This document shows positions 1 to 64,000 of a stretch of DNA of 64,000 nt, piece after piece. Positions within the stretch are counted from its first letter, which is position 1. Each line of letters opens with the position of its first letter. This DNA comes from Methylacidiphilum infernorum V4 (GTDB lineage Bacteria; Verrucomicrobiota; Verrucomicrobiia; Methylacidiphilales; Methylacidiphilaceae). The stretch lies in NCBI RefSeq assembly GCF_000019665.1, contig NC_010794.1:2170001-2234000 (forward strand), in the 5' to 3' direction. Position numbers and translations under genes: made by a program. Below the pieces are notes generated by a model. The model did not search any database and was not told where the DNA came from. It saw only the letters and a list, made by a program, of their open reading frames with translations.

Positions 1-2
1 TA

Positions 3-1238
3 GGTTTTTTCTCTACTTACGGGGTTCGCTATGATGTTCCCATGATCGCCATTTCTGAACGATGGTTCGGGTCAACGGGAAACAGGGTCTTTTCCTTGTT
101 TTCCTTTCTGAGCGGAACAGGATGGTTTGCCGTCAATACCGCCGTTTGTGCCTACGCCCTAGAAAGATCTCTCCCGATCCATCCCGTCCTGGCTATCTTT
201 CTTCTTTCCCTAGCTCAAACCCTTTTCGCATCGGTTGGTAACAAGCTCATCTTAAAGGCAGAAAACGCCTGCTACCTTATCCTCCTATCCCTCTTCACCG
301 TTATCACCGCCTTCTGCCTGCTTTCTCTACCGACGGGGTCCTATTTAGCTCCAAATCCAGGGAGCAGAGGAGAAATCCCCGGGGCATGGATTCTCATGAT
401 CAACATCGGTCTTTCCAACTTCAGTGGTTGGTTACCTTTCGCAGCCGACTATTCCCGCGGTATGGGTCAGACCCAAAAAAACCGTTCGATCGAAAAAGAA
501 GTCTTTTGGTACGCTTTCTTGGGGTCGTTCTTTTCGACGAGCTGGGTCGAAATTCTAGGTGCTTTTCTTGGGAAAAGCATCCGTTCCGAAAACCCGACAG
601 ATCTGCTTTTTACTTTGCTCCCAAGCTCCCTTCACCTTCTCCTAGCAGCCGCAATTGTGATCGGAACAATCAGTGCCAACATGATCAATCTTTATTCGGC
701 CGGCCTTTGTCTTCTAGGTACTGGAATCCGCATTCCCTTCTGCCAAGCTTCGATCTTTGTCGGCATAACGGGTTTGGGAGCGGCCCTTTTTGGTTATCGC
801 CACTTCTACCAGCGGTTCGAAGAGTTTCTCTTCCTCCTCGACTTCCTCGTCTTACCTCGGATGGCGATTTTAGCCATAACCCATCTCAGAACACGAACCT
901 CGCGCATTCCACTGCTCAAGAGTGGAACGATCGGCTTTCTTTGCTGGCTTTTGGGAGTGATTGTTTCTATTCCTTGGATTAGGCAAGAACCCTTGTTCAT
1001 AGGAAGGATGGCCGCAACGTATCCCCAATTGGGGGATCTCTCCTTCTTACTCGGCTGCACGGTCTCTTCCCTGTCTTACTGGATCTTCACCAAGCCTGTC
1101 CAGGAATTTGCCCCACCAACAGAAGTCAACCCGCTAGCCTCATTAAACAATCGGCCAACACCCGGACCCCAGCTTCGATTTGTTGAGGAGAGCTGTACTC
1201 TTCGGGACAATGGCTCTTCCCTTCCCGGCACGGAATGA
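3..1238 (+). CDS. NCS1-family purine/pyrimidine permease (5' end outside window)
   Basis: The frame is open from base 3, so the gene begins upstream of the window; the ATG at 42 is internal. The visible part is a polytopic membrane protein with about ten hydrophobic segments. Its start (YGVRYDVPM, then a Gly-Trp-Phe helix, SGTGWFAVNT) resembles the early helices of nucleobase:cation symporters (CodB/allantoin/uracil permeases). The next genes degrade purine breakdown products, so import of allantoin or a nucleobase is a reasonable inference; substrate cannot be read from sequence. The last 38 codons lie antisense to the convergent amidohydrolase gene, so the true C-terminus may be frameshifted or extended. 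Confidence 0.75.
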   Translation, partial: GFFSTYGVRYDVPMIAISERWFGSTGNRVFSLFSFLSGTGWFAVNTAVCAYALERSLPIHPVLAIFLLSLAQTLFASVGNKLILKAENACYLILLSLFTVITAFCLLSLPTGSYLAPNPGSRGEIPGAWILMINIGLSNFSGWLPFAADYSRGMGQTQKNRSIEKEVFWYAFLGSFFSTSWVEILGAFLGKSIRSENPTDLLFTLLPSSLHLLLAAAIVIGTISANMINLYSAGLCLLGTGIRIPFCQASIFVGITGLGAALFGYRHFYQRFEEFLFLLDFLVLPRMAILAITHLRTRTSRIPLLKSGTIGFLCWLLGVIVSIPWIRQEPLFIGRMAATYPQLGDLSFLLGCTVSSLSYWIFTKPVQEFAPPTEVNPLASLNNRPTPGPQLRFVEESCTLRDNGSSLPGTE

Positions 1239-2382
1239 AAATCATTACAACCGGGCAGAGTTGAGCCATAAAAAGAGAGTCGTGATAGGCCCGACTTTTC
1301 ATCGGTCGTGCCGCAAACCCTAACCGGTGGGCACTTTCCAAAACTAACGCCACCAGACCCGGGTCGCTGAGGGCAGGAGGGTCTTCGTAGATCACCTGCC
1401 AACTTAGCTTGAGTCCCCGCCGCTTTGCAATTTCCTCGAACGCTCCACGGATAGTCTGAGAGAGGAGGTGTCGTCTCTCCAGGTCGATGTCCCGCAGATC
1501 AATCCCCATCGTAACGCTCCCGGCAATAGAGTTGAGAGTTCCAGGGCTCACGGTAATCTCGCCTACCGTGGCAACCGTGTCGATTGATCCTAGCTCCTTA
1601 GCAACACGCTCCACGACAAGGATGCCCTCGGCGGCTCCGGCCAGAGCATCACGCCTTTGAAACATCAACACCGTACCCGCATGTCCGCTCACTCCATCCC
1701 AACGAACCCTATAGGCGGCCGGGGCGGCAATAGCCTCTACAGCTCCAATTACTTTTCCTTCCCTCTCAAGGATCGGACCCTGCTCAATGTGAAGTTCAAG
1801 AAAAGCCGCATAACGAGGTGGAAAAATCGAGGAAAAGGGAATATCCACTAATCCTGCCTTCTGACGCAGTTGGGCAAAACTTTGATCCTCCTTGTCCCTC
1901 AACGTTTCCAACTCCTCCTGGCGCAGCCTTCCTGCAAGCACCCGGCTGCCCAAGCAACTAATACCAAATCGCGTGGGTTCCTCGGCAGTGAAAACCACCA
2001 GTTCCAGGGATCTCCTAGGTCGAAATCCTCCTTCACGAAGGGCTCGAAATGCCTCAAGTGCTCCAATGACTCCAACCGTTCCATCAAAACGGCCTGACAG
2101 GGGAACAGCGTCAATGTGAGAACCGGTGGCAATCGCCGGTAGTTCGGGTTCTTCACCCTCCCAACGGGCAAACAGGTTCCCCACCGCGTCTTCTCGGAAA
2201 GCAAGACCCGCTTCCTGTAAACGATCCTTTAGCCACTTCCGCGCCGCTATATCAGCTGAAGAAAAGAGCACTCGAGTTATCCCCGAGGAGGTCGAGTCGG
2301 AAAAAGCCGACAACTCTTCAAGAAGAGAGATGATCCTTTCGGTGCGGATTGGAAGCAGGGTCGCGTCCGGTCGATCCTTCAT
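1126..2382 (-). CDS. allC: M20-family amidohydrolase, probable allantoate amidohydrolase
   Basis: A 418-aa zinc hydrolase of the M20 allantoate amidohydrolase / N-carbamoyl-amino-acid hydrolase family. The metal-site segments are visible: GSHIDAVPLSGRFDGTVGV around residues 87-105, the TAEEPTRFG segment near 131, and the family C-terminal signature IPCREGKSHCPEEY near residue 390. Allantoate amidohydrolase converts allantoate to ureidoglycine, ammonia and CO2. The gene upstream (6 bp away) encodes ureidoglycine aminohydrolase, the next enzyme, which favours allantoate over hydantoin-derived substrates. The start has an AGGA box just upstream. Its 3' end overlaps the convergent permease gene by 113 bp. 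Confidence 0.85.
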   Translation of the reverse strand: MKDRPDATLLPIRTERIISLLEELSAFSDSTSSGITRVLFSSADIAARKWLKDRLQEAGLAFREDAVGNLFARWEGEEPELPAIATGSHIDAVPLSGRFDGTVGVIGALEAFRALREGGFRPRRSLELVVFTAEEPTRFGISCLGSRVLAGRLRQEELETLRDKEDQSFAQLRQKAGLVDIPFSSIFPPRYAAFLELHIEQGPILEREGKVIGAVEAIAAPAAYRVRWDGVSGHAGTVLMFQRRDALAGAAEGILVVERVAKELGSIDTVATVGEITVSPGTLNSIAGSVTMGIDLRDIDLERRHLLSQTIRGAFEEIAKRRGLKLSWQVIYEDPPALSDPGLVALVLESAHRLGFAARPMKSRAYHDSLFMAQLCPVVMIFIPCREGKSHCPEEYSSPQQIEAGVRVLADCLMRLAG

Positions 2383-2388
2383 TTTTTC

Positions 2389-3177
2389 CTAGCCGCTAAG
2401 GGGATGGCGACCAACGTCCTTGTAATAAATATAACAAGCAGGTGTGGGTCCCAGTGCAGCAAACCACTGCGGACAATAGGGAGCCATCCAGATAGCATCA
2501 CCGGCAACAACGGGATACCAGCGTTCATCCAACCGGTAAATTCCCCTTCCTTCCAGCATCAACAGTCCATGTTCCATCACGTGAGACTCCACAAAAGGAA
2601 GAGAAGCTCCCGGCTGGAAATGGAAGAGATTCACCGCCATGTCAAAAGATGCATCCTCGGGAAGAAAGGTCTTGAGAAGTGCATGCGAATCACCTAGAAA
2701 AGGATGACCAATTATGTCCTCGTTTCTCCCTATCAATAAAGGTGGAGGAACCAATCCAGGCAGAAATGCATAAGATTTTTGAAAAACGACGGCATGGGCC
2801 CCAGAGCTTCTTGCACGGATCTTCCATTCAATACCCGGGGGAGAAAAAAAGAAACTCCCCTCGGAAAGTTCTGCCGATCGCTCCCCAAGTTCGGCCACCG
2901 CTTCTCCGGAAAGAAGGTAGAAAAAAGTCTCCACCCCAGGAGGGCTTGAGCCGCCGGACTCTCCCGGTTCCAAATGAACAAGGAATTGAACGAAACCTGC
3001 ACCGATTCGAGGTGAAATGAGAATCACTGTCGCATGGGAAGGAAATCCGGGTATCCCACCACGAACATGCCCTGCAGGATCGAATAAGGCATGCCTTTCA
3101 GCTATTACAGTCCGAGTCAGACCCAGAAGCGATTGACGAACAGAAAACTTTTCTTTTAAATGACCTGGAACCGTCAT
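2389..3177 (-). CDS. allE: (S)-ureidoglycine aminohydrolase (bicupin)
   Basis: A 262-aa two-cupin protein that releases ammonia from (S)-ureidoglycine to give ureidoglycolate. The N-terminal cupin includes the GVETFFYLLSGEA strand pair; the C-terminal cupin carries the metal/active-site segment VMEHGLLMLEGRGIYRLDE followed by the Gly-Asp-Ala-Ile-Trp-Met turn. The frame continues upstream to 3237, but the ATG at 3177 is chosen because AGGAG lies about 10 bases before it and the homologous core begins soon after. It probably forms an operon with the allantoate amidohydrolase gene immediately downstream and is divergent from the xanthine dehydrogenase subunit gene. Confidence 0.85.
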   Translation of the reverse strand: MTVPGHLKEKFSVRQSLLGLTRTVIAERHALFDPAGHVRGGIPGFPSHATVILISPRIGAGFVQFLVHLEPGESGGSSPPGVETFFYLLSGEAVAELGERSAELSEGSFFFSPPGIEWKIRARSSGAHAVVFQKSYAFLPGLVPPPLLIGRNEDIIGHPFLGDSHALLKTFLPEDASFDMAVNLFHFQPGASLPFVESHVMEHGLLMLEGRGIYRLDERWYPVVAGDAIWMAPYCPQWFAALGPTPACYIYYKDVGRHPLSG

Positions 3178-3304
3178 TGAACTGAATCTCCTAAAGCAGC
3201 TTTCGTGCCGTAACATCCGGCAGGGGCTTTGCCTCAAGGAAGTTGTCAGTCGGCGTTTCCCTGGTACAGCTTCTGCTTTACTTTTTCTTTACAAAGGAGC
3301 TCCC

Positions 3305-4741
3305 TTGAAAAGAAATGAAAAGAGGACAGGCTTTCCTTTAACGATCAACGGGATCACCCATTTCGTGGAAAAGGTCGAACCCGGCCAGACACTGCTTGAT
3401 TATGTTCGATCCATTGGTCTTACCGGAGCAAAGGAAGGATGCAAGGAAGGTGAATGCGGAGCCTGTGCCCTTCTTTGGGTGGAAGAGAAAGAAGGGAAAT
3501 CTTGTCTCCGAGCCATTAACAGCTGTCTTATCCCTATTGTTGCCGCGGCCCATCGAGAAATTTATACGGTTGAAGTTCTAGCCGAAGGAGATCGGCTTTG
3601 CGACGCACAGCGGGTGATGGTGGAAGAGGGAGGATCTCAATGTGGCTACTGCACACCCGGGTTTGTGGTTACACTCTTTGCGGAGCAAAGCGATCGCAAA
3701 GAGGGGAAAGTGGATCTTGGAAGCCTATCGGGCAATCTTTGCCGCTGCACCGGTTATCGACCTATTAAGGATGCTGCTTTACGGCTACATTCTCTAAAGT
3801 CTGATCATCCGCTATTCAAACGGCTATCTAACCCTCCTCCAAGGCTTGAAAAGGTATTATTCGAGTCAGGACCTGAGCGTTTCTTGAGACCAACAACTCT
3901 AGACGAGCTCTGGGAACTTTTTCATCTCTATCCGGAAGCTCGTTGGGCGGCAGGAATGACCGACCTCTCTGTAGAACGCAATATTCTCTTTCGCCGATTC
4001 CCCTGCCTGATCAGCCTTGAGGGGATAACCAAGCTGCGCATTTTCTCGGAAAGCTCCCGGGGGATTGAAATCGGCGCTGGCCTTTCTCTTCGTGAGATTG
4101 AGGAACGGCTAAGAACTATCCCCAATCCACCACCAGGTTTTGCGGAATGGTTTCCCCTATTTGCTTCACCTCTCATTCGAAACCGAGCAACACTGGGGGG
4201 TAACCTGGCAACGGCTTCCCCGGTGGGAGATTCCGCTCCTTTACTCCTCGTTCTCCAAGCTCGGCTTTTGATTCTTTCCCCAAAAGGGAGTCGCGAGATC
4301 CCCTTGGAAAAATTTTTTCTCGGTTACCGGAAAACAATCCTTCAGCCTGGAGAAGTCATAGTCTCTGTTTGGATTCCCAAGCCCTATCCCTCAATCGTCC
4401 GTTTCTACAAGGTAGCCAAGCGACAAAGCGATGATATCGCAACTGTCTCCATGGCAGCCGCTGTCGACCTCGATCCAGATGGCTTCATCCAATCAATCCG
4501 TTTAGCCTTTGGAGGAGTTGCCGAAAAACCCATCCGGGTAGAGCCTGTAGAGCAAGAACTTATTGGAAAGCCTTGGGAACTTCCCGTCATTAGGCAAGCT
4601 AAACTCAAACTTAACGATTCGCTTTCTCCAATAGATGACCACCGGGGAAGCAGATCTTATCGAGTCGCATTAACGCAAAACCTTTTAGAAAAGTTTTATT
4701 GGCAAACCCCTATTCTTCCCCATAAAACCTCTTTCGGTTAA
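3305..4741 (+). CDS. xdhA: Xanthine dehydrogenase small subunit (2Fe-2S / FAD)
   Basis: A 478-aa fusion of ferredoxin-like, [2Fe-2S]-binding and FAD-binding domains, the architecture of bacterial XdhA. Plant-type cluster ligands are CKEGECGACALL near residues 47-58 with a later Cys; the second cluster is CGYCTPG plus CRCTGY near 113-152. The FAD domain has the family motif ATLGGNLATASPVGDSAP. A TTG start is chosen because a perfect AAAGGAG lies six bases upstream. Xanthine dehydrogenase feeds urate into the allantoin/allantoate route encoded divergently. No molybdopterin subunit (XdhB) or XdhC follows; downstream is about 2.4 kb without an intact gene. Confidence 0.88.
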   Translation: MKRNEKRTGFPLTINGITHFVEKVEPGQTLLDYVRSIGLTGAKEGCKEGECGACALLWVEEKEGKSCLRAINSCLIPIVAAAHREIYTVEVLAEGDRLCDAQRVMVEEGGSQCGYCTPGFVVTLFAEQSDRKEGKVDLGSLSGNLCRCTGYRPIKDAALRLHSLKSDHPLFKRLSNPPPRLEKVLFESGPERFLRPTTLDELWELFHLYPEARWAAGMTDLSVERNILFRRFPCLISLEGITKLRIFSESSRGIEIGAGLSLREIEERLRTIPNPPPGFAEWFPLFASPLIRNRATLGGNLATASPVGDSAPLLLVLQARLLILSPKGSREIPLEKFFLGYRKTILQPGEVIVSVWIPKPYPSIVRFYKVAKRQSDDIATVSMAAAVDLDPDGFIQSIRLAFGGVAEKPIRVEPVEQELIGKPWELPVIRQAKLKLNDSLSPIDDHRGSRSYRVALTQNLLEKFYWQTPILPHKTSFG

Positions 4742-5560
4742 TGCCTACCCACCTCTGCAAATGGACTCTCCCGCTATATTGAGGACTACATCGCATTTTT
4801 TCAAAACTTGCTTCATAATTAAAATAAGCTCCATCTAGCTCCATTCTGTAGATCTGCTTAGAAATGTTCTCCGGATTTCCTGCATCCCTTATGTCCTTAC
4901 AACTAAAGAAATTTCTGGGAGAATGGCATAGGCTTTGGCAACATTGAGCAATCGCCATCACCCACCGTGGAAGCCTTCTTCACCTCCTTCGATCTAACGG
5001 TCGGTTTGTCCTTTTGGGAAGAGTTTAGAGGCTACACTATTGAGAGAAACGGTCCTGAGTTTTTAAACAGATTTTAAAGCTGAAAGGGGATCTTTTTTCT
5101 ACAAGGACATTAGAAAAAATATTTTAAACAATTTTCTAGAACTACACCATCTTAAAGAGCGGATGCTTTGGCAACTACCGTTTCTCTGAATATCTAATCC
5201 AGTTTGCACTTGATGGCCCTACCGAATCTTGCATTTTGTTTTAACCCGGTGGAAAGCAAGGCTTTTTAACCTTCAGCACAACTTGCAAGATGGGCATTGT
5301 CCCCTGGAGAGGTGTATCTGAAAAATGTTTCATAAGTTAAATTTGAAAGTTGAAATAGGATTGTGCGAAACCTAGATGTATTCGGACACCGAGACCTAAT
5401 TGAGCGTTCCAATCCTATCCACAGATGAGTTCTGAGCTGCACCCGCCAACACCCGGAGTGGAAGGAAGCGGTTCGCAGGGGGCTTTTGAGCGACGATCTC
5501 CTCCCGCTCCCATCCATCGTTATATCCCTGGCCAATACGATGAACAGGTTATAAGACACA

Positions 5561-6034
5561 ATGGATAGGTTAGAGGTGGTCAACATCGAGGCTAAGAAAG
5601 AAGGGAAAAGGGATACTAAGGAACTGGGAGAGCCGATCGCATCGCTTGGGAAAGAACTATAGGCCGCAGGAAAAGAAAGGAACCAGGATTCCAAGGTCTA
5701 ATGGGACAACATCGATGGTTTGAAGGAAGCCTCCATGGGGGGTCTCGTTGCGTCCCACCCCGACAAGTTCGTGGACGAATTTATCGAGGATGCCCAAATT
5801 GTGCGTAAGTCCGAATTGAACAAAAATACTATTCGGCATGCAAGCGTTTCCACGGAAGAGGCGGAGAGAAGGCCAGGAACCTCGACTTTTATTTCCGAGG
5901 AATGGGTGGGGGCAAAAGTGTCCACAGCGCGTCCGAGGTTTGCTGGAATGTCGAAGAACGTGACGTCAGGCCTGCCTCCGAAAGGTCCGAGATCCAGGAA
6001 AGGGCAACCCGGGAAATCCCAGGTATGCACATGA
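5561..6034 (+). pseudogene. Decayed reading frame with two in-frame stops
   Basis: One frame reads from an ATG at 5561 to a stop at 6032-6034. It is interrupted only by stops near 5660 and 5699. The composition is protein-like: a charged N-terminal part (EAKKEGKRDTKELGEPIASL) and, after the stops, GGLVASHPDKFVDEFIEDAQ. No family was recognised and no ribosome-binding site is evident. It could also be chance coding in non-coding DNA. Confidence 0.3.
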
Positions 6035-6170
6035 CCCAGCCCTTCTGCTCGTCATCGGCATGGAAGCAACGCCGGAGGCAGTCGAACTGGCAGCCTGGAA
6101 TGGCCTCTGGGCAGTCGTGGACGGGAAGGTCATGGTCGAGCACGAAACCCTCGCAGACACAGAGCGGTAA
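5964..6170 (+). pseudogene. Possible protein fragment in a second frame
   Basis: In the frame beginning at 5964, after a stop, there is an uninterrupted stretch ending with a TAA at 6171. It contains the regular hydrophobic segment DPALLLVIGMEATPEAVELA followed by AWNGLWAVVDGKVMVEHETL, which looks like real protein. There is no start codon of good quality. It overlaps the previous frame, so at least one of the two is not coding; a frameshift joining them is possible. Confidence 0.25.
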
Positions 6171-6425
6171 GCTCACCGCTTCCATTTCCCTTTCCCAGAA
6201 CATGCACCAGTAGTTCTCCTTGGTCATGTTTTTATGTCCTGACCTTGCTGTTTTTCTGGCTTGTCACCATTTTACTCCATTCTATTGGTAAATTTTTGCT
6301 TCTTGACTTTCTTCCAATTCATTTTGCCATCACAACCTTTTCATCCTTCACTAGCTGTCGCGTTTTCAAGTAAAGATAGGACTATAGGATCGTAAAAAGC
6401 GCTCCATAAGACTTACCCCTTACTA

Positions 6426-6522
6426 ATTGGCCCCGGGACAAAGCCAAGTTCGGGCTTTACCTAGCCCGGTGGCACCCCGGGCCTTGCGGTCAAGAGGAGA
6501 GCCTTCCCCTCCAGGGGCCAAT
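6426..6522. ncRNA. Candidate structured RNA, multi-branch fold
   Basis: A 9-bp closing stem pairs 6426-6434 (ATTGGCCCC) with 6514-6522 (GGGGCCAAT). Inside are consecutive hairpins: 6440-6445 AAAGCC with 6453-6458 GGCTTT; 6464-6469 GCCCGG with 6477-6482 CCGGGC; and 6496-6499 GGAG with 6509-6512 CTCC. The segment is much richer in GC than the surrounding intergenic DNA. Strand is undetermined. I do not recognise the family; it lacks the boxes shared by the three TnpB-type RNAs of this window. Confidence 0.4.
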
Positions 6523-7134
6523 GATACCTCAAGACTCACGGCCAATACCTGCAAATAGGCATGAAGGAGCATAAACGCTGAGGGTTTAATCCTGAAGTTT
6601 CATTCAACTCCACTCCCTCTTATTTGAGCAGGATAATCATTTATATCTTCGTTTTAAACTAGGTCGATTATTTCCTTATTTCCTTTTAATAGGCTTTAAG
6701 TAATGGAGAGTCCACTTTAAGGTTGAATTCAAAATGGCTACGAAAATGAACCAACAAGGAGTTCCTATTCGTCCAAGGACCTTTTAGTTGCAGCGTCCGG
6801 CCTCAAAGAAGCACGGGTAAAAGGGAACCAGCCAGGTTAACCGGCTTTGCCCCCTTCTCAGGGGATCGTTCCACAGGACGATCTGAAGGATGGAGTTCTT
6901 GATGGGATTGAGTGGCTGAAACAAGCAGAGGCTAGCCGCTGCCTTCCAAAGAATAAAAATGGGGGAAGGGAAAGGTGGAAGAAAATGCAACCAAGGCTTT
7001 TCAGGTAAGCGGTTGCGACTTGGACCCAAAAAAAGCGATTAAGATCAAGGCAATCCCCCAAGCAAAAGTTTTACGGCTTTTAAAAAAGCTTGCCCGGCAC
7101 CCTTCAGCGGTCCCATCCAAAAAGAACTTTTGGT

Positions 7135-7677
7135 TTAAGATAGTTGTTCTAGGAATTCCCCGAGCCTTTCTTTCAAAACTTTAACAATCTTTTCCTCTAA
7201 AAAGGGAAAAGGGGATGCTTTTCTTTGATCCCAAAGCCACAACAGTTTTTTACATCCTTCGGCGATCACCGCCTGGTGATCAAAAGCTAGCGGGGGCAGG
7301 CGATTCAAAGAAAACAAACCCGCTTCCTTGGCATCATCCCCTGCATCCACCTTAAGCTCTTCAAGAGGTCTCAAAGCCAGGTAAGCGATGCTGATCACCC
7401 TTCCCCGGGGATCTCTTCCGGGCTTACCAAAAGCCCCCACCTGGACCATCCTGTCAAGCTCCAGCCTTGTTTCTTCTTTAAGCTCCCGCAGGGCCGCCTC
7501 TTCCAAGTCCTCGTTTTCTTCCACAAATCCCCCGGGCAATGCCCACATTCCTTCAAAGGGCGGATTTTTCCTCCGTATCAACACGACAAAGAGTTCTTCT
7601 TGGTTAAAACCGATCACCACGCTGTCCGTCGTGACGGCATACCGAGGAATCTCTGGACGCAGTCCCACGTTTTTCAT
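7135..7677 (-). CDS. Nudix hydrolase (ADP-ribose pyrophosphatase-like)
   Basis: A 180-aa Nudix protein. The Nudix box is complete at about residues 49-71, starting GGFVEENEDLEEAALRELKE and continuing with ET (pattern GX5EX7REUXEE), preceded by the FEGMWALPGGF strand typical of the ADP-ribose pyrophosphatase / NrtR-like branch. It should hydrolyse a nucleoside diphosphate linked to another moiety; ADP-ribose or a related NAD metabolite is the likeliest but unproven substrate. No C-terminal winged-helix domain clear enough to call it an NrtR regulator is seen. AAGGA precedes the ATG by a few bases. Confidence 0.8.
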   Translation of the reverse strand: MKNVGLRPEIPRYAVTTDSVVIGFNQEELFVVLIRRKNPPFEGMWALPGGFVEENEDLEEAALRELKEETRLELDRMVQVGAFGKPGRDPRGRVISIAYLALRPLEELKVDAGDDAKEAGLFSLNRLPPLAFDHQAVIAEGCKKLLWLWDQRKASPFPFLEEKIVKVLKERLGEFLEQLS

Positions 7678-7701
7678 GATCCTTGTTTTTTATCTTCGGC
7701 T

Positions 7702-8067
7702 TTAATCGATTTTCCTAATCAGCCAATGATCCGGAGCCGAACGCTTTAAGCGGATCAACACGTATCTTCCCTTTAGCCTTTCTCCATGGAGAACAAAAAG
7801 GATTTTATCCCCGGTCCATTCCACGGGATCATATCTTCCCTTGTCCCAAATGGCTACCTTGCCCGCCCCGTATTCTCCAGGAGGAATTTCCCCTTCAAAC
7901 TGCCCGTAATCAAGATCGTGGTCTTCAACCTGGATTGCCAATCTTTTTTCATCGTCCACGGGCATCCCCTTGGGCAAGGCCCAGCTTTTTAATACCCCCT
8001 CCTTTTCCAACCTTAAATCAAAATGATGGGTCCGGGCCCAATGCTCCTGGATGACAAACTGGGGCAT
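7702..8067 (-). CDS. Stand-alone LigD-type 3'-phosphoesterase domain protein
   Basis: A 121-aa protein consisting only of the phosphoesterase (PE) domain otherwise fused to DNA ligase D. Characteristic segments are FVIQEHWARTHHFDLRLE near residue 3, WALPKG, and EGEIPPGEYGAG. This domain trims 3'-phosphate and 3'-ribonucleotide ends during non-homologous end joining. The frame extends to a TTG at 8103, but the ATG at 8067 is preferred because AAAGGA lies nine bases before it. No ligase, polymerase or Ku gene is in the window. Confidence 0.82.
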   Translation of the reverse strand: MPQFVIQEHWARTHHFDLRLEKEGVLKSWALPKGMPVDDEKRLAIQVEDHDLDYGQFEGEIPPGEYGAGKVAIWDKGRYDPVEWTGDKILFVLHGERLKGRYVLIRLKRSAPDHWLIRKID

Positions 8068-8161
8068 GCGGTTCAGTCCTTTCCAAGCAATATGATCACT
8101 CAAAGATCATTTTTATTCCAAATAATTTTGACTTTTTTTCGAAATATCTTAAACTGCGCGC

Positions 8162-8344
8162 ATGAAAAACTTATTCAAGTGGAGTTCAGTTATTGTTCTT
8201 TCTGTTGCTTTTAGTGTCATCGCTCCTTTACACGCCGCGCAGACTTCTGAAATTGCTAAGAAGAAAGCCAGTTGCGCTTGTCCCGACAAGTGTCCCCGAG
8301 CGGAATGCGCCGTGCATAAAGGCAAAGATTGCGATTGTTCTTAA
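8162..8344 (+). CDS. Small secreted Cys-rich protein
   Basis: A 60-aa protein with a clear signal peptide (basic MKNLFKW, hydrophobic core, cleavage likely after Ala-Gln-like APLHAAQ near residue 26). The mature part is Lys-rich and then Cys-rich: six cysteines in the last 23 residues, arranged CACPDKCPRAEC and ending CDCS, plus one His. This spacing suggests metal binding or a disulfide cluster outside the cytoplasm. No known family was recognised. There is no Shine-Dalgarno before the ATG, while a TTGACT box sits at 8128-8133, so the transcript leader would be short. A strong terminator follows at 8420-8460. Confidence 0.65.
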   Translation: MKNLFKWSSVIVLSVAFSVIAPLHAAQTSEIAKKKASCACPDKCPRAECAVHKGKDCDCS

Positions 8345-8419
8345 TGATCCATGCCTTTTATAAGAAAAAAGGCGGTTGACAGAAGCGCCGAGTATTCTTT
8401 TGGCTGGGTTTTTTCCAAG

Positions 8420-8460
8420 ACCATGGGTCGATGGGTGCTGCCTGACCCATGGTTTTTTTT
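8420..8460 (+). terminator. Rho-independent terminator
   Basis: A perfect 10-bp stem pairs 8420-8429 (ACCATGGGTC) with 8444-8453 (GACCCATGGT) and is followed by a run of eight T. It lies about 75 bp after the small Cys-rich protein gene, which it probably terminates. Confidence 0.85.
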
Positions 8461-8546
8461 CAACTACCCTAAAAAAACCGTAAAAGTAGGATTTCCTTAG
8501 GGCTGTTTAAGGATGGAGCAGGAAGAATAAGAAAGGAAGACTACCT

Positions 8547-8966
8547 TTACTTTGTCTTAGGTTCCTTGGTCGTTTGAATCGCTATCTTGGTTACCCCATT
8601 TTTACGGATGACATCCAAAACAGCGGTTACCTTCTCAAAAGAAGCTTTACAGTCACCATTGAGAAAAACCCTGGGGTCGGGATCCCCGTTTTTTAATTCC
8701 GCGATTTTCGAAGGTAACGCATCCAAAGATACTTGATCCTTGTTAAAATAAATATCCCCTTTATCGGTAATGGTCACCGTCGTTTCTTTTTCCTTTCTTT
8801 CTACAGCCGAGGAACTTTTTGCATAGGGCAGTTCCACGCTCTGGCCTTCATTCTTAATCATGGCCAGGGAAACCATCATAAAGGTGGCCAGGAGGAAAAA
8901 CATCACGTCGATAAAAGGAATAATTTCCAGCCTCGGTCTTTTTTTTCTAGGAGAAGCAACTTGCAT
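8547..8966 (-). CDS. exbD: ExbD/TolR-family proton-channel protein
   Basis: A 139-aa inner-membrane protein with one N-terminal transmembrane helix and a periplasmic domain. The conserved helix carries the essential Asp in IPFIDVMFFLLATFMM (about residues 16-31). With the ExbB-like partner encoded 23 bp upstream it forms a proton-motive-force-driven stator that energises TonB-dependent outer-membrane transport or Tol-type functions. No TonB gene is adjacent, so the energised partner is not defined here. Confidence 0.88.
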   Translation of the reverse strand: MQVASPRKKRPRLEIIPFIDVMFFLLATFMMVSLAMIKNEGQSVELPYAKSSSAVERKEKETTVTITDKGDIYFNKDQVSLDALPSKIAELKNGDPDPRVFLNGDCKASFEKVTAVLDVIRKNGVTKIAIQTTKEPKTK

Positions 8967-8989
8967 AAATCAACACCCCTTTAAAGAGT

Positions 8990-9685
8990 TTAAGGCAACA
9001 CCGGGGAGTTCGAGGAGCCCTTGGAATTGCCCTCGATCAATGAGGCATTGCTCATAACGGTCCGGGAAGGCAGCTGCTGGTCTTCCTTTTCTTTTTTCAA
9101 AAGCAAAACAAGCCTGGTAGAAGCTTCCTCTATCCTTCTTCGGGCCCTTTCCATGCGGGCATTAAAAAAATTCAAAGGAATAATGGCCACAATAGCCACG
9201 GCCAAACCAAAACTCACCGCAATTAACGATTCAGCAACCCCTCCCGTGATGGCCGCCTGCTTCCCGGCAATTTCTCCACCTCCCACGATACTAAAGGCAT
9301 GCATCATACCGGTGACCGTTCCAAGGAGCCCCAACAAGGGACCAAGAGTCACCGCCGTATCCAGGACCACCAACCCCTTGTTGAACCTTTCCAATTGGCT
9401 GCTTGCAGCTTCCAGCAAGGCGTCTTCAAGCGATCCTTCCCTGTGCTTTAACCCCTCTTCGAGAACTTTAAGGACGTAATCCTTGCTCTTTCCAGCAATT
9501 GCCAGGGCTTCTTCGTACCTTTCCTGCCCGACCAGTTCAAGAAACTGCGTAACCCACTTTCTTTTTCTATTGCGGGTGATTTCTACAAGGAAAAGAAGCC
9601 TTTCAAAAATCACCGCAAGCGTTATTACCGAAAGGGCCAAGATCGGCCACATGATCGGCCCACCTTTCAAAAAGAACTGAATCAT
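8990..9685 (-). CDS. exbB: ExbB/TolQ/MotA-family proton channel
   Basis: A 231-aa protein with an N-terminal membrane helix, a cytoplasmic loop and two further helices. The family signature TLGPLLGLLGTVTGMMHAF spans about residues 113-131, and the last helix contains AVSFGLAVAIVAIIPLN. It pairs with the downstream ExbD-like protein, to which it is presumably co-transcribed. The cytoplasmic tail is basic and ends in a Ser-rich low-complexity stretch. Confidence 0.88.
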   Translation of the reverse strand: MIQFFLKGGPIMWPILALSVITLAVIFERLLFLVEITRNRKRKWVTQFLELVGQERYEEALAIAGKSKDYVLKVLEEGLKHREGSLEDALLEAASSQLERFNKGLVVLDTAVTLGPLLGLLGTVTGMMHAFSIVGGGEIAGKQAAITGGVAESLIAVSFGLAVAIVAIIPLNFFNARMERARRRIEEASTRLVLLLKKEKEDQQLPSRTVMSNASLIEGNSKGSSNSPVLP

Positions 9686-9895
9686 AAGTAGATTAAGTAG
9701 ATAACAATATTTCTAAAATTATAGAAGAAAAAAATTCTTAAAAAAAATTTTCCCCCTTTAACCAAGTTGTCAACTGCACTCCCTCTTCCCGATGAGAAAC
9801 AATTTTACCCCGTCCCCTTTAAAATTATTCCCTTCCCCGGTTTTGCAAAAATAAAACCACGCTTTTTTTTCTCCAAGTTCAGGCCCAAGGCGATC

Positions 9896-10204
9896 TTATT
9901 TACGGCCAAGGATGATGCCGATGGCTATACCGACGAGCAGGGAAATACCTATCGACTGGTAAGGATTTTTGCGGATGATTTCATCGGTGCTCTTGACCCT
10001 TTCTTTCGCCTTGTCCACAAACCAATCTTCTGAGTTGCTCAAATAGTCTCTCAATGAATTTAGCTTTGAATTCAACCGATCGATGGCATCCTTGGTTTTT
10101 TCTCCTATATCCCCTGCAGTCGATTTTACGAGGACATCCGCATCATGGAGAACCGCCTTAATGTCATTGATCAATTTTTCTCGGGTAACAAACTCATTCA
10201 TCAT
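9896..10204 (-). CDS. DUF883 / ElaB-YqjD-like membrane-anchored protein
   Basis: A 102-aa protein with a long amphipathic helical region (residues 5-75, rich in Lys, Asp and Ser) followed by a C-terminal glycine-rich membrane anchor (IGISLLVGIAIGIILGRK). The RKNPYQSIG turn before the helix is typical of the family. E. coli homologues tether ribosomes or are stationary-phase stress proteins; that role is only inferred here. Two consecutive ATG codons follow an AGGAG box. Confidence 0.75.
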   Translation of the reverse strand: MMNEFVTREKLINDIKAVLHDADVLVKSTAGDIGEKTKDAIDRLNSKLNSLRDYLSNSEDWFVDKAKERVKSTDEIIRKNPYQSIGISLLVGIAIGIILGRK

Positions 10205-10528
10205 TCCTACTCCTGTTTTTAGTTCACGTGAATTAATAATAGCATATTAAAGGAAAAATTGGCAAGCTAGCATATAAAAGCATGATGTCCGGTTTTTTTT
10301 CATTTAATCATAACCTTTTCTTTTAGCCGACGCTACCTCGGTGTTCTTTTTCATTCATCAAGATTTAAGGGCGGTCGTTCTCAAGGGCTTTGTCCTTTGC
10401 TCTTTTATCCTTGGGTTTACGGCTGAAAAGACCACGGGATTTTTTTTTGATCTCCCCAGGCTCCGCCTTGGGATCAGAACCGATCCTTCCTTTTTTGGTG
10501 AGCTACTCTTAATCCGTTAAACCCCTTT
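10205..10528. other. Intergenic region with a Lys-rich frame remnant
   Basis: No complete gene. On the minus strand the frame 10502-10365 is open for 45 codons and encodes a strongly basic peptide containing PGEIKKKSRGLFSRKPKDKR, but has no usable start codon and follows a stop. It may be the frameshifted tail of the gene at 10529-11182 or a chance frame. Near 10224 lies the 10-bp palindrome TTCACGTGAA. Confidence 0.35.
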
Positions 10529-11182
10529 TTATCGATGGGTCGATCTTCCTTCTTTTCCCTGGATTCTCCACCCCCAGAAATGCAACAACCCTACCTTAGA
10601 ACTTTCACATCCAAGGCTTTCAGAAAGCGACCGCCGCAGGCTTAAAAGGGGGGATGATTGAGAGGGGCTATTTTGCTGTGCAGGCTTTGCCCTTTCAAAG
10701 ACGGCCTTTCCTTTTTTGATCAAGGATTGTTCAAGTTTTTGAGGATCGATAGCCTCCTTTATAACTTCAAGCTTGGCCACCGGCGGAAGTGCATAGGCTA
10801 TTTTTTTATCTGCCCAAGGCAGATAGATATCGAGAGCGTACCTGGCTGCCCGGCCATGTTTTTTCATCAGTTTCATCGCAGAAGCTGCAGGCATGCGGTC
10901 GTCAAATTGGGCTACCATTTCCCGGCCGTTGCCGAAGGTTAACACCAGGAGTTGGCCGGGCCTGAGTTTCAGTTTTTTTTCTAGAGCAGGACTGGCAGCA
11001 ACACTAAAAGGACCAAGCCGGTTGTTAAAAGCCCCAATGCCTAGGGCGGTGTGGGGATCCACGCGATCCCCCTTATACCCATAGGCCACGATCCACGCGG
11101 CCAGCTTGGGCTTTTCCCCATTTTCTATGGAAAACATCCCTCTTTTTTTAAACTTTTTTCTCCGCCTGGTGTTTTCCTTCAT
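10529..11182 (-). CDS. Conserved-looking protein with possible double-psi barrel
   Basis: A 217-aa protein of unknown function. After a very basic N-terminus (RRRKKFKKR), residues 25-125 form an ordered domain with AYGYKGDRVDPHTALGIGAF and later GQLLVLTFGNGREMVAQFDD, which recalls the 3D/RlpA-type double-psi beta-barrel (Asp-containing turns, small residues). There is no clear signal peptide. The C-terminal 60 residues are low complexity (Ser/Gln-rich) and may be out of frame with a Lys-rich sequence further downstream. Assignment to a barrel fold is an inference from pattern only. Confidence 0.5.
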   Translation of the reverse strand: MKENTRRRKKFKKRGMFSIENGEKPKLAAWIVAYGYKGDRVDPHTALGIGAFNNRLGPFSVAASPALEKKLKLRPGQLLVLTFGNGREMVAQFDDRMPAASAMKLMKKHGRAARYALDIYLPWADKKIAYALPPVAKLEVIKEAIDPQKLEQSLIKKGKAVFERAKPAQQNSPSQSSPLLSLRRSLSESLGCESSKVGLLHFWGWRIQGKEGRSTHR

Positions 11183-11353
11183 CGCTAAAAAAAAGGATTA
11201 TCCTCCCCTTTTTAGTGGGTCGAGGAACCGGCTTCTTCCCCTCCCTTTTTACCGGGTGCCAAGAGAAAAGAAAAATACTCTACAGCTACAAAAAAAGCGT
11301 CGGTTCTTTTTTATGACTTGGCTAACCTTTCTCTTTTCATTAGCTATAGGGAT

Positions 11354-12970
11354 ATGGCTTCATCCCAACCTAAACGCAAAGGCACAACGACCTCGAAAAA
11401 GACAAAAAAAGAGACTTCCCGGACTTCTCCCCGCAAAAAGGCAAGCCCAGCCATTCCCCAACCCGAACCTCCCGACTCCCCAGCTATGGAAAAAGAATCA
11501 AGACCCAAATTGAAAATTCTTTTTGCTGCCTCCGAGTGCGCCCCTTTTGCCAAGGTGGGAGGACTGGCCGACATGATTTCCTCTTTAAGCCGTTCCCTCT
11601 CCAAGCTGGGGCACCAGCTCCGGGTCGTCATTCCCTTTTATTCTACAATCGATAAGTCCCTGCATGACTTCCAGTTCCTGGGTTCGGCTTGCGTTCACAT
11701 GGGCTGCAAGACCGAGCATTGGATCGGCCTTTATGAAAGCAGCTTGGATAACCATCTTAGACTTTGGCTTATCGATTATGCCGATTACTTCCATAGGCGG
11801 GGCATTTACGATGAGCCTTCCGGCGAATACAAGGATAATGCCTATAGGTTCGGGTTCTTTTCGAAAGCGGTCTTAGAAATCTGCAAGGAAACGGGGTGGA
11901 TCCCCGACGTGTTTCACGTCCATGATTGGCCGACTTCTGTTCTTTGCGCTTTTCTTAAACTCTGGCCCCAGCTTCTTTCTCCCTTTAAGAACTCCCGCTC
12001 GGTTCTCACCATTCACAACATCTGCTACCAGGGAAAGTATGACGCCATGGTTCTTCCCTACCTGGGCATCGATTGGTCGCTATTCAGCCCCGATCGGTTT
12101 GAAGATCATGGACAGGTTAACCTACTGAAAGCGGGGATAGCCTACAGCGATTTCATCACGACGGTTTCTCCTACCTATGCAAAAGAAATTCTTGAGCCTC
12201 CCGGGGGAGCTGGGCTTTCGGAGTTCCTCAAAAAAAGGGCAAGCGAGCTTGTCGGTATCCTAAACGGGGTGGATACGGACAGCTGGAATCCCAAGACCGA
12301 TCCCTGGATCGCCTGCCCGTTCGACGCCACGGACCTCCAAGGGAAGAAAGCTTGCAAAACAGCCTTGCAGGAAAAACTAGGCCTGAAGAAATCCCTAGAT
12401 ATCCCGATTGTCAGCATGGTTTCCAGGCTTCATGATCAAAAAGGGATTTCCCTTCTCATTCCCGTTCTCCCCGAGGCATTAATCCAAGAAAACTTCCAGT
12501 TTGTATTGCTGGGTGAAGGGAAAAAAGAATACGAGGATTTCTTCAAAAGCCTTTCCAGGGAATTTCCCGGCCAAGTGAGTTCCAATATCGGTTTTTCAGA
12601 AGAATTAGCCCACCAGATCTTTGCCGGGAGCGATTTCTTTCTCATGCCCTCTTTTTATGAACCCTGCGGGCTGGGACAACTTTATGCCCAACTCTACGGG
12701 ACGATTCCTATAGCCAGGACTACCGGGGGCATCATCGATAGCGTTGAAGATATCCGTAAAGATCCAAAAGGGAGCGGATTCCTTTTCGACGAACCTTCGG
12801 CTTCGGCCCTTGGGGAGCTACTCAAAACGGCCCTGGATTGGTGGAAAAACCGCCCCGACCTCATCCAAGCAGCCCAAAAAAACGGGATGGGGAAAAATTT
12901 CAGTTGGGAGCTCGCCGCTAAAAAATACGAGGAAGTCTACTTTAAAATCCTCCCCAAAAAATCTTCCTAG
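11354..12970 (+). CDS. glgA: Glycogen (starch) synthase
   Basis: A 538-aa GT5 glycosyltransferase that elongates alpha-1,4-glucan from ADP-glucose (or UDP-glucose). The ADP-glucose-binding motif is in AKVGGLADMISSLSRSL shortly after the N-terminal strand KILFAASECAPF. The C-terminal acceptor/nucleotide motif PSFYEPCGLGQLYAQLYGT carries the paired glutamates of retaining GT-B enzymes. The enzyme has about 55 extra N-terminal residues rich in Lys, Ser, Thr and Pro compared with standard GlgA. The ATG at 11354 is chosen over a TTG at 11318; neither has a strong ribosome-binding site. Confidence 0.9.
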   Translation: MASSQPKRKGTTTSKKTKKETSRTSPRKKASPAIPQPEPPDSPAMEKESRPKLKILFAASECAPFAKVGGLADMISSLSRSLSKLGHQLRVVIPFYSTIDKSLHDFQFLGSACVHMGCKTEHWIGLYESSLDNHLRLWLIDYADYFHRRGIYDEPSGEYKDNAYRFGFFSKAVLEICKETGWIPDVFHVHDWPTSVLCAFLKLWPQLLSPFKNSRSVLTIHNICYQGKYDAMVLPYLGIDWSLFSPDRFEDHGQVNLLKAGIAYSDFITTVSPTYAKEILEPPGGAGLSEFLKKRASELVGILNGVDTDSWNPKTDPWIACPFDATDLQGKKACKTALQEKLGLKKSLDIPIVSMVSRLHDQKGISLLIPVLPEALIQENFQFVLLGEGKKEYEDFFKSLSREFPGQVSSNIGFSEELAHQIFAGSDFFLMPSFYEPCGLGQLYAQLYGTIPIARTTGGIIDSVEDIRKDPKGSGFLFDEPSASALGELLKTALDWWKNRPDLIQAAQKNGMGKNFSWELAAKKYEEVYFKILPKKSS

Positions 12971-12971
12971 C

Positions 12972-13469
12972 TTACATTCCACAACCTCCACAACCCCTTC
13001 CCATGCCCATGGAATGGCCTCGGCTATGCCCATGACCCCTATGGCCTCCTCCACATCCCGGTGCTGCGCCTATGGCAGGTTGATTTCTTGATTTTTCCCG
13101 CACAGAAGCCACTTCGGCAGCCGTGATAGCTGCAGCCCCACTCTGTAAACGCAGGTAAGTCAAAATAGAAGCAACCTGGCTGTCGGTTAACTTTGATCTC
13201 CAAGCGGGCATCCGACCCCGGTACTCCTCTTGGTTTACGATCATTCTGCCCGCATACCCGTTGAGGACAACGGGGATTAATTTTTGAGGATCAGCTCTTA
13301 TCCAGGAAGAGTTGACCAGGGGAGGGTTCGAACCAAGCCCCTCCCCACCCTGACCATGACAGCTTGCACAATTTTCTAAATAGAGAGCCCTGCCCGTTTC
13401 AGCATAAAGAGGGCCGGCTAAAAGCCAAACGAATAACCCGAGGATCAGAGGAAAAAGAGGAGATGTCAT
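12972..13469 (-). CDS. Secreted class I cytochrome c with His/Cys-rich tail
   Basis: A 165-aa protein with an N-terminal signal peptide ending near LYAETG, then a mono-haem cytochrome c domain: haem site CASCH near residue 35 and a distal Met candidate in GRMPAWRSKL near residue 88. The last 30 residues form an unusual Gly/His/Cys/Met-rich tail, starting GCGGGHRGHGHSRGHSMGMG and ending CGGCGM, which looks like a metal-binding extension. Cytochrome function is secure; the partner oxidase or dehydrogenase is not encoded nearby. It converges with glgA (1 bp gap). Confidence 0.85.
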   Translation of the reverse strand: MTSPLFPLILGLFVWLLAGPLYAETGRALYLENCASCHGQGGEGLGSNPPLVNSSWIRADPQKLIPVVLNGYAGRMIVNQEEYRGRMPAWRSKLTDSQVASILTYLRLQSGAAAITAAEVASVREKSRNQPAIGAAPGCGGGHRGHGHSRGHSMGMGRGCGGCGM

Positions 13470-13580
13470 GTTATAAACATTTTCCGCTTTGGTAGAGGAT
13501 CAAAGGAAAATTTTCTGCTCCTTTTTCCCTTTTGTTTTTCCCTCTATTGTCCTAGCATGGGATGGATAGAGGATTAGAAG

Positions 13581-14297
13581 ATGAAACTCACCCTCCCTGC
13601 TCTCTTCTCTTTCCATGCTCTCATCGACCTGAGTTATCCCCTGGACTCCACTTTTCCCATTTTTCCCGGCCAAGGTCCCCCAGCCCAAATCTCCCGCCAT
13701 GTGAGCAACGAAGATGGGTATTCCTCTAACCGGTGGGAACTGCCCGAACACTGGGGAACGCACCTGGACGCTCCCTTGCACTATTCCAAGGGGGGCAAAA
13801 CGGTAGCGGATATCCCCATTTCTGAGCTTTTTTGCCCGGCCATAGTCATCGACATAGCCGATCGCGCAGCGGCCGACCCGGACACCGCGGTCAGCCTCGA
13901 GGACATACTGTCATGGGAAAGGAAGTTCGGGGAGATACCCCGAAAGGGTTTTGTCCTGATGCACAGTGGATGGGGAAAGTGGGTGCAAACCCCCCTTTTT
14001 TATAACAAAAAAGAAGACGGCCTTCTCCATTTCCCGGGGTTTTCTGCCGAAGCGGTCCAGTTCTTGGTCAACTCGAGGAATGTGGCCGGAGTGGGGGTAG
14101 ATACCCTTTCGATCGATTGCGGCAAAAGCCTCGATTATCCCGTGCACAAGATCCTTTTTGCGGCGGGCAAATGGGCATTAGAATGCCTGTGCAACCTGCA
14201 TAGCCTTCCCCCTCAAGGAGCTTGGTTGCTCGTTGGGGCTATTCCCCTCAGGAAAGCCACGGGTTTCCCGGCCAGGGTCTTTGCCCTGGTTCCTTAA
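13581..14297 (+). CDS. Cyclase-family metal-dependent hydrolase (kynurenine formamidase-like)
   Basis: A 238-aa member of the putative cyclase family (PF04199). The metal-binding motif is HWGTHLDAPLHYSKGG near residues 53-68, and the family segment VGVDTLSIDCGKS follows near residue 170. Members hydrolyse formyl-kynurenine, isatin or related amides, and many are uncharacterised. No tryptophan-degradation gene is nearby, so the substrate cannot be assigned. GAGG lies shortly before the ATG. Confidence 0.8.
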   Translation: MKLTLPALFSFHALIDLSYPLDSTFPIFPGQGPPAQISRHVSNEDGYSSNRWELPEHWGTHLDAPLHYSKGGKTVADIPISELFCPAIVIDIADRAAADPDTAVSLEDILSWERKFGEIPRKGFVLMHSGWGKWVQTPLFYNKKEDGLLHFPGFSAEAVQFLVNSRNVAGVGVDTLSIDCGKSLDYPVHKILFAAGKWALECLCNLHSLPPQGAWLLVGAIPLRKATGFPARVFALVP

Positions 14298-14350
14298 AAG
14301 GCGGTCTCTAAAAAAAATAGCCCTTTTGCGTGAGCCCTGCGCCAGTGTCT

Positions 14351-15253
14351 TTAGCCGTTTAGCTTACCGACGATCCATGCCAAAAGGGCTTTTTGGACGT
14401 GCAAGCGGTTCTCGGCTTGCGTATAGATCTCCTCTTTTCTTTCATTGAATATTTCCAGGGCGATCTCTTTATCCCGGTAAGCAGGCAGGCAATGAAAGAC
14501 AAGGGCATCTTTTGAAGCGACACTGAGAGCGCGTCGATCGATCCGATATTGAGAAAACTCCATCTGCCTCTTGTCCGCCTCCTGTTCCTTGCCCATGGAA
14601 ATCCAGACGTCGGTGTAAAGGAGGGCGGCATCCTGGGCGGCTTCCTCAACAGAACTGGTATTCTGGACAAAGTCGCTCTTTACGGCTGAAAAATACCCCC
14701 TGGGAGAGCCAATCCACAGATAAAAGCCAAATTTTTCAGCGGCCAAGGCCCAGGACTTCGCCACGTTACAACAGCCATCCCCTATAAAAGCGACTTTTTT
14801 TCCTTTAATAGACCCCCTCTTTTCTTCAAAGGAAAAAATATCCGAAAGGACCTGGCAAGGATGTTCCTCATCGGTAAGGGCATTAATGACAGGAATATTG
14901 CCGTAGGCAGCAAAAAGCTCTACTTCTTTCTGTTCATAGGTCCTTATAATCAAACCATGGACCATCCTTCCCAAGACCTGGGCGGTATCTTCAATCGGCT
15001 CCCCCCTAGCCAACTGCAGATCCTGGCTACTGAGGAAAAGCGCTTCTCCCCCAAGCTCCCGTATGGCCACTTCAAACGAAAGCCGGGTTCGAGTCGAGGG
15101 TTTTTTGAAAATTAAGGCCCAGGTTTGGTATTGAAGGGCGGTTGGGAATTCTTTTCCCCTGTTTTTCTTCCACTCCAAGGCTTTTTTAAAAATCATTCGC
15201 GCCTCTTCTTCCTCGATATCGTTCATAGACAGAAAGTGGCGTAAGGGCTTCAT
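14351..15253 (-). CDS. argF: Ornithine carbamoyltransferase
   Basis: A 300-aa enzyme that makes citrulline from ornithine and carbamoyl phosphate. Motifs: carbamoyl-phosphate loop KKPSTRTRLSFE (about residues 38-49), DEEHPCQVLSD (about 121-131), and the ornithine-side FHCLPAYRDKEI near residue 255. The ATG at 15253 is chosen because AAAGGA lies five bases upstream and the product then begins MKPLRHFLSM, as in homologues; the frame extends to a TTG at 15289. It is the last gene of the argCJBDF string. Confidence 0.93.
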   Translation of the reverse strand: MKPLRHFLSMNDIEEEEARMIFKKALEWKKNRGKEFPTALQYQTWALIFKKPSTRTRLSFEVAIRELGGEALFLSSQDLQLARGEPIEDTAQVLGRMVHGLIIRTYEQKEVELFAAYGNIPVINALTDEEHPCQVLSDIFSFEEKRGSIKGKKVAFIGDGCCNVAKSWALAAEKFGFYLWIGSPRGYFSAVKSDFVQNTSSVEEAAQDAALLYTDVWISMGKEQEADKRQMEFSQYRIDRRALSVASKDALVFHCLPAYRDKEIALEIFNERKEEIYTQAENRLHVQKALLAWIVGKLNG

Positions 15254-15335
15254 AACGGTCCTTTCCAAGCGCTTGTTGTTCACAGCCAACTCATCCTTAT
15301 TTTTCTCCTACCACAACTCGGGAGGGATTTTACAA

Positions 15336-16553
15336 TCAAGAAATCAAAAATTTCTCCAAAATAGCCCTGGCTTCTTCGGCCTGTTCAAAACTCACGTTCA
15401 GGGGAGGCAATAGCCTTATGGTGTTGGTATTGGCCGGAGCCACAAGAAGCCCTTTCTCCATCAAAACTTCAACCGCCTCATAAGAAGGCAGGGTAAGTTC
15501 CAGGCCTAGAATACCCCCTATGCCCCGTATCTCTTTGAGGAGACTCTGGGGCTTGTTTTCAAATTCCCTTAGAGAACGGACAAGATAGTTGCCTACCTCC
15601 AAGATGTGCTTGCCCCATTCCTTTTTTTCTATTTCTTCAAGAACGGACAAAGCCACATGGCAGGCCAGGGGAGAACCCCCGAAAGTCGAGCCGTGTGAGC
15701 CCTGATCGAGAACCTCGCTGTATCGTTCGGCGACCCAGCTGGCTCCGATAGGAAAGCCTCCTCCCAGTCCTTTAGCCAGCGATACGCCATCAGGCAAAAA
15801 GGATTGCCCTTGGCTATCCTCTTCAACCAAGCTCTGCCAAGCCAAAAACCGGCCCGTGCGCCACAGCCCCGATTGGATTTCATCGATGAAAAAAAGAATA
15901 TCTTTATCCCTACAGATCCTCCTTATCTCCTTTAGATATCCCGGGGAGAAAACATGAATGCCGCTTTCCCCCTGGATCGGTTCGACGATCAGGGCGACCG
16001 TTTTATCTGAAAGAGAATCGATAAAATCTTTCGGTTCTCCTTTAGGTATGGTCCGAAAGCCCGGGCAGAGAGGGCCAAAGTCTTTTTTGACTTTAGGCTG
16101 GCCCGTAGCGGCCATACCCGCCAGGGTGCGACCATGAAAAGAATGCTCGAAGGAAAGAATTTCAAACCTGCCCGTTTTCTGACCATATCTCCGGGCAACT
16201 TTAAAAAGGCATTCGTTGGCTTCCGCCCCGCTGTTGGAAAAGAAAACCTTGCCCGGGCCTACATGCGAAACAATTTTCCGGGCAAGCTGCAAGGCTTGGG
16301 GATGATAAAACAAATTCGAGCAATGGATCATTTTTTCTGACTGCTGAGCCAAAGCCTCCCTCACCGAGGGATGGGCATGACCCAGAAGATTGACGGCGAT
16401 CCCCCCGGTAAAATCTAAATAGCGTTTTCCCTTGATATCCCAGAGGTAAGCCCCCTCCCCCCGGTCCACAACCAACCTGATCTTGCGGTATGAAGGCACA
16501 ATATAGGTTTTGTATCCCTCGACAATGAGTTGTTCGCTTTCGAGTTCTTCCAT
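15336..16553 (-). CDS. argD: Acetylornithine aminotransferase
   Basis: A 405-aa class III PLP-dependent aminotransferase. Visible motifs are DFTGGIAVNLLGHAHP near the N-terminus, SNSGAEANECLFKVAR for phosphate binding, IDEIQSGLWRTG (Asp pairing with the PLP ring nitrogen), and the Schiff-base lysine in VSLAKGLGGGFPIGA. It converts N-acetylglutamate semialdehyde to N-acetylornithine, and may also serve in lysine synthesis. An in-frame TTG at 16574 is an alternative start; the ATG at 16553 gives a typical length. Confidence 0.92.
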   Translation of the reverse strand: MEELESEQLIVEGYKTYIVPSYRKIRLVVDRGEGAYLWDIKGKRYLDFTGGIAVNLLGHAHPSVREALAQQSEKMIHCSNLFYHPQALQLARKIVSHVGPGKVFFSNSGAEANECLFKVARRYGQKTGRFEILSFEHSFHGRTLAGMAATGQPKVKKDFGPLCPGFRTIPKGEPKDFIDSLSDKTVALIVEPIQGESGIHVFSPGYLKEIRRICRDKDILFFIDEIQSGLWRTGRFLAWQSLVEEDSQGQSFLPDGVSLAKGLGGGFPIGASWVAERYSEVLDQGSHGSTFGGSPLACHVALSVLEEIEKKEWGKHILEVGNYLVRSLREFENKPQSLLKEIRGIGGILGLELTLPSYEAVEVLMEKGLLVAPANTNTIRLLPPLNVSFEQAEEARAILEKFLIS

Positions 16554-16653
16554 TCTTTCTAGCTCTATCAACAACGGTTGGCCCCTGGAGTTCTCCCCAA
16601 GAGGCTGAAAAGTTCACCCTAGGCACCATTTAATACGGGCAGGGCCGTTACAT

Positions 16654-17547
16654 TCAAAGAACAATTTCCGTCCCTATCCCTTTATCGGTAAAGATTTCAA
16701 GAAGAAGGGCATGGGGCATGCGTCCATCAAGAAAATGGACCTTTTCGACCCCGGCTTCTAAAGCCTCAAGAGCCGAGTCAACCTTGGGAATCATTCCCCC
16801 ATGAATGATCCCTTTTTCCTTTAAGAGGCTTATTTGCTGCCTGTTAATCACCGAAATCCGGGAAAGAGGATCTTTTTCATCCGCCAGTATGCCATTGGTA
16901 TTCGTCAGGTAGATCAACTTCTTGGCCTTTATGAACTTTGCCATTTTGCTGGCGGCCACGTCAGCGTTGACATTATAAATATCTCCATTGGCGGCCCTTG
17001 CCAGGGGAGAGACCACGGCAATGAACTGGCCGTGAAGAAGTTTTAACAGCGGCTGCAGATCCGCCCCCACGATGGTTCCCACATAGCCGTAATCCATTGG
17101 AATGCCCTCTTCTGAAACAGCTTTCCATCTCTCCGCCCAAAAAATTTCCTGCCCGGGAATAAATACCGCCTTAGCCCCATATTCATTAATTTTTTGAGCG
17201 ATACGCGGGCCCACTTCCTTGGAGAGCACTTCCTCGATCAAGGAGATGAGCTCTTTATCGGTAACCCTGATACCGTTGACAAACCGGGGACTGAGCCCCT
17301 TTTTTTTCATCGCCCTGTTAATGAACTCACCCCCTCCATGGATAATCAACGGATTGATTCCCACCGCTTCAAGCAAGACGATGTCACGCAGGGTCTTTTC
17401 GACCAAAAGGGGATCTTCCATCGCAGCACCCCCATACTTGATGACGAATATCCCCTCGCGGAATTTCTGGACGTAGGGAAGAGCCTCTAGAAAAATGCTT
17501 ACTTTTTGTTCTGGGGTTAATTCTTCAGCAAAATTCCCTTCTTTCAT
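16654..17547 (-). CDS. argB: Acetylglutamate kinase
   Basis: A 297-aa amino-acid kinase family enzyme phosphorylating N-acetylglutamate, usually the arginine-feedback-controlled step of the cyclic pathway. The N-terminal FVIKYGGAAMEDP and LIIHGGGEFIN segments form the ATP and substrate sites; VNADVAASKMAKFIKA near residue 192 and GGMIPKVDSALEAL near 253 match the family. The N-terminal helix resembles that of arginine-sensitive hexameric enzymes, so feedback inhibition is plausible. The gene lies 9 bp after argJ. Confidence 0.93.
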   Translation of the reverse strand: MKEGNFAEELTPEQKVSIFLEALPYVQKFREGIFVIKYGGAAMEDPLLVEKTLRDIVLLEAVGINPLIIHGGGEFINRAMKKKGLSPRFVNGIRVTDKELISLIEEVLSKEVGPRIAQKINEYGAKAVFIPGQEIFWAERWKAVSEEGIPMDYGYVGTIVGADLQPLLKLLHGQFIAVVSPLARAANGDIYNVNADVAASKMAKFIKAKKLIYLTNTNGILADEKDPLSRISVINRQQISLLKEKGIIHGGMIPKVDSALEALEAGVEKVHFLDGRMPHALLLEIFTDKGIGTEIVL

Positions 17548-17556
17548 TAATCTCTT

Positions 17557-18771
17557 TTATTCTCCTTTATTAATCCGTACGTAGCGTTCCGACAGATCGG
17601 TAGAAAGGAACCGGTACTGGCCCTCTCCCTTATGCAGATCGATAAGAATGGAAAACATGGGCATCTTGACGATCTTTTTCAGCCGATTGATCTTGACTTC
17701 CGTTTTCACCCCCGAAGAAACAACCTGGGTACCGCTATAAAAAAGATCGATCTTGCTTTGGTCCACATCCGCCCCGGAATAGCCGATGGCACACAAAATC
17801 CTTCCCCAGTTAGGATCCTCTCCATTCCAGGAACACTTGACCAGGAGGGAATTGCCCACGGCCCTCGCCACGACTTCAGCTTCCTTGTCCGAAACTGCAC
17901 CCTGGACTAATATCTCGACTACTTTTGTCACCCCTTCACCGTCTTCCAATACCGCCCGAGCCAGTCGATCCATGACAAGGCGCAAGGCATTCTTAAATAT
18001 TCCCTTATGGGGGTTTTCGCTCGAAATAATCGTGTTCTTGGCCATCCCGTTGGAAAACAAAAGAATGGTATCGTTTGTAGAGGTTTCCCCATCGACGGAG
18101 ATCCTGTTGAATGTCTCCTGGACACAACACCGCAAGACCCAATTTAAGTATTCGGGGCTAAGGAGGGCATCGGTGGTAATGACTCCCAGGGTAGTGGCCA
18201 AATTGGGGGATATCATGCCCGCTCCCTTGGCCATCCCTCCTATAAAAATCTCCTTATCTTCTATTTTGACCTTTAAGGCCGCCTGCTTGGGGACCGTATC
18301 GGTAGTCATTATCGCTTCGGCAGCATCCCTGTATCCTTCAACATCGAGCGCTTTGCAGGCTTTCTCAATGCCTTTAACGATCTTTTTCATCGGCAAAAAT
18401 ACGCCGATTCTTCCTGTCGAACACACGTAGACTTCATCGGGAGAACAGCCCAACAAGGAAGCGGTCACCGCAGCCATCTGCTCGGCATCTTCTATACCCT
18501 TTTGCCCGGTACAGGCATTGGCGTTACCCGAATTAATCACCACGGCCCGAGCTTTCCCTTTTGCTGCCCGCTTCATCGATACGAGGACCGGGGCGGCCTT
18601 GACCCGGTTTTGGGTAAAGACAGCGGCGACATCGGCCAGTTGTTGGGAAACGACCAAGGCCAGGTCATTTTGTTTTCTCGGTTTTATACCGCAACTGACT
18701 CCCGCAGCAAGAAAACCGCGGGGAGCGGTTACTCCTCCCGATTTTATAAATTCTATGGATTCCTCTTTCAT
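17557..18771 (-). CDS. argJ: Glutamate N-acetyltransferase / amino-acid acetyltransferase
   Basis: A 404-aa self-cleaving ornithine acetyltransferase that recycles the acetyl group from N-acetylornithine to glutamate. The autoproteolysis site is in GAGMISPNLATTLGVITTDA, where cleavage occurs before the first Thr of the ATT triplet. Other family segments are NSGNANACTG and SVDGETSTNDT. Whether it is bifunctional cannot be read from sequence, but no argA is seen. The ATG at 18771 overlaps the argC stop as ATGA, which decides this start over an ATG at 18798 and implies translational coupling. Confidence 0.93.
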   Translation of the reverse strand: MKEESIEFIKSGGVTAPRGFLAAGVSCGIKPRKQNDLALVVSQQLADVAAVFTQNRVKAAPVLVSMKRAAKGKARAVVINSGNANACTGQKGIEDAEQMAAVTASLLGCSPDEVYVCSTGRIGVFLPMKKIVKGIEKACKALDVEGYRDAAEAIMTTDTVPKQAALKVKIEDKEIFIGGMAKGAGMISPNLATTLGVITTDALLSPEYLNWVLRCCVQETFNRISVDGETSTNDTILLFSNGMAKNTIISSENPHKGIFKNALRLVMDRLARAVLEDGEGVTKVVEILVQGAVSDKEAEVVARAVGNSLLVKCSWNGEDPNWGRILCAIGYSGADVDQSKIDLFYSGTQVVSSGVKTEVKINRLKKIVKMPMFSILIDLHKGEGQYRFLSTDLSERYVRINKGE

Positions 18772-19805
18772 GGGATTAATCCCAAAGTTTGAGCCCATCC
18801 AAGTCTTATATTCATGACCTGGATGGCTTGGCCGGCGGCCCCTTTTCCTAGATTATCTATTGCGGCAAGAATAAGAAGCTTTTTCTTTTCCTCGAGCACA
18901 TGGATAGAAAAATAGAGGTTGTTAGAATAAAGGACGTAGCGGAGCTCGGGCATGATTCCTCCCGGTAAAATTTTCACAAAAGGAGCTTCCTTGTAAAACT
19001 CCTGGGCTTGTTCTTCAGCTTCCGCCTGCGAGATAGGCTGGGAAAGGGAACCGATAACGGTCAAAAGAATGCCCCTGCGCAAGGGAGCAAGAATGGGCAG
19101 AAAGATCACTTTGACGGAGTCGGTTTTGACCAGCTTGGCTATCTGCTGTTCCATTTCGGGAATATGGCGGTGGGAGGGAAAGCTATAAGGCCTGAGGTTG
19201 TCGGCAAGTTCACTAAAAAGGAGCTTGGTATCGAGAGTCTTGCCGGCCCCGGTACTGCCGCTGAGGGCGACAATTTCAATCGAATGGGGATCGATCCATC
19301 CCTTTTTTAAGAAAGGCGCTAAAGAGAGCAGAACAGCGGTGGGATAACAGCCAGGCATGGCCAACAAGTTAGAATGGGCAATCTGATCGGGGTAAATTTC
19401 GGGAAGGGCATAGACGGCCTTCTTTAAAAGATCGGCATGGGGATGGGAAAGCTTGTAATAAAGCTCGTAATCCAAGGGGTTTTCGAGTCGAAAATCCGCA
19501 CTCAAATCGATGACTACCTTGCCCCGATTATAGAAAAAATGCGCATAGTCCATTCCCGCCCCGTGAGGGAGAGCAAGGAAAACCAGCTCGAGTTGGTTTT
19601 CTTTTTTCTCTAGACTCTCTAGGTCGTCAAACTCAAGCTCCCCAAAGCGTCCTATCCCGGGGTAGACGGATTGCAACGTCCTATCCTTGTATTGCCTTGA
19701 AGTAATCCAGCGGAGATCGACACCGGGATGACGAACCAAGAGTCTAATCAATTCTTCCCCTGAATACCCTGAAGCCCCAACAATACCGACTCGGATAGAG
19801 GACAT
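18768..19805 (-). CDS. argC: N-acetyl-gamma-glutamyl-phosphate reductase
   Basis: A 345-aa NADPH-dependent reductase. The N-terminal Rossmann motif is VGIVGASGYSGEELIRLL, and the catalytic cysteine is in NLLAMPGCYPTAVLLSL near residue 153. SGSTGAGKTLDTKLLF and the His-containing SHRHIPEMEQQ near residue 214 complete the active site. It is the first arg gene of the string and lies 84 bp after rpsI in the same direction, so ribosomal-protein transcription may read through into it. Confidence 0.93.
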   Translation of the reverse strand: MSSIRVGIVGASGYSGEELIRLLVRHPGVDLRWITSRQYKDRTLQSVYPGIGRFGELEFDDLESLEKKENQLELVFLALPHGAGMDYAHFFYNRGKVVIDLSADFRLENPLDYELYYKLSHPHADLLKKAVYALPEIYPDQIAHSNLLAMPGCYPTAVLLSLAPFLKKGWIDPHSIEIVALSGSTGAGKTLDTKLLFSELADNLRPYSFPSHRHIPEMEQQIAKLVKTDSVKVIFLPILAPLRRGILLTVIGSLSQPISQAEAEEQAQEFYKEAPFVKILPGGIMPELRYVLYSNNLYFSIHVLEEKKKLLILAAIDNLGKGAAGQAIQVMNIRLGWAQTLGLIP

Positions 19806-19889
19806 GCTAAAAAACCAAGAAATGAATTTTTATCCTCCTTCGAAAAATAGCCATCCCCTCCCCAAAACTGCATCCTCTTTAGGCTGGAA

Positions 19890-20300
19890 CTACCGCTTGG
19901 AAAACTGGAACCTTTTCCTTGCACCCGGCTGGCCCGTTTTCTTGCGTTCCTTCATGCGGGGATCGCGCGTCAGGAGTCCTTCTTTTTTCAACAAGCTGCG
20001 GTAAGAGGGATCGTACTTGATCAAGGCCCGGGAGACGGCTAATTTCAAAGCCTGGGCTTGTCCCATGAGGCCTCCACCCCTGGCTTTGGCTATAATATCA
20101 AATTTCTTCGTCCCTTCAATCACTTCCAAGGGCTTAAAAACCTCGTAACGATGGACAAAAGTGGGAAAATAAAATTCCAAGTCTTTCCCGTTGATACTGA
20201 CCTCACCCTTCCCCGGCTTAAGAATAACGGTCGCCGTAGCCGTCTTTCTCCTTCCGGTGGCTTGTATCGGCGAATTTTGAGGAATAACTGTCATTGTCAT
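19890..20300 (-). CDS. rpsI: 30S ribosomal protein S9
   Basis: A 136-aa S9 protein. It begins with a short extension before the conserved ATGRRKTATATVIL and ends with the highly basic tail that reaches the decoding site, closing KKTGQPGARKRFQFSKR, the hallmark of S9. It follows rplM by one base in the usual L13-S9 pair. Confidence 0.97.
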   Translation of the reverse strand: MTMTVIPQNSPIQATGRRKTATATVILKPGKGEVSINGKDLEFYFPTFVHRYEVFKPLEVIEGTKKFDIIAKARGGGLMGQAQALKLAVSRALIKYDPSYRSLLKKEGLLTRDPRMKERKKTGQPGARKRFQFSKR

Positions 20301-20301
20301 T

Positions 20302-20733
20302 TCAATCTAGAGTAACAGGAATGGGTTTTTGCGCAGCGTGGGGATGGTCGCTGCCTTCATAAACGTGAAGCTTGGTGTATATTTTCCGTCCAAGCCGGTT
20401 ATGCGGGATCATTCCCCTCACCGCATGTTCGATGATGAAATTGGGTCGTTTTTGACGAATCTGCACTGGACTGAAAGTTTTTTGTCCCCCAATATACCCC
20501 GAATAGGCAGAATACAGCTTTTGGGTTTCTTTCTTGCCGCTAAAGATAGCTTTAGAGGCGTTGATAACGATCACATGATCTCCGGTATCCACATGCGGAC
20601 TAAATACTTCCTTGTGCTTGCCCCGAAGCAGGCAAGCCACTTTTTCAGCGACCTTACCTACGATCTTATCCCTAGCGTCAATGATATACCACTTCCTTTG
20701 GACTTCTTGTGGTTTTTGAAAATAGGTTTTCAC
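20302..20733 (-). CDS. rplM: 50S ribosomal protein L13
   Basis: A 143-aa L13 protein starting at a GTG (VKTYFQKPQEVQRKWYIIDA), which matches the normal family length. The frame continues upstream to a TTG at 20772, but that stretch coincides with a promoter-like TTGACA and adds residues not found in L13. Conserved segments are HVDTGDHVIVINASK and the GMIPHNRLGRKIYTKLHVYEG C-terminal region (split here for length: GMIPHNRLGRK then LHVYEG). Confidence 0.95.
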   Translation of the reverse strand: MKTYFQKPQEVQRKWYIIDARDKIVGKVAEKVACLLRGKHKEVFSPHVDTGDHVIVINASKAIFSGKKETQKLYSAYSGYIGGQKTFSPVQIRQKRPNFIIEHAVRGMIPHNRLGRKIYTKLHVYEGSDHPHAAQKPIPVTLD

Positions 20734-20743
20734 CGAGAAAAAA

Positions 20744-20772
20744 ACAATTGGTCTTTTGAGTTTAGATGTCAA
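20744..20772 (-). promoter_or_regulatory. Possible promoter of rplM-rpsI(-arg)
   Basis: A perfect TTGACA at 20772-20767 is followed after 17 bases by AATTGT at 20749-20744, then the rplM GTG start 11 bases later. The -35 match is perfect, the -10 match is weak. If used, the mRNA leader would be extremely short. Confidence 0.3.
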
Positions 20773-20826
20773 GGAATTAAAAAAAGTTTTTTTGAAAAAC
20801 AGCTCGATCTTTTCAAGGAAAAGCCC

Positions 20827-21174
20827 TTAACCGAAGGTTGTCCGATTATAACCCCACAACTTGGCCGAAACGTCGGAAAAATTAATGAATACCCTCTCGG
20901 CCTTTATTCCACAATGCTTTTCCAGCAAAGAACAGATCTCTCTAGAGAACTCTCCGCAACGCTCTAAAGGGAGATTGATGGCCCTTAGTTCCACGAAAGC
21001 AGCCGGTTCTTCATTCCCCGCAAAAAGAATTCTTTTGACTCCCGCCCAGCTTACCATCGTGTAAGCTTGGGGTTTGTTCATTTTTTCCACGATAAAACGG
21101 CTGGCCGCCTCAACCAGTTCCTTCTGCTCGCGTTCCGTCAAACTTACATTCGTTTCAATGGATAAATAAGGCAT
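20827..21174 (-). CDS. MIF-family tautomerase
   Basis: A 115-aa homologue of macrophage migration inhibitory factor and bacterial phenylpyruvate tautomerases. It begins MPYLSIETNV, so Pro-2 becomes the N-terminal catalytic base after Met removal. Other matches are the FAGNEEPAAFVELRAI strand, and at the C-terminus ERVFINFSDVSAKLWGYNRT, which aligns with the RVYINYYDM...WNNSTF end of MIF. The full trimer-forming length is present. The physiological substrate in bacteria is unknown. It is probably not co-transcribed with rplM. Confidence 0.85.
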   Translation of the reverse strand: MPYLSIETNVSLTEREQKELVEAASRFIVEKMNKPQAYTMVSWAGVKRILFAGNEEPAAFVELRAINLPLERCGEFSREICSLLEKHCGIKAERVFINFSDVSAKLWGYNRTTFG

Positions 21175-21308
21175 AGTCTGATTTTATTGCGTTGAAAAAT
21201 GAGCGCAACATTCATTTTAACTAAATTTATGCTCCAGCTCCCCTTCCGTAAGGGAGGACATACAGGGCCTAGACGCAGAGAGTCGGTTCTGCCTAGGATT
21301 ATCGTCAT

Positions 21309-21347
21309 GGAATATCAGCTAGACAAAGGTTGTCATTCCGTCTATAT
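21309..21347 (+). pseudogene. 5' stump of an IS200/IS605 Y1 transposase gene
   Basis: Thirteen codons, MEYQLDKGCHSVY, match the start of Y1 (HUH) transposases. The sequence then changes to unrelated residues, and none of the HUH or catalytic Tyr motifs remains. It marks the left-hand part of the deletion derivative. Confidence 0.55.
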
Positions 21348-21390
21348 TGCAGGGAGGGTTTACCCATATTTGAGGGGGGGTCGGAGTGAA

Positions 21391-21506
21391 CACCTGTGGA
21401 GAGGGTGCATGAGCAGGGCATCCTCCAAAGAGGATGTTGGCCACCCCTCGTAGAAGCAGGAAACCCTTGTGTGGTTCTTCCGGGTGGGACTGATCCCTGC
21501 CGGAAG
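21391..21506 (+). ncRNA. TnpB-type guide (omega) RNA-like end, no tnpB
   Basis: Contains the box CACCTGTGGAGAGG at its 5' side and CCTCGTAGAAGCAGGAA at its 3' side, as in the ends downstream of tnpB genes. Between them a perfect 7-bp hairpin pairs 21419-21425 CATCCTC with 21430-21436 GAGGATG around CAAA. A distal hairpin ends at 21506. The IS607 copy at 28858-28993 has the same boxes and a stem of different sequence at the same place. No tnpB is present beside it. Confidence 0.55.
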
Positions 21507-21634
21507 CTCCGTCCATGGGGAGGGAGAGTTTTTCTTACTGATATATAGTGATATAGATAAGCGACAAAAAAAATAAGACCTTTATGACACTGTTCTCGAT
21601 GTAACCGAACAGAGGAATACTAGCCGGTAGTTTT

Positions 21635-23404
21635 ATGCCCATCACTTCCCATTCGATTCAACTTCCCACTGCAAAAGAAGGGACAGTAGGCCCAGAAATG
21701 TCTGGAGCTGATTGCGTGATTGCAGCCCTTGAAAAAGAAGGCGTTGGGATCCTATTCGCCTATCCAGGAGGGGCAAGCATGCCCATGCACCAATCCCTTA
21801 CTCGGGCTAAAATCCTAAGAACGGTGTTGCCTCGCCACGAGCAAGGTGGAGTATTCATGGCTGAAGGTTATGCCAGGTCTACAGGGAAAGTCGGGGTATG
21901 CATGTCTACTTCCGGGCCCGGAGCCACCAACCTCATCACGGGGATCGCCGATGCTTACATGGATTCGGTTCCCCTTGTCGCGATCACCGGGCAGGTTAAA
22001 AAAGAGATGATCGGCAAAGGAGCCTTCCAGGAAACAGACGTTTTTGGGATTACGCTGCCCATTGTCAAACATAGTTACCTGGTCATCGATCCCCGGGAAA
22101 TCCCGCAAATTATCAAAGAAGCCCTCTTGATCGCCCGATCGGGTCGGCCGGGACCCGTGGTCATTGATATTCCCAAGGATGTACAGCAAGCCGTCTTTAA
22201 ACCTTTCTTTCCCCACTCCACGGGGCTGGAGTCGAAACTTGCACCCCCTCCAATAGACATTTCAGCCCTGGAAACCGTACTGGATTGGATCGAGAAAGCC
22301 AAAAGGCCTGTGATGTACGTGGGAGGAGGCATTATTTCCAGTGGAGCTTATCATGAACTTTTAGAGTTTGCCCAAAAGACGGCTATTCCCGTAGCCACAA
22401 CGCTGATGGGGATCGGCTCTTTCCCCGAGAATCACCCCCTTTCCTTGAAATGGCTTGGCATGCACGGTTCGGTGTATTCCAATTTTGCCGTGGATCAATC
22501 CGACCTTCTTCTTGCTTTCGGGGTAAGGTTTGACGACCGGGTGACGGGTAACGTCCAAGCTTTCGCCCAAAAAGCCCGTATTGTCCATATCGACATCGAT
22601 AATTCGGAGTTGAATAAAAACAAAAGAGTCGATCTGCCTATTCTCGGGGATATCAAGGAGGCCTTAAGGTTGTTGAACCGGCTCATCGAAGAAAGAAAGT
22701 TTCAGTCCCCCGGCTATTCCCTCTGGCAGGAGGAGATCCAAGCTTGGAAAATAAAATATCCTTTCCGTTACAAGAAATTCGAAGGGGTCATCATGCCCCA
22801 AATGGTTATCGAAGAACTCTACAAGTTAACCCGGGGTGAAGCCATCATTACGACAGGAGTAGGCCAACACCAGATGTGGACAGCCCAATTTTACAATTTT
22901 CACCGTCCCCGAACCTTCCTCACTTCGGGAGGACTCGGGGCAATGGGCTTTGGTTACCCGGCCGCCCTCGGGGCTAAAATTGCCCATCCTGAGGCAACGG
23001 TGATTGACGTGGACGGCGATGGAAGCTTTTTAATGAATATCCAGGAATTGGCTACAGCGGTAACAGAAAAAATACCGGTTAAGGCCGTGATATTAAACAA
23101 CCAGCACCTGGGGATGGTTGTCCAATGGGAAGATCGATTTTATGATAGCAACAGGGCCCATACCTTTCTTGGACTACCCGATAATAAAAACATGGTTTAT
23201 CCCGATTTTCCCCAAATCTGCAAAGGCTTCGGCGTAAAATCAGAAAGAATTTCCAAGCCCCACGAGCTGGTGCCCGCCTTGAAAAGAATGCTCGACAGCG
23301 AGGAGCCTTATGTCCTGGATGTCATCGTTCCCTACACCGAACATGTTTTACCCATGATTCCCGCCGGAATGACCGTCAAGGATATCATCATCGACAACGA
23401 CTGA
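21635..23404 (+). CDS. ilvB: Acetolactate synthase, catalytic subunit
   Basis: A 589-aa thiamine-diphosphate enzyme of branched-chain amino acid synthesis, condensing pyruvate to acetolactate (or with 2-ketobutyrate). The N-terminal part has the catalytic glutamate in [20 protein letters not shown] and the [16 protein letters not shown] segment; the C-terminal ThDP-binding motif is [12 protein letters not shown] ending in [13 protein letters not shown]. The length matches the large subunit. No regulatory subunit (ilvN/H) follows; the gene is single and ends at a terminator. Confidence 0.93.
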
Positions 23405-23462
23405 GTGCCTTTTGCCCATCTTCAACAATCGGCATGGCTTTTGCGGCCGAAGTCAAAAAAGA

Positions 23463-23491
23463 AACAGGATATGCCCTGTTCGCTTTTTTTT
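23463..23491 (+). terminator. Rho-independent terminator after ilvB
   Basis: A 6-bp stem pairs 23463-23468 AACAGG with 23475-23480 CCTGTT, followed three bases later by eight T. It separates ilvB from the carbonic anhydrase-family gene. Confidence 0.65.
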
Positions 23492-23516
23492 GAAAAAAAA
23501 TTTGAATGTACGATAA

Positions 23517-23532
23517 CCATTATTAATAATGG
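23517..23532. promoter_or_regulatory. Perfect 16-bp palindrome, candidate operator
   Basis: CCATTATTAATAATGG reads the same on both strands and lies 39 bases upstream of the carbonic anhydrase-family start. Its position between the ilvB terminator and the gene's AAGGAG suggests a binding site for a dimeric regulator. The AT-rich core could also contribute to a -10 element. The regulator is unknown. Confidence 0.4.
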
Positions 23533-23571
23533 AAGCTCCTGAACATCAATAATTGTAAAAAGGAGTTTATC

Positions 23572-24153
23572 ATGAGTCAAAATTATGAAGAAATTTTAAA
23601 AGCAAACGTTCAATATGCAGCCACTTTTGGTGAAAAGGCAAACCTGCCGATGCCCCCTGGAAGGCGGATGGCCATTCTTACCTGCATGGATGCCCGGCTG
23701 CACCCGGGCAAGTTTGCGGGACTAAAAGAAGGAGATGCCCATATCATCCGCAATGCGGGTGGAAGAGCCAGTGACGATGCGATCCGTTCTCTTATCATAT
23801 CCTACAAGCTTCTTGGAACCAAGGAATGGTTCGTTATTCACCACACGGACTGCGGGATGGAAACCTTTAGCGACGCGGTCATGGAAGAATTGTTGGAAAA
23901 GAGCCTGGAGACGGCGGTATTGGAAGGAGGAAAATGGAAAGACGTGGGCAAAGGTCCGGGTTCCTCAGAAGGAAAGTATCTTAAGTGGCTGACGATTAAA
24001 GACCAGAAGGAAAGTCTCGTCGAGGATGTTTTACGGATTAGGCATCATCCTTTAGTTCCTCCGAGCATCCCCATCTATGGGTTCATTTACGATGTAAAAA
24101 CCGGCAAGCTCATAGAAGTCTCTGAAGCTAGCCAAGTCGGGAAAGCCAAATAG
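23572..24153 (+). CDS. Beta-carbonic anhydrase family enzyme
   Basis: A 193-aa zinc enzyme of the beta-carbonic anhydrase fold. Zinc ligands are visible as Cys-Met-Asp-Ala-Arg ([12 protein letters not shown], about residue 38) and His-x-x-Cys ([12 protein letters not shown], about residues 90-101), with [15 protein letters not shown] between. The Asp-Arg dyad is present. The enzyme would interconvert CO2 and bicarbonate; some close family members are instead CS2 or COS hydrolases, and sequence inspection alone cannot exclude that. Translation signals are strong (AAAAAGGAG before the ATG), and a 16-bp palindrome lies upstream. Confidence 0.82.
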
Positions 24154-24173
24154 GAGGCCCCTTTCGGCTCAAA

Positions 24174-25085
24174 TCAATCCGCCGGAAGCTTGAACTTGGA
24201 GAAAAGTTGCATGGTTTTTAAAACACCCCGAACCTTGCTTATTTCATGGGTCCTGAGGAGGTCTGTTTTGCCGAGTATAGCCAGAACGGCAAAGAAAGGC
24301 TCGGCTATCCTGACTTCGTCCTGGAAGCATTCGAAGGCATGAGGTAAAGCATGGCAAATGGGCCAACCGAGCTTTCGAAGCCGAAAGGTATGGAGGAATA
24401 TTTCCATCTGCCTCTGAATCCGGGTTGGGCCGTCAAGAAGATTGGGATAATAAAAGCCCAACCCGGGATCCAGCCATATCTTTTTAACCCCGCAGGCCAA
24501 GGCTTCTTCGATGCGCTTTTCAAAATAGGGAAAAAGAAGGGCCAGGGGATCCTCGGGTAAGGCAATGGGCTCGACGTCCCGAACGTTATCCCCACTGACA
24601 AAGTTGATGATGACCGCACCTTCATGATCGGCAACGACCCTAAAAAATTCCTTTCCCTGGTTGCCCTTGGTCAGGTTCAATACGGCCGCTCCCGCTTTAA
24701 AACATTCCTTGGCCACCTCAAGCCGATAAGTTTCCACCGATATAATCTTCCCCAAGCGGCTTAACTGCTTTACCAGGGGTAGAAGCAGTTGGAGTTGCTC
24801 TTTTTCATCGATCCTCCGCGCATAGGAAAGAGAAGATTCCGCACCGATATCCACCAGGTCGGCTCCAGAAGCATACAAAACCTGGGCCTTTCGGATTGCC
24901 GCCTCCAAATCCAAGGCCACGCTTTCCCTATACCAGGATTCGGCCGAGAGATTGATTACCCCCATCATATTGGGGCCATCGGTCGAAGGAAAGAGTTTAG
25001 TCCGAAGTTCAAAACGGCAAACTTCCCTCCCAAAATCATCGGCATACTTCAAATACAGATCCGAAAGATAAGAAAGGCTCAGCAT
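24174..25085 (-). CDS. Dihydropteroate synthase-like protein (divergent)
   Basis: A 303-aa TIM-barrel protein with the layout of pterin-binding enzymes. MMGVINLSAESWYRES stands in place of the usual MGIVNVTPDSF loop, GADLVDIGAESS matches the pABA-side loop, VETYRLEVAKECFKAGAAVLNL matches the VDT...A strand (shortened here: VETYRLEVAKECFKAGAAVL), LDPGLGFYYPNL matches DPGFGF, and LRTHEISKVRGVLK matches the C-terminal R-x-H motif. Several invariant positions are changed (for example VIINFVSGD at the usual MH-x-(Q/M) site), so catalysis of folate synthesis is uncertain. A TTG at 25097 is an alternative start. It lies 29 bp after hisB in the same direction. Confidence 0.65.
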   Translation of the reverse strand: MLSLSYLSDLYLKYADDFGREVCRFELRTKLFPSTDGPNMMGVINLSAESWYRESVALDLEAAIRKAQVLYASGADLVDIGAESSLSYARRIDEKEQLQLLLPLVKQLSRLGKIISVETYRLEVAKECFKAGAAVLNLTKGNQGKEFFRVVADHEGAVIINFVSGDNVRDVEPIALPEDPLALLFPYFEKRIEEALACGVKKIWLDPGLGFYYPNLLDGPTRIQRQMEIFLHTFRLRKLGWPICHALPHAFECFQDEVRIAEPFFAVLAILGKTDLLRTHEISKVRGVLKTMQLFSKFKLPAD

Positions 25086-25114
25086 AAAACAGTTCAAAAA
25101 CAGCCCGCAACCTC

Positions 25115-25738
25115 CTACGAGCCGATCAGTCCTTTAGTAGTTGGAATGCGATCCAAGCTCCTCGTATCGTATCCAACCGCCATTTTTAACGTTCTTGCCA
25201 GGGCTTTAAAACTGCCTTCGATCAAATGGTGAACCTCTTTGCCCTCCACTATATGCATATGGAGACAAAGCTGTCCATGGACAACAAAAGCTCTCAAAAA
25301 CTCCTCCAGCAGCTGTGCCGGAAAGCTGCCTGCGGAAAGCAAAAAAAGAGGCAGCTTTTCGGGAACCCGAAAGCAAAGAAACGGTCTTCCACTGATGTCA
25401 ACAGCACAATGGACAAGCGTTTCATCCATGGGCAACAAATAAAAGCCATAGCGATTTATTCCCTTTTTGTCTCCCAGGGACCTGTTAAAAGCCTCCCCCA
25501 GGACAATGCCACAATCCTCCACGGTATGATGAAAATCCACGTGCAGGTCCCCTTCACACTTTAGAGTCAGATCAAAGGAGCCATGAAAGGAGAAAAGTTC
25601 AAGCATGTGATCCAAAAAACCGATCCCCGTTTTGATATCGCTCTTTCCTTGACCATCAAGAGTCATTTCAAGGGAGATTGCCGTCTCTTTTGTGTTCCTT
25701 TGCACCGAGGCTTTCCTTGGAGTGTTTATCTCCCTCAT
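25115..25738 (-). CDS. hisB: Imidazoleglycerol-phosphate dehydratase
   Basis: A 207-aa enzyme of histidine biosynthesis. Manganese-binding repeats are clear: GFLDHMLELFSFHG, then DFHHTVEDCGIVLGEA, and later MHIVEGKEVHHLIEGSFKAL. It is a monofunctional dehydratase without the HisB-N phosphatase. No other his gene is in the window. Confidence 0.95.
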   Translation of the reverse strand: MREINTPRKASVQRNTKETAISLEMTLDGQGKSDIKTGIGFLDHMLELFSFHGSFDLTLKCEGDLHVDFHHTVEDCGIVLGEAFNRSLGDKKGINRYGFYLLPMDETLVHCAVDISGRPFLCFRVPEKLPLFLLSAGSFPAQLLEEFLRAFVVHGQLCLHMHIVEGKEVHHLIEGSFKALARTLKMAVGYDTRSLDRIPTTKGLIGS

Positions 25739-26001
25739 ATTTCCTTCCTTGTGTTCAAATAGAGATCCTTTGTTTTAAAACTCGCCGGGAACATCCACAG
25801 CCCAAAGCTCCACAATCGGCGGCCATCTCTCAATGGAGCAAACCGATGGCCCTTTATCGTTCGTTACCATATTCAGTTAAAGGTAGTCAACAACGGCCGT
25901 TTTTTATAATCTTAAAAAAGATTATGTTTGTTTTTTCCTTAATTTTTAACCATAAAAACTTTTTTATTTCTTCACTTTTTAATTGGTTTTAATTGTTGGA
26001 T

Positions 26002-26715
26002 ATGAAAAGGAAAGGCCCAGAGATTTTTTTTTTCATCCTTTATTTCCTCTTTGCCCCTCTGCCTGTTTCTCCACCCCTTCACGGCCTGGTTCTTTGTTCC
26101 TCTTCCAAGGCTGGCCCTCCCCCTTATAGCTCGGCAAAAGGAAAAAACGAAACATTGAGCGCAAGAATCTACGTGATCACCTTAAATTCCGTGGGCATGG
26201 ATACGGGAAGTCTTCCTGGAGGAGGGATATACTCGAGCTCTGCGGCCGTAAGCAAAATACTCGGTCAAGCCCTAGAACAGCCCTTAAAAATCGTCTATCT
26301 ATCCGATCTCTACCAATGGCTGAAATCCAATGCCCTGCCCATAAAAAAACCCTCTGAACTGCTCCCCGGAGATATTGTCATTTCTCCATCCTCGCGAGAC
26401 GTCCAAGGCCATGTGGGCATAGTAGGTGAAAAGATCTCTGAAAAACCGGATTTTAGCATCTACTCAAATTCACTTGACAGTTGCTTGTTCCTGAAAAATT
26501 GGACTCTTTCCAGGTGGAGGGAATACTTTGAAAAAGACCTTAAACTGGATGTTTTCTATTTCAGAGTCTTCAAACCCTTTTCTCAACAAACCCTTATGCA
26601 ATATGAAAAAAAGCCTACCGCTTCTCTGCCTAGTGTGTCTTCTTTCTTCCGCTTACGGGATAGCTCCCCCCATTCTTCTTCCCAATCTAACACCGAGACT
26701 GGCCAAGTACCTTGA
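26002..26715 (+). CDS. Secreted NlpC/P60- or CHAP-like protein
   Basis: About 237 aa with an N-terminal hydrophobic signal segment (FFFILYFLFAPLPVSPP). A central region contains LLPGDIVISPSSRDVQGHVG near residue 130, the PGD-(I/V)-V ... HVGIV pattern around the catalytic His of NlpC/P60 and CHAP amidases. The expected catalytic Cys near the start of the domain is not evident, so activity is uncertain. The last 38 codons overlap, in another frame, the start of the next gene. An ATG at 25993 is also in frame. Confidence 0.5.
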   Translation: MKRKGPEIFFFILYFLFAPLPVSPPLHGLVLCSSSKAGPPPYSSAKGKNETLSARIYVITLNSVGMDTGSLPGGGIYSSSAAVSKILGQALEQPLKIVYLSDLYQWLKSNALPIKKPSELLPGDIVISPSSRDVQGHVGIVGEKISEKPDFSIYSNSLDSCLFLKNWTLSRWREYFEKDLKLDVFYFRVFKPFSQQTLMQYEKKPTASLPSVSSFFRLRDSSPHSSSQSNTETGQVP

Positions 26716-27100
26716 AAGCCTTCCCCAAAATGCCCAGAAAGAAATAACGGGTGTTTTTAAAGAAAACCTTTCTTACGATCTCATTGGAGAAAAGAAAGTC
26801 GAGGATGATCCTTCCAAGCGCATAGTGGAAATCGACGAAGTCACGGAAGCCGGCCACGGGGTTCTTGTTTTTGAAGTGACGGCAAATAACGGTCGGTTTT
26901 TATTCCTCAACGACCTTCCTTATAAAATTCCTCTGCCCAACCTTTCTCAATCGGAGAAGTTGGCCATCGCCCTCCTCTTTGCCGAACATGAAAAAGCTAT
27001 ATTTATAGACAGAAATTGGGGAAGAATGTGGTTTGATCCTCCCTCAGCAATGACCGACATCCAGAAAGAAGCCTACGTGAAGTTGGGGCTTGAACAGTAA
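26603..27100 (+). CDS. Secreted protein of unknown function
   Basis: A 165-aa product starting MKKSLPLLCLVCLLSSAYG, a clean signal peptide with a cleavage site after Ala-Tyr-Gly-Ile-Ala. The mature part has no Cys or recognised motif; it carries an acidic stretch (KKVEDDPSKRIVEIDEV) and a C-terminal segment FIDRNWGRMWFDPPSAMTD. The frame extends upstream to 26528, but the signal peptide fixes the start. It overlaps the preceding gene by 113 bp, which is long for bacteria. IS607 sits immediately downstream. Confidence 0.6.
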   Translation: MKKSLPLLCLVCLLSSAYGIAPPILLPNLTPRLAKYLESLPQNAQKEITGVFKENLSYDLIGEKKVEDDPSKRIVEIDEVTEAGHGVLVFEVTANNGRFLFLNDLPYKIPLPNLSQSEKLAIALLFAEHEKAIFIDRNWGRMWFDPPSAMTDIQKEAYVKLGLEQ

Positions 27101-27129
27101 ATTTAATACTTGCTTATTCCTGCTCTTTT

Positions 27130-27774
27130 GTGAATATTGCAGACATAAAACGCAAATTGGTAAGTATCCACGAAGCTGCCGAGTTCCTTGGTGTCTGTGC
27201 CCAAACGCTGAGGCGTTGGGAACGGGAAGGCAAGCTCATTCCCGATGAGCGCACCCCTGGTGGGCGGCGACGCTATGACCTTGCCAGGTTGCGGCCTGGG
27301 CAATTCCATTCACCCGAATCGGAACGGCTGACCATCGCCTACGCTAGAGTGTCTAGTCATGACCAAAAGGATGATCTGGAAAGGCAGAAGCAGGTTCTGG
27401 AACTCTACTGCGCCCGGCAAGGATGGAAGTTCGAGGTCATCTCGGACCTGGGTTCGGGCATGAACTATTACAAGAAGGGACTGAAGAAGCTGCTCGATGC
27501 CGTCCTCGGCGGAAAAGTCGGCAGGTTGGTTATCACGCACAAGGACCGGCTGCTACGCTTCGGTGCGGAGCTTGTGTTTGCCATCTGCGAGGCCAAGGGC
27601 GTCGAGGTCGTGATCCTCAACCAAGGCGAAGACACGACCTTCGAGGAAGACTTGGCGAAAGACGTGTTGGAGATCATCACGGTCTTCAGCGCCCGGCTCT
27701 ATGGCAGCCGCTCGCGCAAGAATCAGAAGCTGCTCGACGGTGTAAAGGCCGCCGTGGAGGCTGTGCAATGCTGA
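27130..27774 (+). CDS. tnpA: IS607-family serine recombinase (transposase)
   Basis: A 214-aa protein with an N-terminal MerR-like helix-turn-helix (SIHEAAEFLGVCAQTLRRWE, then the Pro-Gly-Gly-Arg-Arg turn) followed by a serine-recombinase catalytic domain. The nucleophile is the Ser of IAYARVSSHDQKDDLERQ near residue 75, and VITHKDRLLRFG plus the YGSRSRKN tail match IS607 TnpA. The start is GTG. The last codons overlap tnpB as ATGCTGA, so translation is probably coupled. Confidence 0.93.
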   Translation: MNIADIKRKLVSIHEAAEFLGVCAQTLRRWEREGKLIPDERTPGGRRRYDLARLRPGQFHSPESERLTIAYARVSSHDQKDDLERQKQVLELYCARQGWKFEVISDLGSGMNYYKKGLKKLLDAVLGGKVGRLVITHKDRLLRFGAELVFAICEAKGVEVVILNQGEDTTFEEDLAKDVLEIITVFSARLYGSRSRKNQKLLDGVKAAVEAVQC

Positions 27775-28985
27775 TTTCCCACAAAATCGCCCTTGATCCG
27801 AATAACGTGCAGGCGACCTATTTCGCAAAAGCTGCGGGCACGGCACGCTTTGCTTACAACTGGGCTCTGGAGCGGTGGCAAAAGCAGTACGAGGCATGGA
27901 AGGCCAACAAGAGATTGCCCAAGCCATCGCAATATTCTTTGCGCCGCCAGCTCAACGCCATCAAGCGCGAGCAGTTCCCCTGGATGCTGGAAGTCACCAA
28001 GTGCGCGCCGCAGATGGCGATTATTCAGCTGGGGCAGGCGTTTGCGAACTTCTTCGCGGGTCGAGCGCGGTATCCACAATTTCGCAAGAAGGGCCGCGAC
28101 GACCGTTTCACCCTTACCAACGACCAGTTCGATCTCGACGGCTCACGCATACGCATCCCGAATCTTGGCTGGGTGCGCATGCGCGAGCCGTTGCGCTTCA
28201 CCGGCAAGATCATGTCGGCCACGGTCTCCCGGGTGGCCGACCGATGGTTCGTCAGCATTACAGTAGACGCTCCCGATCTGTGCCATCACAAGGCCGAGAA
28301 CCAAGGCATTGTGGGTGTGGACTTGGGCGTGTCGGCGCTGGCGACGCTCTCGACTGGGGAAAAGGTGCCTGGCCCAAAGCCACACAAGGTGCGGCTAGGC
28401 CGCTTGCGCAGGCTCTCGCGGAGCCTCTCGCGCAAGGCTAAGGGATCGGCCAACCGGCGAAAGGCCAAGGTAAAGCTGGCTAGGCTGCACGCCCGAATCG
28501 CCAATAGCCGCATGGACGCCCTGCACAAGCTTATGACAAGGCTAACGCGTCGGTTTTCGCTCATCGGCGTCGAGGACCTGAACGTGCGTGGCATGATGGG
28601 CAACCGGCGTCTTGCCCGTTCCATCGCAGCCGGCGGTTTCTTCGAGTTCCGGCGGCAGCTGGAGTACAAGGCCGCGATGTGGGGAAGCGTGGTGGTGGTT
28701 GCGGACCGGTTCTACGCCAGTAGCAAGACGTGTTCGGCGTGCGGGTACGAGTTGGAAACCTTGCCGCTGTCGGTGCGGGAGTGGACTTGTCCGGCCTGCG
28801 GTGCGATCCACGACCGCGACTGGAACGCGGCAAAAAATCTTGAGCGCCTAGCGCTCGCTACGGCGAGTTCCGCCGGAAGTTACGCCTGTGGAGAGGAAGG
28901 CTCTGGCTTGGCGTTTTGCGCCAAGCGAAACCGCCTCGACGAAGCAGGAAGTCAGCCTTGTTCCTGTTTGAGCAGGAATGAGTAA
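27768..28985 (+). CDS. tnpB: RNA-guided nuclease TnpB (IS607-associated)
   Basis: A 405-aa TnpB with a full RuvC nuclease: first Asp in GIVGVDLGVSALATLS (about residue 185), Glu in LIGVEDLNVRGMM, and last Asp in AIHDRDWNAAKNL, with a zinc ribbon CSACG...CPACG in between. The N-terminal domain (helix-turn-helix-like, AYNWALERWQKQYEAW) is intact, so the nuclease appears functional. The ATG at 27768 overlaps the tnpA stop; the frame is open further upstream but that is antisense-like shadow of tnpA. The 3' end of the gene runs into its guide-RNA segment. Confidence 0.95.
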   Translation: MLISHKIALDPNNVQATYFAKAAGTARFAYNWALERWQKQYEAWKANKRLPKPSQYSLRRQLNAIKREQFPWMLEVTKCAPQMAIIQLGQAFANFFAGRARYPQFRKKGRDDRFTLTNDQFDLDGSRIRIPNLGWVRMREPLRFTGKIMSATVSRVADRWFVSITVDAPDLCHHKAENQGIVGVDLGVSALATLSTGEKVPGPKPHKVRLGRLRRLSRSLSRKAKGSANRRKAKVKLARLHARIANSRMDALHKLMTRLTRRFSLIGVEDLNVRGMMGNRRLARSIAAGGFFEFRRQLEYKAAMWGSVVVVADRFYASSKTCSACGYELETLPLSVREWTCPACGAIHDRDWNAAKNLERLALATASSAGSYACGEEGSGLAFCAKRNRLDEAGSQPCSCLSRNE

Positions 28986-28993
28986 GTCTGACG
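28858..28993 (+). ncRNA. TnpB guide (omega) RNA and IS607 right end
   Basis: Overlaps the 3' end of tnpB, as omega RNAs do. Boxes CGCCTGTGGAGAGGAAGG and CCTCGACGAAGCAGGAA flank a perfect 8-bp hairpin pairing 28906-28913 GCTTGGCG with 28919-28926 CGCCAAGC. A terminal hairpin TTCCTG/CAGGAA follows (28961-28966 with 28973-28978). Compared with 21391-21506 and 55798-55936, the central stem changes sequence on both sides yet still pairs, supporting a conserved RNA fold. The guide would be the flanking bases after 28993. Confidence 0.75.
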
Positions 28994-29058
28994 GAACGGT
29001 TGATTCACCAATAAAAATAGCCGAATATTTCAAGAAAAATGCGGTCTTTTTGCCTCTT

Positions 29059-30219
29059 ATGCCCTTTAACAAAAATGATCCTCTTGTCCAGATCCTGAAG
29101 AAAAACTGGCTCAACGAAAAAAAAACGGCAAGGACCTATAGGGATCTAGCGGAAATCGAAAAAAATCCCCGCAAAAAAGAAATTCTCCTTAAACTTGCCC
29201 AAACCGAAGAGCAACATGCTCTCCGGTGGGAGAAAGAATTGGCGGCGCTTGGTCAAAGCTGTTCAGAAAAAATTCCCCGCTTCAAAAGAATCCTGGAAAA
29301 GTGGCTGAATCAAAACTTGGGATTCAAGAACGTGATTCAAAGAATGGAAAGGGCGGAAGAACAAGACAAGGCTAGGTATTTGCAACAAAAAGCCCAGTTT
29401 AAAGAGTCAGCCGAGATTGTCCAATTACTCGAAGAACTGGCCAAAGAAGAAAAAAGCCATGCTGGCATCCTCCACAACCTGCCTAGAGAAACTCCTTTTA
29501 CAGAAAACATAACCGAAAACATCCTGGCCCGAGAAAAGTGGCATGGGCGAGGAGGAAACTGGATCACGGACTCCATTTATGGAATTAACGACGGGTTGGG
29601 AGCCGTTTTTGGGATCGTTTCGGGAGTTGCAGGCGCAACAGAAAACCAAACCCACTACATCCTTATTTCTGGATTGGCGGGCATGATCGCCTCCTCTTTA
29701 TCGATGGGAGCCGGGGCTTACCTTGCTGCCAAGAGTCAAAAAGAAGTTTACGAAGCCGAGATCTCCAAGGAAAAAAGGGAGATAGAAGAAAACCCTCAAG
29801 AAGAAATCGAAGAAATGGCACTCTTTTACCAACTCCAGGGATTCAACGAAGAAGAAGCCAAGTGGATATCCGAAAAATTATATCAAAAACCAGAACATTT
29901 CCTTTCCGCGATGGTAAGTTCAGAACTCGGCCTTTCCCACGCCAGTTTTCCCAATCCTTGGAATGCCTGCTTGTCCGCCTCCCTTTCCACAGCCCTGGGC
30001 GCCTTTATCCCTTTAATCCCCTTTTTCTTCCTTTCCGGAATTTGGGCTATAAGCCTTTCTTTTTTCATCAGCCTTGTCGCCCATTTCCTTGTCGGTGCGG
30101 CAAAAACCCTGATCACTGCACGGAGCTGGCTATCCAGCGGGCTAGAAATGACCGTCGTCGGTATTATCGAGGCGGTGGTGACTTATACCCTTGGCCTGCT
30201 TTTCCGGCTTCCCGCTTAG
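29059..30219 (+). CDS. Ferritin-like domain fused to VIT1/CCC1 iron transporter
   Basis: About 386 aa. Residues 1-150 are a rubrerythrin/ferritin-like four-helix domain with iron-ligand patterns (TARTYRDLAEIEKNPRKKE with AQTEEQHALRWEKEL, later LEELAKEEKSHAGIL). The rest is a VIT1/CCC1-type membrane domain with SIYGINDGLGAVFGIVSGVA, GLAGMIASSLSMGAGAYLA and three further helices at the C-terminus. Such erythrin-VIT proteins export Fe2+/Mn2+ from the cytoplasm. The frame extends to an ATG at 28978, but that lies in the IS607 end; the ATG at 29059 is likelier native. The insertion may have removed the original promoter. Confidence 0.8.
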   Translation: MPFNKNDPLVQILKKNWLNEKKTARTYRDLAEIEKNPRKKEILLKLAQTEEQHALRWEKELAALGQSCSEKIPRFKRILEKWLNQNLGFKNVIQRMERAEEQDKARYLQQKAQFKESAEIVQLLEELAKEEKSHAGILHNLPRETPFTENITENILAREKWHGRGGNWITDSIYGINDGLGAVFGIVSGVAGATENQTHYILISGLAGMIASSLSMGAGAYLAAKSQKEVYEAEISKEKREIEENPQEEIEEMALFYQLQGFNEEEAKWISEKLYQKPEHFLSAMVSSELGLSHASFPNPWNACLSASLSTALGAFIPLIPFFFLSGIWAISLSFFISLVAHFLVGAAKTLITARSWLSSGLEMTVVGIIEAVVTYTLGLLFRLPA

Positions 30220-31471
30220 CCAAGATGTACCGGCGGATCTTTTCCTTGTTGTAATAGGGGAAATTCCCGTAGTCGTAATCCCCAAACAAGACCATGAAGG
30301 AGTAATCCAACTGCGGGGGATAAGGAGGATGATGCTCTGTTAAATCATAATCATTACGCCATATTCCTGCTGCACCAAAAGGTAAGAGGCTTAATCGATC
30401 CATAAGATGTTCTTCATACTCAAGGTTATAGATATACCTATGCCAGCGGTAAAAGGCGTTTGCATCCCACCCGTAAAGCCTTGGAGCATCCGGCCGGTCG
30501 TTAAAAACATACTTTCGAAGCTCTTCAAGGAATGCTCCCAAACCTAAATCTTGGCTTTCCTTTAGGGATCCTTCGCTTGAAAACTGGAGATCCTTAAGAT
30601 CTTCTAGATCCTTAATCCCCAAAAAATACAAAAACCCGTGGGTTTCAAATCCTTCATTGTAACCTTGAGGGAAGAAAAAGTCCGTTTTCCCTACCCCGTC
30701 TTCTTTCCAACCGCTAAAGGTGGTTTCTATGGCCGGACTGCCCTCCGGTCCCAGGTCCACTACCTTCAAGGGCCATCCCGTGGACTTATCCACGTAAAGG
30801 GTCTTTTCCAGTCTCGCCTGCTTTTCCTCAATCTCTACTTCGTTCATAGGTACAACTTTTCCAGGCCTGGGTGTGTACTTGACTGGTTTCATATATATTT
30901 CCTTAAAACTCACCAAGCGGCTTGCCCGGTAAAGCCGGACCGTTTTTTCTCCCCACCTCTCTTCCCCTAAAAACCTATACTCCCAAAGCCCGGGGGAAGA
31001 AAAAGGCAAGGGTTCAAAACCCTCGGCCGGAAATTCCATGAATGGAAAAGAAAAGATCACCCCCGGGGATGAATCGTGGTCTTCCTTGGAGTAATCGACA
31101 AAGTCTACTTCGCAAAGCCAGCTATTATAGGGATCAAAGGAATCCCTATCCTTAAGCTTTTGTTCATTCTCCTCTTTCTTGAGATCGACCGCCGTGTACT
31201 TGTCGTAACTGCGGCTCTTCTTCCCGTAGATGTAATACTCGATGACCCCGGCCTTGGGATAGGTAAACTTCATGTTCTTGCCCAGCCGGTCGATCCTCCT
31301 TTCAGCTTTGCCTTCTTCATCTTCTACCAAAGTCAGGTAGGTCATCCGCAAAGGATAGGGAAGGGAAAGGATTTGCTGATCGGTTTTCTTTACCGCTTCC
31401 ATCCGCTCGGTCACCGTAAAGTTATAAGGCAAACTAAAAGGCAAGGTAGCAAACAAAAAGGAAAAGATCAT
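30164..31471 (-). CDS. Unknown protein with hydrophobic N-terminus
   Basis: A 435-aa protein beginning with a short hydrophobic segment (MIFSFLFATLPFSLPYNF) that could be a signal peptide. The body is rich in aromatic and charged residues. A segment LEKTLYVDKSTGWPLKVVDL recalls the 'predicted modification/outcome' strand of LolA-like lipoprotein-sorting folds, but similarity is weak. The ATG overlaps the upstream gene's stop as ATGA, so it is translationally coupled to the Tiki/ChaN-like gene. Its end overlaps the convergent iron transporter gene by 56 bp. Confidence 0.6.
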   Translation of the reverse strand: MIFSFLFATLPFSLPYNFTVTERMEAVKKTDQQILSLPYPLRMTYLTLVEDEEGKAERRIDRLGKNMKFTYPKAGVIEYYIYGKKSRSYDKYTAVDLKKEENEQKLKDRDSFDPYNSWLCEVDFVDYSKEDHDSSPGVIFSFPFMEFPAEGFEPLPFSSPGLWEYRFLGEERWGEKTVRLYRASRLVSFKEIYMKPVKYTPRPGKVVPMNEVEIEEKQARLEKTLYVDKSTGWPLKVVDLGPEGSPAIETTFSGWKEDGVGKTDFFFPQGYNEGFETHGFLYFLGIKDLEDLKDLQFSSEGSLKESQDLGLGAFLEELRKYVFNDRPDAPRLYGWDANAFYRWHRYIYNLEYEEHLMDRLSLLPFGAAGIWRNDYDLTEHHPPYPPQLDYSFMVLFGDYDYGNFPYYNKEKIRRYILAKREAGKAGQGYKSPPPR

Positions 31472-32760
31472 CGGCCATACCCTCCTCGATCCCTTTGGCG
31501 GTAGCGGTCCAAGTCCAAGGAAAGATAGCGTTGCTTGTCTTGGTACAGGTTCAAGTTCAGGTAGCTTTCCTTGTTTTTGGCCTCCAGCCCTTCTTCCAGT
31601 AAAGAAGCCTGCTCCCTAATCTCCTTGGCTTTCTCTTCGTAAGTCTTGCCATTCCAGATCACCCTATATTCTTGGGGAGATCTGCCGGCCAGCTTAAATT
31701 TTATCCCGTAACCATCCAGTTCTTCAGCCAGGGTCGTTTCCCTGGGAAGGCCGCCTATATTTTTGCTGAAGTGCAAAGCCCCGTTGTATGAAAGGGTCAG
31801 GGAGCGGGGATTGTTTTTGGCGATCGTGTAGAGGTTCCAGCCCATTACCTTGTCTCTCTGGCTGATGAATGAAGGAGTATGGATATCTTCAAAATCACCA
31901 AAAAACTCTAAATCCATATTATCCCAATCCTTAAATGACCGATAATTTATACAATGGATACCTATAGGATGATGAATCTCTACCTCTTGCAGAGGGGTGT
32001 TTTTGCCAGGAATATGGCGATCCATGTCCGGAGGGGGGACATGATCAAAGAAGTCCAAAAATTGCTCTAATTTTTGGGAAATCTTTTTTTTCCCTTTCTC
32101 AAAAAGTTCCTTGTTTTCCTTTTCAAAATATTCCATTAAGTAACTTTTAAATTGGTCCCTAAGATCCTTTCTTTCTTTTCCAAGAGGATGGTTTTTCATC
32201 CGTTCCAAGTAGCGGTCCACTTCTGGCTGGAGCTCTTTCGGCAGGTTAATTTCTTTATACCATTGATCCTCATCTATCGCCTTGAAGTGGTCCGCCAAGG
32301 GTGCATCGATGCAAAAAACGCTTACCTTTTCTTTCCTTCCAGCATTCCACCGTCAGGCGGCTTTGAGAATTTCCTTGCATTCCTTGTTTAAGAAAATTCG
32401 GTAATCTGCCAGGCTTGCGATTTCTCTTTGGATTTTGCCGACTTCTTTCTCTATCCCATCTTGTTTTTCTTTGGGAAGTCGGGCGTCACTCTCGTAAAGG
32501 TTAAGTACCCGGTCCACGTAGGGCTGGAATTCGGGAGGAAGCTCGAGGGCTATTCCCCTCATTTTATTTGCGTAGAGCTGGGGAAGCTGCTTGAGAAGAA
32601 GTTCCTGGTAGTCGTGAGGCCCCTTTTCCTGGGGGTCACCGTAAGCATGCCTTTCCCCAACCAAGAGGACGGGGCCAAGCTTGGGTCTCTGCCAGGGGAA
32701 AAGGGGTTGCCCGTTTTCCCCGGTATCTCTCGAAGAGCGGTCCATAGGCGGCAAGGTCAA
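31468..32760 (-). pseudogene. Tiki/ChaN-like protein gene split by one in-frame TGA
   Basis: Two open segments, 32760-32353 and 32298-31468, lie in the same frame and are separated only by a TGA at 32355-32353; the 18 codons after the stop are open too. Joined, they give about 430 residues. The first part has the start of a Tiki/ChaN-like fold (PVLLVGERHAYGDP, then RGIALELPPEF), and just after the stop comes KVSVFCIDAP, the next expected strand; later GWNLYTIAKNNPRSL and TLSYNGALHFSKNIGG continue it. Thus the stop falls inside one domain. Starts are ambiguous (TTG at 32760 or ATG at 32745). It ends ATGA-coupled to the next gene. Sequencing error, nonsense mutation or stop recoding are all possible. 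Confidence 0.6.
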
Positions 32761-32904
32761 GGAAGATGGCCTTATTCTAGCCTCGAGATCCGGGCAAAGA
32801 ATATGAAAACTTTGTTAATTTTTTGTGACGGCTTTGTGGCGACTGAGAAAGAAAGAAATAAGGCAAAGAAAAGAGCTTTTTAAGCCCAGTTTTTTTTTAA
32901 GGAG

Positions 32905-33765
32905 CTAAATTTCAGAAATGTTTAAAAGGGGACCTACGGTTTGATAAGAAAAAACCGGGCCATTCTTGCACAAGAATAGGGGCCCTAGTTGACAATGACC
33001 GCAAGAACCAAGGGCACAGCGCATGTTTCTTTCCAGGGATAAATAGATGTTTTCTTGGGCCAGTCCACGCTTCATCAAAGCATAAGCACAAAATCGCATC
33101 ATGGGTTCTGGACCACACACAAAAGCCACTGCCTTTTGGGGATCAAAGGATAAAGAATCCATTAGACTTATAACGTTGCCGATTGTTCCATTCCAAGTTC
33201 TGCTCGTGGCCAACTCCACCGCTATTTTCGTCTCCACGGCCTGTCCCTTGGATAGGGCTTCGAGTTTTTCTTTATAAAGGATGTCTCGTGGAGATCGCAC
33301 GCCATATAAAAGAAAGACATTCCGGTAGCAGGAGCGGTTCTGTAAAATAAAAGAAAGAGCAGACCAAAGGGGAGGAAGACCTATTCCCCCCGCGATAAGC
33401 AGGATGTCTTTTGACTGTGCTTCTTTGAGCGGCCAACCATTGCCAAATGGACCCCTTATACCTACAACATCTTTTTCCTTGCAATGCTCGAGCGCCCTGC
33501 TCACCGTCCCCACAGAACGAACGGTGATTAAATAGCCCCCCGGCTCCTCTCCCCTTTCGGCGATCGATATGGCCGCCTCCCCTACCCCAAAAACATACAC
33601 CATCAAGAACTGCCCGGGCTTAAAAGAGTCGTCATGATTTTCCAACGGAGAAAGCCAAAGGCTGACTACACGGGGACATTCGAGATCTTTCTTTTTGACC
33701 AGGTAGGCGGATGGAACAAGACTTGGGGACGAAGAGTCGATAAGAAGCTCAGTTGTCGTTTGCAT
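32905..33765 (-). CDS. Sulfhydrogenase gamma-type FAD/NAD(P)-binding subunit (second copy)
   Basis: A 286-aa flavoprotein of the ferredoxin-NADP+ reductase type with a C-terminal [2Fe-2S] site. The FAD segment contains [20 protein letters not shown], the NAD(P) loop is [16 protein letters not shown], and cluster cysteines are in [14 protein letters not shown] plus FLCKNG. It is a paralogue of the hydrogenase subunit at 41239-42084, but here it is downstream of nifJ. It would pass electrons between NAD(P)H and the partner iron-sulfur subunit encoded 10 bp upstream. Confidence 0.85.
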
Positions 33766-33775
33766 TCCAAGCTCC

Positions 33776-34903
33776 TCAAGGTTTCACCCTAAGGGCGGCT
33801 ATTTCTTCGGTCACATCGATACCCACCGGGCACCAGGTTATGCAGCGGCCGCAACCCACGCATCCTGACGTTCCGAACTGATCGATCCAGCTCCCAAACT
33901 TATGGCTAAGCCATTGCCTATACCTGGACTTGATCGATGAACGCACGCTGCCCGAAGGCAAATGGCTAAACTCCATCGTATAGCAAAAATCCCACCTTCG
34001 CCATCTTTCTGCTCTTTTGCCTTCCATCGATATGGAATCTTCAACCGTCCAACAAAAACAGGTCGGACAAACCATCGTGCAGGTCGAACAGGCGATGCAA
34101 CGACCGGCGACATCATCCCAGCGGGGATGTTCCCAGTTGTTATAAAAAAGCTCCTTGATCCCCTGCGTTTCTACATTTTTTTTGACCTGGTTTTGGGCAT
34201 TTTCAATACTCTTTTGGGCCAACACCAGATCTTCTTCCTTTGCTTCCCTTAAGGGCAAAAGGTCGGCAATCTGCTCTCCCCGGCAACTGCCTATTTCAAC
34301 AAGGAAAAAATGATGCTTCGTCTCGATGCATTCCGTTAAGGCCAAATCGAAGCCCTCTTGAGCTTTGGGACCGCAACCCATGGAAAGACAAAAACAACAC
34401 CCGGAAGCTTGACCACACTGAACAACAATAAAGAGGGATTGCTCTCTTCTCTGGGCATAATCGGGGTCATAAGAACGGCCTTGGCAAAATACCTTGTCCT
34501 GAACGAAAACGGCATGAAGATCACACGATCTTACCCCTAAAAATGCATACTTTTGCCCGGGTTTTTCTTCCGGGATAAAAGAAAGTTTCCCTTCTTTTTT
34601 CTCAACGCTGAAAAGCCTCTGCCTAGGAGGGAAAAGGTATTTCTTCATGCTCTGGAAGCCCACGTTATATCCAAAAAGAGCTTCGTCTTGGCGCCGCCTA
34701 AGTTGAAATTTCCCGGGTTCTTGTACGTCTGTCCACCCGATGGGCAGATCGGTTTCTTTTTGGATCTCTCCAAGACTCAGTGCCGTCTCGGTTAAAACCG
34801 GCCCTATTAGGGTATAACCCTGGGCCTTGATACAATCGATGAGCCGACCAAAATCTTTCCTTTCCAGGACCTTCCTTTTTTCTAAGAACGGCTGGGGGTT
34901 CAT
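33776..34903 (-). CDS. Sulfhydrogenase beta-type 4Fe-4S subunit (second copy)
   Basis: A 375-aa iron-sulfur protein paralogous to HydB at 39640-40782. The C-terminal half holds two ferredoxin-like motifs: [18 protein letters not shown] and [19 protein letters not shown]. The N-terminal half contains [19 protein letters not shown] and [14 protein letters not shown], also as in the hydrogenase/sulfite-reductase beta family. It presumably links the flavoprotein subunit encoded downstream to a donor or acceptor such as ferredoxin from NifJ. Confidence 0.87.
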
Positions 34904-34925
34904 TGGCGTTGCCTCCTCCTAGAAC

Positions 34926-35960
34926 TCACATTTTTGGTTTTTTCTCCAAGCCCGAAAGAGAGGGGGTAGGATACACAGAAAGGGCATAAACATACTGGGC
35001 CCTCTCATAGCTTGAGGGATCCGGGCAATTTTTCTGGCTGAGCAGTCCCCTGATCTCGTTGATCGAACGGTAGCCTTTTTCTTCCAACCACTCGACAACC
35101 CCGTTTTTAACCGTTTTGAGATATTCCACTCCATGATAAAGAAGGGCGGAACAGAGTTGCACGGTCGTGGCTCCCGAAAGCAGGGCTTTTAGGACATCGG
35201 TCGAGCTCAATATTCCCCCTGTAGCCGATAAGTCGAGCTTGACCCTGTTATAGAGAATGCCTATCCAGGTAATTCGCAAAAGCAGTTCTCCTTCCGTACT
35301 CAAGGTAATTCTTGGTTCCACGGTCATATTTTCCAGATCGATATCGGGCTGAAAAAATCGATTGAAAAGCACAAGCCCCTGGACCGCTGTCTTTTCTACC
35401 CGGCTAGAAAAGGAAAAGAAGTTTGTAAAAAAGGGACTTAACTTAACGGCTATGGGCAGGCTGACCGATTGGCGACAAGCGCTAACAATCTCCAAGTATC
35501 TTTGTTCGAGTTCAGTTGAAGAAAGGCTTTCTTGGGTAGGGATAGAATAGAGGTTAAGCTCTAAGGCATCGGCCCCCGCCTCTTCGATGAGCTTGGCATA
35601 CTTTACCCACTGACCTGGACTCTGGGCATTCAAACTCGCAATAATGGGAATGGAAACCGATTCTTTCAGCCTTCTTAAATGATCAAGATAATAATCTGGA
35701 CCCATTTTCAACCCGGGGACCTCGGGCACATAGCTCAGGGCTTCCGCAAAAGACTCCGTTCCCATCGTCACCGATCTTTCCAGATGCAAGGCTTCCTTCT
35801 CGATGTCTTCTTCAAAGAGGGAATAAAGGACAACGGCCCCCGCTCCCATTTCTTCCAGGGCTTTTACCGTGTCGATCGATTTGCTTAGGGGAGAAGCCGA
35901 AGGAACCAGTGGAGAAGAGAGTTTCAACCCTAAATAAGTGGTTTCTAAGCTTGTGCTCAT
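34926..35960 (-). CDS. Dihydroorotate dehydrogenase-like flavoprotein
   Basis: A 344-aa FMN TIM-barrel protein of the PyrD-like group often found beside pyruvate:ferredoxin oxidoreductase. It starts TTYLGLKLSSPLVPSASPLS and carries substrate-/FMN-site segments IIASLNAQSPGQWVKYAKLI (residues about 105-124), EAGADALELNLYS and IAVKLSPFF. The C-terminal FMN phosphate loop is DLSATGGILSSTDVLKALLS. True pyrimidine synthesis is not implied. It lies 12 bp after nifJ and 22 bp before the HydB-like gene, so it is likely part of the same redox operon. Confidence 0.8.
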   Translation of the reverse strand: MSTSLETTYLGLKLSSPLVPSASPLSKSIDTVKALEEMGAGAVVLYSLFEEDIEKEALHLERSVTMGTESFAEALSYVPEVPGLKMGPDYYLDHLRRLKESVSIPIIASLNAQSPGQWVKYAKLIEEAGADALELNLYSIPTQESLSSTELEQRYLEIVSACRQSVSLPIAVKLSPFFTNFFSFSSRVEKTAVQGLVLFNRFFQPDIDLENMTVEPRITLSTEGELLLRITWIGILYNRVKLDLSATGGILSSTDVLKALLSGATTVQLCSALLYHGVEYLKTVKNGVVEWLEEKGYRSINEIRGLLSQKNCPDPSSYERAQYVYALSVYPTPSLSGLEKKPKM

Positions 35961-35972
35961 CTCTCTTTTAGC

Positions 35973-38900
35973 TTAATTGATTTTTTTATAATATTCGAGC
36001 CGATTTCGACAGTCGGCAAGAGCCAAAGCCAGGAGATCCTCGGCGCGTTCAGGATCGCTGAAAAAAAGCATCCTAAATCTATTCTCGCTTAGCTCTGCTT
36101 TTTCAAAGCCCTCAATCGGCCTTGTCCAATCAAGTTTGAGGTGTTTCCCATCCGCATAACCCTTGGGATTATACCGAAAGATCGGCCACCTTCCCGAAGC
36201 AACCAGCGATTTTTGGTGGTGCATAGACTTGGACATGTCAATGCCATGAGCAATACAATGGGAATAAGCAAGGATGAGAGAGGGCCCGTCGAAGGCTTCG
36301 GCTTCCAAGAAAGCATTGATGGTGTGTTCAGCATCCGCTCCAATCGAGACAGAAGCCACGTACACGTTGCCCAGGGAAATCGCCATCAGGGCAAGATCCA
36401 TCTTCGGCGTTGTTTTCCCTGAAGCGGCAAATTTAGCCACCGCCCCCCGTGGCGTCGCTTTTGAAGCCTGTCCTCCCGTATTTGAATACACTTCGGTATC
36501 TAACACCAGGACACGAACATTAAAATTCAAAGCTAAAACGTGGATAAGCCCTCCCAGGCCGATGTCATAAGCCCAGCCATCTCCCCCCACGATCCAAACG
36601 GTTTTTTTCGAAAGGTAACCCGCAACCGCTTCCAGCTCACGGGCTTCGAAAAGGGCTAATCCTTTAAGCCTTTCTTTGAGGAGTTGAATCCTCTTCCTCT
36701 GCTCTAAAAATTCCCTTGGGCTTTTCTCTTCAGCTTCGATCAATTCCTCAAGCAAGCCCTCCTCAATCCATCCCTTTTTAGCCATATCCCCAAGCAACAA
36801 CCGGGCACGATCCCTTAGCTGGTCGACCCCAAGGAAAAGCCCAAGACCAAACTCCGCATTGTCTTCAAATAGAGAATTGGCCCAAGCCGGTCCTCTACCC
36901 GAGCTGTCTTGAGCCCAGGGTGTAGTCGGCAAATTGCCTCCATAAATGGATGAACAGCCGGTAGCATTTGCAACGAGGAGTCTATCTCCAAAAAGCTGGC
37001 TTAATAACTTCAAATAAGGAGTTTCTCCGCAGCCGGCACAGGCCCCGGGAAACTCAAAAAGGGGACGCAGAAGGGAAACATCTCTTAAGGATTCAATGTC
37101 GATTTTCTCTTTTTCTACGTCGGGAAGTTGCAGGAAAAACGCAAAGTGCCCCTTCCTTAGCTCCTCGAAAAGGTCCCTGCGCATGGTCATGTTTATCGCT
37201 TTTTTGGCAGGCTGGTACTTGTCAAATGCCGGACAAACTTCAACGCAAAGGGCACAGCCCGTGCAATCCGCTTCAGAAACAGCGATGGAATAAAATAAAC
37301 CTTCCCATTGAGGATACCTGGCTTGTGCTTTTAAAAAACCTTCCGGAGCTTTTTCCAAGCAACTTGGTTCATAGACCTTTGCTCGAATGACCCCATGCGG
37401 ACAGGCCATGATACATTGACCGCATTGAATACAAAGAGAGGGCTCCCAAAGCGGGACTTCCAAGGATATGTTGCGCTTTTCCCACCGGGATGTCGCCGTG
37501 GGGAAAGCCCCATAGGGAGAAAAGGAGCTAACGGGCAGCTTGTCTCCCCGGAGAGCCATCATCTCTCCAATAACCGTTTTCACGTACTCGGGCGCCTCTT
37601 CAGGAATTAAAGAAGGCAAGGGAACCGTCCCTAAAAGGGCTTCTTGAGCAGGGAACGGGCAAAGAGCGGATTGAGCCTTTTCCAGGGCTTCATAATTCCT
37701 TCTAACGATCTCTTCTCCCCGGTAGCCGTAGCTGATCTGGATATGTTCTTTCATCAAGGCTAAGGCCTCTTCAAAGGGAATGAGGTTGGTCAGTTTAAAA
37801 AAGGCCAACTGCATGATGGTATTGATCCGGGTTCCTAACCCGCAACCTTTAGCGATTTTATAGGCATCGATGGTGTAAAAACGGATCTTTTTATCCTTTA
37901 TTTTTCTTTGCACTTCTCGAGGAAGCTTATTCCAAGTTTCCAGGGCCTCATAAGGACTGTTCAGCAGCAGTATTCCTTCATTTTCTATCTCCTTGAGGAG
38001 ATCGTACTTGAAAATGAATTCGAATTGATGACAACCTACGAAGTTCGCCCTTTGGACGAGATAGGGAGCGGTAATCGGTCTTGGGCTAAACCGTAAATGA
38101 GAAATGGTCATCGAGCCCGATTTTTTAGAGTCGTAGACAAAATAGCCTTGAGCATAGCCTTTCCCCTTTTCTCCCATGATCTTAACGGTATTTTTATTGG
38201 CACTCACCGTTCCATCGGAACCCAGCCCATAAAATAGCGCTTCATAACTCTCCTTTTTGCCTACCGTATAAGCCTCGTCAACCGGGATACTCCTGCCACT
38301 GACATCGTCCACTATCCCCACTGTAAAACCGCTCCAAGCATCGGCCTTGGATAAATGATCAAAAACCGCTTTGGCCATTGCCGGGTTGAACTCCTTGGAG
38401 GATAACCCGTATCGGCCGCCGATCAGCCGAGGCAAAACGGGGAAAGGAAAATGCCTTCCCGAAATGTTATTCAAAATGGCCGAGGAAACTTGAAGAAAAA
38501 GAGGCTCGCCGGCCGCCCCCGGTTCTTTACACCGGTCCAGCACAGCAATAGATCGGGTTGTTGGAGGAAAACAGCTTAAAAACCTTTCCTGATCAAAGGG
38601 ACTAAACAACCTGACCTTGACGATTCCCGTCTTCCACCCCTTGTTATTGAGGTCATCTACAACCAAGGAAAGGGTTTCTGCAGCCGATCCCATGACGACA
38701 ACAACCAAGGTGGCTTGGGGATCCCCATAATAATCGTAGATTTTATAATGGCGGCCGGTTCGGTTGCCCAGCTTGTCCATGACGTCCTGGACTATTCCCG
38801 GGCAATCCGTATAATAAGGATTAACTCTTTCCCTGGCTTGAAAATAAACATCCGGGTTTTGTGAACTCCCGTAGAGTAAAGGCTTATCCGGATTTAGAGC

Positions 38901-39521
38901 CCGCTGCCTAAATTTCAAGATCGCATTTCTCGGCAACAACTCTCTCATCAACTCTTCGCCAACCGGTTCAATGGTGTTGATTTCATGGCTCGTTCGAAAT
39001 CCATCAAAAAAATGAATGAAAGGAATAGATGCTTCCAAGGCCGCAATATGGGCTACAACAGCCAGGTCAGCCGCTTCTTGGACGGACTGCGAGTTTAAAA
39101 GGGCAAATCCCGTTGACCTGGCAGCCATCACATCACTGTGATCTCCAAAAATGGACAAGGCATGGGTGGCAACCGTTCTAGAGGCAACATGAAAGACAGC
39201 GGGCAAAAGTTCGCCCGCTATCTTAAACATGTTGGGAAGCATCAGTAAAAGTCCCTGGGAAGCGGTAAAAGTGGTGGCCAAGCTCCCGGATAACAAGGCC
39301 CCATGGATCGTCCCTGCCACCCCTCCCTCACTCTGCATTTCAACAACCCGGGGAAGCAAACCCCAAAGGTTGGTCCTTTTTTCCATTCTCCATTTATCCG
39401 CCCATTCTCCCATAGGAGAGGCGGGAGTAATCGGATAGAGAGCGATGAGTTCACTGAAAAGATAAGCTACTCGAGCCACCGCTTCGTTGGCATCCACGGT
39501 TTTTAATGGAACAGAAGCCAT
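35973..39521 (-). CDS. nifJ: Pyruvate:ferredoxin (flavodoxin) oxidoreductase
   Basis: A single-chain 1182-aa PFOR. Domain order: thiamine-binding PYR domain with LYPITPASPMGEWADKW, the CoA-domain region with GRYGLSSKEF, the gamma domain, a two-cluster ferredoxin domain (CIQCGQCIMACPHGV and DCTGCALCVEVCPAF near residues 690-750), and the PP domain with GACAGCGETPYLKLL, ANATGCSSIYGGNLPTTPW and DTEVYSNTGGQASKATPRG. It cleaves pyruvate to acetyl-CoA and CO2 and reduces ferredoxin, or works in reverse. It is the first gene of a four-gene same-strand set, divergent from the hydrogenase operon. Confidence 0.95.
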   Translation of the reverse strand: MASVPLKTVDANEAVARVAYLFSELIALYPITPASPMGEWADKWRMEKRTNLWGLLPRVVEMQSEGGVAGTIHGALLSGSLATTFTASQGLLLMLPNMFKIAGELLPAVFHVASRTVATHALSIFGDHSDVMAARSTGFALLNSQSVQEAADLAVVAHIAALEASIPFIHFFDGFRTSHEINTIEPVGEELMRELLPRNAILKFRQRALNPDKPLLYGSSQNPDVYFQARERVNPYYTDCPGIVQDVMDKLGNRTGRHYKIYDYYGDPQATLVVVVMGSAAETLSLVVDDLNNKGWKTGIVKVRLFSPFDQERFLSCFPPTTRSIAVLDRCKEPGAAGEPLFLQVSSAILNNISGRHFPFPVLPRLIGGRYGLSSKEFNPAMAKAVFDHLSKADAWSGFTVGIVDDVSGRSIPVDEAYTVGKKESYEALFYGLGSDGTVSANKNTVKIMGEKGKGYAQGYFVYDSKKSGSMTISHLRFSPRPITAPYLVQRANFVGCHQFEFIFKYDLLKEIENEGILLLNSPYEALETWNKLPREVQRKIKDKKIRFYTIDAYKIAKGCGLGTRINTIMQLAFFKLTNLIPFEEALALMKEHIQISYGYRGEEIVRRNYEALEKAQSALCPFPAQEALLGTVPLPSLIPEEAPEYVKTVIGEMMALRGDKLPVSSFSPYGAFPTATSRWEKRNISLEVPLWEPSLCIQCGQCIMACPHGVIRAKVYEPSCLEKAPEGFLKAQARYPQWEGLFYSIAVSEADCTGCALCVEVCPAFDKYQPAKKAINMTMRRDLFEELRKGHFAFFLQLPDVEKEKIDIESLRDVSLLRPLFEFPGACAGCGETPYLKLLSQLFGDRLLVANATGCSSIYGGNLPTTPWAQDSSGRGPAWANSLFEDNAEFGLGLFLGVDQLRDRARLLLGDMAKKGWIEEGLLEELIEAEEKSPREFLEQRKRIQLLKERLKGLALFEARELEAVAGYLSKKTVWIVGGDGWAYDIGLGGLIHVLALNFNVRVLVLDTEVYSNTGGQASKATPRGAVAKFAASGKTTPKMDLALMAISLGNVYVASVSIGADAEHTINAFLEAEAFDGPSLILAYSHCIAHGIDMSKSMHHQKSLVASGRWPIFRYNPKGYADGKHLKLDWTRPIEGFEKAELSENRFRMLFFSDPERAEDLLALALADCRNRLEYYKKIN

Positions 39522-39639
39522 GATGGTATTGTATCCCTTGGACTTAACCGCTTAAACTTTAAAAAATCCTCGGATTTTTCCCTAGAAAAGTTTTTTTCTG
39601 TTTTTATCGCCCTTTTTCTCCTATACTTTTTGGAGAATC

Positions 39640-40782
39640 ATGAAGGATTCAAAGAAGTTCAAAATCTCTAGAAAAGCGCTTCAATCCCTCATCGACTTGC
39701 TCAAGGAGCAGGGCTATAAAACGATCGGACCAAAAGTTTCAAAAAACGCTATCCTTTACGATGAAATAGAAACTTTGGAAGACTTCCCTATAGGCATCGG
39801 GGATGAGCAGGAAGCGGGCCGTTACCGATTGAAAAAAAACCCTTATCCGACCCTTTTTGGTTTTGCCTCTTCTCCCCATAGCTGGAAAAGGTTCCTATTC
39901 TTAGCCCAAGAAAAAATTTTTACTTTTCGACTCCCTCCTGACAAAACGGGACGGCCATCCATCGATCCTCCCAAGGAAGAACCGACTCCCTTGGCTTTTA
40001 TTGGAGTAAGATCTTGCGATCTCCATGCCCTGGCCATACAAGATCGCATTTTTCGGCAAGGACCATTCCCTCATTCCGGTTACAACTTAAGGGCCCAGGG
40101 ACTTTTTATCCTTGCCGTCAATTGCACCCATCCTTCGGCTACCTGTTTTTGTTCTTCCATGGGCACCGGACCCAGGGCAAAAAACGGTTTTGACTTGCTG
40201 TTAACGGAAATCGCCGGGCCAGGCACCGATCCTTATTACGTGATCGAGCCGGGCAGCGAAAAGGGGAAAGAACTCTTGGCCAAGGTAGAAAAAGAGGACG
40301 CTTCCAAGGAAGATCTTAACAAAGAAGAAGAAAGCCTTCGGGAAGCGGAGCAGAACATTACCCGTCGGCTGGACACTCAAGGTATTAAGGAGCTGCTCTA
40401 TAACAACCTCAATCATCCGCGGTGGGAACAAACCGCCCAACGCTGCCTTTCCTGTGCGAACTGCACCTTTGTTTGTCCCACCTGTTTTTGTTCCACCCTT
40501 ATCGATGTTCCACAAGCCGCCAACGTCGTAGAAAGATGGATGGTATGGGATTCCTGTTTTACCCTAGAATTTACCCATACCCCCTCTGGAAGCGTAAGAA
40601 AAACGGTTCTTTCACGCTACAGGCAGTGGATGACTCACAAACTGGCTTCATGGATTGATCAATTCGGAACTTCGGGTTGCGTGGGCTGCGGTCGTTGTAT
40701 CAGCTGGTGCCCCGTAGGCATCGATATTACGGAGGAAGCCGCCATCATTCGAAAGACAAGTCCCCTTGAAATTCCATCTTAA
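39640..40782 (+). CDS. hydB: Group 3b [NiFe] hydrogenase beta subunit (4Fe-4S)
   Basis: A 380-aa iron-sulfur subunit. Cluster motifs are [18 protein letters not shown] near residue 270 and [19 protein letters not shown] near the C-terminus; the N-terminal part contains [19 protein letters not shown]. It sits at the head of a complete hydrogenase operon and is a paralogue of the protein encoded at 33776-34903. GGAG precedes the ATG. A TATACT box lies at 39622-39627 in the 118-bp divergent region shared with nifJ. Confidence 0.88.
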
Positions 40783-40793
40783 GAGTTACAAAG

Positions 40794-41261
40794 ATGAACC
40801 TCCTGGAACTCCAACTGAGCGAGCATCCCTTCTTGAAAGGAATCAAAGAAGAATATATCAAAAAATTATCTACCATAGCCAGCCATGTTAGCTATAAAGC
40901 TCAAGGCTATCTCTTTTGGGAAGGACAAAAAGCGGATCAATTTTTTCTCATCCAAAAAGGTTTTATCGCCCTGGAATGCTATTTCCCTGACAGAGGGGTG
41001 CGTACCCTCCAGACGATAAGTGCAGGCCATGTCGTCGGTTGGTCATGGATATGTCCCCCTTTCCTTTGGCATTTTTCCGCCCGGGTCATCGAACCTGTAG
41101 ATGCCTTGGTCTTTGATGCGCTCCAACTCAGGCAGATGATGGAAGAAGATCATTCCCTTGGCTACGAGCTGACCAAGAGGATCATTCCCTTGATCCTGGA
41201 AAGATTACAAGCTACCCGACTGCAGTTCTTGGACATTTATGGACAACCCCATGCCGATTGA
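40794..41261 (+). CDS. Cyclic-nucleotide-binding (Crp-like) domain protein
   Basis: A 155-aa protein made of a single cyclic-nucleotide-binding beta-barrel with a short C-terminal helix; no DNA-binding helix-turn-helix follows. Recognisable segments: FWEGQKADQFFLIQKGFIAL and ISAGHVVGWSWICPPF. The phosphate-binding Arg seen in cAMP sites is not obvious. Sitting between the beta and gamma subunit genes suggests a regulatory or structural part of the hydrogenase rather than a transcription factor. It overlaps the next gene by 23 bp. Confidence 0.8.
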   Translation: MNLLELQLSEHPFLKGIKEEYIKKLSTIASHVSYKAQGYLFWEGQKADQFFLIQKGFIALECYFPDRGVRTLQTISAGHVVGWSWICPPFLWHFSARVIEPVDALVFDALQLRQMMEEDHSLGYELTKRIIPLILERLQATRLQFLDIYGQPHAD

Positions 41262-42084
41262 ACCTAACCCCCTGTTCCCCAGGATGTTTATCATCGAAGA
41301 AAAAAGGAAGGAATCTCCCACGGTGGTTAGCCTTTACTTGAGATCGGTAGACGATCAGCCTTTTGATTTTTCTCCCGGGCAATTTAACATGATTTCGGCC
41401 ATTGGAGGGGGCGAAGCGGCCATTTCCATCGCGGGCGATCCAACCGATACCCATCTTCTTATCCACACCTTACGCATAGTGGGTAACGTCACCCGATCGT
41501 TAAACACGCTCCAAAAAAAAGATCCCGTATTTATCCGTGGTCCCTATGGCAAAGGTTGGCCTACAGAACAAGCCCAAGGGAAAACCCTTATTCTTGTCGC
41601 TGGCGGTATTGGATTGCCTCCCCTACTGCCCCTGATTTACAAGGCTAAACAGCAGAGAGGGTATTTTAAAAAATTGGTTCTCCTCTACGGAGCAAGAACA
41701 AAAGAGGAGCTCCTCTTTATGCCTTTTCTAGAGAAAATGGCCCAAGAGAAAGTCATCGACTTGCATCTGAGCTTGGATCGTCCTAGCCCCGGTTGGAACG
41801 GCCATGTCGGCACAGTCATTACGCTTGTTTCAACCGTCCAATTCGATCCTCAACAGACCGTTGTCTTTTGTTGCGGGCCGGAAATCATGATGCGGTTTGC
41901 AGCAAGGGAGTTTGAGCGCTGGAAAGTTCCCAAGAAAAACATTTTTTGTTCCTTAGAAAGGAACATGAAATGCGCCATCGGCATTTGCGGCCACTGCCAG
42001 CTCTCGGCTTATTTTTTATGCAAGGATGGGCCGGTTTTCCCGTATGAAAAAATACAAAAGCTTTTAACCATAGAAGAGCTCTAA
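41239..42084 (+). CDS. hydG: Group 3b [NiFe] hydrogenase gamma subunit (FAD/NAD(P))
   Basis: A 281-aa FNR-like diaphorase subunit. FAD site around FSPGQFNMISAIGGGEAAIS, NAD(P) site [16 protein letters not shown], and C-terminal [2Fe-2S] ligands in MKCAIGICGHCQLSAYFLC. It couples the hydrogenase to NAD(P)H. The listed start overlaps the Crp-like gene; an internal ATG at 41251 is a good alternative. Confidence 0.9.
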   Translation: MDNPMPIEPNPLFPRMFIIEEKRKESPTVVSLYLRSVDDQPFDFSPGQFNMISAIGGGEAAISIAGDPTDTHLLIHTLRIVGNVTRSLNTLQKKDPVFIRGPYGKGWPTEQAQGKTLILVAGGIGLPPLLPLIYKAKQQRGYFKKLVLLYGARTKEELLFMPFLEKMAQEKVIDLHLSLDRPSPGWNGHVGTVITLVSTVQFDPQQTVVFCCGPEIMMRFAAREFERWKVPKKNIFCSLERNMKCAIGICGHCQLSAYFLCKDGPVFPYEKIQKLLTIEEL

Positions 42085-42090
42085 AAGGTC

Positions 42091-42843
42091 ATGACGAAAA
42101 TAGCGGTATGGAAATTTACCTCCTGCGACGGCTGCCAACTTTCCTTGCTCGACCTGGAAGAAGAGCTGTTGGAAATCGCCCAACATTTCGAGATCTCTTA
42201 CTTCCTAGAAGCGAGCAGTAAAGTCGCTTCTCCCCCTTACGACATTTCCCTGGTCGAAGGATCGATAACCACCGAAGAGGCAAAGCATAAAATTATGGAT
42301 ATCCGCTCCTCCTCGCGCTATCTTGTTACCATTGGAGCTTGCGCGACGGCGGGTGGCATTCAAGCTTTAAGAAATTTTGCCTCCCTGGAAAGTTTTAAGC
42401 AAAGCGTGTATCCCCGGCCCGAAGTCATAGACGTTCTTCCCTCCTCCCTTCCCATTTCCCACTTTGTAAAGGTCGATTATGAACTTCAGGGCTGTCCGAT
42501 CAACAATCGACAGCTCCTCTCCCTTCTCTATGCTTTCAGCCGGCATCTCCGACCCGCCTTCTCCACGGGAAGCGTTTGCATGGAATGCAAAAGAAGGGCT
42601 ATTCCCTGCGTGATGGTCGCTGGAGGAACCCTTTGCCTTGGCCCGGTTACCCATGCCGGCTGTGGTGCCCTCTGTCCCGGAGTTGGAAGGGGTTGTTACG
42701 GTTGTTACGGACCGAAAGAAACCCCCAACTGCCCTTCTCTTTCCCGGTGGGCAAAAGAACAACTTTCCGTCGATGCCCTGGCCTTGAAGCATGCTTATCA
42801 AAAGTTTTATTGTTCAACCGAGGAATTTAAACATTTCGAATGA
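42091..42843 (+). CDS. hydD: Group 3b [NiFe] hydrogenase small (delta) subunit
   Basis: A 250-aa small subunit carrying iron-sulfur clusters. The proximal-cluster ligands begin in TSCDGCQLSLLDLEEELLE and continue with GACATAGGI; the C-terminal part is Cys-rich: CMECKRRAIPCVMVAGGTLC, CGALCPG, and GRGCYGCYGPKETPNCPS. There is no twin-arginine signal, consistent with a cytoplasmic group 3 enzyme. Its stop overlaps the hydA start as ATGA. Confidence 0.92.
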   Translation: MTKIAVWKFTSCDGCQLSLLDLEEELLEIAQHFEISYFLEASSKVASPPYDISLVEGSITTEEAKHKIMDIRSSSRYLVTIGACATAGGIQALRNFASLESFKQSVYPRPEVIDVLPSSLPISHFVKVDYELQGCPINNRQLLSLLYAFSRHLRPAFSTGSVCMECKRRAIPCVMVAGGTLCLGPVTHAGCGALCPGVGRGCYGCYGPKETPNCPSLSRWAKEQLSVDALALKHAYQKFYCSTEEFKHFE

Positions 42844-44138
42844 ACTTTGCCGATCGACCCCTAAGCTTGTCCATTTCAGCCCTATCCCGCGTTGAAGGCG
42901 AAGGGGGCATTTCAATCGAAGTCGAAAAGGGAAAAGTTAAAAGCTGCAAGCTTCACATTTTTGAAGCTCCTCGTTTTTTCGAATCCTTTTTAATCGGCAG
43001 GCATTTTTACGAACCGCCCGATATAACGGCAAGAATCTGCGGGATATGCCCCGTTGCCTACCAGGTGAGCTCGACGGCAGCGATCGAAAAGGGGTGTAAT
43101 GTTTTGATCCCCGAAAACCTATGGCAATTGCGCCGACTGCTGTATTGCGGCGAATGGATAGAAAGCCATAGTCTGCATGTTTTCTTTCTCCATGCTCCCG
43201 GTTTTTTACGCTACCCGAGCCTGATGGAAATGGCCAAAGATTACCCGACAGAGGTGGGCTGGGGACTGCAGATGAAGAAGGCGGGTAATGCCCTCATTCG
43301 AACCCTTGGCGGCAGGGAGATCCATCCTGTTAATGTCCGGGTGGGGGGATTCTATAGCCTGCCGGAGAAAAAAGAACTGAAAAAGCTTTTGGATCCTCTA
43401 AAAAAAGGATTGGACAACACCCTTGCGGCACTCAAGTGGATGGGTTCAACCTTTTCTTTTCCCCCTTTCCAGGGAGCATACCGCTTTGTGGCCCTGAGAA
43501 ATGACGCTTCCTATCCCATCGAAAGGGGCCAGCTTTATTGCGGCCAACAACCCGTTCCAATCGAGCAATTTGAAAACTTTTTCAAAGAAGAACAAACCGA
43601 TTATTCCAATGCGCTCCGGTGGTTGGGGAACGATTCGGCTCCCTGCGTTGCCGGCCCTCTTGCACGCTTCAATCTCAATTACTATCTTTTACCCCCTTTT
43701 TTAAGGGATATCCTTAAGCAGACGACCTTGAACTATCCTTGCCTAAACCCCTTCCAATCCATTCTCGTCAGGTTGGTCGAGGTGGCCTATGCTTTTGATG
43801 AAGCCATCAGGCTTATTGAAACTTACGAGCCCGAAGGAGAACCTTGCTGCATCGATTTTAAGCCTTGTGCGAGCCTCGGCCAGGGTATTAGCGAAGCCCC
43901 GCGCGGGATCCTCTACCACCGTTACCATGTCGATGAGCAGGGCATTATCACGGGGGCAAAAATCGTTCCTCCCACCTGCTTCAACTTGGTTTCGGCAGAA
44001 GAAGACTTAAAAGCCTGGATCGAGTCGCACCCCCACGATTCGATCGAAAACCTGAGCGCGGACTGCGAACAGATCGTCAGGAACTATGACCCTTGTATTT
44101 CCTGCGCTACCCATTTAATCAAGTTAACCTTCCTCTAG
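42840..44138 (+). CDS. hydA: Group 3b [NiFe] hydrogenase large (alpha) subunit
   Basis: A 432-aa catalytic subunit. The two Ni-binding pairs are present: RICGICPVAYQ near residue 63 and DPCISCATHLIKL at the C-terminus, with only a short tail after the His. The sequence also keeps the characteristic GGREIHPVNVRVGGFYSL loop. Group 3b enzymes are bidirectional NADP-linked hydrogenases with sulfhydrogenase activity. All four structural genes are present; maturation genes (hyp) and a specific protease are not in the window. Confidence 0.93.
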   Translation: MNFADRPLSLSISALSRVEGEGGISIEVEKGKVKSCKLHIFEAPRFFESFLIGRHFYEPPDITARICGICPVAYQVSSTAAIEKGCNVLIPENLWQLRRLLYCGEWIESHSLHVFFLHAPGFLRYPSLMEMAKDYPTEVGWGLQMKKAGNALIRTLGGREIHPVNVRVGGFYSLPEKKELKKLLDPLKKGLDNTLAALKWMGSTFSFPPFQGAYRFVALRNDASYPIERGQLYCGQQPVPIEQFENFFKEEQTDYSNALRWLGNDSAPCVAGPLARFNLNYYLLPPFLRDILKQTTLNYPCLNPFQSILVRLVEVAYAFDEAIRLIETYEPEGEPCCIDFKPCASLGQGISEAPRGILYHRYHVDEQGIITGAKIVPPTCFNLVSAEEDLKAWIESHPHDSIENLSADCEQIVRNYDPCISCATHLIKLTFL

Positions 44139-44523
44139 AAAACCTCCCCAGGGTTGCCCAAAGAGATCTTGGGTCGAATCCATCAACAAAACCAAGAAAT
44201 TTAATTTCCTTCGAGGGCTTTTTAGAATCCACGGACGCAGCCCAAGCAACGCAGAAGAAATTGTTCAACTCCTTAGGCTTTTCGGACCACAAAAAAGCCC
44301 CTTGGCCGTTACCCGGCTGACCCGGGATCTTTTTTTCCCCAATGGAACGGCCCCTTGAGAAGAACGGAACTCCATAGGGATCGATCCGAACCTTTAAGCT
44401 GGGGAGAAAAAAATGCGGCCTTCCAGCAAAGACTAATCCAGGGACAACTGAAGAGAGAGCCTCGAGATCTTTCTTTTTTTGGCCGGCTCTACAAGTGGTG
44501 TTTTAGGTTTCAGAAGAGAGCAT
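44139..44523. other. Intergenic region with decayed frames
   Basis: About 385 bases between hydA and rfbA, which face each other. A protein-like stretch SPSNAEEIVQLLRLFGPQKS continues about 20 codons more but has no start codon or recognised family. No clear terminator hairpin followed by a T-run was seen. Confidence 0.4.
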
Positions 44524-45435
44524 TCAAACCCATGACCTGGACGTTTCGAGAAGATGGCTGAGATATACCCCGTAGGAGGAATTCCCCATCTTCTTGATTT
44601 GGGAGAGGAGCTCTTCTTTGCCTATCCATCCCTTGTGAAAGGCGATTTCTTCTAAACAGCCGATCTTGAGCCCCTGTCTCTGTTCTATGGTTTTGACAAA
44701 GAGAGAAGCATCGTAAAGCAGATCGTGAGTTCCCGTATCGAGCCAGGCGATGCCGCGGCCCAACAACTCCACCTCCAGGCTTCCTTCTTCCAAGTATTTC
44801 TTGTTGAGATCGGTGATCTCCAGCTCTCCTCGGGCCGAGGGCTTAAGTTGGTTGGCAAAAAAAGAGGCTCGGCCATCATAAAAATAGATTCCTGGGACGG
44901 CATAGGAAGATTTTGGTTTAAGGGGTTTTTCCTCGATCGACAGGACTTTCATGGACCTGTCAAACTCCACAACTCCATAAGCGGAAGGATTGGAAACATG
45001 ATAGCCAAAAATGGTAGCCCCATGTTTTTTTTGGGCCGCCCTGCTTAAAGTAGCACTGAGGCTGTGTCCATAGAGCAAGTTATCTCCGAGTACAAGGCAA
45101 GAAGGCCTGCCGTTGACAAATTTTTCCCCGATTTTGTAGGCTTCAGCAAGCCCCCGAGGCTGGGGTTGCACCGCATAACTGATCGATAGGCCGAATTGCG
45201 ATCCATCCCCCAACAGCCTTTCAAACAGAGCGATATCCTGCGGGGTGGAAATCAAAAGGATCTCCCTGATATTCGCCAACATCAAGATAGAAAGAGGATA
45301 GTAGATCATCGGCTTGTCATGGATAGGAAGCAGCTGTTTACTCAAAGCGAGAGTCACCGGATAAAGCCTGCTTCCCGTTCCTCCAGCAAGCACAATTCCA
45401 CATCTTTCCATAGGGCTTTCCGACTTTAAGATCAA
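44524..45435 (-). CDS. rfbA: Glucose-1-phosphate thymidylyltransferase
   Basis: A 303-aa nucleotidyltransferase making dTDP-glucose. The activation loop is [20 protein letters not shown] at the N-terminus, followed by [19 protein letters not shown] and [14 protein letters not shown]. The C-terminal part has [16 protein letters not shown]. It overlaps rfbB by 4 bp. Only the first two steps of dTDP-rhamnose synthesis are encoded here; rfbC and rfbD are not adjacent. Confidence 0.93.
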
Positions 45436-46520
45436 ATGGATCTTGTCCTCCCCAACCCTTGCCTCTTCAAGGTATATCCCTTATTCATGACCGATTGCAC
45501 CCAGTCTCGATTTTCTACGTACCAAAAAAGGGTTTTTTCTAGGCCCCTATCCAAGTCCACCTGTGCTTGCCAACCTATCTCTCTTTTCATTTTCGATACG
45601 TCCAAGGCATATCTTAAATCATGCCCGGGCCTATCCGCCACAAACCGGATCAATTCCGCATAACTTTTCCCTGAAGACCTAGGGAAAAAGGAATCGAGCA
45701 AAGCACAAATTTTTTTTACCAATTCTATGTTGGAAATGCCACCGCCTTTGCCAATATGGTAAACCTCCCCGGGCCGCCCCTTCAACAAAAGCTTCCATAC
45801 CCCTTCGCAATGATCTTCAACATAGATCCAATCCCGCACATTCAGCCCTTGACCGTAGACAGGCAACTGTTTTTCTTCCAAGGCATTACAGATCATGTGG
45901 GGAATCATCTTTTCGGGGTGCTGCCTAGGACCATAATTGTTTGAACTATGGGTAATCAGAGCCGGAAGTCCATAAGTCTTATAATAGGCGGCTACGAAAT
46001 GATCCGAAGCTGCTTTTGATGCTGAATAAGGACTGGAAGGCGCATACAGCCCTCCTTCTTTTGTGGGAGCTCCATCCATGGGGATTGATCCGTAGACTTC
46101 ATCGGTAGAAATGTGTATAAATCGAAACCTCTCCTTTTTTTCTGGAGAAAGAGAAGAGAAATAAACAAAAGCGGATTCCAAAAGCTTGTAGGTCCCCACC
46201 ACGTTCGATTGCACGAAGAGTCCCGGATCATCAATCGAGCGGTCAACATGGGATTCAGCCGCAAAATGGACGATCGCCTCGATCTTTTCTTCAAAGAGGA
46301 TCTGCTCCATCCGTTTTTGATCGCTGATGTCGGCTTGAATAAATTCAAAATTCTTTTTTCCCATCAACCCGGCCATATTTTCTATCGACCCTGAATAGCC
46401 CAGCTTATCGATGACGACAATCTTTTCTATTTGGGATGAAGGTTCATTGGAAAAGCAGTAATGGCAAAAATTAGAACCGATAAAACCCGCTCCGCCCGTC
46501 ACGAGTATCTTCATGGACAA
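45432..46520 (-). CDS. rfbB: dTDP-glucose 4,6-dehydratase
   Basis: A 362-aa extended short-chain dehydrogenase. Rossmann motif [17 protein letters not shown], the [15 protein letters not shown] loop, catalytic [10 protein letters not shown] region, and Tyr-Lys in [20 protein letters not shown]. It converts dTDP-glucose into the 4-keto-6-deoxy intermediate used for rhamnose and other deoxysugars of the cell surface. Upstream of rfbA on the same strand; the two are translationally coupled by overlap. Confidence 0.94.
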
Positions 46521-46684
46521 ATTGTTCTTTGCTTATTTTGTTTAAGGCCCCGGTTTAAAAAACACCCTTTTATAACCTCCTGGCATTATTTTGTAAAGTT
46601 TTCCCCGAGATTTTCACTCCGGCTCCAAGGCCCGGCGATCTTTTTTTCATTAACGAAAAGCAAGAAGGGGCATACCCGTTGCCC

Positions 46685-47284
46685 TTAATCATCCTCTTTT
46701 TTGCCTTGCAGGATTCTTGCGGTGTACTTGGCCAAAAGATCAAATTCGAGGTTGACCCTATCCCCTACCCTTTTGCTTTTTAAATTGGTATGGGCTAAAG
46801 TAAAAGGAGTAATCCACACGCAAAAACTTTCAGCCGTTATCTTGCCCACGGTTAAACTGATACCGTCAACCGCAATAGAGCCCTTCGGGACTAAAAAACC
46901 CCGGGCAAAAGCCGGGTAGCTGATCCAAAACTCCTTCTCTTGGCCCAAATCCTTTATGGATTCTATCGGCTGCTTGCAATCGACATGACCTGTTACAAAA
47001 TGGCCACCCCACCTTGCCTCCATTCTTAGGGGAAGCTCAAGGTTCACCTCCTCTCCTTTCTTCAGTTCCCCTAGGGTCGTGGCCCGGAGCGTTTCTTCAA
47101 GGACAAAAAACTTTAGCTTCCCCTCGCCGATCTCACAAACGGTCAAACAACAGCCATTGACAGCCAGGCTCATTCCCCTGTGCAATTCCCGGCTAAGATC
47201 GCCTACAGCAATGGTCAGCATCTTGTCCGTGGCCTCGGGCAACGCCTCAACCACCCCCATCGATTCAATAATCCCTGTAAACAT
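46685..47284 (-). CDS. ribE: Riboflavin synthase alpha subunit
   Basis: A 199-aa enzyme with the two lumazine-binding repeats: MFTGIIESMGVVEALP at the start with VNGCCLTVCEI, and RWGGHFVTGHVD with SIAVDGISLTVGKI in the second. It dismutates two lumazines to riboflavin. The ATG at 47284 is chosen because an AAGG box lies seven bases upstream and all homologues begin MFTGII; the frame extends to 47335. It follows the SDR gene by 51 bp. Confidence 0.94.
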   Translation of the reverse strand: MFTGIIESMGVVEALPEATDKMLTIAVGDLSRELHRGMSLAVNGCCLTVCEIGEGKLKFFVLEETLRATTLGELKKGEEVNLELPLRMEARWGGHFVTGHVDCKQPIESIKDLGQEKEFWISYPAFARGFLVPKGSIAVDGISLTVGKITAESFCVWITPFTLAHTNLKSKRVGDRVNLEFDLLAKYTARILQGKKEDD

Positions 47285-47335
47285 GGTCGACCTTAAGAAT
47301 CGTTTCTCTTTTTTAGTTGTTGTTCTTGGAAACAC

Positions 47336-48064
47336 TCAACGCAGGTTCCAGCCTCCACTGACGATAAGATGGCTGCCCGTAATATAGTCCTGTTTTTCAT
47401 CCAGGAAAAACCTAACCCCATTCCATATGTCTTCGAAGGTGCCAAAGCGGCCGGCGGGAATTTTACTTACGGGGGGAAGTCCCTGGCTGTTTTCGAGGTA
47501 TCCCGGAGAAACCACGTTTACGGTAATTCCAAATCGCGCATTTTCCCGGGCAAAAGACTTGGTTAAAAGATAGACCCCGATTTTACCCAAGTGATAACCC
47601 AAGGCCATTTCCCTGCTGCCGATACGGTCACAACTCGAATCGCCGATGTTCACAATCCTTCCCTTACCCGAAAGTCTTAAAAGAGGCAGGGAAGCAAGAG
47701 TGGTAAATAAGACGGCGCTGGCTGTAGAATTTATTCCCCTATACCAATCCTCCTCCTTGGTTTCTTCTAGAAGGACAGCTTCATAAACTCCGCAGTTATT
47801 GATGAGTGCATCGAGGCGTCCATAAACGGATCTAATTTTCTCCAGGACTCCCATGGCTTCTTTCTGCCGAGAAAGATCCCCCTGGACCCTTATGACTGTT
47901 CTTTTTTTATCCAACAGTTCCCGTTCTAGAACCTTCGCCTCTTGTTCGCTCTTAAAATAGTGGATAGCTACGGCCCAATTCTCATCGCTGAGTTTACGGC
48001 ATAAAAAGGCTCCTAATCCCTTCGCTCCACCGGTAACCAAAACGACTTTCTGTTTTGCTTCCAT
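47336..48064 (-). CDS. Short-chain dehydrogenase/reductase (pteridine-reductase-like)
   Basis: A 242-aa classical SDR. NAD(P) motif VVLVTGGAKGLGAFLCRKL, the NNCGVYEAVL loop, active-site Ser region VNIGDSSCDRIG, and YHLGKIGVYLLTKSFARE with the catalytic Tyr-x3-Lys. Similarity in length and loop pattern to FolM/PTR1-type pteridine reductases and 3-oxoacyl-ACP reductases; the substrate is not determined. Placement directly upstream of riboflavin synthase hints at pteridine or flavin metabolism but is not proof. Confidence 0.75.
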   Translation of the reverse strand: MEAKQKVVLVTGGAKGLGAFLCRKLSDENWAVAIHYFKSEQEAKVLERELLDKKRTVIRVQGDLSRQKEAMGVLEKIRSVYGRLDALINNCGVYEAVLLEETKEEDWYRGINSTASAVLFTTLASLPLLRLSGKGRIVNIGDSSCDRIGSREMALGYHLGKIGVYLLTKSFARENARFGITVNVVSPGYLENSQGLPPVSKIPAGRFGTFEDIWNGVRFFLDEKQDYITGSHLIVSGGWNLR

Positions 48065-48145
48065 TGTTTTTTCAAGTTTACTTCAAGGTTGCTCAAAAAA
48101 AATTTATCCATTGGCAATCCCTTTTAGTTTATTCATCTTATTCCC

Positions 48146-49132
48146 ATGATGTCTACCCCTTATTTCCCCGTAAAAGTTTTTCTCTCCCACAGCCTATCGG
48201 TCTGGGAAGAAAGAAAGTACCAGTGTTTAGCCCGAGGAGAAATCGATCCTCTTTTTCATTATACTACCGCCGCGCAATCGTTTCTGTGGAAACAACTTTT
48301 TGAACGCTATTCTCCCTTTAAAAAAGAGCAGGGATTTGAGCTTTACAAAAGTTGTTTTAGAGAGATATCCCTTTGCGTTGCTTCATCTTACCCCTACGAG
48401 CTGATCAGCCTTGGGTGCGGCAGTGGAGAAAAAGATCATCTTTTTCTTAAGGAACTTTTGCCTTCGGTTTCAGATATCAACTGGACTTGCGTGGATACAA
48501 GCCTGCAGCTCCTGTTGGAAGCCTGCATCCACTGTCCTTTAAGCCCCGAGAAGATCTCCCCCATTTTATCTGACATCCTTTGGGAAGACACCTTAAAGAG
48601 CTTGCAAACCCCAGGCTCCAAAAGACGAATCTTTACCCTTTTTGGAGTGCTTCCCAACATCGATCCTTTCGATCTTTTTAAAAGTCTCGAATCGGTTCTT
48701 GCCCCGGGGGATTTCCTGGTTTTAAATGCCCACCTTGCCCCCGTTAAATCCGAGTCCGAAGAAGACTACCTAGAAGGTATTGAATCTGTTCTCTATCAAT
48801 ACGATAATGAAGAAACCCGGCTGTGGCTTACGGAGGTTCTCCGGGATTGGGGAATAGAAAACAAGACTGAACTCTTTCACATATCGATCGGGATGTATAA
48901 CAAGTTTTTTCGGATCGAAGCAACGGTTTATTGGAAAGAAAAGGGGAGCATTCCTCTAGGCTATGGGAAAGTACTCAACGTTTCCAAGGGAAGCCCCCTG
49001 CGTTTATTTTTCAGTTACCGGTTTACCCCTGAAAGGCTAGAGGATTTTTTTTCTCGTTGGCCATTTCGGGTGGTGAACCGATGGATTTTCCCCAACCATG
49101 AAGAAGGCCTATGGTTTTTGCAGCGCCTATAG
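48146..49132 (+). CDS. EgtD-like SAM-dependent methyltransferase
   Basis: A 328-aa protein resembling the histidine-specific methyltransferase family (Methyltransf_33, EgtD). The SAM-binding motif is ELISLGCGSGEKDHLFLKEL; the acidic VDTSLQLLLEA, then FTLFGVLPNIDPFDLF (equivalent of LGS-x-IGN), and FFRIEATVYWKEKG match the family's order. Several EgtD substrate residues are not conserved, and no egtB-like gene is near, so the substrate (possibly histidine or another amino acid) is unresolved. It is divergent from the SDR gene. Confidence 0.6.
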   Translation: MMSTPYFPVKVFLSHSLSVWEERKYQCLARGEIDPLFHYTTAAQSFLWKQLFERYSPFKKEQGFELYKSCFREISLCVASSYPYELISLGCGSGEKDHLFLKELLPSVSDINWTCVDTSLQLLLEACIHCPLSPEKISPILSDILWEDTLKSLQTPGSKRRIFTLFGVLPNIDPFDLFKSLESVLAPGDFLVLNAHLAPVKSESEEDYLEGIESVLYQYDNEETRLWLTEVLRDWGIENKTELFHISIGMYNKFFRIEATVYWKEKGSIPLGYGKVLNVSKGSPLRLFFSYRFTPERLEDFFSRWPFRVVNRWIFPNHEEGLWFLQRL

Positions 49133-49145
49133 AATGCAAGGGAGG

Positions 49146-51248
49146 CTAACCTTGGCTTTCCAGCCGGATGTTTCCTTTTTCCAGAAAGATCCATATCCCT
49201 TCTTGAAAGGTTCTTGGATATTTTTCCAAATTGAGAGGACTTCTCATTGAAGCCTGCCCATGATCATAAATCCTAATAAGAGAAGAATGCAGCCGGTTGT
49301 TCTTTCTTCTCTCCAGCAAGTGTTCAACCAACAGATCGAAGGGGCAATTTTGGGCTAGGGATGAGAAAGGAAGGGGATAAGACAGGAAGAGGATTTTTCT
49401 CTTTTCTTTTTCGACAAGGCATCCGAATTCTCCCTCACGATTTGCCCTGAAAGTCAGCCTAAAGCCGTCATGGTCATCCCAGCACAGTTCTTTTTGGTCG
49501 CCAACTGTCAACTCTTTCAAATGCCAGCATCCATTTTGAAATGTCAAGGTTGGACAGTCGGGAGGAACCAACAGGGCTTTTTTTATCGCCCCCACCCGGT
49601 ATTCTTCCTCTCTTCCCTGAACCGAGTTCAAAAGCCAATAATGATTTTTATTTTTTATCACGCAAAGATGACCCGAATCGACTTGGGCTACATATATCCA
49701 TGGGCAAGCCGGATGACCCAGCATCTTCATCTCCGGTACGGCCAGGACAGCCGAGGGAATCTTGGCCCAAAAATCGACGACAAGCACCAAGGCCCACAGG
49801 AAATACCGATTAATACCGTTGAGAACGCATGCCAAGCCATCAGAAAAGAACCCTCCCAGGGCGGACAACGAACCGAGAAGAACGATCAATTCGGCCAGGG
49901 GCACAGCGATAAGATTATCGAAAATACCCACCCAGCTTAAAGTGTGAAAGCAAAAAACCTCCAAGGGCAATGCACCAAGCCATGCGGCGAGTGAAGCGGC
50001 TAAAAGAAGAGCCCCGATTTTGCCTACTTGATCGAGCATTCGTCTAGGGAATGGGGCCAGGGATCGGGGAATATAGGGATCGATTTTAAACGGGCTATAG
50101 AACAGCCCGAAGAGAGGCTTTGCCAATAGCAGTAGGGATAAGACAACCGCATAGGAAAGCTCCAAGCCGATATCCATGATCGCCAGGGGATCATAAAGCA
50201 AAAAAGCAAAAAGGCTGACCGCCCAACAGTGCAGGGCATCGACTTTCCTTTTTAAAGCCCATCCTAGAATGCAATATATGCAGGCAGCACAGGCGCGTAC
50301 AACGCTTGGTCCATTGCCCGATACGAAGCTAAAAACGACGAGCAATGGAATAAAAACAAAAGAATATTTCCATTGGTTTTTCCCCACCGCTTTCAACAAG
50401 AAAATGCCCATGCCCAGGATGATCCCAACATTTTGACCGCTTACAGCAAAAAGGTGGTAAGCCCCTGCCCGTTTAAAGACTTCGGCCAGTTGGGAATCCA
50501 TCCCTGAGACATCCCCATAGACCATCCCTTGGAGTAGCGACCGGAGCCCCTCCTCGGGAATACCCACCGAAAGATTTTTTTTTATCTTCCTTCTTAAAAC
50601 TTCAATCCCAACGGCACAAAATTGATCCTTTTGGGGTATTGAAAAAAGAGGAAAATCCCCGGAGAGAAGTTCAAAAAGCCACCGCCTTTGCAACGATAGC
50701 TTATAATAATCTATTTCTCCCGGATTTCTTTTTCTTGGAGGTAAAAAGACTTTGCCTTCAATGGCTACCGCCTGTCCCAGGTAGGGTTCCCTGGGTAGAT
50801 CGCCTACCCGGCAAAAGAGTTTGCCCTCCAGGGGAATCGATTTTTCTTCAACCCTGACAGCCTGGAGCTTGAGTTGGAAACAAAGACCATGATTTCTTTT
50901 TTGGGGAAAACTCTCCACGATACCTTCAAAAAAAGGCCTTTTAAGGCCCTTGAGCCTTTTATAAGCTTGGAGTCTTTCCTGTTCTATCCAAAACCATTGG
51001 ACTTTTCCGTGGATGAACCCTAGACAAAAAAGGCTGATCAAAAACAGGGGATAATGCCACTTTGACTTCTCGAGCCTAAGCCAAATTCCCAGGGTTACAA
51101 AGAGTCCTCCCCATGCCGTTATTACCCCAAGCCATCCTTGAATCCCTCCATAACAGCCGGCGGCAAAAAACAGGGCCGGCAAAAATAAGGGGGCTTTTTC
51201 TCTCTCTCTTGGGAATGGGGCTGCTCTATCTTGGCAACAATCATCCAC
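49146..51248 (-). CDS. comEC: ComEC/Rec2-family DNA-uptake channel
   Basis: A 700-aa polytopic membrane protein starting from GTG. The N-terminal part has the DUF4131 region with membrane helices, followed by the competence domain with SGQNVGIILGMGIFLLKAVG and several helices, including PLEVFCFHTLSWVGIFDNLI. The C-terminal 200 residues lie where many ComEC proteins carry a metallo-beta-lactamase domain, but no HxHxDH motif is present. It likely forms the inner-membrane pore for natural transformation. No other competence gene is nearby. Confidence 0.8.
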   Translation of the reverse strand: MDDCCQDRAAPFPREREKAPLFLPALFFAAGCYGGIQGWLGVITAWGGLFVTLGIWLRLEKSKWHYPLFLISLFCLGFIHGKVQWFWIEQERLQAYKRLKGLKRPFFEGIVESFPQKRNHGLCFQLKLQAVRVEEKSIPLEGKLFCRVGDLPREPYLGQAVAIEGKVFLPPRKRNPGEIDYYKLSLQRRWLFELLSGDFPLFSIPQKDQFCAVGIEVLRRKIKKNLSVGIPEEGLRSLLQGMVYGDVSGMDSQLAEVFKRAGAYHLFAVSGQNVGIILGMGIFLLKAVGKNQWKYSFVFIPLLVVFSFVSGNGPSVVRACAACIYCILGWALKRKVDALHCWAVSLFAFLLYDPLAIMDIGLELSYAVVLSLLLLAKPLFGLFYSPFKIDPYIPRSLAPFPRRMLDQVGKIGALLLAASLAAWLGALPLEVFCFHTLSWVGIFDNLIAVPLAELIVLLGSLSALGGFFSDGLACVLNGINRYFLWALVLVVDFWAKIPSAVLAVPEMKMLGHPACPWIYVAQVDSGHLCVIKNKNHYWLLNSVQGREEEYRVGAIKKALLVPPDCPTLTFQNGCWHLKELTVGDQKELCWDDHDGFRLTFRANREGEFGCLVEKEKRKILFLSYPLPFSSLAQNCPFDLLVEHLLERRKNNRLHSSLIRIYDHGQASMRSPLNLEKYPRTFQEGIWIFLEKGNIRLESQG

Positions 51249-51292
51249 GGCTATCTTTAGATGTAAGTCGAAACTAGAAGATAGTGCGGCAA

Positions 51293-52024
51293 TTATTTCT
51301 TCTGTTTTCTACTCCAAAGCCAAAACTGCGGCCTTTGCCCCCCTTGGATTTTTTTTAATTGGCACCGCTCGTTATACTCTTCGATAGTATGGCGGGCGGG
51401 CCAGGATGGACCGAGGATTTTTTTTAACTCGGCCAAAAATTCTTGTTCGGAACTTGAAAAGAGAATCAATTGTTCCAGAAGCGAGGAGTCGATACAAAGG
51501 AGTTCGAGAAGTGCTTTATCCCAATCATCTTGAAGATATTCCGTCGGAGGCAGTCTTTTTTGATGGAGGGCTTTTATCTTGTCATAGAGCCGGGGCAAAT
51601 AGCAGATTCCTCCTAATTTTTCAAGGGGATCTCTAAGTTCTACGCTAGGGGAGTAGCTTACGGGGTATTTTTGCTCTTTCCAACCTTTCCACCCCTTTTC
51701 CATCCAGTAAACTTGGCTGTAGCCCATTTCCGAGAGGGTATAGGCAGCCAGCTGGGATCTTAAGCCATCTCCACAATAACAGATCACGGGAAAATCTTTA
51801 TCGGCCAGGACCTTTTCTATCTCCCATTCGATATCGGCTCTTTCTATGGACAGTGCGCCTGGAATATGCCCCATAAACCAATCCTCTTTTTCCCTGACAT
51901 CGATGACCAGGGCCCGGCGACTTTGCAACCCCTGGTAGGTGTCTTGGATGCTCATGCTTTTCACCTTTTTCTTTATTTTTTCCAAATAGGATTGAAGTTG
52001 GGGATGCCGATCGGGGATATTCAT
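51293..52024 (-). CDS. Rhodanese domain fused to DUF5069-like domain
   Basis: A 243-aa protein. The N-terminal rhodanese domain (residues about 25-115) has ALVIDVREKEDWFMGHIPGA and the active-site loop VICYCGDGLRSQLAAYTL with the catalytic Cys in CYCGDGLR. The C-terminal 110 residues match the DUF5069 pattern (CYLPRLYDKIKALHQKRLP, then WDKALLELLCIDSSLLE and a YNERCQ end), which is common in Verrucomicrobia. It probably handles persulfide sulfur; the role of the second domain is unknown. Confidence 0.78.
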   Translation of the reverse strand: MNIPDRHPQLQSYLEKIKKKVKSMSIQDTYQGLQSRRALVIDVREKEDWFMGHIPGALSIERADIEWEIEKVLADKDFPVICYCGDGLRSQLAAYTLSEMGYSQVYWMEKGWKGWKEQKYPVSYSPSVELRDPLEKLGGICYLPRLYDKIKALHQKRLPPTEYLQDDWDKALLELLCIDSSLLEQLILFSSSEQEFLAELKKILGPSWPARHTIEEYNERCQLKKIQGGQRPQFWLWSRKQKK

Positions 52025-52130
52025 GGACTTTAGCTCATAGTAAGGAAATTGTTTTTATTTTCTCCATTAAGTTCAGGGATCTTCTTTTTAAAACGGCTAG
52101 GCATTAAAGAGAGTCCCTAAGCGTTCAAGA

Positions 52131-53990
52131 TTACTTCAAAGCGCCGTTTTTTTTAGCCCATATCATGATAATAGCCACATCAGTAGGATTCACCCCGGGA
52201 ATCCTTGATGCTTGGCCAAAAGTCAAGGGTTTCATTCGCGACAGTTTTTCTCTTGCCTCTTGTTTTAGGCCTGGAATTTTTTCATAGTCGATGTTTGCTG
52301 GAATGATCGATTCTTCGAGTTTTTGTCTTTTCAAGATCAATTCCCTTTCACGGGCAATATAACCCGCATACTTTATTTCACACTCGATATGCAAGGCCAC
52401 GTCCTTGGGCACACCCTGAAATTCCAAGGGTAAATGACTCCAGGAATATTCAGGTCTTTTCAACATTTCCTCAAGCGAAAGTCCATTAAGCCGGTATTGG
52501 CGGATCTTCTGAAAGGTCTCCTCGATAAGCCTTTTCTTCTCTTGAACACGCATGAGCCTTGCCTTAGAGGCCAAGCCCAGGGAATAGCCGATTTCCGTAA
52601 GCCTCAAATCGGCATTATCTTGACGGAGCACAAGCCTATGTTCGGCCCGGGATGTAAATATTCTATAGGGTTCTCGAATCGGTTTTGTCGTGAGGTCATC
52701 GATCAGGACTCCAATGTAGGCCTGATCCCTACCGAGAATAAGAGGAGGGTTGTTTTGGATTTTTCTGGCCGCATTGATCCCCGCTATGAGACCCTGCGAA
52801 GCCGCTTCTTCATAACCGGTAGTTCCGTTGATCTGCCCGGCAAAAAACAACCCTTCAATAGTTTTTGTTTCCATCGTAGGATAGATTTGAGTTGCCGGAC
52901 AGTAATCGTATTCGACGGCATACCCCGGTCTGATAATCTGGCAGTGTTCCAATCCTTCAATACTGTGAATAAATTGATCTTGGACTTCAAAAGGTAAACT
53001 GGTCGAACAACCATTAACGTAGTACTCTTCGGTATGCCGTCCTTCGGGTTCAAGAAAAATCTGATGGCGTTCTTTATCCGCGAAACGAACAATTTTATCC
53101 TCAATGGATGGGCAATACCTCGGTCCTACCCCCTGAATTTCTCCACAATAAAGAGGGGAAGTATGTAAATTTTCCCGGATTATGGCATGGGTCTTGGCAT
53201 TCGTATAGGTAATGGCACAAGCCAATTGTTCCACGTGGAACATTCCCTCTTTCCACCGATTCAGGGTATACATCCCTTCTTTATCCGTATCCAGATCACT
53301 TAAAGCAAAAGAAAAGTGGGGAGGGGGAGTGTCGCCTGGCTGCATCATACATTTGGAAAAATCTATTGTTTTGCCGTTGACCCGGGGTGGAGTTCCCGTT
53401 TTCAATCGCCCCACCTCAAAACCATATTTCCTTAAAACATCGGAAAGGCTGCTTGAAGATTCTCCCATTCTTCCCCCCGTCTTCTTGTTCCTCCCGACAT
53501 GGAGCAATCCCCTTAAAAAGGTTCCCGTGGTCACGATTACCGCCGAAGCATGGATAACGATCCCCAGTTCGGTGATAATTCCCTTGATCTTGTCTTCTTT
53601 AACGATAAGATCGGAGACGGAAGCCTGAAACAAATCCAGGTTAGAAGTCCTTTCGCATACCGCCTTAAGTCGAAACTGGTAGGCCTTTTTATCGCACTGG
53701 GCTCGGGGGGCCTGAACGCTGTAACCTTTCTTGAGATTCAGCATTCGAAATTGAATCCCCGTCAAATCCGTATTAATCCCCATCTCCCCCCCTAATGCGT
53801 CGATCTCCCTGACGAGATGTCCTTTGCCTATGCCTCCAATAGAAGGGTTACAGGACATCTGGCCGATGGTATCGAGGTTCATTGTCAATAGAAGAGTCTG
53901 ACAGCCCATCCGGGCGCAAGCCAAAGCCGCTTCTACGCCCGCATGACCTCCACCAACAACAATGACATCGTACTTCTTAGGATATTCCAT
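52131..53990 (-). CDS. mnmG: tRNA uridine-5-carboxymethylaminomethyl modification enzyme MnmG
   Basis: A 619-aa FAD-dependent tRNA-modification enzyme (GidA). FAD site VIVVGGGHAGVEAALACARM, SCNPSIGGIGKGHLVREIDA, and the GCSTSLPFEVQ region with its redox Cys; the C-terminal helical domain ends MKPLTFGQASRIPGVNP. It works with MnmE on wobble uridine. The ATG at 53990 is preferred to a TTG at 54002. One parS-like palindrome is inside the gene and another sits just upstream, reminiscent of the gid-par region near chromosome origins. Confidence 0.94.
   Translation of the reverse strand: MEYPKKYDVIVVGGGHAGVEAALACARMGCQTLLLTMNLDTIGQMSCNPSIGGIGKGHLVREIDALGGEMGINTDLTGIQFRMLNLKKGYSVQAPRAQCDKKAYQFRLKAVCERTSNLDLFQASVSDLIVKEDKIKGIITELGIVIHASAVIVTTGTFLRGLLHVGRNKKTGGRMGESSSSLSDVLRKYGFEVGRLKTGTPPRVNGKTIDFSKCMMQPGDTPPPHFSFALSDLDTDKEGMYTLNRWKEGMFHVEQLACAITYTNAKTHAIIRENLHTSPLYCGEIQGVGPRYCPSIEDKIVRFADKERHQIFLEPEGRHTEEYYVNGCSTSLPFEVQDQFIHSIEGLEHCQIIRPGYAVEYDYCPATQIYPTMETKTIEGLFFAGQINGTTGYEEAASQGLIAGINAARKIQNNPPLILGRDQAYIGVLIDDLTTKPIREPYRIFTSRAEHRLVLRQDNADLRLTEIGYSLGLASKARLMRVQEKKRLIEETFQKIRQYRLNGLSLEEMLKRPEYSWSHLPLEFQGVPKDVALHIECEIKYAGYIARERELILKRQKLEESIIPANIDYEKIPGLKQEAREKLSRMKPLTFGQASRIPGVNPTDVAIIMIWAKKNGALK
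53227..53242. other. parS-like ParB-binding site inside mnmG
   Basis: TGTTCCACGTGGAACA, a perfect 16-bp palindrome identical in pattern to chromosomal parS sites (TGTTTCACGTGAAACA family; this variant is known in other bacteria). It lies within the mnmG coding sequence. Confidence 0.75.
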
Positions 53991-54014
53991 GGTTAAAAAC
54001 AACCGCTGAAAAAA

Positions 54015-54030
54015 TGTTCCACGTGGAACA
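54015..54030. other. parS-like ParB-binding site upstream of mnmG
   Basis: A second, identical TGTTCCACGTGGAACA palindrome 785-800 bp from the first, 25 bases upstream of the mnmG ATG. Two identical perfect palindromes so close are very unlikely by chance. No parA, parB, or dnaA is in the window, so chromosomal segregation is inferred. Confidence 0.8.
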
Positions 54031-54277
54031 TTTTTTAAAGCTATTCCCTGGTTAAAACATATCCATTAACCTTTAATTCCCCTTATTCTTTATAACAAAA
54101 AGTTGGGCTGATCCTCTGCCTAGAAAACAAACATGAACTATATTCCCTACAGGGTCAAAAATCCATTTGTATCCTTATTTCATTTATAAACAATAACTTA
54201 CTTTTCTTTCCCTGGGAAAATATTCTTGTCATAGGATTATGTTCACCTAGACTTATCTAGTTCAGCGTCTAATTAAT

Positions 54278-55696
54278 ATGGGCAAAAACATGAAAAGAAA
54301 AGGGGAGGATTTAAACAAGGATGCGATCCTTTCTCTTTTCAGTAATGAAGCTGAAAAGGCTATACTCGGACTGGCTCTTACAAACCCTGAACTCGTTTTC
54401 GATCGAATAAGGGAACGAATCGCCGCGGATGATTTTTATGTTCCTTCTCACCGCTTGCTTTTTGAGGTGTTATGCGATATGCATTCAAAAAGCATCCCTA
54501 TTGATCTTACCACCGTTCACCAATACCTGATCGATCATCATCTTGAAGAAAAAATGGGAGGAGCCGTTCTTCTTGCCGACCTGGTTGCTTCGTTTGCCAC
54601 CCACCTTAACCTTGAATCCTACATTAAGATCCTCAAAGATAAAAGCGTTTTACGCAAACTCCATCAAGTGGCGCTGAATATCGTGCAGAGTATTTATGAG
54701 AATTCTCACTCCGTCATCCAGGTCCTCGATCAGGCTGAAAAAGAAATTTTTGAAATCACCGATCTCACTATCACCCGATCAACAGTCAAAGCTTCCATAG
54801 AAATCGAAAAAGCGATCGAGCTGATCGATTGTTTCCATAAAAGAAAAGGCAGGTTATTTGGAATTCCCACCGGCTTTTACCACTTGGACCAGATCACCAC
54901 CGGATGGCAGAATGGGGACATGATCGTTTTGGCGGCAAGGCCGGGAGTGGGGAAAACCGCCCTAGGACTGACATTCGCCTGCAGGGCATTGAAAGAAAGG
55001 TATGACCAGGAGAAAGATCTCTGGATCAAACCGGGATATGCCGTGGGATTTTTTAGCTTGGAAATGACCGCCGTACAGATCATGTTAAGGCTCTTAGCTT
55101 CCATAGGGAGTGAAAGCCTGCAGAAAATTCGTCGGGGTGAGCTTGAACCGGCAAGCTTGGAAAAACTCAAGATGCTTGCGGATGATGCCAAGGAATGGCC
55201 ATTTTATATTGATGATTCGAGCGACTTAACGATTCACCAGCTGCGGGCAAAAGCCAGGAGAATGAAAAACCAGTTCGGGGTCGATTTGATCATTATCGAT
55301 TATCTGCAACTTTTACATTCCGATTCCGAGCAAGCAAGAGAAAACAGACAGGTAGAAATTTCCGAAATTTCACGGGGGATCAAGGCATTGGCCAAAGAAT
55401 TAAACATCCCAATAATCGTTTTAGCCCAATTAAATAGAAGAATGGAGGAGGGGAAAAGCGAGCCGGCCTTGCACCACTTGAGGGAATCGGGCGCCATAGA
55501 ACAGGATGCCGATGTCGTCCTTCTTCTCCACAGGTTGGAAAATGATCCAGAGACAGATCACTCAAAGATTCCTTACATCATCCATGTCGCTAAACAAAGA
55601 AATGGTCCTACCGACAAAATCGAGATTTTCTTCAATGCTCCCTATACCCGTTTCGAAGATCCCTTAAAACACGAAACAGACTATTCCTCCTTCTAA
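54278..55696 (+). CDS. dnaB: Replicative DNA helicase DnaB
   Basis: A 472-aa hexameric helicase. The N-terminal primase-interacting domain includes SNEAEKAILGLALTNPEL; the RecA-like core has Walker A ARPGVGKTALGL, Walker B DLIIIDYLQLL, and the arginine-finger region HVAKQRNGPTDKIEIFF. No intein is present. An ATG four codons downstream (MKRKGED) is an alternative start. The AT-rich 240-bp leader contains a parS-like site but no clear DnaA boxes. Confidence 0.95.
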   Translation: MGKNMKRKGEDLNKDAILSLFSNEAEKAILGLALTNPELVFDRIRERIAADDFYVPSHRLLFEVLCDMHSKSIPIDLTTVHQYLIDHHLEEKMGGAVLLADLVASFATHLNLESYIKILKDKSVLRKLHQVALNIVQSIYENSHSVIQVLDQAEKEIFEITDLTITRSTVKASIEIEKAIELIDCFHKRKGRLFGIPTGFYHLDQITTGWQNGDMIVLAARPGVGKTALGLTFACRALKERYDQEKDLWIKPGYAVGFFSLEMTAVQIMLRLLASIGSESLQKIRRGELEPASLEKLKMLADDAKEWPFYIDDSSDLTIHQLRAKARRMKNQFGVDLIIIDYLQLLHSDSEQARENRQVEISEISRGIKALAKELNIPIIVLAQLNRRMEEGKSEPALHHLRESGAIEQDADVVLLLHRLENDPETDHSKIPYIIHVAKQRNGPTDKIEIFFNAPYTRFEDPLKHETDYSSF

Positions 55697-56547
55697 GCAA
55701 TGGTGGTATAGCTCAAAGAAGTAAAACTGGCTTTGAACAGTTGATTTTTGAGTTGATCTTTTTTTATCTTATCTCCTATTGGCCTCCCTAAACGGCCCTA
55801 CGGCAAGTTCCTTCCGGAAGGCAGGCCTGCGGGAGAGGAAGGCTCCGGCCAGGGGTGCACGCGCCGGCTGCACCCGCCTCAATGAAGCAGGAACTGGGCT
55901 TTGTTCCTGTTTGAGCAGCAATGAGCCAGTCTGACGTAGCGACGCAACAAGGATGAAGCCTTTTTGACAGCCGTTTTTCTTAGCCCTTGAGGGGGAACCG
56001 CTCATGGCCTCTGATTGGAGGGAATTCTTAGAGCCGGCCAACTCCTTGCTTTGCACCCAGCACTTTTCCTTGAGCAACGAGGCGGCTGTATAATGGTGAT
56101 GAGGGAAAGGGCGATGAGCACAGAACGGTTGGCAACCCCAACAGCCCAACCCGTGGCAAGCCCCTAGCAAGCCATTGTAGAGCTTCATCCTCAATAGTTC
56201 TCAGCCGTAGCCCAAAAAGACACACCGGGCCGATACGAATGGGCTCGGCAAGACCCTTCGGGGCGGGAAGAAAACGGAACACATACCAGCATATGCTGTT
56301 GATAAAAGAAAAAGAATCGATAGACCTTGGGGAAGGATAACCTTCCTTTCGTTTGGACCTTGCCGATTAAAGGGAAATTCCAGGGAGCTTTGAGTATCAT
56401 CCCCCTACCTCGCAAAACGAATTAGGGGAGCATTTGAAGGGCTTTCACAGCCTCAAGTTTAGGGATCTTGTATCGCGTTCAGGGTTAAAGAAAATTCTAC
56501 CCGAAAGAGGAGAGAAGGCTCTATCCTACTGAAACGATTGTTCGCGG
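55697..56547. other. Gene-free region holding an orphan IS607-type end
   Basis: About 850 bases without an intact gene. It contains the orphan omega-RNA-like segment at 55798-55936. On the minus strand 56415-56028 shows two decayed frames with protein-like stretches (for example APWNFPLIGKVQTKGRLSF and LRLRTIEDEALQWLARGL); no family was recognised. It is likely a scar of mobile-element insertion and decay. Confidence 0.5.
55798..55936 (+). ncRNA. Orphan IS607-type right end / omega-RNA-like segment
   Basis: Closely matches the IS607 right end at 28858-28993: CTACGGC-AGTTCC, GGAGAGGAAGGCTC, CGCCTC..GAAGCAGGAA, and TTGTTCCTGTTTGAGCAG, ending in GTCTGACG. The central stem differs but still pairs perfectly, 55853-55859 GGGTGCA with 55869-55875 TGCACCC. 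The terminal hairpin has a one-base mismatch (GCAGCAA instead of GCAGGAA). No tnpA or tnpB remains beside it. Confidence 0.7.
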
Positions 56548-57339
56548 TTAGAAAAAAGATTCCAGGGGGCTCGTCGCCACGGCAAACTTGGACACTTCAT
56601 CCGTACCCGATTCGTAAGCCATGCGGCCCGCTTCCACGGCCATCTTAAAGGCTCTAGCCATCCGGCAGGGATCGCTTGCAATAGCGATGGCCGTATTGAT
56701 AAGCACCCCATCAGCGCCCATCTCCATGGCCAAGGCGGCGTGGGAAGGTTTACCAATACCTGCGTCCACAATTACGGGCACGGTGGCCTGTTCAATGATA
56801 ATCTCGATCTGGGCCTTGGTTTCCAAGCCTCTCATGGAGCCGATGGGCGAACCCAGGGGCATTACCGCTGCAGCACCTTCCTCTTCAAGCCGTTTGGCGA
56901 GCACCGGATCGGCATTGATATAGGGCAGGACGATAAAATCTTCTTTTACCAGCATCTGAGTGGCTTTAAGGGTCTCAATGGGGTCGGGAAGCAAATACCG
57001 AGGGTCAGGATGGATTTCTAGCTTGATCCACTTGGGCAATCCCCCATGAGCAGCTATTTTTGCGATCCGCACCGCCTCTTCGGCATTCATGGCCCCACTC
57101 GTATTGATAACCAAAAGGTATTTTTCGGTATCAATATAAGAAAGAATATCTTCTTGCCTTTTATTTTCCCCAATCTCCACCCTTCTCAAGGAGACGGTGA
57201 CGATTTGACTTCCACTGGCCTCAAGAGCCTGAGCCATTTGCAGGTAAGAACCAAATTTGCCCGTCCCCACAAGCAGCCGAGACCGAAAGCTCTTGCCCGC
57301 TATGACAAAGCTCTTCGTTTTAATCGGGTTTTCTTCCAT
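56548..57339 (-). CDS. thiG: Thiazole synthase
   Basis: A 263-aa TIM-barrel enzyme forming the thiazole phosphate of thiamine. It starts [19 protein letters not shown], has the Schiff-base Lys in [17 protein letters not shown], and ends with [12 protein letters not shown] and [19 protein letters not shown]. ThiS, ThiF and ThiH/O are not adjacent. No TPP riboswitch fits in the 58-bp gap upstream. Confidence 0.93.
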
Positions 57340-57397
57340 AGCTTAATATGACCTAAAAAGACCGGCCAAGAAAATGCAAAGCGGCCGGGATTTTTTC

Positions 57398-58246
57398 CTA
57401 CTCCACAAATTCCACCGTTATTCCCTTATCCACCATTCCCAGGGCTTTTGCTTGAGCAATAAACTCCTCAATAGCTTGCTTGCCTTCCACTCCATAATCC
57501 AATGTCCTTGCATTGACATACATCCCCACGAATTCATCAATCAAGGGCCATTCGACTCCTCGACTGTATTTTCGTGCATAAGCCAGGGCTTCTACCCGGT
57601 TTTCCAAGGCCCACTCAATGCTTCGCTTCACAAGAGATTGAAGCTCTCTACACTTATCCCTGCCAAGGGACCGTCGCAAGGCATTTCCTCCCAAAGGCAA
57701 GGGGAGGCCCGTTTTTTCTCTCCACCACCTGCCTAAGTCTTCGCACAAAACAAGTCCGTGTTTTACGTAGGAAATTTGTCCTTCATGAATAATCAACCCA
57801 ATATCGGCATATCCTTTTTCCACGGCCAAAAAAACCTGGTCAAAGGGACAAACAAAAAGGTCCAGCTCTTCGGCCCTTTTTCCAAAGTATAAGCATAAGC
57901 CAAGCAATGCGCTTGTATGGAGACCCGGGACGGCTATTTTCTTTTGAACCATCTCTTTTTTTTCAAATTTTTGCTTGGCCACCAGCCTTGGTCCATAACC
58001 TTCACCCATGCTTGCCCCACAATTCATAAGCAGGTAGCGGTCAGCCACCCTGCAATAGGCATGGATGGACAAAGCGGTTAAATCGAGTTTTTCCTGCAAT
58101 GCAAGATTGTTCAATGTTTCAATATCGGTGATGGTTTCCTTAAAAACGTAGTTGGCAAGGGGTATTTTTTTTTGGGAAAGGGCATAAAACATAAAGGCAT
58201 CATCGGCATCGGGAGAATGACCCAGCGTTATCACATCACAGTTCAT
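57398..58246 (-). CDS. mqnD: 1,4-dihydroxy-6-naphthoate synthase (futalosine pathway) or close relative
   Basis: A 282-aa periplasmic-binding-protein-fold enzyme. It begins with LGHSPDADDAFMFYAL, and carries ALSIHAYCRVADRYLLMNCG and the IAVPGLHTSALLGLCLY region. MqnD converts cyclic dehypoxanthine futalosine to dihydroxynaphthoate in menaquinone synthesis. MqnA/B/C are not nearby; the same fold includes uncharacterised relatives, so the assignment is probable. The ATG at 58246 is preferred to a GTG at 58261. Confidence 0.75.
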   Translation of the reverse strand: MNCDVITLGHSPDADDAFMFYALSQKKIPLANYVFKETITDIETLNNLALQEKLDLTALSIHAYCRVADRYLLMNCGASMGEGYGPRLVAKQKFEKKEMVQKKIAVPGLHTSALLGLCLYFGKRAEELDLFVCPFDQVFLAVEKGYADIGLIIHEGQISYVKHGLVLCEDLGRWWREKTGLPLPLGGNALRRSLGRDKCRELQSLVKRSIEWALENRVEALAYARKYSRGVEWPLIDEFVGMYVNARTLDYGVEGKQAIEEFIAQAKALGMVDKGITVEFVE

Positions 58247-58305
58247 AGTCGATTTTAGCACTATTCAAACTTGCTTCAACAGATAAAAAGGAGATAAAAT
58301 GAGAC

Positions 58306-59250
58306 ATGGATTTAAAAACGGCCGTATTTTGTAGTGAAAAATTCGCCCAGCATCGTCCCCCCTCGGGTCATCCCGAATCCCCGGCGCGCATCACCCAACT
58401 GCTTCCCAAATTAAGAGAAGATTTTCTCCATTCAGTTCTCTGGATAGAACCTACGGCTGCTCCTGAACAGTGGATTCAAAGGGTTCACACCCCCCAGTAC
58501 ATAGAAAGGGTAAGAAAAACCCAGAAGGGTCCCATGGTCTTGCTCGATGGGGGAGATACCTTTGCTTACGGTCCTTCTTACGAAGTTGCCCTCCTTGCCG
58601 TGGGAGCAGCATTAAATGCGGTAGATAAAGTGATGTCCAAGGAAATAAAAAATGCTTTCTGTTTTGTCCGTCCTCCTGGACATCATGCTTTGGCTAACGC
58701 GGCAATGGGTTTTTGCCTGTTTAACACGGTGGCCATAGCCGCTAGGTACGCCTTGGAAAAACATGGATTGAAAAAGGTTTTTATCCTTGATTGGGATGTC
58801 CATCACGGCAATGGAACCCAGGATATTTTTTATGAAGACCCTCAAGTGTTTTATGCCAGTCTCCATCAATTTCCCCATTATCCCGGCACGGGGAAATCAA
58901 CCGAAATAGGCAAAAACGAAGGCTTGGGGTACACCCTGAATTTGTGCATGCCCAGGGGAGCATCGGATAGCCACTACGAAAAGGCTTTTGATGAAAAGAT
59001 TATTCCGGCAATAGAGAGTTTTAAACCTGATATGATCTTGATTTCCGCAGGTTTTGATGCCCACAAGGACGATCCTTTGGGAGAAATTTATCTTACTGAA
59101 CAGGGTTTTGAAAAGATGACCCGGCTGATCAAGGAGGCGGCGGAACGCCATTGTCAAGGCAGAATGATTTCTGTTTTGGAAGGGGGTTATAACATAGAAA
59201 GTCTTTATAAGTCCATTAAAAGCCATCTCCAAGCTCTTCTAGCGGACTAG
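58306..59250 (+). CDS. Histone-deacetylase-family amidohydrolase
   Basis: A 314-aa zinc deacetylase. Catalytic segments are clear: RPPGHHALANAAMGFCLFNT with the His dyad, DWDVHHGNGTQDIFYED with the zinc Asp and His, and LISAGFDAHKDDPLGE with the second zinc Asp. Bacterial members act on acetylpolyamines, acetoin-linked or acetyl-lysine substrates; which applies is unknown. AAGGAG precedes the start by about 14 bases. It faces away from mqnD. Confidence 0.88.
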   Translation: MDLKTAVFCSEKFAQHRPPSGHPESPARITQLLPKLREDFLHSVLWIEPTAAPEQWIQRVHTPQYIERVRKTQKGPMVLLDGGDTFAYGPSYEVALLAVGAALNAVDKVMSKEIKNAFCFVRPPGHHALANAAMGFCLFNTVAIAARYALEKHGLKKVFILDWDVHHGNGTQDIFYEDPQVFYASLHQFPHYPGTGKSTEIGKNEGLGYTLNLCMPRGASDSHYEKAFDEKIIPAIESFKPDMILISAGFDAHKDDPLGEIYLTEQGFEKMTRLIKEAAERHCQGRMISVLEGGYNIESLYKSIKSHLQALLAD

Positions 59251-59397
59251 CTGTTTGAAAGGCTAAATTTTTTAATGAAGCGTTGGAGACAAAAGCGGTA
59301 GGGGGAAGACCTTGGCGATCGATTAGGTCCTGCAATTAAGACTTTATGATTTTTCTAGCCCATTTTAGCCTTGATCGAACCCAATCATGACCCATGG

Positions 59398-59955
59398 TTA
59401 GGGATTATCGGGAAACGGTGCGTTGTCTTCATTTTTAATGGTTGAAGAATCCCTTTTAGGATTTTCATCCTTCAGGCTTTCCAGGTAAAGAGCAATGGCC
59501 AAGGCATCCTTGTGACTCATCCGGTAAGGAGGCATGGGCAACTTGGAATATCCTCCACCGGGGAGCATCCCCGTCTCCAGGTATTGAACCATGTCGGCCT
59601 CTTTCCAACCTTCGGGTAATCCAACAAGGGGACCAGCATAACTTGCCCAGTTGTTGACAGAAAGTTTACTTACCCAGGGTAAAGAGGCTCCTTGAAGCCA
59701 TTTATCCATGATCAACCCATTTTCATCCCTTGGAGTATGACATTCCGCACAGAGAGCCACGGCTTCGACCAGGTATTTGCCATGTTGAATCATTTCTCCC
59801 ATCTTGGAATTAGCGTGCCGCCTGGGAGAAGGGGGAGCGGGGGGCAAAGCTTCCTCTTTGGCCAGGGGAAGAATGTCGAGCCCTTCTTCAACGCCCCACG
59901 ATGAACCGAGCAGAAAAAAACAAAATAATAGAACCGTGTAAAAAAAGTCTTTCAC
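59398..59955 (-). CDS. Secreted mono-haem cytochrome c
   Basis: A 185-aa protein starting at GTG with a signal peptide (FFYTVLLFCFFLLGSSWG). A Pro-rich linker precedes a small cytochrome c domain with one haem site, LCAECHTPRDENG near residue 69, and a likely distal Met in GYSKLPMPPYRMSH. The C-terminal tail is charged and ends NAPFPDNP. It is not adjacent to an oxidase or dehydrogenase gene, so its redox partner is unknown. Confidence 0.83.
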   Translation of the reverse strand: MKDFFYTVLLFCFFLLGSSWGVEEGLDILPLAKEEALPPAPPSPRRHANSKMGEMIQHGKYLVEAVALCAECHTPRDENGLIMDKWLQGASLPWVSKLSVNNWASYAGPLVGLPEGWKEADMVQYLETGMLPGGGYSKLPMPPYRMSHKDALAIALYLESLKDENPKRDSSTIKNEDNAPFPDNP

Positions 59956-60044
59956 CCGTCGTAGATCAACTCCTTTTTTTGCTTTTCTTGGGTGAAAAAA
60001 ACAAGTTTTTTTCTTTAAAGATACAAGGAGAACGAAAGAAGACT

Positions 60045-60932
60045 TTAACGATAAGAAAGACGAAGCCCGATATTATCCGGTTTTAAAACGAGCAGTTCTC
60101 CTGAAAGGGATCTCCTTGAAGATTCACTTTTTAAAGCTTGGACAACCGCCGTTGGATCTTCATAGGCGATGGCCATCAGGGTAGAACCTGACCCGCTTAA
60201 ATAAAACCCCAGGGCTCCAGCCTCCAAGGCAGCCCTCTTTAGCTCTGCCCAATAGGGAATGGAAGCCAGCCTATAGGGTTCATGAAAATAATCTACAAAT
60301 AATCCAGCAAGATCCTTGTACCTTTTTTCGAAAAAGCATACCGCTATCATCGAGGCTCTTTGGAGATTTTGGACCGCTTCCTTTAACTTGATTTCAGGAG
60401 GTAAAATTTTCCGGGACAGCTCGGTAGATATTTCTACTTGGGGTACAAAAGCGACGAAAAAAAGCTTGGAGTCTATCCTGGTTCGCAAAACTTTTTTAGG
60501 TCCACAAAGAATAAAACCCCCGAGAAATGCGGGTGTGACGTTATCGGGATGGCCCTCAAGCTCAATAGCACACTCAAGCATCTCTTCTTTGCTGAGCGGA
60601 AAGCCAGCCAAGGCATTCAAACCGGCAAGAAATCCCAACCGAACCGTGGCACTGCTTCCTAGCCCACGGGCTTGAGGAATCTGGGAATGCAGGGACCATT
60701 TAAAAAAGGGAAGGGAAGCCCCCGTTTTTTTTTCAAACCCCTTAAGGGTTTCGACAACCATGGCGGGAGAATCAGACCAGGGAGGAGCTTGTTGTTGGGT
60801 TCTCTCAAGAACGATCACGTTGTAGAGGCTAAGGGCAGCCCCAAAAGTATCGAAGCCCGGACCAAAGTTCGTCGTGGTTGCGGGAATCTTAACCCAGCAC
60901 CGGCTTATTTTTTTTTGAGGCGATATCGACAT
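60045..60932 (-). CDS. thrB: Homoserine kinase
   Basis: A 295-aa GHMP-family kinase. The N-terminal VKIPATTTNFGPGFDTFG and the phosphate-binding loop PQARGLGSSATVRLGFLAGL near residue 90 are typical of ThrB, as is GHPDNVTPAFLGGFIL. The C-terminal SGSGSTLMAIAYE completes the fold. It phosphorylates homoserine in threonine biosynthesis. It starts 6 bp after the rhomboid gene on the same strand. Confidence 0.92.
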   Translation of the reverse strand: MSISPQKKISRCWVKIPATTTNFGPGFDTFGAALSLYNVIVLERTQQQAPPWSDSPAMVVETLKGFEKKTGASLPFFKWSLHSQIPQARGLGSSATVRLGFLAGLNALAGFPLSKEEMLECAIELEGHPDNVTPAFLGGFILCGPKKVLRTRIDSKLFFVAFVPQVEISTELSRKILPPEIKLKEAVQNLQRASMIAVCFFEKRYKDLAGLFVDYFHEPYRLASIPYWAELKRAALEAGALGFYLSGSGSTLMAIAYEDPTAVVQALKSESSRRSLSGELLVLKPDNIGLRLSYR

Positions 60933-60938
60933 GAGCTG

Positions 60939-61661
60939 TTATCGAAGGCTTTGAGCCCGAGGGCAGGAGGATTGATAGGACCTCACGGGCCACAACTTCA
61001 AGTAGAGGTATCCAAAAATGGCTCCTGCTAAATGGGCGGTATGCGAAGAGCCCGTAGGTATATCAAAAACAACACAAAGGGCTTCAAAAATAACGAACAC
61101 AAGGACAAGAACTTGAATGATGAGAAAAAAATTAGGATTAAAGATAAACCGGTTTGAATCAATGTCCTGATTAAAAATGATGCTTCTTATCCAAATCTCT
61201 TGAAGGCAAAAGGCAAAGGCAAGAAGAAAAGAAAACACAACCCCACTGGCTCCAATCAACCCATGCTCGTGCATAGGGCCTCCAAAAAAATACCATCCTA
61301 GTCCTCCGGAAATGGCTCCCCCCAAAAAAAGCAAGGCAAGTCTCAAATGTCCGAGAACTTTTTCCAACTGGTTCCCAAGAAAATAAATGACAATGGCATT
61401 GGTAAGCAGATGAGGAGGTTCCACCTCGTCGTGAAGAAAGGCATAAGTGAGGAACTCCCATAGTCGCCCATGGAGAACGCCATCCGTGGTGAGGGCAAAA
61501 AATGACCTAAACCACGTTGATCCAAAAACAAATAAAAAAGTAATCTGGATAAAATAAAAAATAAAAAGCAAAGTCGTCAGAGCTTGAGTTACCCAAGGCA
61601 ATGTTTTTAAAAAATAGAGAGAAGAACTGTCCTTAACCAAAATCATCTTATCTTTTTTCAT
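60939..61661 (-). CDS. Rhomboid-family intramembrane serine protease
   Basis: A 240-aa polytopic membrane protein with about six transmembrane helices. The catalytic Ser motif is GLIGASGVVFSFLLAF (GxSG), and the catalytic His is in SSHTAHLAGAIFGYLYL; the helix LWEFLTYAFLHDEVEPPHLL with the Asn-containing LLTNAIVIYFLGNQLEKV matches the family's earlier helices. It cleaves membrane-bound substrates. Its target is unknown. Confidence 0.87.
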   Translation of the reverse strand: MKKDKMILVKDSSSLYFLKTLPWVTQALTTLLFIFYFIQITFLFVFGSTWFRSFFALTTDGVLHGRLWEFLTYAFLHDEVEPPHLLTNAIVIYFLGNQLEKVLGHLRLALLFLGGAISGGLGWYFFGGPMHEHGLIGASGVVFSFLLAFAFCLQEIWIRSIIFNQDIDSNRFIFNPNFFLIIQVLVLVFVIFEALCVVFDIPTGSSHTAHLAGAIFGYLYLKLWPVRSYQSSCPRAQSLR

Positions 61662-61788
61662 TTTCCTTTTGAAAACCTACTTTGGATCCTCCGTGAACCT
61701 TCTAAAATAAAGAGTTATTTTTTAAGTTGGCCCTTTTTAGGGTAAAAATCAACCCAATTCCTTCCCTGTTTCTGGGATAAAAGGCCTC

Positions 61789-62676
61789 TCAAACAATATC
61801 CATGGAAACATCGATAGCCCGAGCACTATGGGTGAGAAGTCCAAGAGAAATAAAATCGACTCCCAGCCGACTTACCGCTGTTAGTTTTTCTTTATCCACT
61901 CTTCCCGACACCTCGACCAAGGTCTTATTCCCTATAATCTCCAGTGCTCTTGCAATCTCCTCTACATCCATATTATCAAGCATGATGATGTCGGGAGACA
62001 GCTCGCAAAAAAGGCTGACTTCTTCGAGAGAGGAAGCTTCAATTTCTACCTTAATAAAAGGTTTTTGACATCTAACGCCGCCAAGCTGGCTTTTTATCCA
62101 CTCAAGCCAACCTGCCCCATGTTTCTTCTTGAGAAGGGCTATGTGGTTATCCTTGATGAGAATATGATCTCCAAGGGAGAACCGGTGGTTTGCCCCTCCT
62201 CCGCAAATGACCGCGTATTTCTGGAGCATTCTCAATCCAGGCAGGGTTTTACGGGTATCGAGAATTCTCGTTTTTGTTCCCTTGACGGCTTGAACAAACT
62301 GGCTCGTCAAGGTAGACACACCGCAAAGATGGGATAAGAAATTGAGCGCCACCCTCTCCCCCAGGAGTAAGCTTTGGGCCTTTCCGGAGATTTCCATCAC
62401 GGGAGTATTTTTTCCCACTTCCCGGCCATCCTCCGAAAAAAAGAGGCATTCTACAGAGGGATCAATAAAAGAGAATACCATTTTGACCAAGGGAAGCCCA
62501 CAGAGGATTGCCTGTTCGCGGACAATAACTTGAGCTTTTGCTTCTGTATCTTGGGAAATCAATAAAGAAGAAGTCAGGTCGGCTAGTGCTATATCCTCTT
62601 CTAAACTTTGCTGAATAATTTTCTTAAGAATAAATTCAGGAATAGAATACAGGGGGGAGTTTTTTTTTATTTCCAT
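61789..62676 (-). CDS. nadC: Nicotinate-nucleotide pyrophosphorylase (quinolinate PRTase)
   Basis: A 295-aa enzyme of de novo NAD synthesis. The N-terminal LEEDIALADLTSSLL with the REQAILCGLPLV loop and the C-terminal barrel carrying ILDTRKTLPGLRMLQKYAVI, HILIKDNHIALL, IKVEIEASSLEEV and PDIIMLDNM show the quinolinate and PRPP sites. Length and order are standard. It is divergent from the DUF4388 gene. Confidence 0.95.
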   Translation of the reverse strand: MEIKKNSPLYSIPEFILKKIIQQSLEEDIALADLTSSLLISQDTEAKAQVIVREQAILCGLPLVKMVFSFIDPSVECLFFSEDGREVGKNTPVMEISGKAQSLLLGERVALNFLSHLCGVSTLTSQFVQAVKGTKTRILDTRKTLPGLRMLQKYAVICGGGANHRFSLGDHILIKDNHIALLKKKHGAGWLEWIKSQLGGVRCQKPFIKVEIEASSLEEVSLFCELSPDIIMLDNMDVEEIARALEIIGNKTLVEVSGRVDKEKLTAVSRLGVDFISLGLLTHSARAIDVSMDIV

Positions 62677-62881
62677 TGAAACTTCTATCTTATAAAGTTT
62701 ATTGCATTACCGAACTCATCAATGCACAATACTAGGAATCCCTTCGCTTTTTCTATTTATTAATGGTGGCAATGTTGAAAAAAGCTAGCTTTAAAAAAAG
62801 ATAAGAATAGCGTGGAGGGAATGAAAAAAAGAATAAAATTTTTTCCTTTTTTGGATAAAATGTATTCAAAATCCCAATAGT

Positions 62882-63679
62882 ATGCTCTTTGGAAAAATAA
62901 AATCGATTCCGCTTCCTCAAATCGCCAAAATGATAGAAGAAAAAAGCGGAGTGGTTGAAATAAAAACGCCAAAAAATGAACTTTACAAGCTTCATTTTTC
63001 AAATCGGCAGTTCTTGGGAGCTGAAACAGAAAACGGCTGGGTAGAAGATATTTTTACATTGAGAGCCCTCCTCTTAGAGCTTACGGATAAGCAGGAAAGT
63101 TCCTTTTTTTTTAAGGAAACAGCCGTCGACAGTCAAAATCGAGCCTTGATGCTGCCCATAGAGCAATTTATCATCGCCTCTCTTCATTCTCTTAGGACCA
63201 AGTACCAAAAAACCATTGCCGATTTTTACCCCGATCCTGATACCGTTTTTCTTTCCACCGGCGCCGATCCCAGTTTCCTGGGAAGCGATCTTTTCGCCTT
63301 TTGGATAGAAGCTCAACCTTTTTTTTCTCGAGGAACAACCGCAAAAGAACTATTAAAGTACCTCTTTTTTCCTTTAGAAGACATCCTGTTTTATATCTAT
63401 ACACTCCATTTACTCGAAATGATCAGGTTATCGGATAAAAAAAGAGTATTTCAACTCCCCCTGGTAGAACATCCCCTTCTCAATAGTATAGAGAGTAAAA
63501 CCCCCAACGATAACCTGAGTCCTGCCAACCTCGTAGAAGAAAAGCCTTCTTCATCCCTTGCGGAAAGAACAGAGATCCAGGCGATCCAAGTTTATCAATC
63601 TGACCAACAGCAGAAAAAAGGCTTGCTTAAGCGATTGATTTATAGTTTTAAGAACTTCTTTAGGAAAATGTATGAATGA
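62882..63679 (+). CDS. DUF4388/PatA-type domain protein
   Basis: A 265-aa soluble protein. The start LFGKIKSIPLPQIAKMIEEK with GVVEI and the GAETENG turn resembles DUF4388, a domain in bacterial regulators such as PatA and gliding proteins. The second half is helical and has an unstructured Ser/Asn-rich stretch before a basic C-terminal helix (KKGLLKRLIYSFKNFFRKMY). Its stop overlaps the downstream GTPase start by 8 bp, implying joint translation and a shared pathway. Confidence 0.65.
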   Translation: MLFGKIKSIPLPQIAKMIEEKSGVVEIKTPKNELYKLHFSNRQFLGAETENGWVEDIFTLRALLLELTDKQESSFFFKETAVDSQNRALMLPIEQFIIASLHSLRTKYQKTIADFYPDPDTVFLSTGADPSFLGSDLFAFWIEAQPFFSRGTTAKELLKYLFFPLEDILFYIYTLHLLEMIRLSDKKRVFQLPLVEHPLLNSIESKTPNDNLSPANLVEEKPSSSLAERTEIQAIQVYQSDQQQKKGLLKRLIYSFKNFFRKMYE

Positions 63680-64000
63680 GAACATCATTAAAATTTTTGT
63701 GACGGGACCTTCCGGAGCGGGGAAAACGACTTTTATTCGTTCGATAAGCCAATCTGAAGTAATAACCACCGATGTGCCTTGTACGGATTTAAAGGGGAAA
63801 AAAGAAACCACGGTAGCCATGGACTACGGCTCTCTCAGCCTGGAGCGGTATTCGATCCATCTTTTTGGTTCGCCCGGGCAAGACCGTTTCGACTTTACCT
63901 GGGATATACTCAGGGAAGGGGCGATAGGCATCGTTATGCTCGTAGGAGGGCATGATCCCAGCCAGCTGCCTTCCTTAAAAAAAATCCATGATAAATTTGT
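63672..64000 (+). CDS. MglA/Srp-like small GTPase (3' end outside window)
   Basis: The frame is open to the window end. P-loop GPSGAGKTTFIRSI at about residues 12-25, and the Switch II-like segment IHLFGSPGQDRFDFTWDILR, where the usual DxxG is replaced by Ser-Pro-Gly-Gln, as in a subgroup of bacterial Ras-like GTPases. The following GIVMLVGGHDP strand fits. Partners in other bacteria are Roadblock or DUF4388 proteins that control cell polarity, motility or signalling; here the upstream gene encodes such a protein. Confidence 0.8.
   Translation, partial: MNENIIKIFVTGPSGAGKTTFIRSISQSEVITTDVPCTDLKGKKETTVAMDYGSLSLERYSIHLFGSPGQDRFDFTWDILREGAIGIVMLVGGHDPSQLPSLKKIHDKF

Follow-up and report, generated by a model that had tools for sequence, protein, structure and literature searches.

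The minus strand of positions 6399-6539 of the DNA stretch analyzed here (the window, 64,000 nucleotides of the Methylacidiphilum infernorum V4 genome) very probably represents a decayed right end of an IS607-family transposon that bears a TnpB guide RNA (reRNA, or omegaRNA) scaffold, most likely belonging to a TnpB-less mini-element of ~220 bp (about 6399-6617). The copy is a fossil relative of a known system of RNA-guided DNA cutters and not a new riboswitch or ribozyme.

Identification of an IS607 Right End

With positions 6300-6700 as query, the whole genome (2,287,145 bases) yielded a second place, 78% identical over 65 query bases, and one further matching place was found when the genome of a congener was searched with the same sequence. 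In local comparisons, 6399-6539 was 66% identical over 139 nt to the tnpB end in its own genome and 69% identical over 119 nt to that of the congener. At both similar places the upstream sequence, in the minus-strand reading, was recognized by eye as coding for the zinc-ribbon part at the C-terminus of TnpB, and for the place in the own genome this identity was confirmed by tblastn. The own-genome tnpB end, when used as query, hit 12 places including 6399-6539, and a search for the TnpB zinc-ribbon domain PF07282 hit 19. The 3' ends of 13 copies, with the 6399-6539 copy left out, were aligned for the covariance model (CM) R1, which has a structure of 33 pairs. Within the 64-kb window, R1 matched the minus strand of 6399-6539, including 6426-6522, over its full length (1-139) with 34.1 bits and an E-value of 1.7e-6 (6.4e-5 at genome scale). 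A score of 34 bits is weak, since good copies reach 100-155 bits; the fourth R1 match in the window (9.4 bits, E 2.1) is at chance level. An exact search of viral contigs with the letters of the 6399-6539 copy itself found nothing.

An alignment of orthologous intergenic regions was sought via the neighboring NUDIX gene, which is present in four of four congeners, yet within 1.5 kb beyond it no blastn match to the window below position 7134 was found. From 7134 onwards the window is syntenic, and positions 4750-7134 lack blastn matches in the flanks of the congeners' NUDIX locus; judging by these comparisons, 4750-7134 is apparently a decayed, lineage-specific region.

Conserved Structure of the reRNA Family

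R1 found 36 places in the own genome (E up to 0.1), and at E up to 0.01 all 13 genomes of the host's family had a match. Of 145 genomes drawn from the phylum and searched with stricter filters, five gave a hit at E up to 1e-6, and these five all belong to the host's family. Two of the reRNA copies in the own genome lie on the same strand about 0.9 kb apart (G000:C1:356371-356508 and 357425-357550). A scan of named genomes yielded 122 TnpB relatives, of which 80, mostly from Gammaproteobacteria and Burkholderiales, were kept, and R1 found the same RNA at 74 of these 80 independent TnpB loci. Among the named copies (75, 74 of them distinct), 86.8% of the cells were paired as opposed to 33.8-42.2% with partners slid, doubly changed cells numbered 217 against a shuffle mean of 69.2, and compensatory changes occurred in all eight pairs of the long hairpin. 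In the 37 rows of own-genome copies, which include one place twice, 81.7% of the cells were paired and 62 were doubly changed versus 29.7 in shuffles; the figures from both alignments are biased towards the model, to which the alignments were fitted. The family fold is supported by compensatory changes. Its helix Pc competes with P1 of RAGATH-18 for one shared 5' strand, and both helices are kept in most copies.

The initial annotation had described, at 6426-6522, a 9-bp closing stem with three hairpins in 97 bases. As a description of this stretch it is accurate: the 9-bp arms ATTGGCCCC (6426-6434) and GGGGCCAAT (6514-6522) are exactly complementary, 13-nt arms are 92% complementary, and ViennaRNA predicts the closing stem and three internal hairpins for either strand. 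The folding energies of -46.5 kcal/mol (plus strand) and -50.9 kcal/mol (minus strand) correspond to z-scores of -1.95 and -2.08 relative to dinucleotide shuffles, of which 7/200 and 5/200, respectively, folded at least as stably. The segment was the most stable among the 97-nt tiles tested (1318 non-overlapping tiles from both strands of the window), one of which reached -46.5 and none -50.9 kcal/mol. Most of the stability is due to GC content, with only a modest surplus beyond base composition. Nor are perfect 9-bp inverted repeats within 97 nt unusual: the window has 70 of them. The annotation had also recognized no known family, and Rfam agrees: no match reached the gathering score in the whole window, and permissive thresholds gave only chance-level matches in 6200-6800 (CRISPR-DR28, E 5.2; a Tetrahymena snoRNA, E 8.1).

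The relatives do not share the drawn fold. Of the 33 pairs that it has on the minus strand, the conserved structure shares only 5, all in one hairpin (P4), and it is only this P4-like AAAGCC/GGCTTT hairpin that 6426-6522 has in common with its relatives. In the relatives, drawn-type pairs were canonical in 620 of 1111 cells, compared to 946 of 1154 for pairs of the conserved structure; in the drawn closing stem, the four outermost pairs form in 0 to 11 of the 36 other rows. The drawn closing stem is thus refuted by a condition that the annotation itself had named, since substitutions in relatives break it; the 9-bp stem represents an alternative pairing specific to this lineage, in GC-rich, drifted sequence. 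The drawn fold is not the ancestral one, and the RNA is encoded on the minus strand. A stand-alone junction RNA at 6426-6522 was rejected as a candidate; the minus strand is a diverged IS607 right end with TnpB guide RNA. Of the classes suggested for such a junction RNA, the element-associated RNA agrees with the descent from an IS607 reRNA, and riboswitch and catalytic RNA are unsupported, with no match to an Rfam family.

Intact Copies in the Window and Relation to Known Systems

The window also harbors an intact IS607 element (27.1-29.0 kb, plus strand), in which TnpA and TnpB are followed by the same 3' end. The TnpA serine recombinase is encoded at 27130-27774 (NF033518 transpos_IS607, 216.5 bits, cutoff 110; PF00239, PF00376) and the RNA-guided endonuclease TnpB at 27768-28985 (NF040570 guided_TnpB, 311.5 bits, cutoff 100; PF01385, PF07282, PF12323). 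An intact reRNA with the right end, at 28863-28999, overlaps the 3' end of tnpB; its R1 score of 155 bits is that of a training sequence. A TnpB-less mini-element consisting of left end, reRNA, and right end is located at 55733-55942 (plus strand), with 121.5 bits for R1 at 55803-55942, likewise a training sequence. The left end of locus L040 matches 55733-55802 (G000:C1:2225733-2225802).

According to PMC11061315, RAGATH-18 RNAs are guides of IS607 TnpB nucleases and 64% of them adjoin IS607 TnpB; solo RAGATH-18 copies are therefore at least implied in print. The RAGATH-18 RNA (Rfam RF03064), as outlined there, resembles the present family in overlapping the 3' end of tnpB and the right end, and the core of the intact copy, CCUGUGGAG...GAAGCAGGAA, aligns over the whole model. 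In contrast, the RAGATH-18 score of the intact copy at 28863-28999 (28.6 bits, E 0.0012) is below the gathering score of 44.9, and the 6399-6539 copy has no match (none in 6200-6800 at E up to 10). With E up to 0.5 allowed, three of 20 loci matched RAGATH-18, none of them reaching the cut-off, and two congener copies in this set scored like the intact copy. Of 12 named TnpB loci, none matched at E up to 0.05. Since the intact copy covers the whole model yet scores below gathering, the family is labeled here as IS607 reRNA, RAGATH-18-like, and not as RAGATH-18.

The reRNA of the IS607 element ISXfa1 has been sequenced and is described in PMC10711439 as about 150 nt long and crossing the right transposon end, with a scaffold that takes in the right-flanking base; the same source places the IS607 crossover at GG. 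The present family resembles it in these features. IS607-family transposons with GG target, as described in PMC6188088, have the serine recombinase TnpA, GG at their ends, and no target duplication. The intact element in the window is of this type, whereas the 6399-6539 copy lacks both genes. The latter is an ordinary but instructive fossil, a decayed addition to the already known IS607 reRNAs. Judging from its relatives and the literature, the former element would have had its two ends joined at GG dinucleotides by an IS607 serine recombinase provided in trans. Its RNA, read out through the right end, would have given TnpB a scaffold and, behind it, a guide that was a copy of flanking DNA.

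Probable Left End, Decay, and Alternative Explanations

With no match to TnpA or TnpB in the 1.5 kb upstream of 6399-6539 (tblastn, E up to 0.01), the copy has to be named a decayed remnant and not a working member of the IS607-family reRNAs. A probable transposon left end abuts the reRNA directly at 6540-6617 (minus strand), with no tnpA or tnpB between; the small palindromes noted in the initial annotation as continuing to about 6600 are located inside this probable left end. In local alignments to the left ends of the loci L064, L094, and L095, none of 1000 shuffles was as good in each case, and 1, 3, and 5 of 1276 window tiles, respectively, reached the same scores, although these three left ends are related to one another. 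Comparisons with the left ends of L065, L057, and the intact element and with the consensus left end of solo copies gave nothing beyond shuffles. The left-end likeness directly upstream, together with the missing TnpA and TnpB matches, favors the reading that 6399-6539 was probably part of a TnpB-less mini-element of about 220 bp (about 6399-6617). Alternatively, a full IS607 element may have decayed in place, its reRNA end surviving ordinary deletion without ever having moved as a mini-element. This scenario is possible but rather unlikely. It is in line with the moderate strength of the left-end evidence and with locus L059 of the same genome, one of the closest relatives, where a full-length but decayed tnpB has a 3' end of this kind, but it has to accommodate an upstream region devoid of TnpB and TnpA matches and a left-end-like stretch adjoining the reRNA core in the same layout as in copies with a common left-end motif. 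In 20 of the 36 own-genome copies, the one at 6399-6539 not being among them, this motif (TTGAACAGTTGATTAAT, up to 5 substitutions) occurs no more than 110 nt upstream of the RNA, compared to 25 of 1162 control tiles.

The copy at 6399-6539 is probably inert today, a conclusion drawn from few lost features, as it has no TnpB, has lost the terminal GG, and has a broken RAGATH-18-like closing helix. Two of five pairs are left in this helix (P1), and 12 of the 19 RAGATH-like core pairs are kept versus 19 of 19 in the TnpB-bearing loci L037, L038, and L041. At the right-end terminus (6399-6418, minus strand; copies compared in the CM alignment), the consensus GAGTAAGTCTGACGGAACGG is replaced by GGGTAAGTCTTATGGAGCGC, and the resulting GC for GG, which removes the final base of the crossover dinucleotide, is taken as decay. 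Of the 33 consensus pairs, 24 are kept. When the 25 changes in paired columns were placed at random, a mean of 17.3 pairs was retained and 30 of 5000 runs reached 24; with the changes kept in place and the bases redrawn, the mean was 19.5 and 64 of 5000 runs reached 24. In both comparisons the family majority served as a stand-in for the true ancestor and the alignment was fitted to the model. Since more pairs are kept than random changes leave, the ancestors of the copy were probably under selection for the fold. The same surplus of pairs, with an intact TnpB in the window, is what could be cited for a TnpB-less guide RNA gene that is still functional and guides in trans the TnpB at 27.8-29.0 kb, but given the damaged P1 and core, the altered terminus, and the low CM score this is very unlikely. 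Even more improbable is that 6426-6522 is an intergenic structured RNA unrelated to IS607 (a riboswitch, ribozyme, or regulatory RNA). Its strong local fold, at the top of the 1318 tiles, would fit such an RNA, but the z-scores are only about -2, Rfam has no match, relatives do not keep the drawn closing stem, a weak test revealed no sigma-70-like promoter on either strand of 6200-7140, and 6399-6539 is clearly homologous to IS607 ends.

TnpB-Less Mini-Elements with Complete Guide RNAs

With an E-value limit of 0.001, a common left end was found 18 times in the own genome and three times in G007, a genome of another genus; it is present in two of the 13 genomes of the host's family. All 21 of these left ends adjoin an reRNA, 20 within 2 bases and one, a partial-query match, within 31; none was seen with tnpA or tnpB in either genome. 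The 18 own-genome places and the three in G007 (G007:C1:1369853, 1551778, and 1840351; L120, L122, and L124) are TnpB-less mini-IS607s measuring about 210-230 bp, each with a complete guide RNA. In a tblastn sample of 31 copies (30 with 1.5 kb flanks and the 6399-6539 copy), four had a TnpB-length match upstream and two had remnants of about 45 residues; the others had no match or only 16-30 residues overlapping the RNA, apart from a 48-residue match further off at L044.

The solo copies (19, the twentieth, L062, being left out) kept 523 of 627 pairs, whereas 2000 neutral runs averaged 437.2 and never exceeded 468; pairing of the solo RNAs is thus retained better than neutral drift predicts. 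Against this, paired and unpaired columns were equally diverged (13.6% each), and the five pairs with a double change were not above shuffles (385 of 500 reached five), although the 19 cells with a double change were above all 500 shuffles. By this pattern, the solo RNAs may either be used in trans or stem from several deletions, each derived from living elements.

Bacterial MITE-like non-autonomous elements are short internal-deletion derivatives that keep both ends and reach many copies. The mini-IS607s are likewise short, numerous, and equipped with both ends, but differ in keeping a whole guide RNA and in that IS607 elements have no terminal inverted repeats. Another family of repeated deletion derivatives is suggested by the loci L014-L020, seven truncated TnpB zinc-ribbon domains in open frames of 164-170 aa with similar scores. 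At L047:1257-1486 (G000:C1 about 1396796-1397025, minus strand), a HEARO RNA (IscB-type omegaRNA, 104.3 bits) follows a TnpB-type mini-element of the same orientation, starting 14 bases past its right end. An exact-pattern search of the named genomes and viral contigs, from which own-genome records may be excluded, found nothing for the mini-element left end. In the literature as available, mostly without subscription papers, we found no TnpB-less IS607 elements carrying a guide RNA, which does not prove their absence.

The mini-IS607 family is of more interest than the 6399-6539 copy, whose identification as a fossil accounts for a puzzling intergenic fold. With about twenty mini-elements that have only the guide RNA, its pairing kept better than under neutral drift, next to few intact TnpB genes of this type, the genome offers a natural test of TnpB guide use in trans. 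We tentatively propose, as a rather doubtful possibility, that this fossil stems from a larger population of TnpB-less mini-IS607s with complete, structure-conserving guide RNAs, which may load their own guides onto the TnpB of a few intact elements and use the TnpA of the latter. If so, the mini-elements would be parasites or partners that spread guide RNAs without a nuclease gene.
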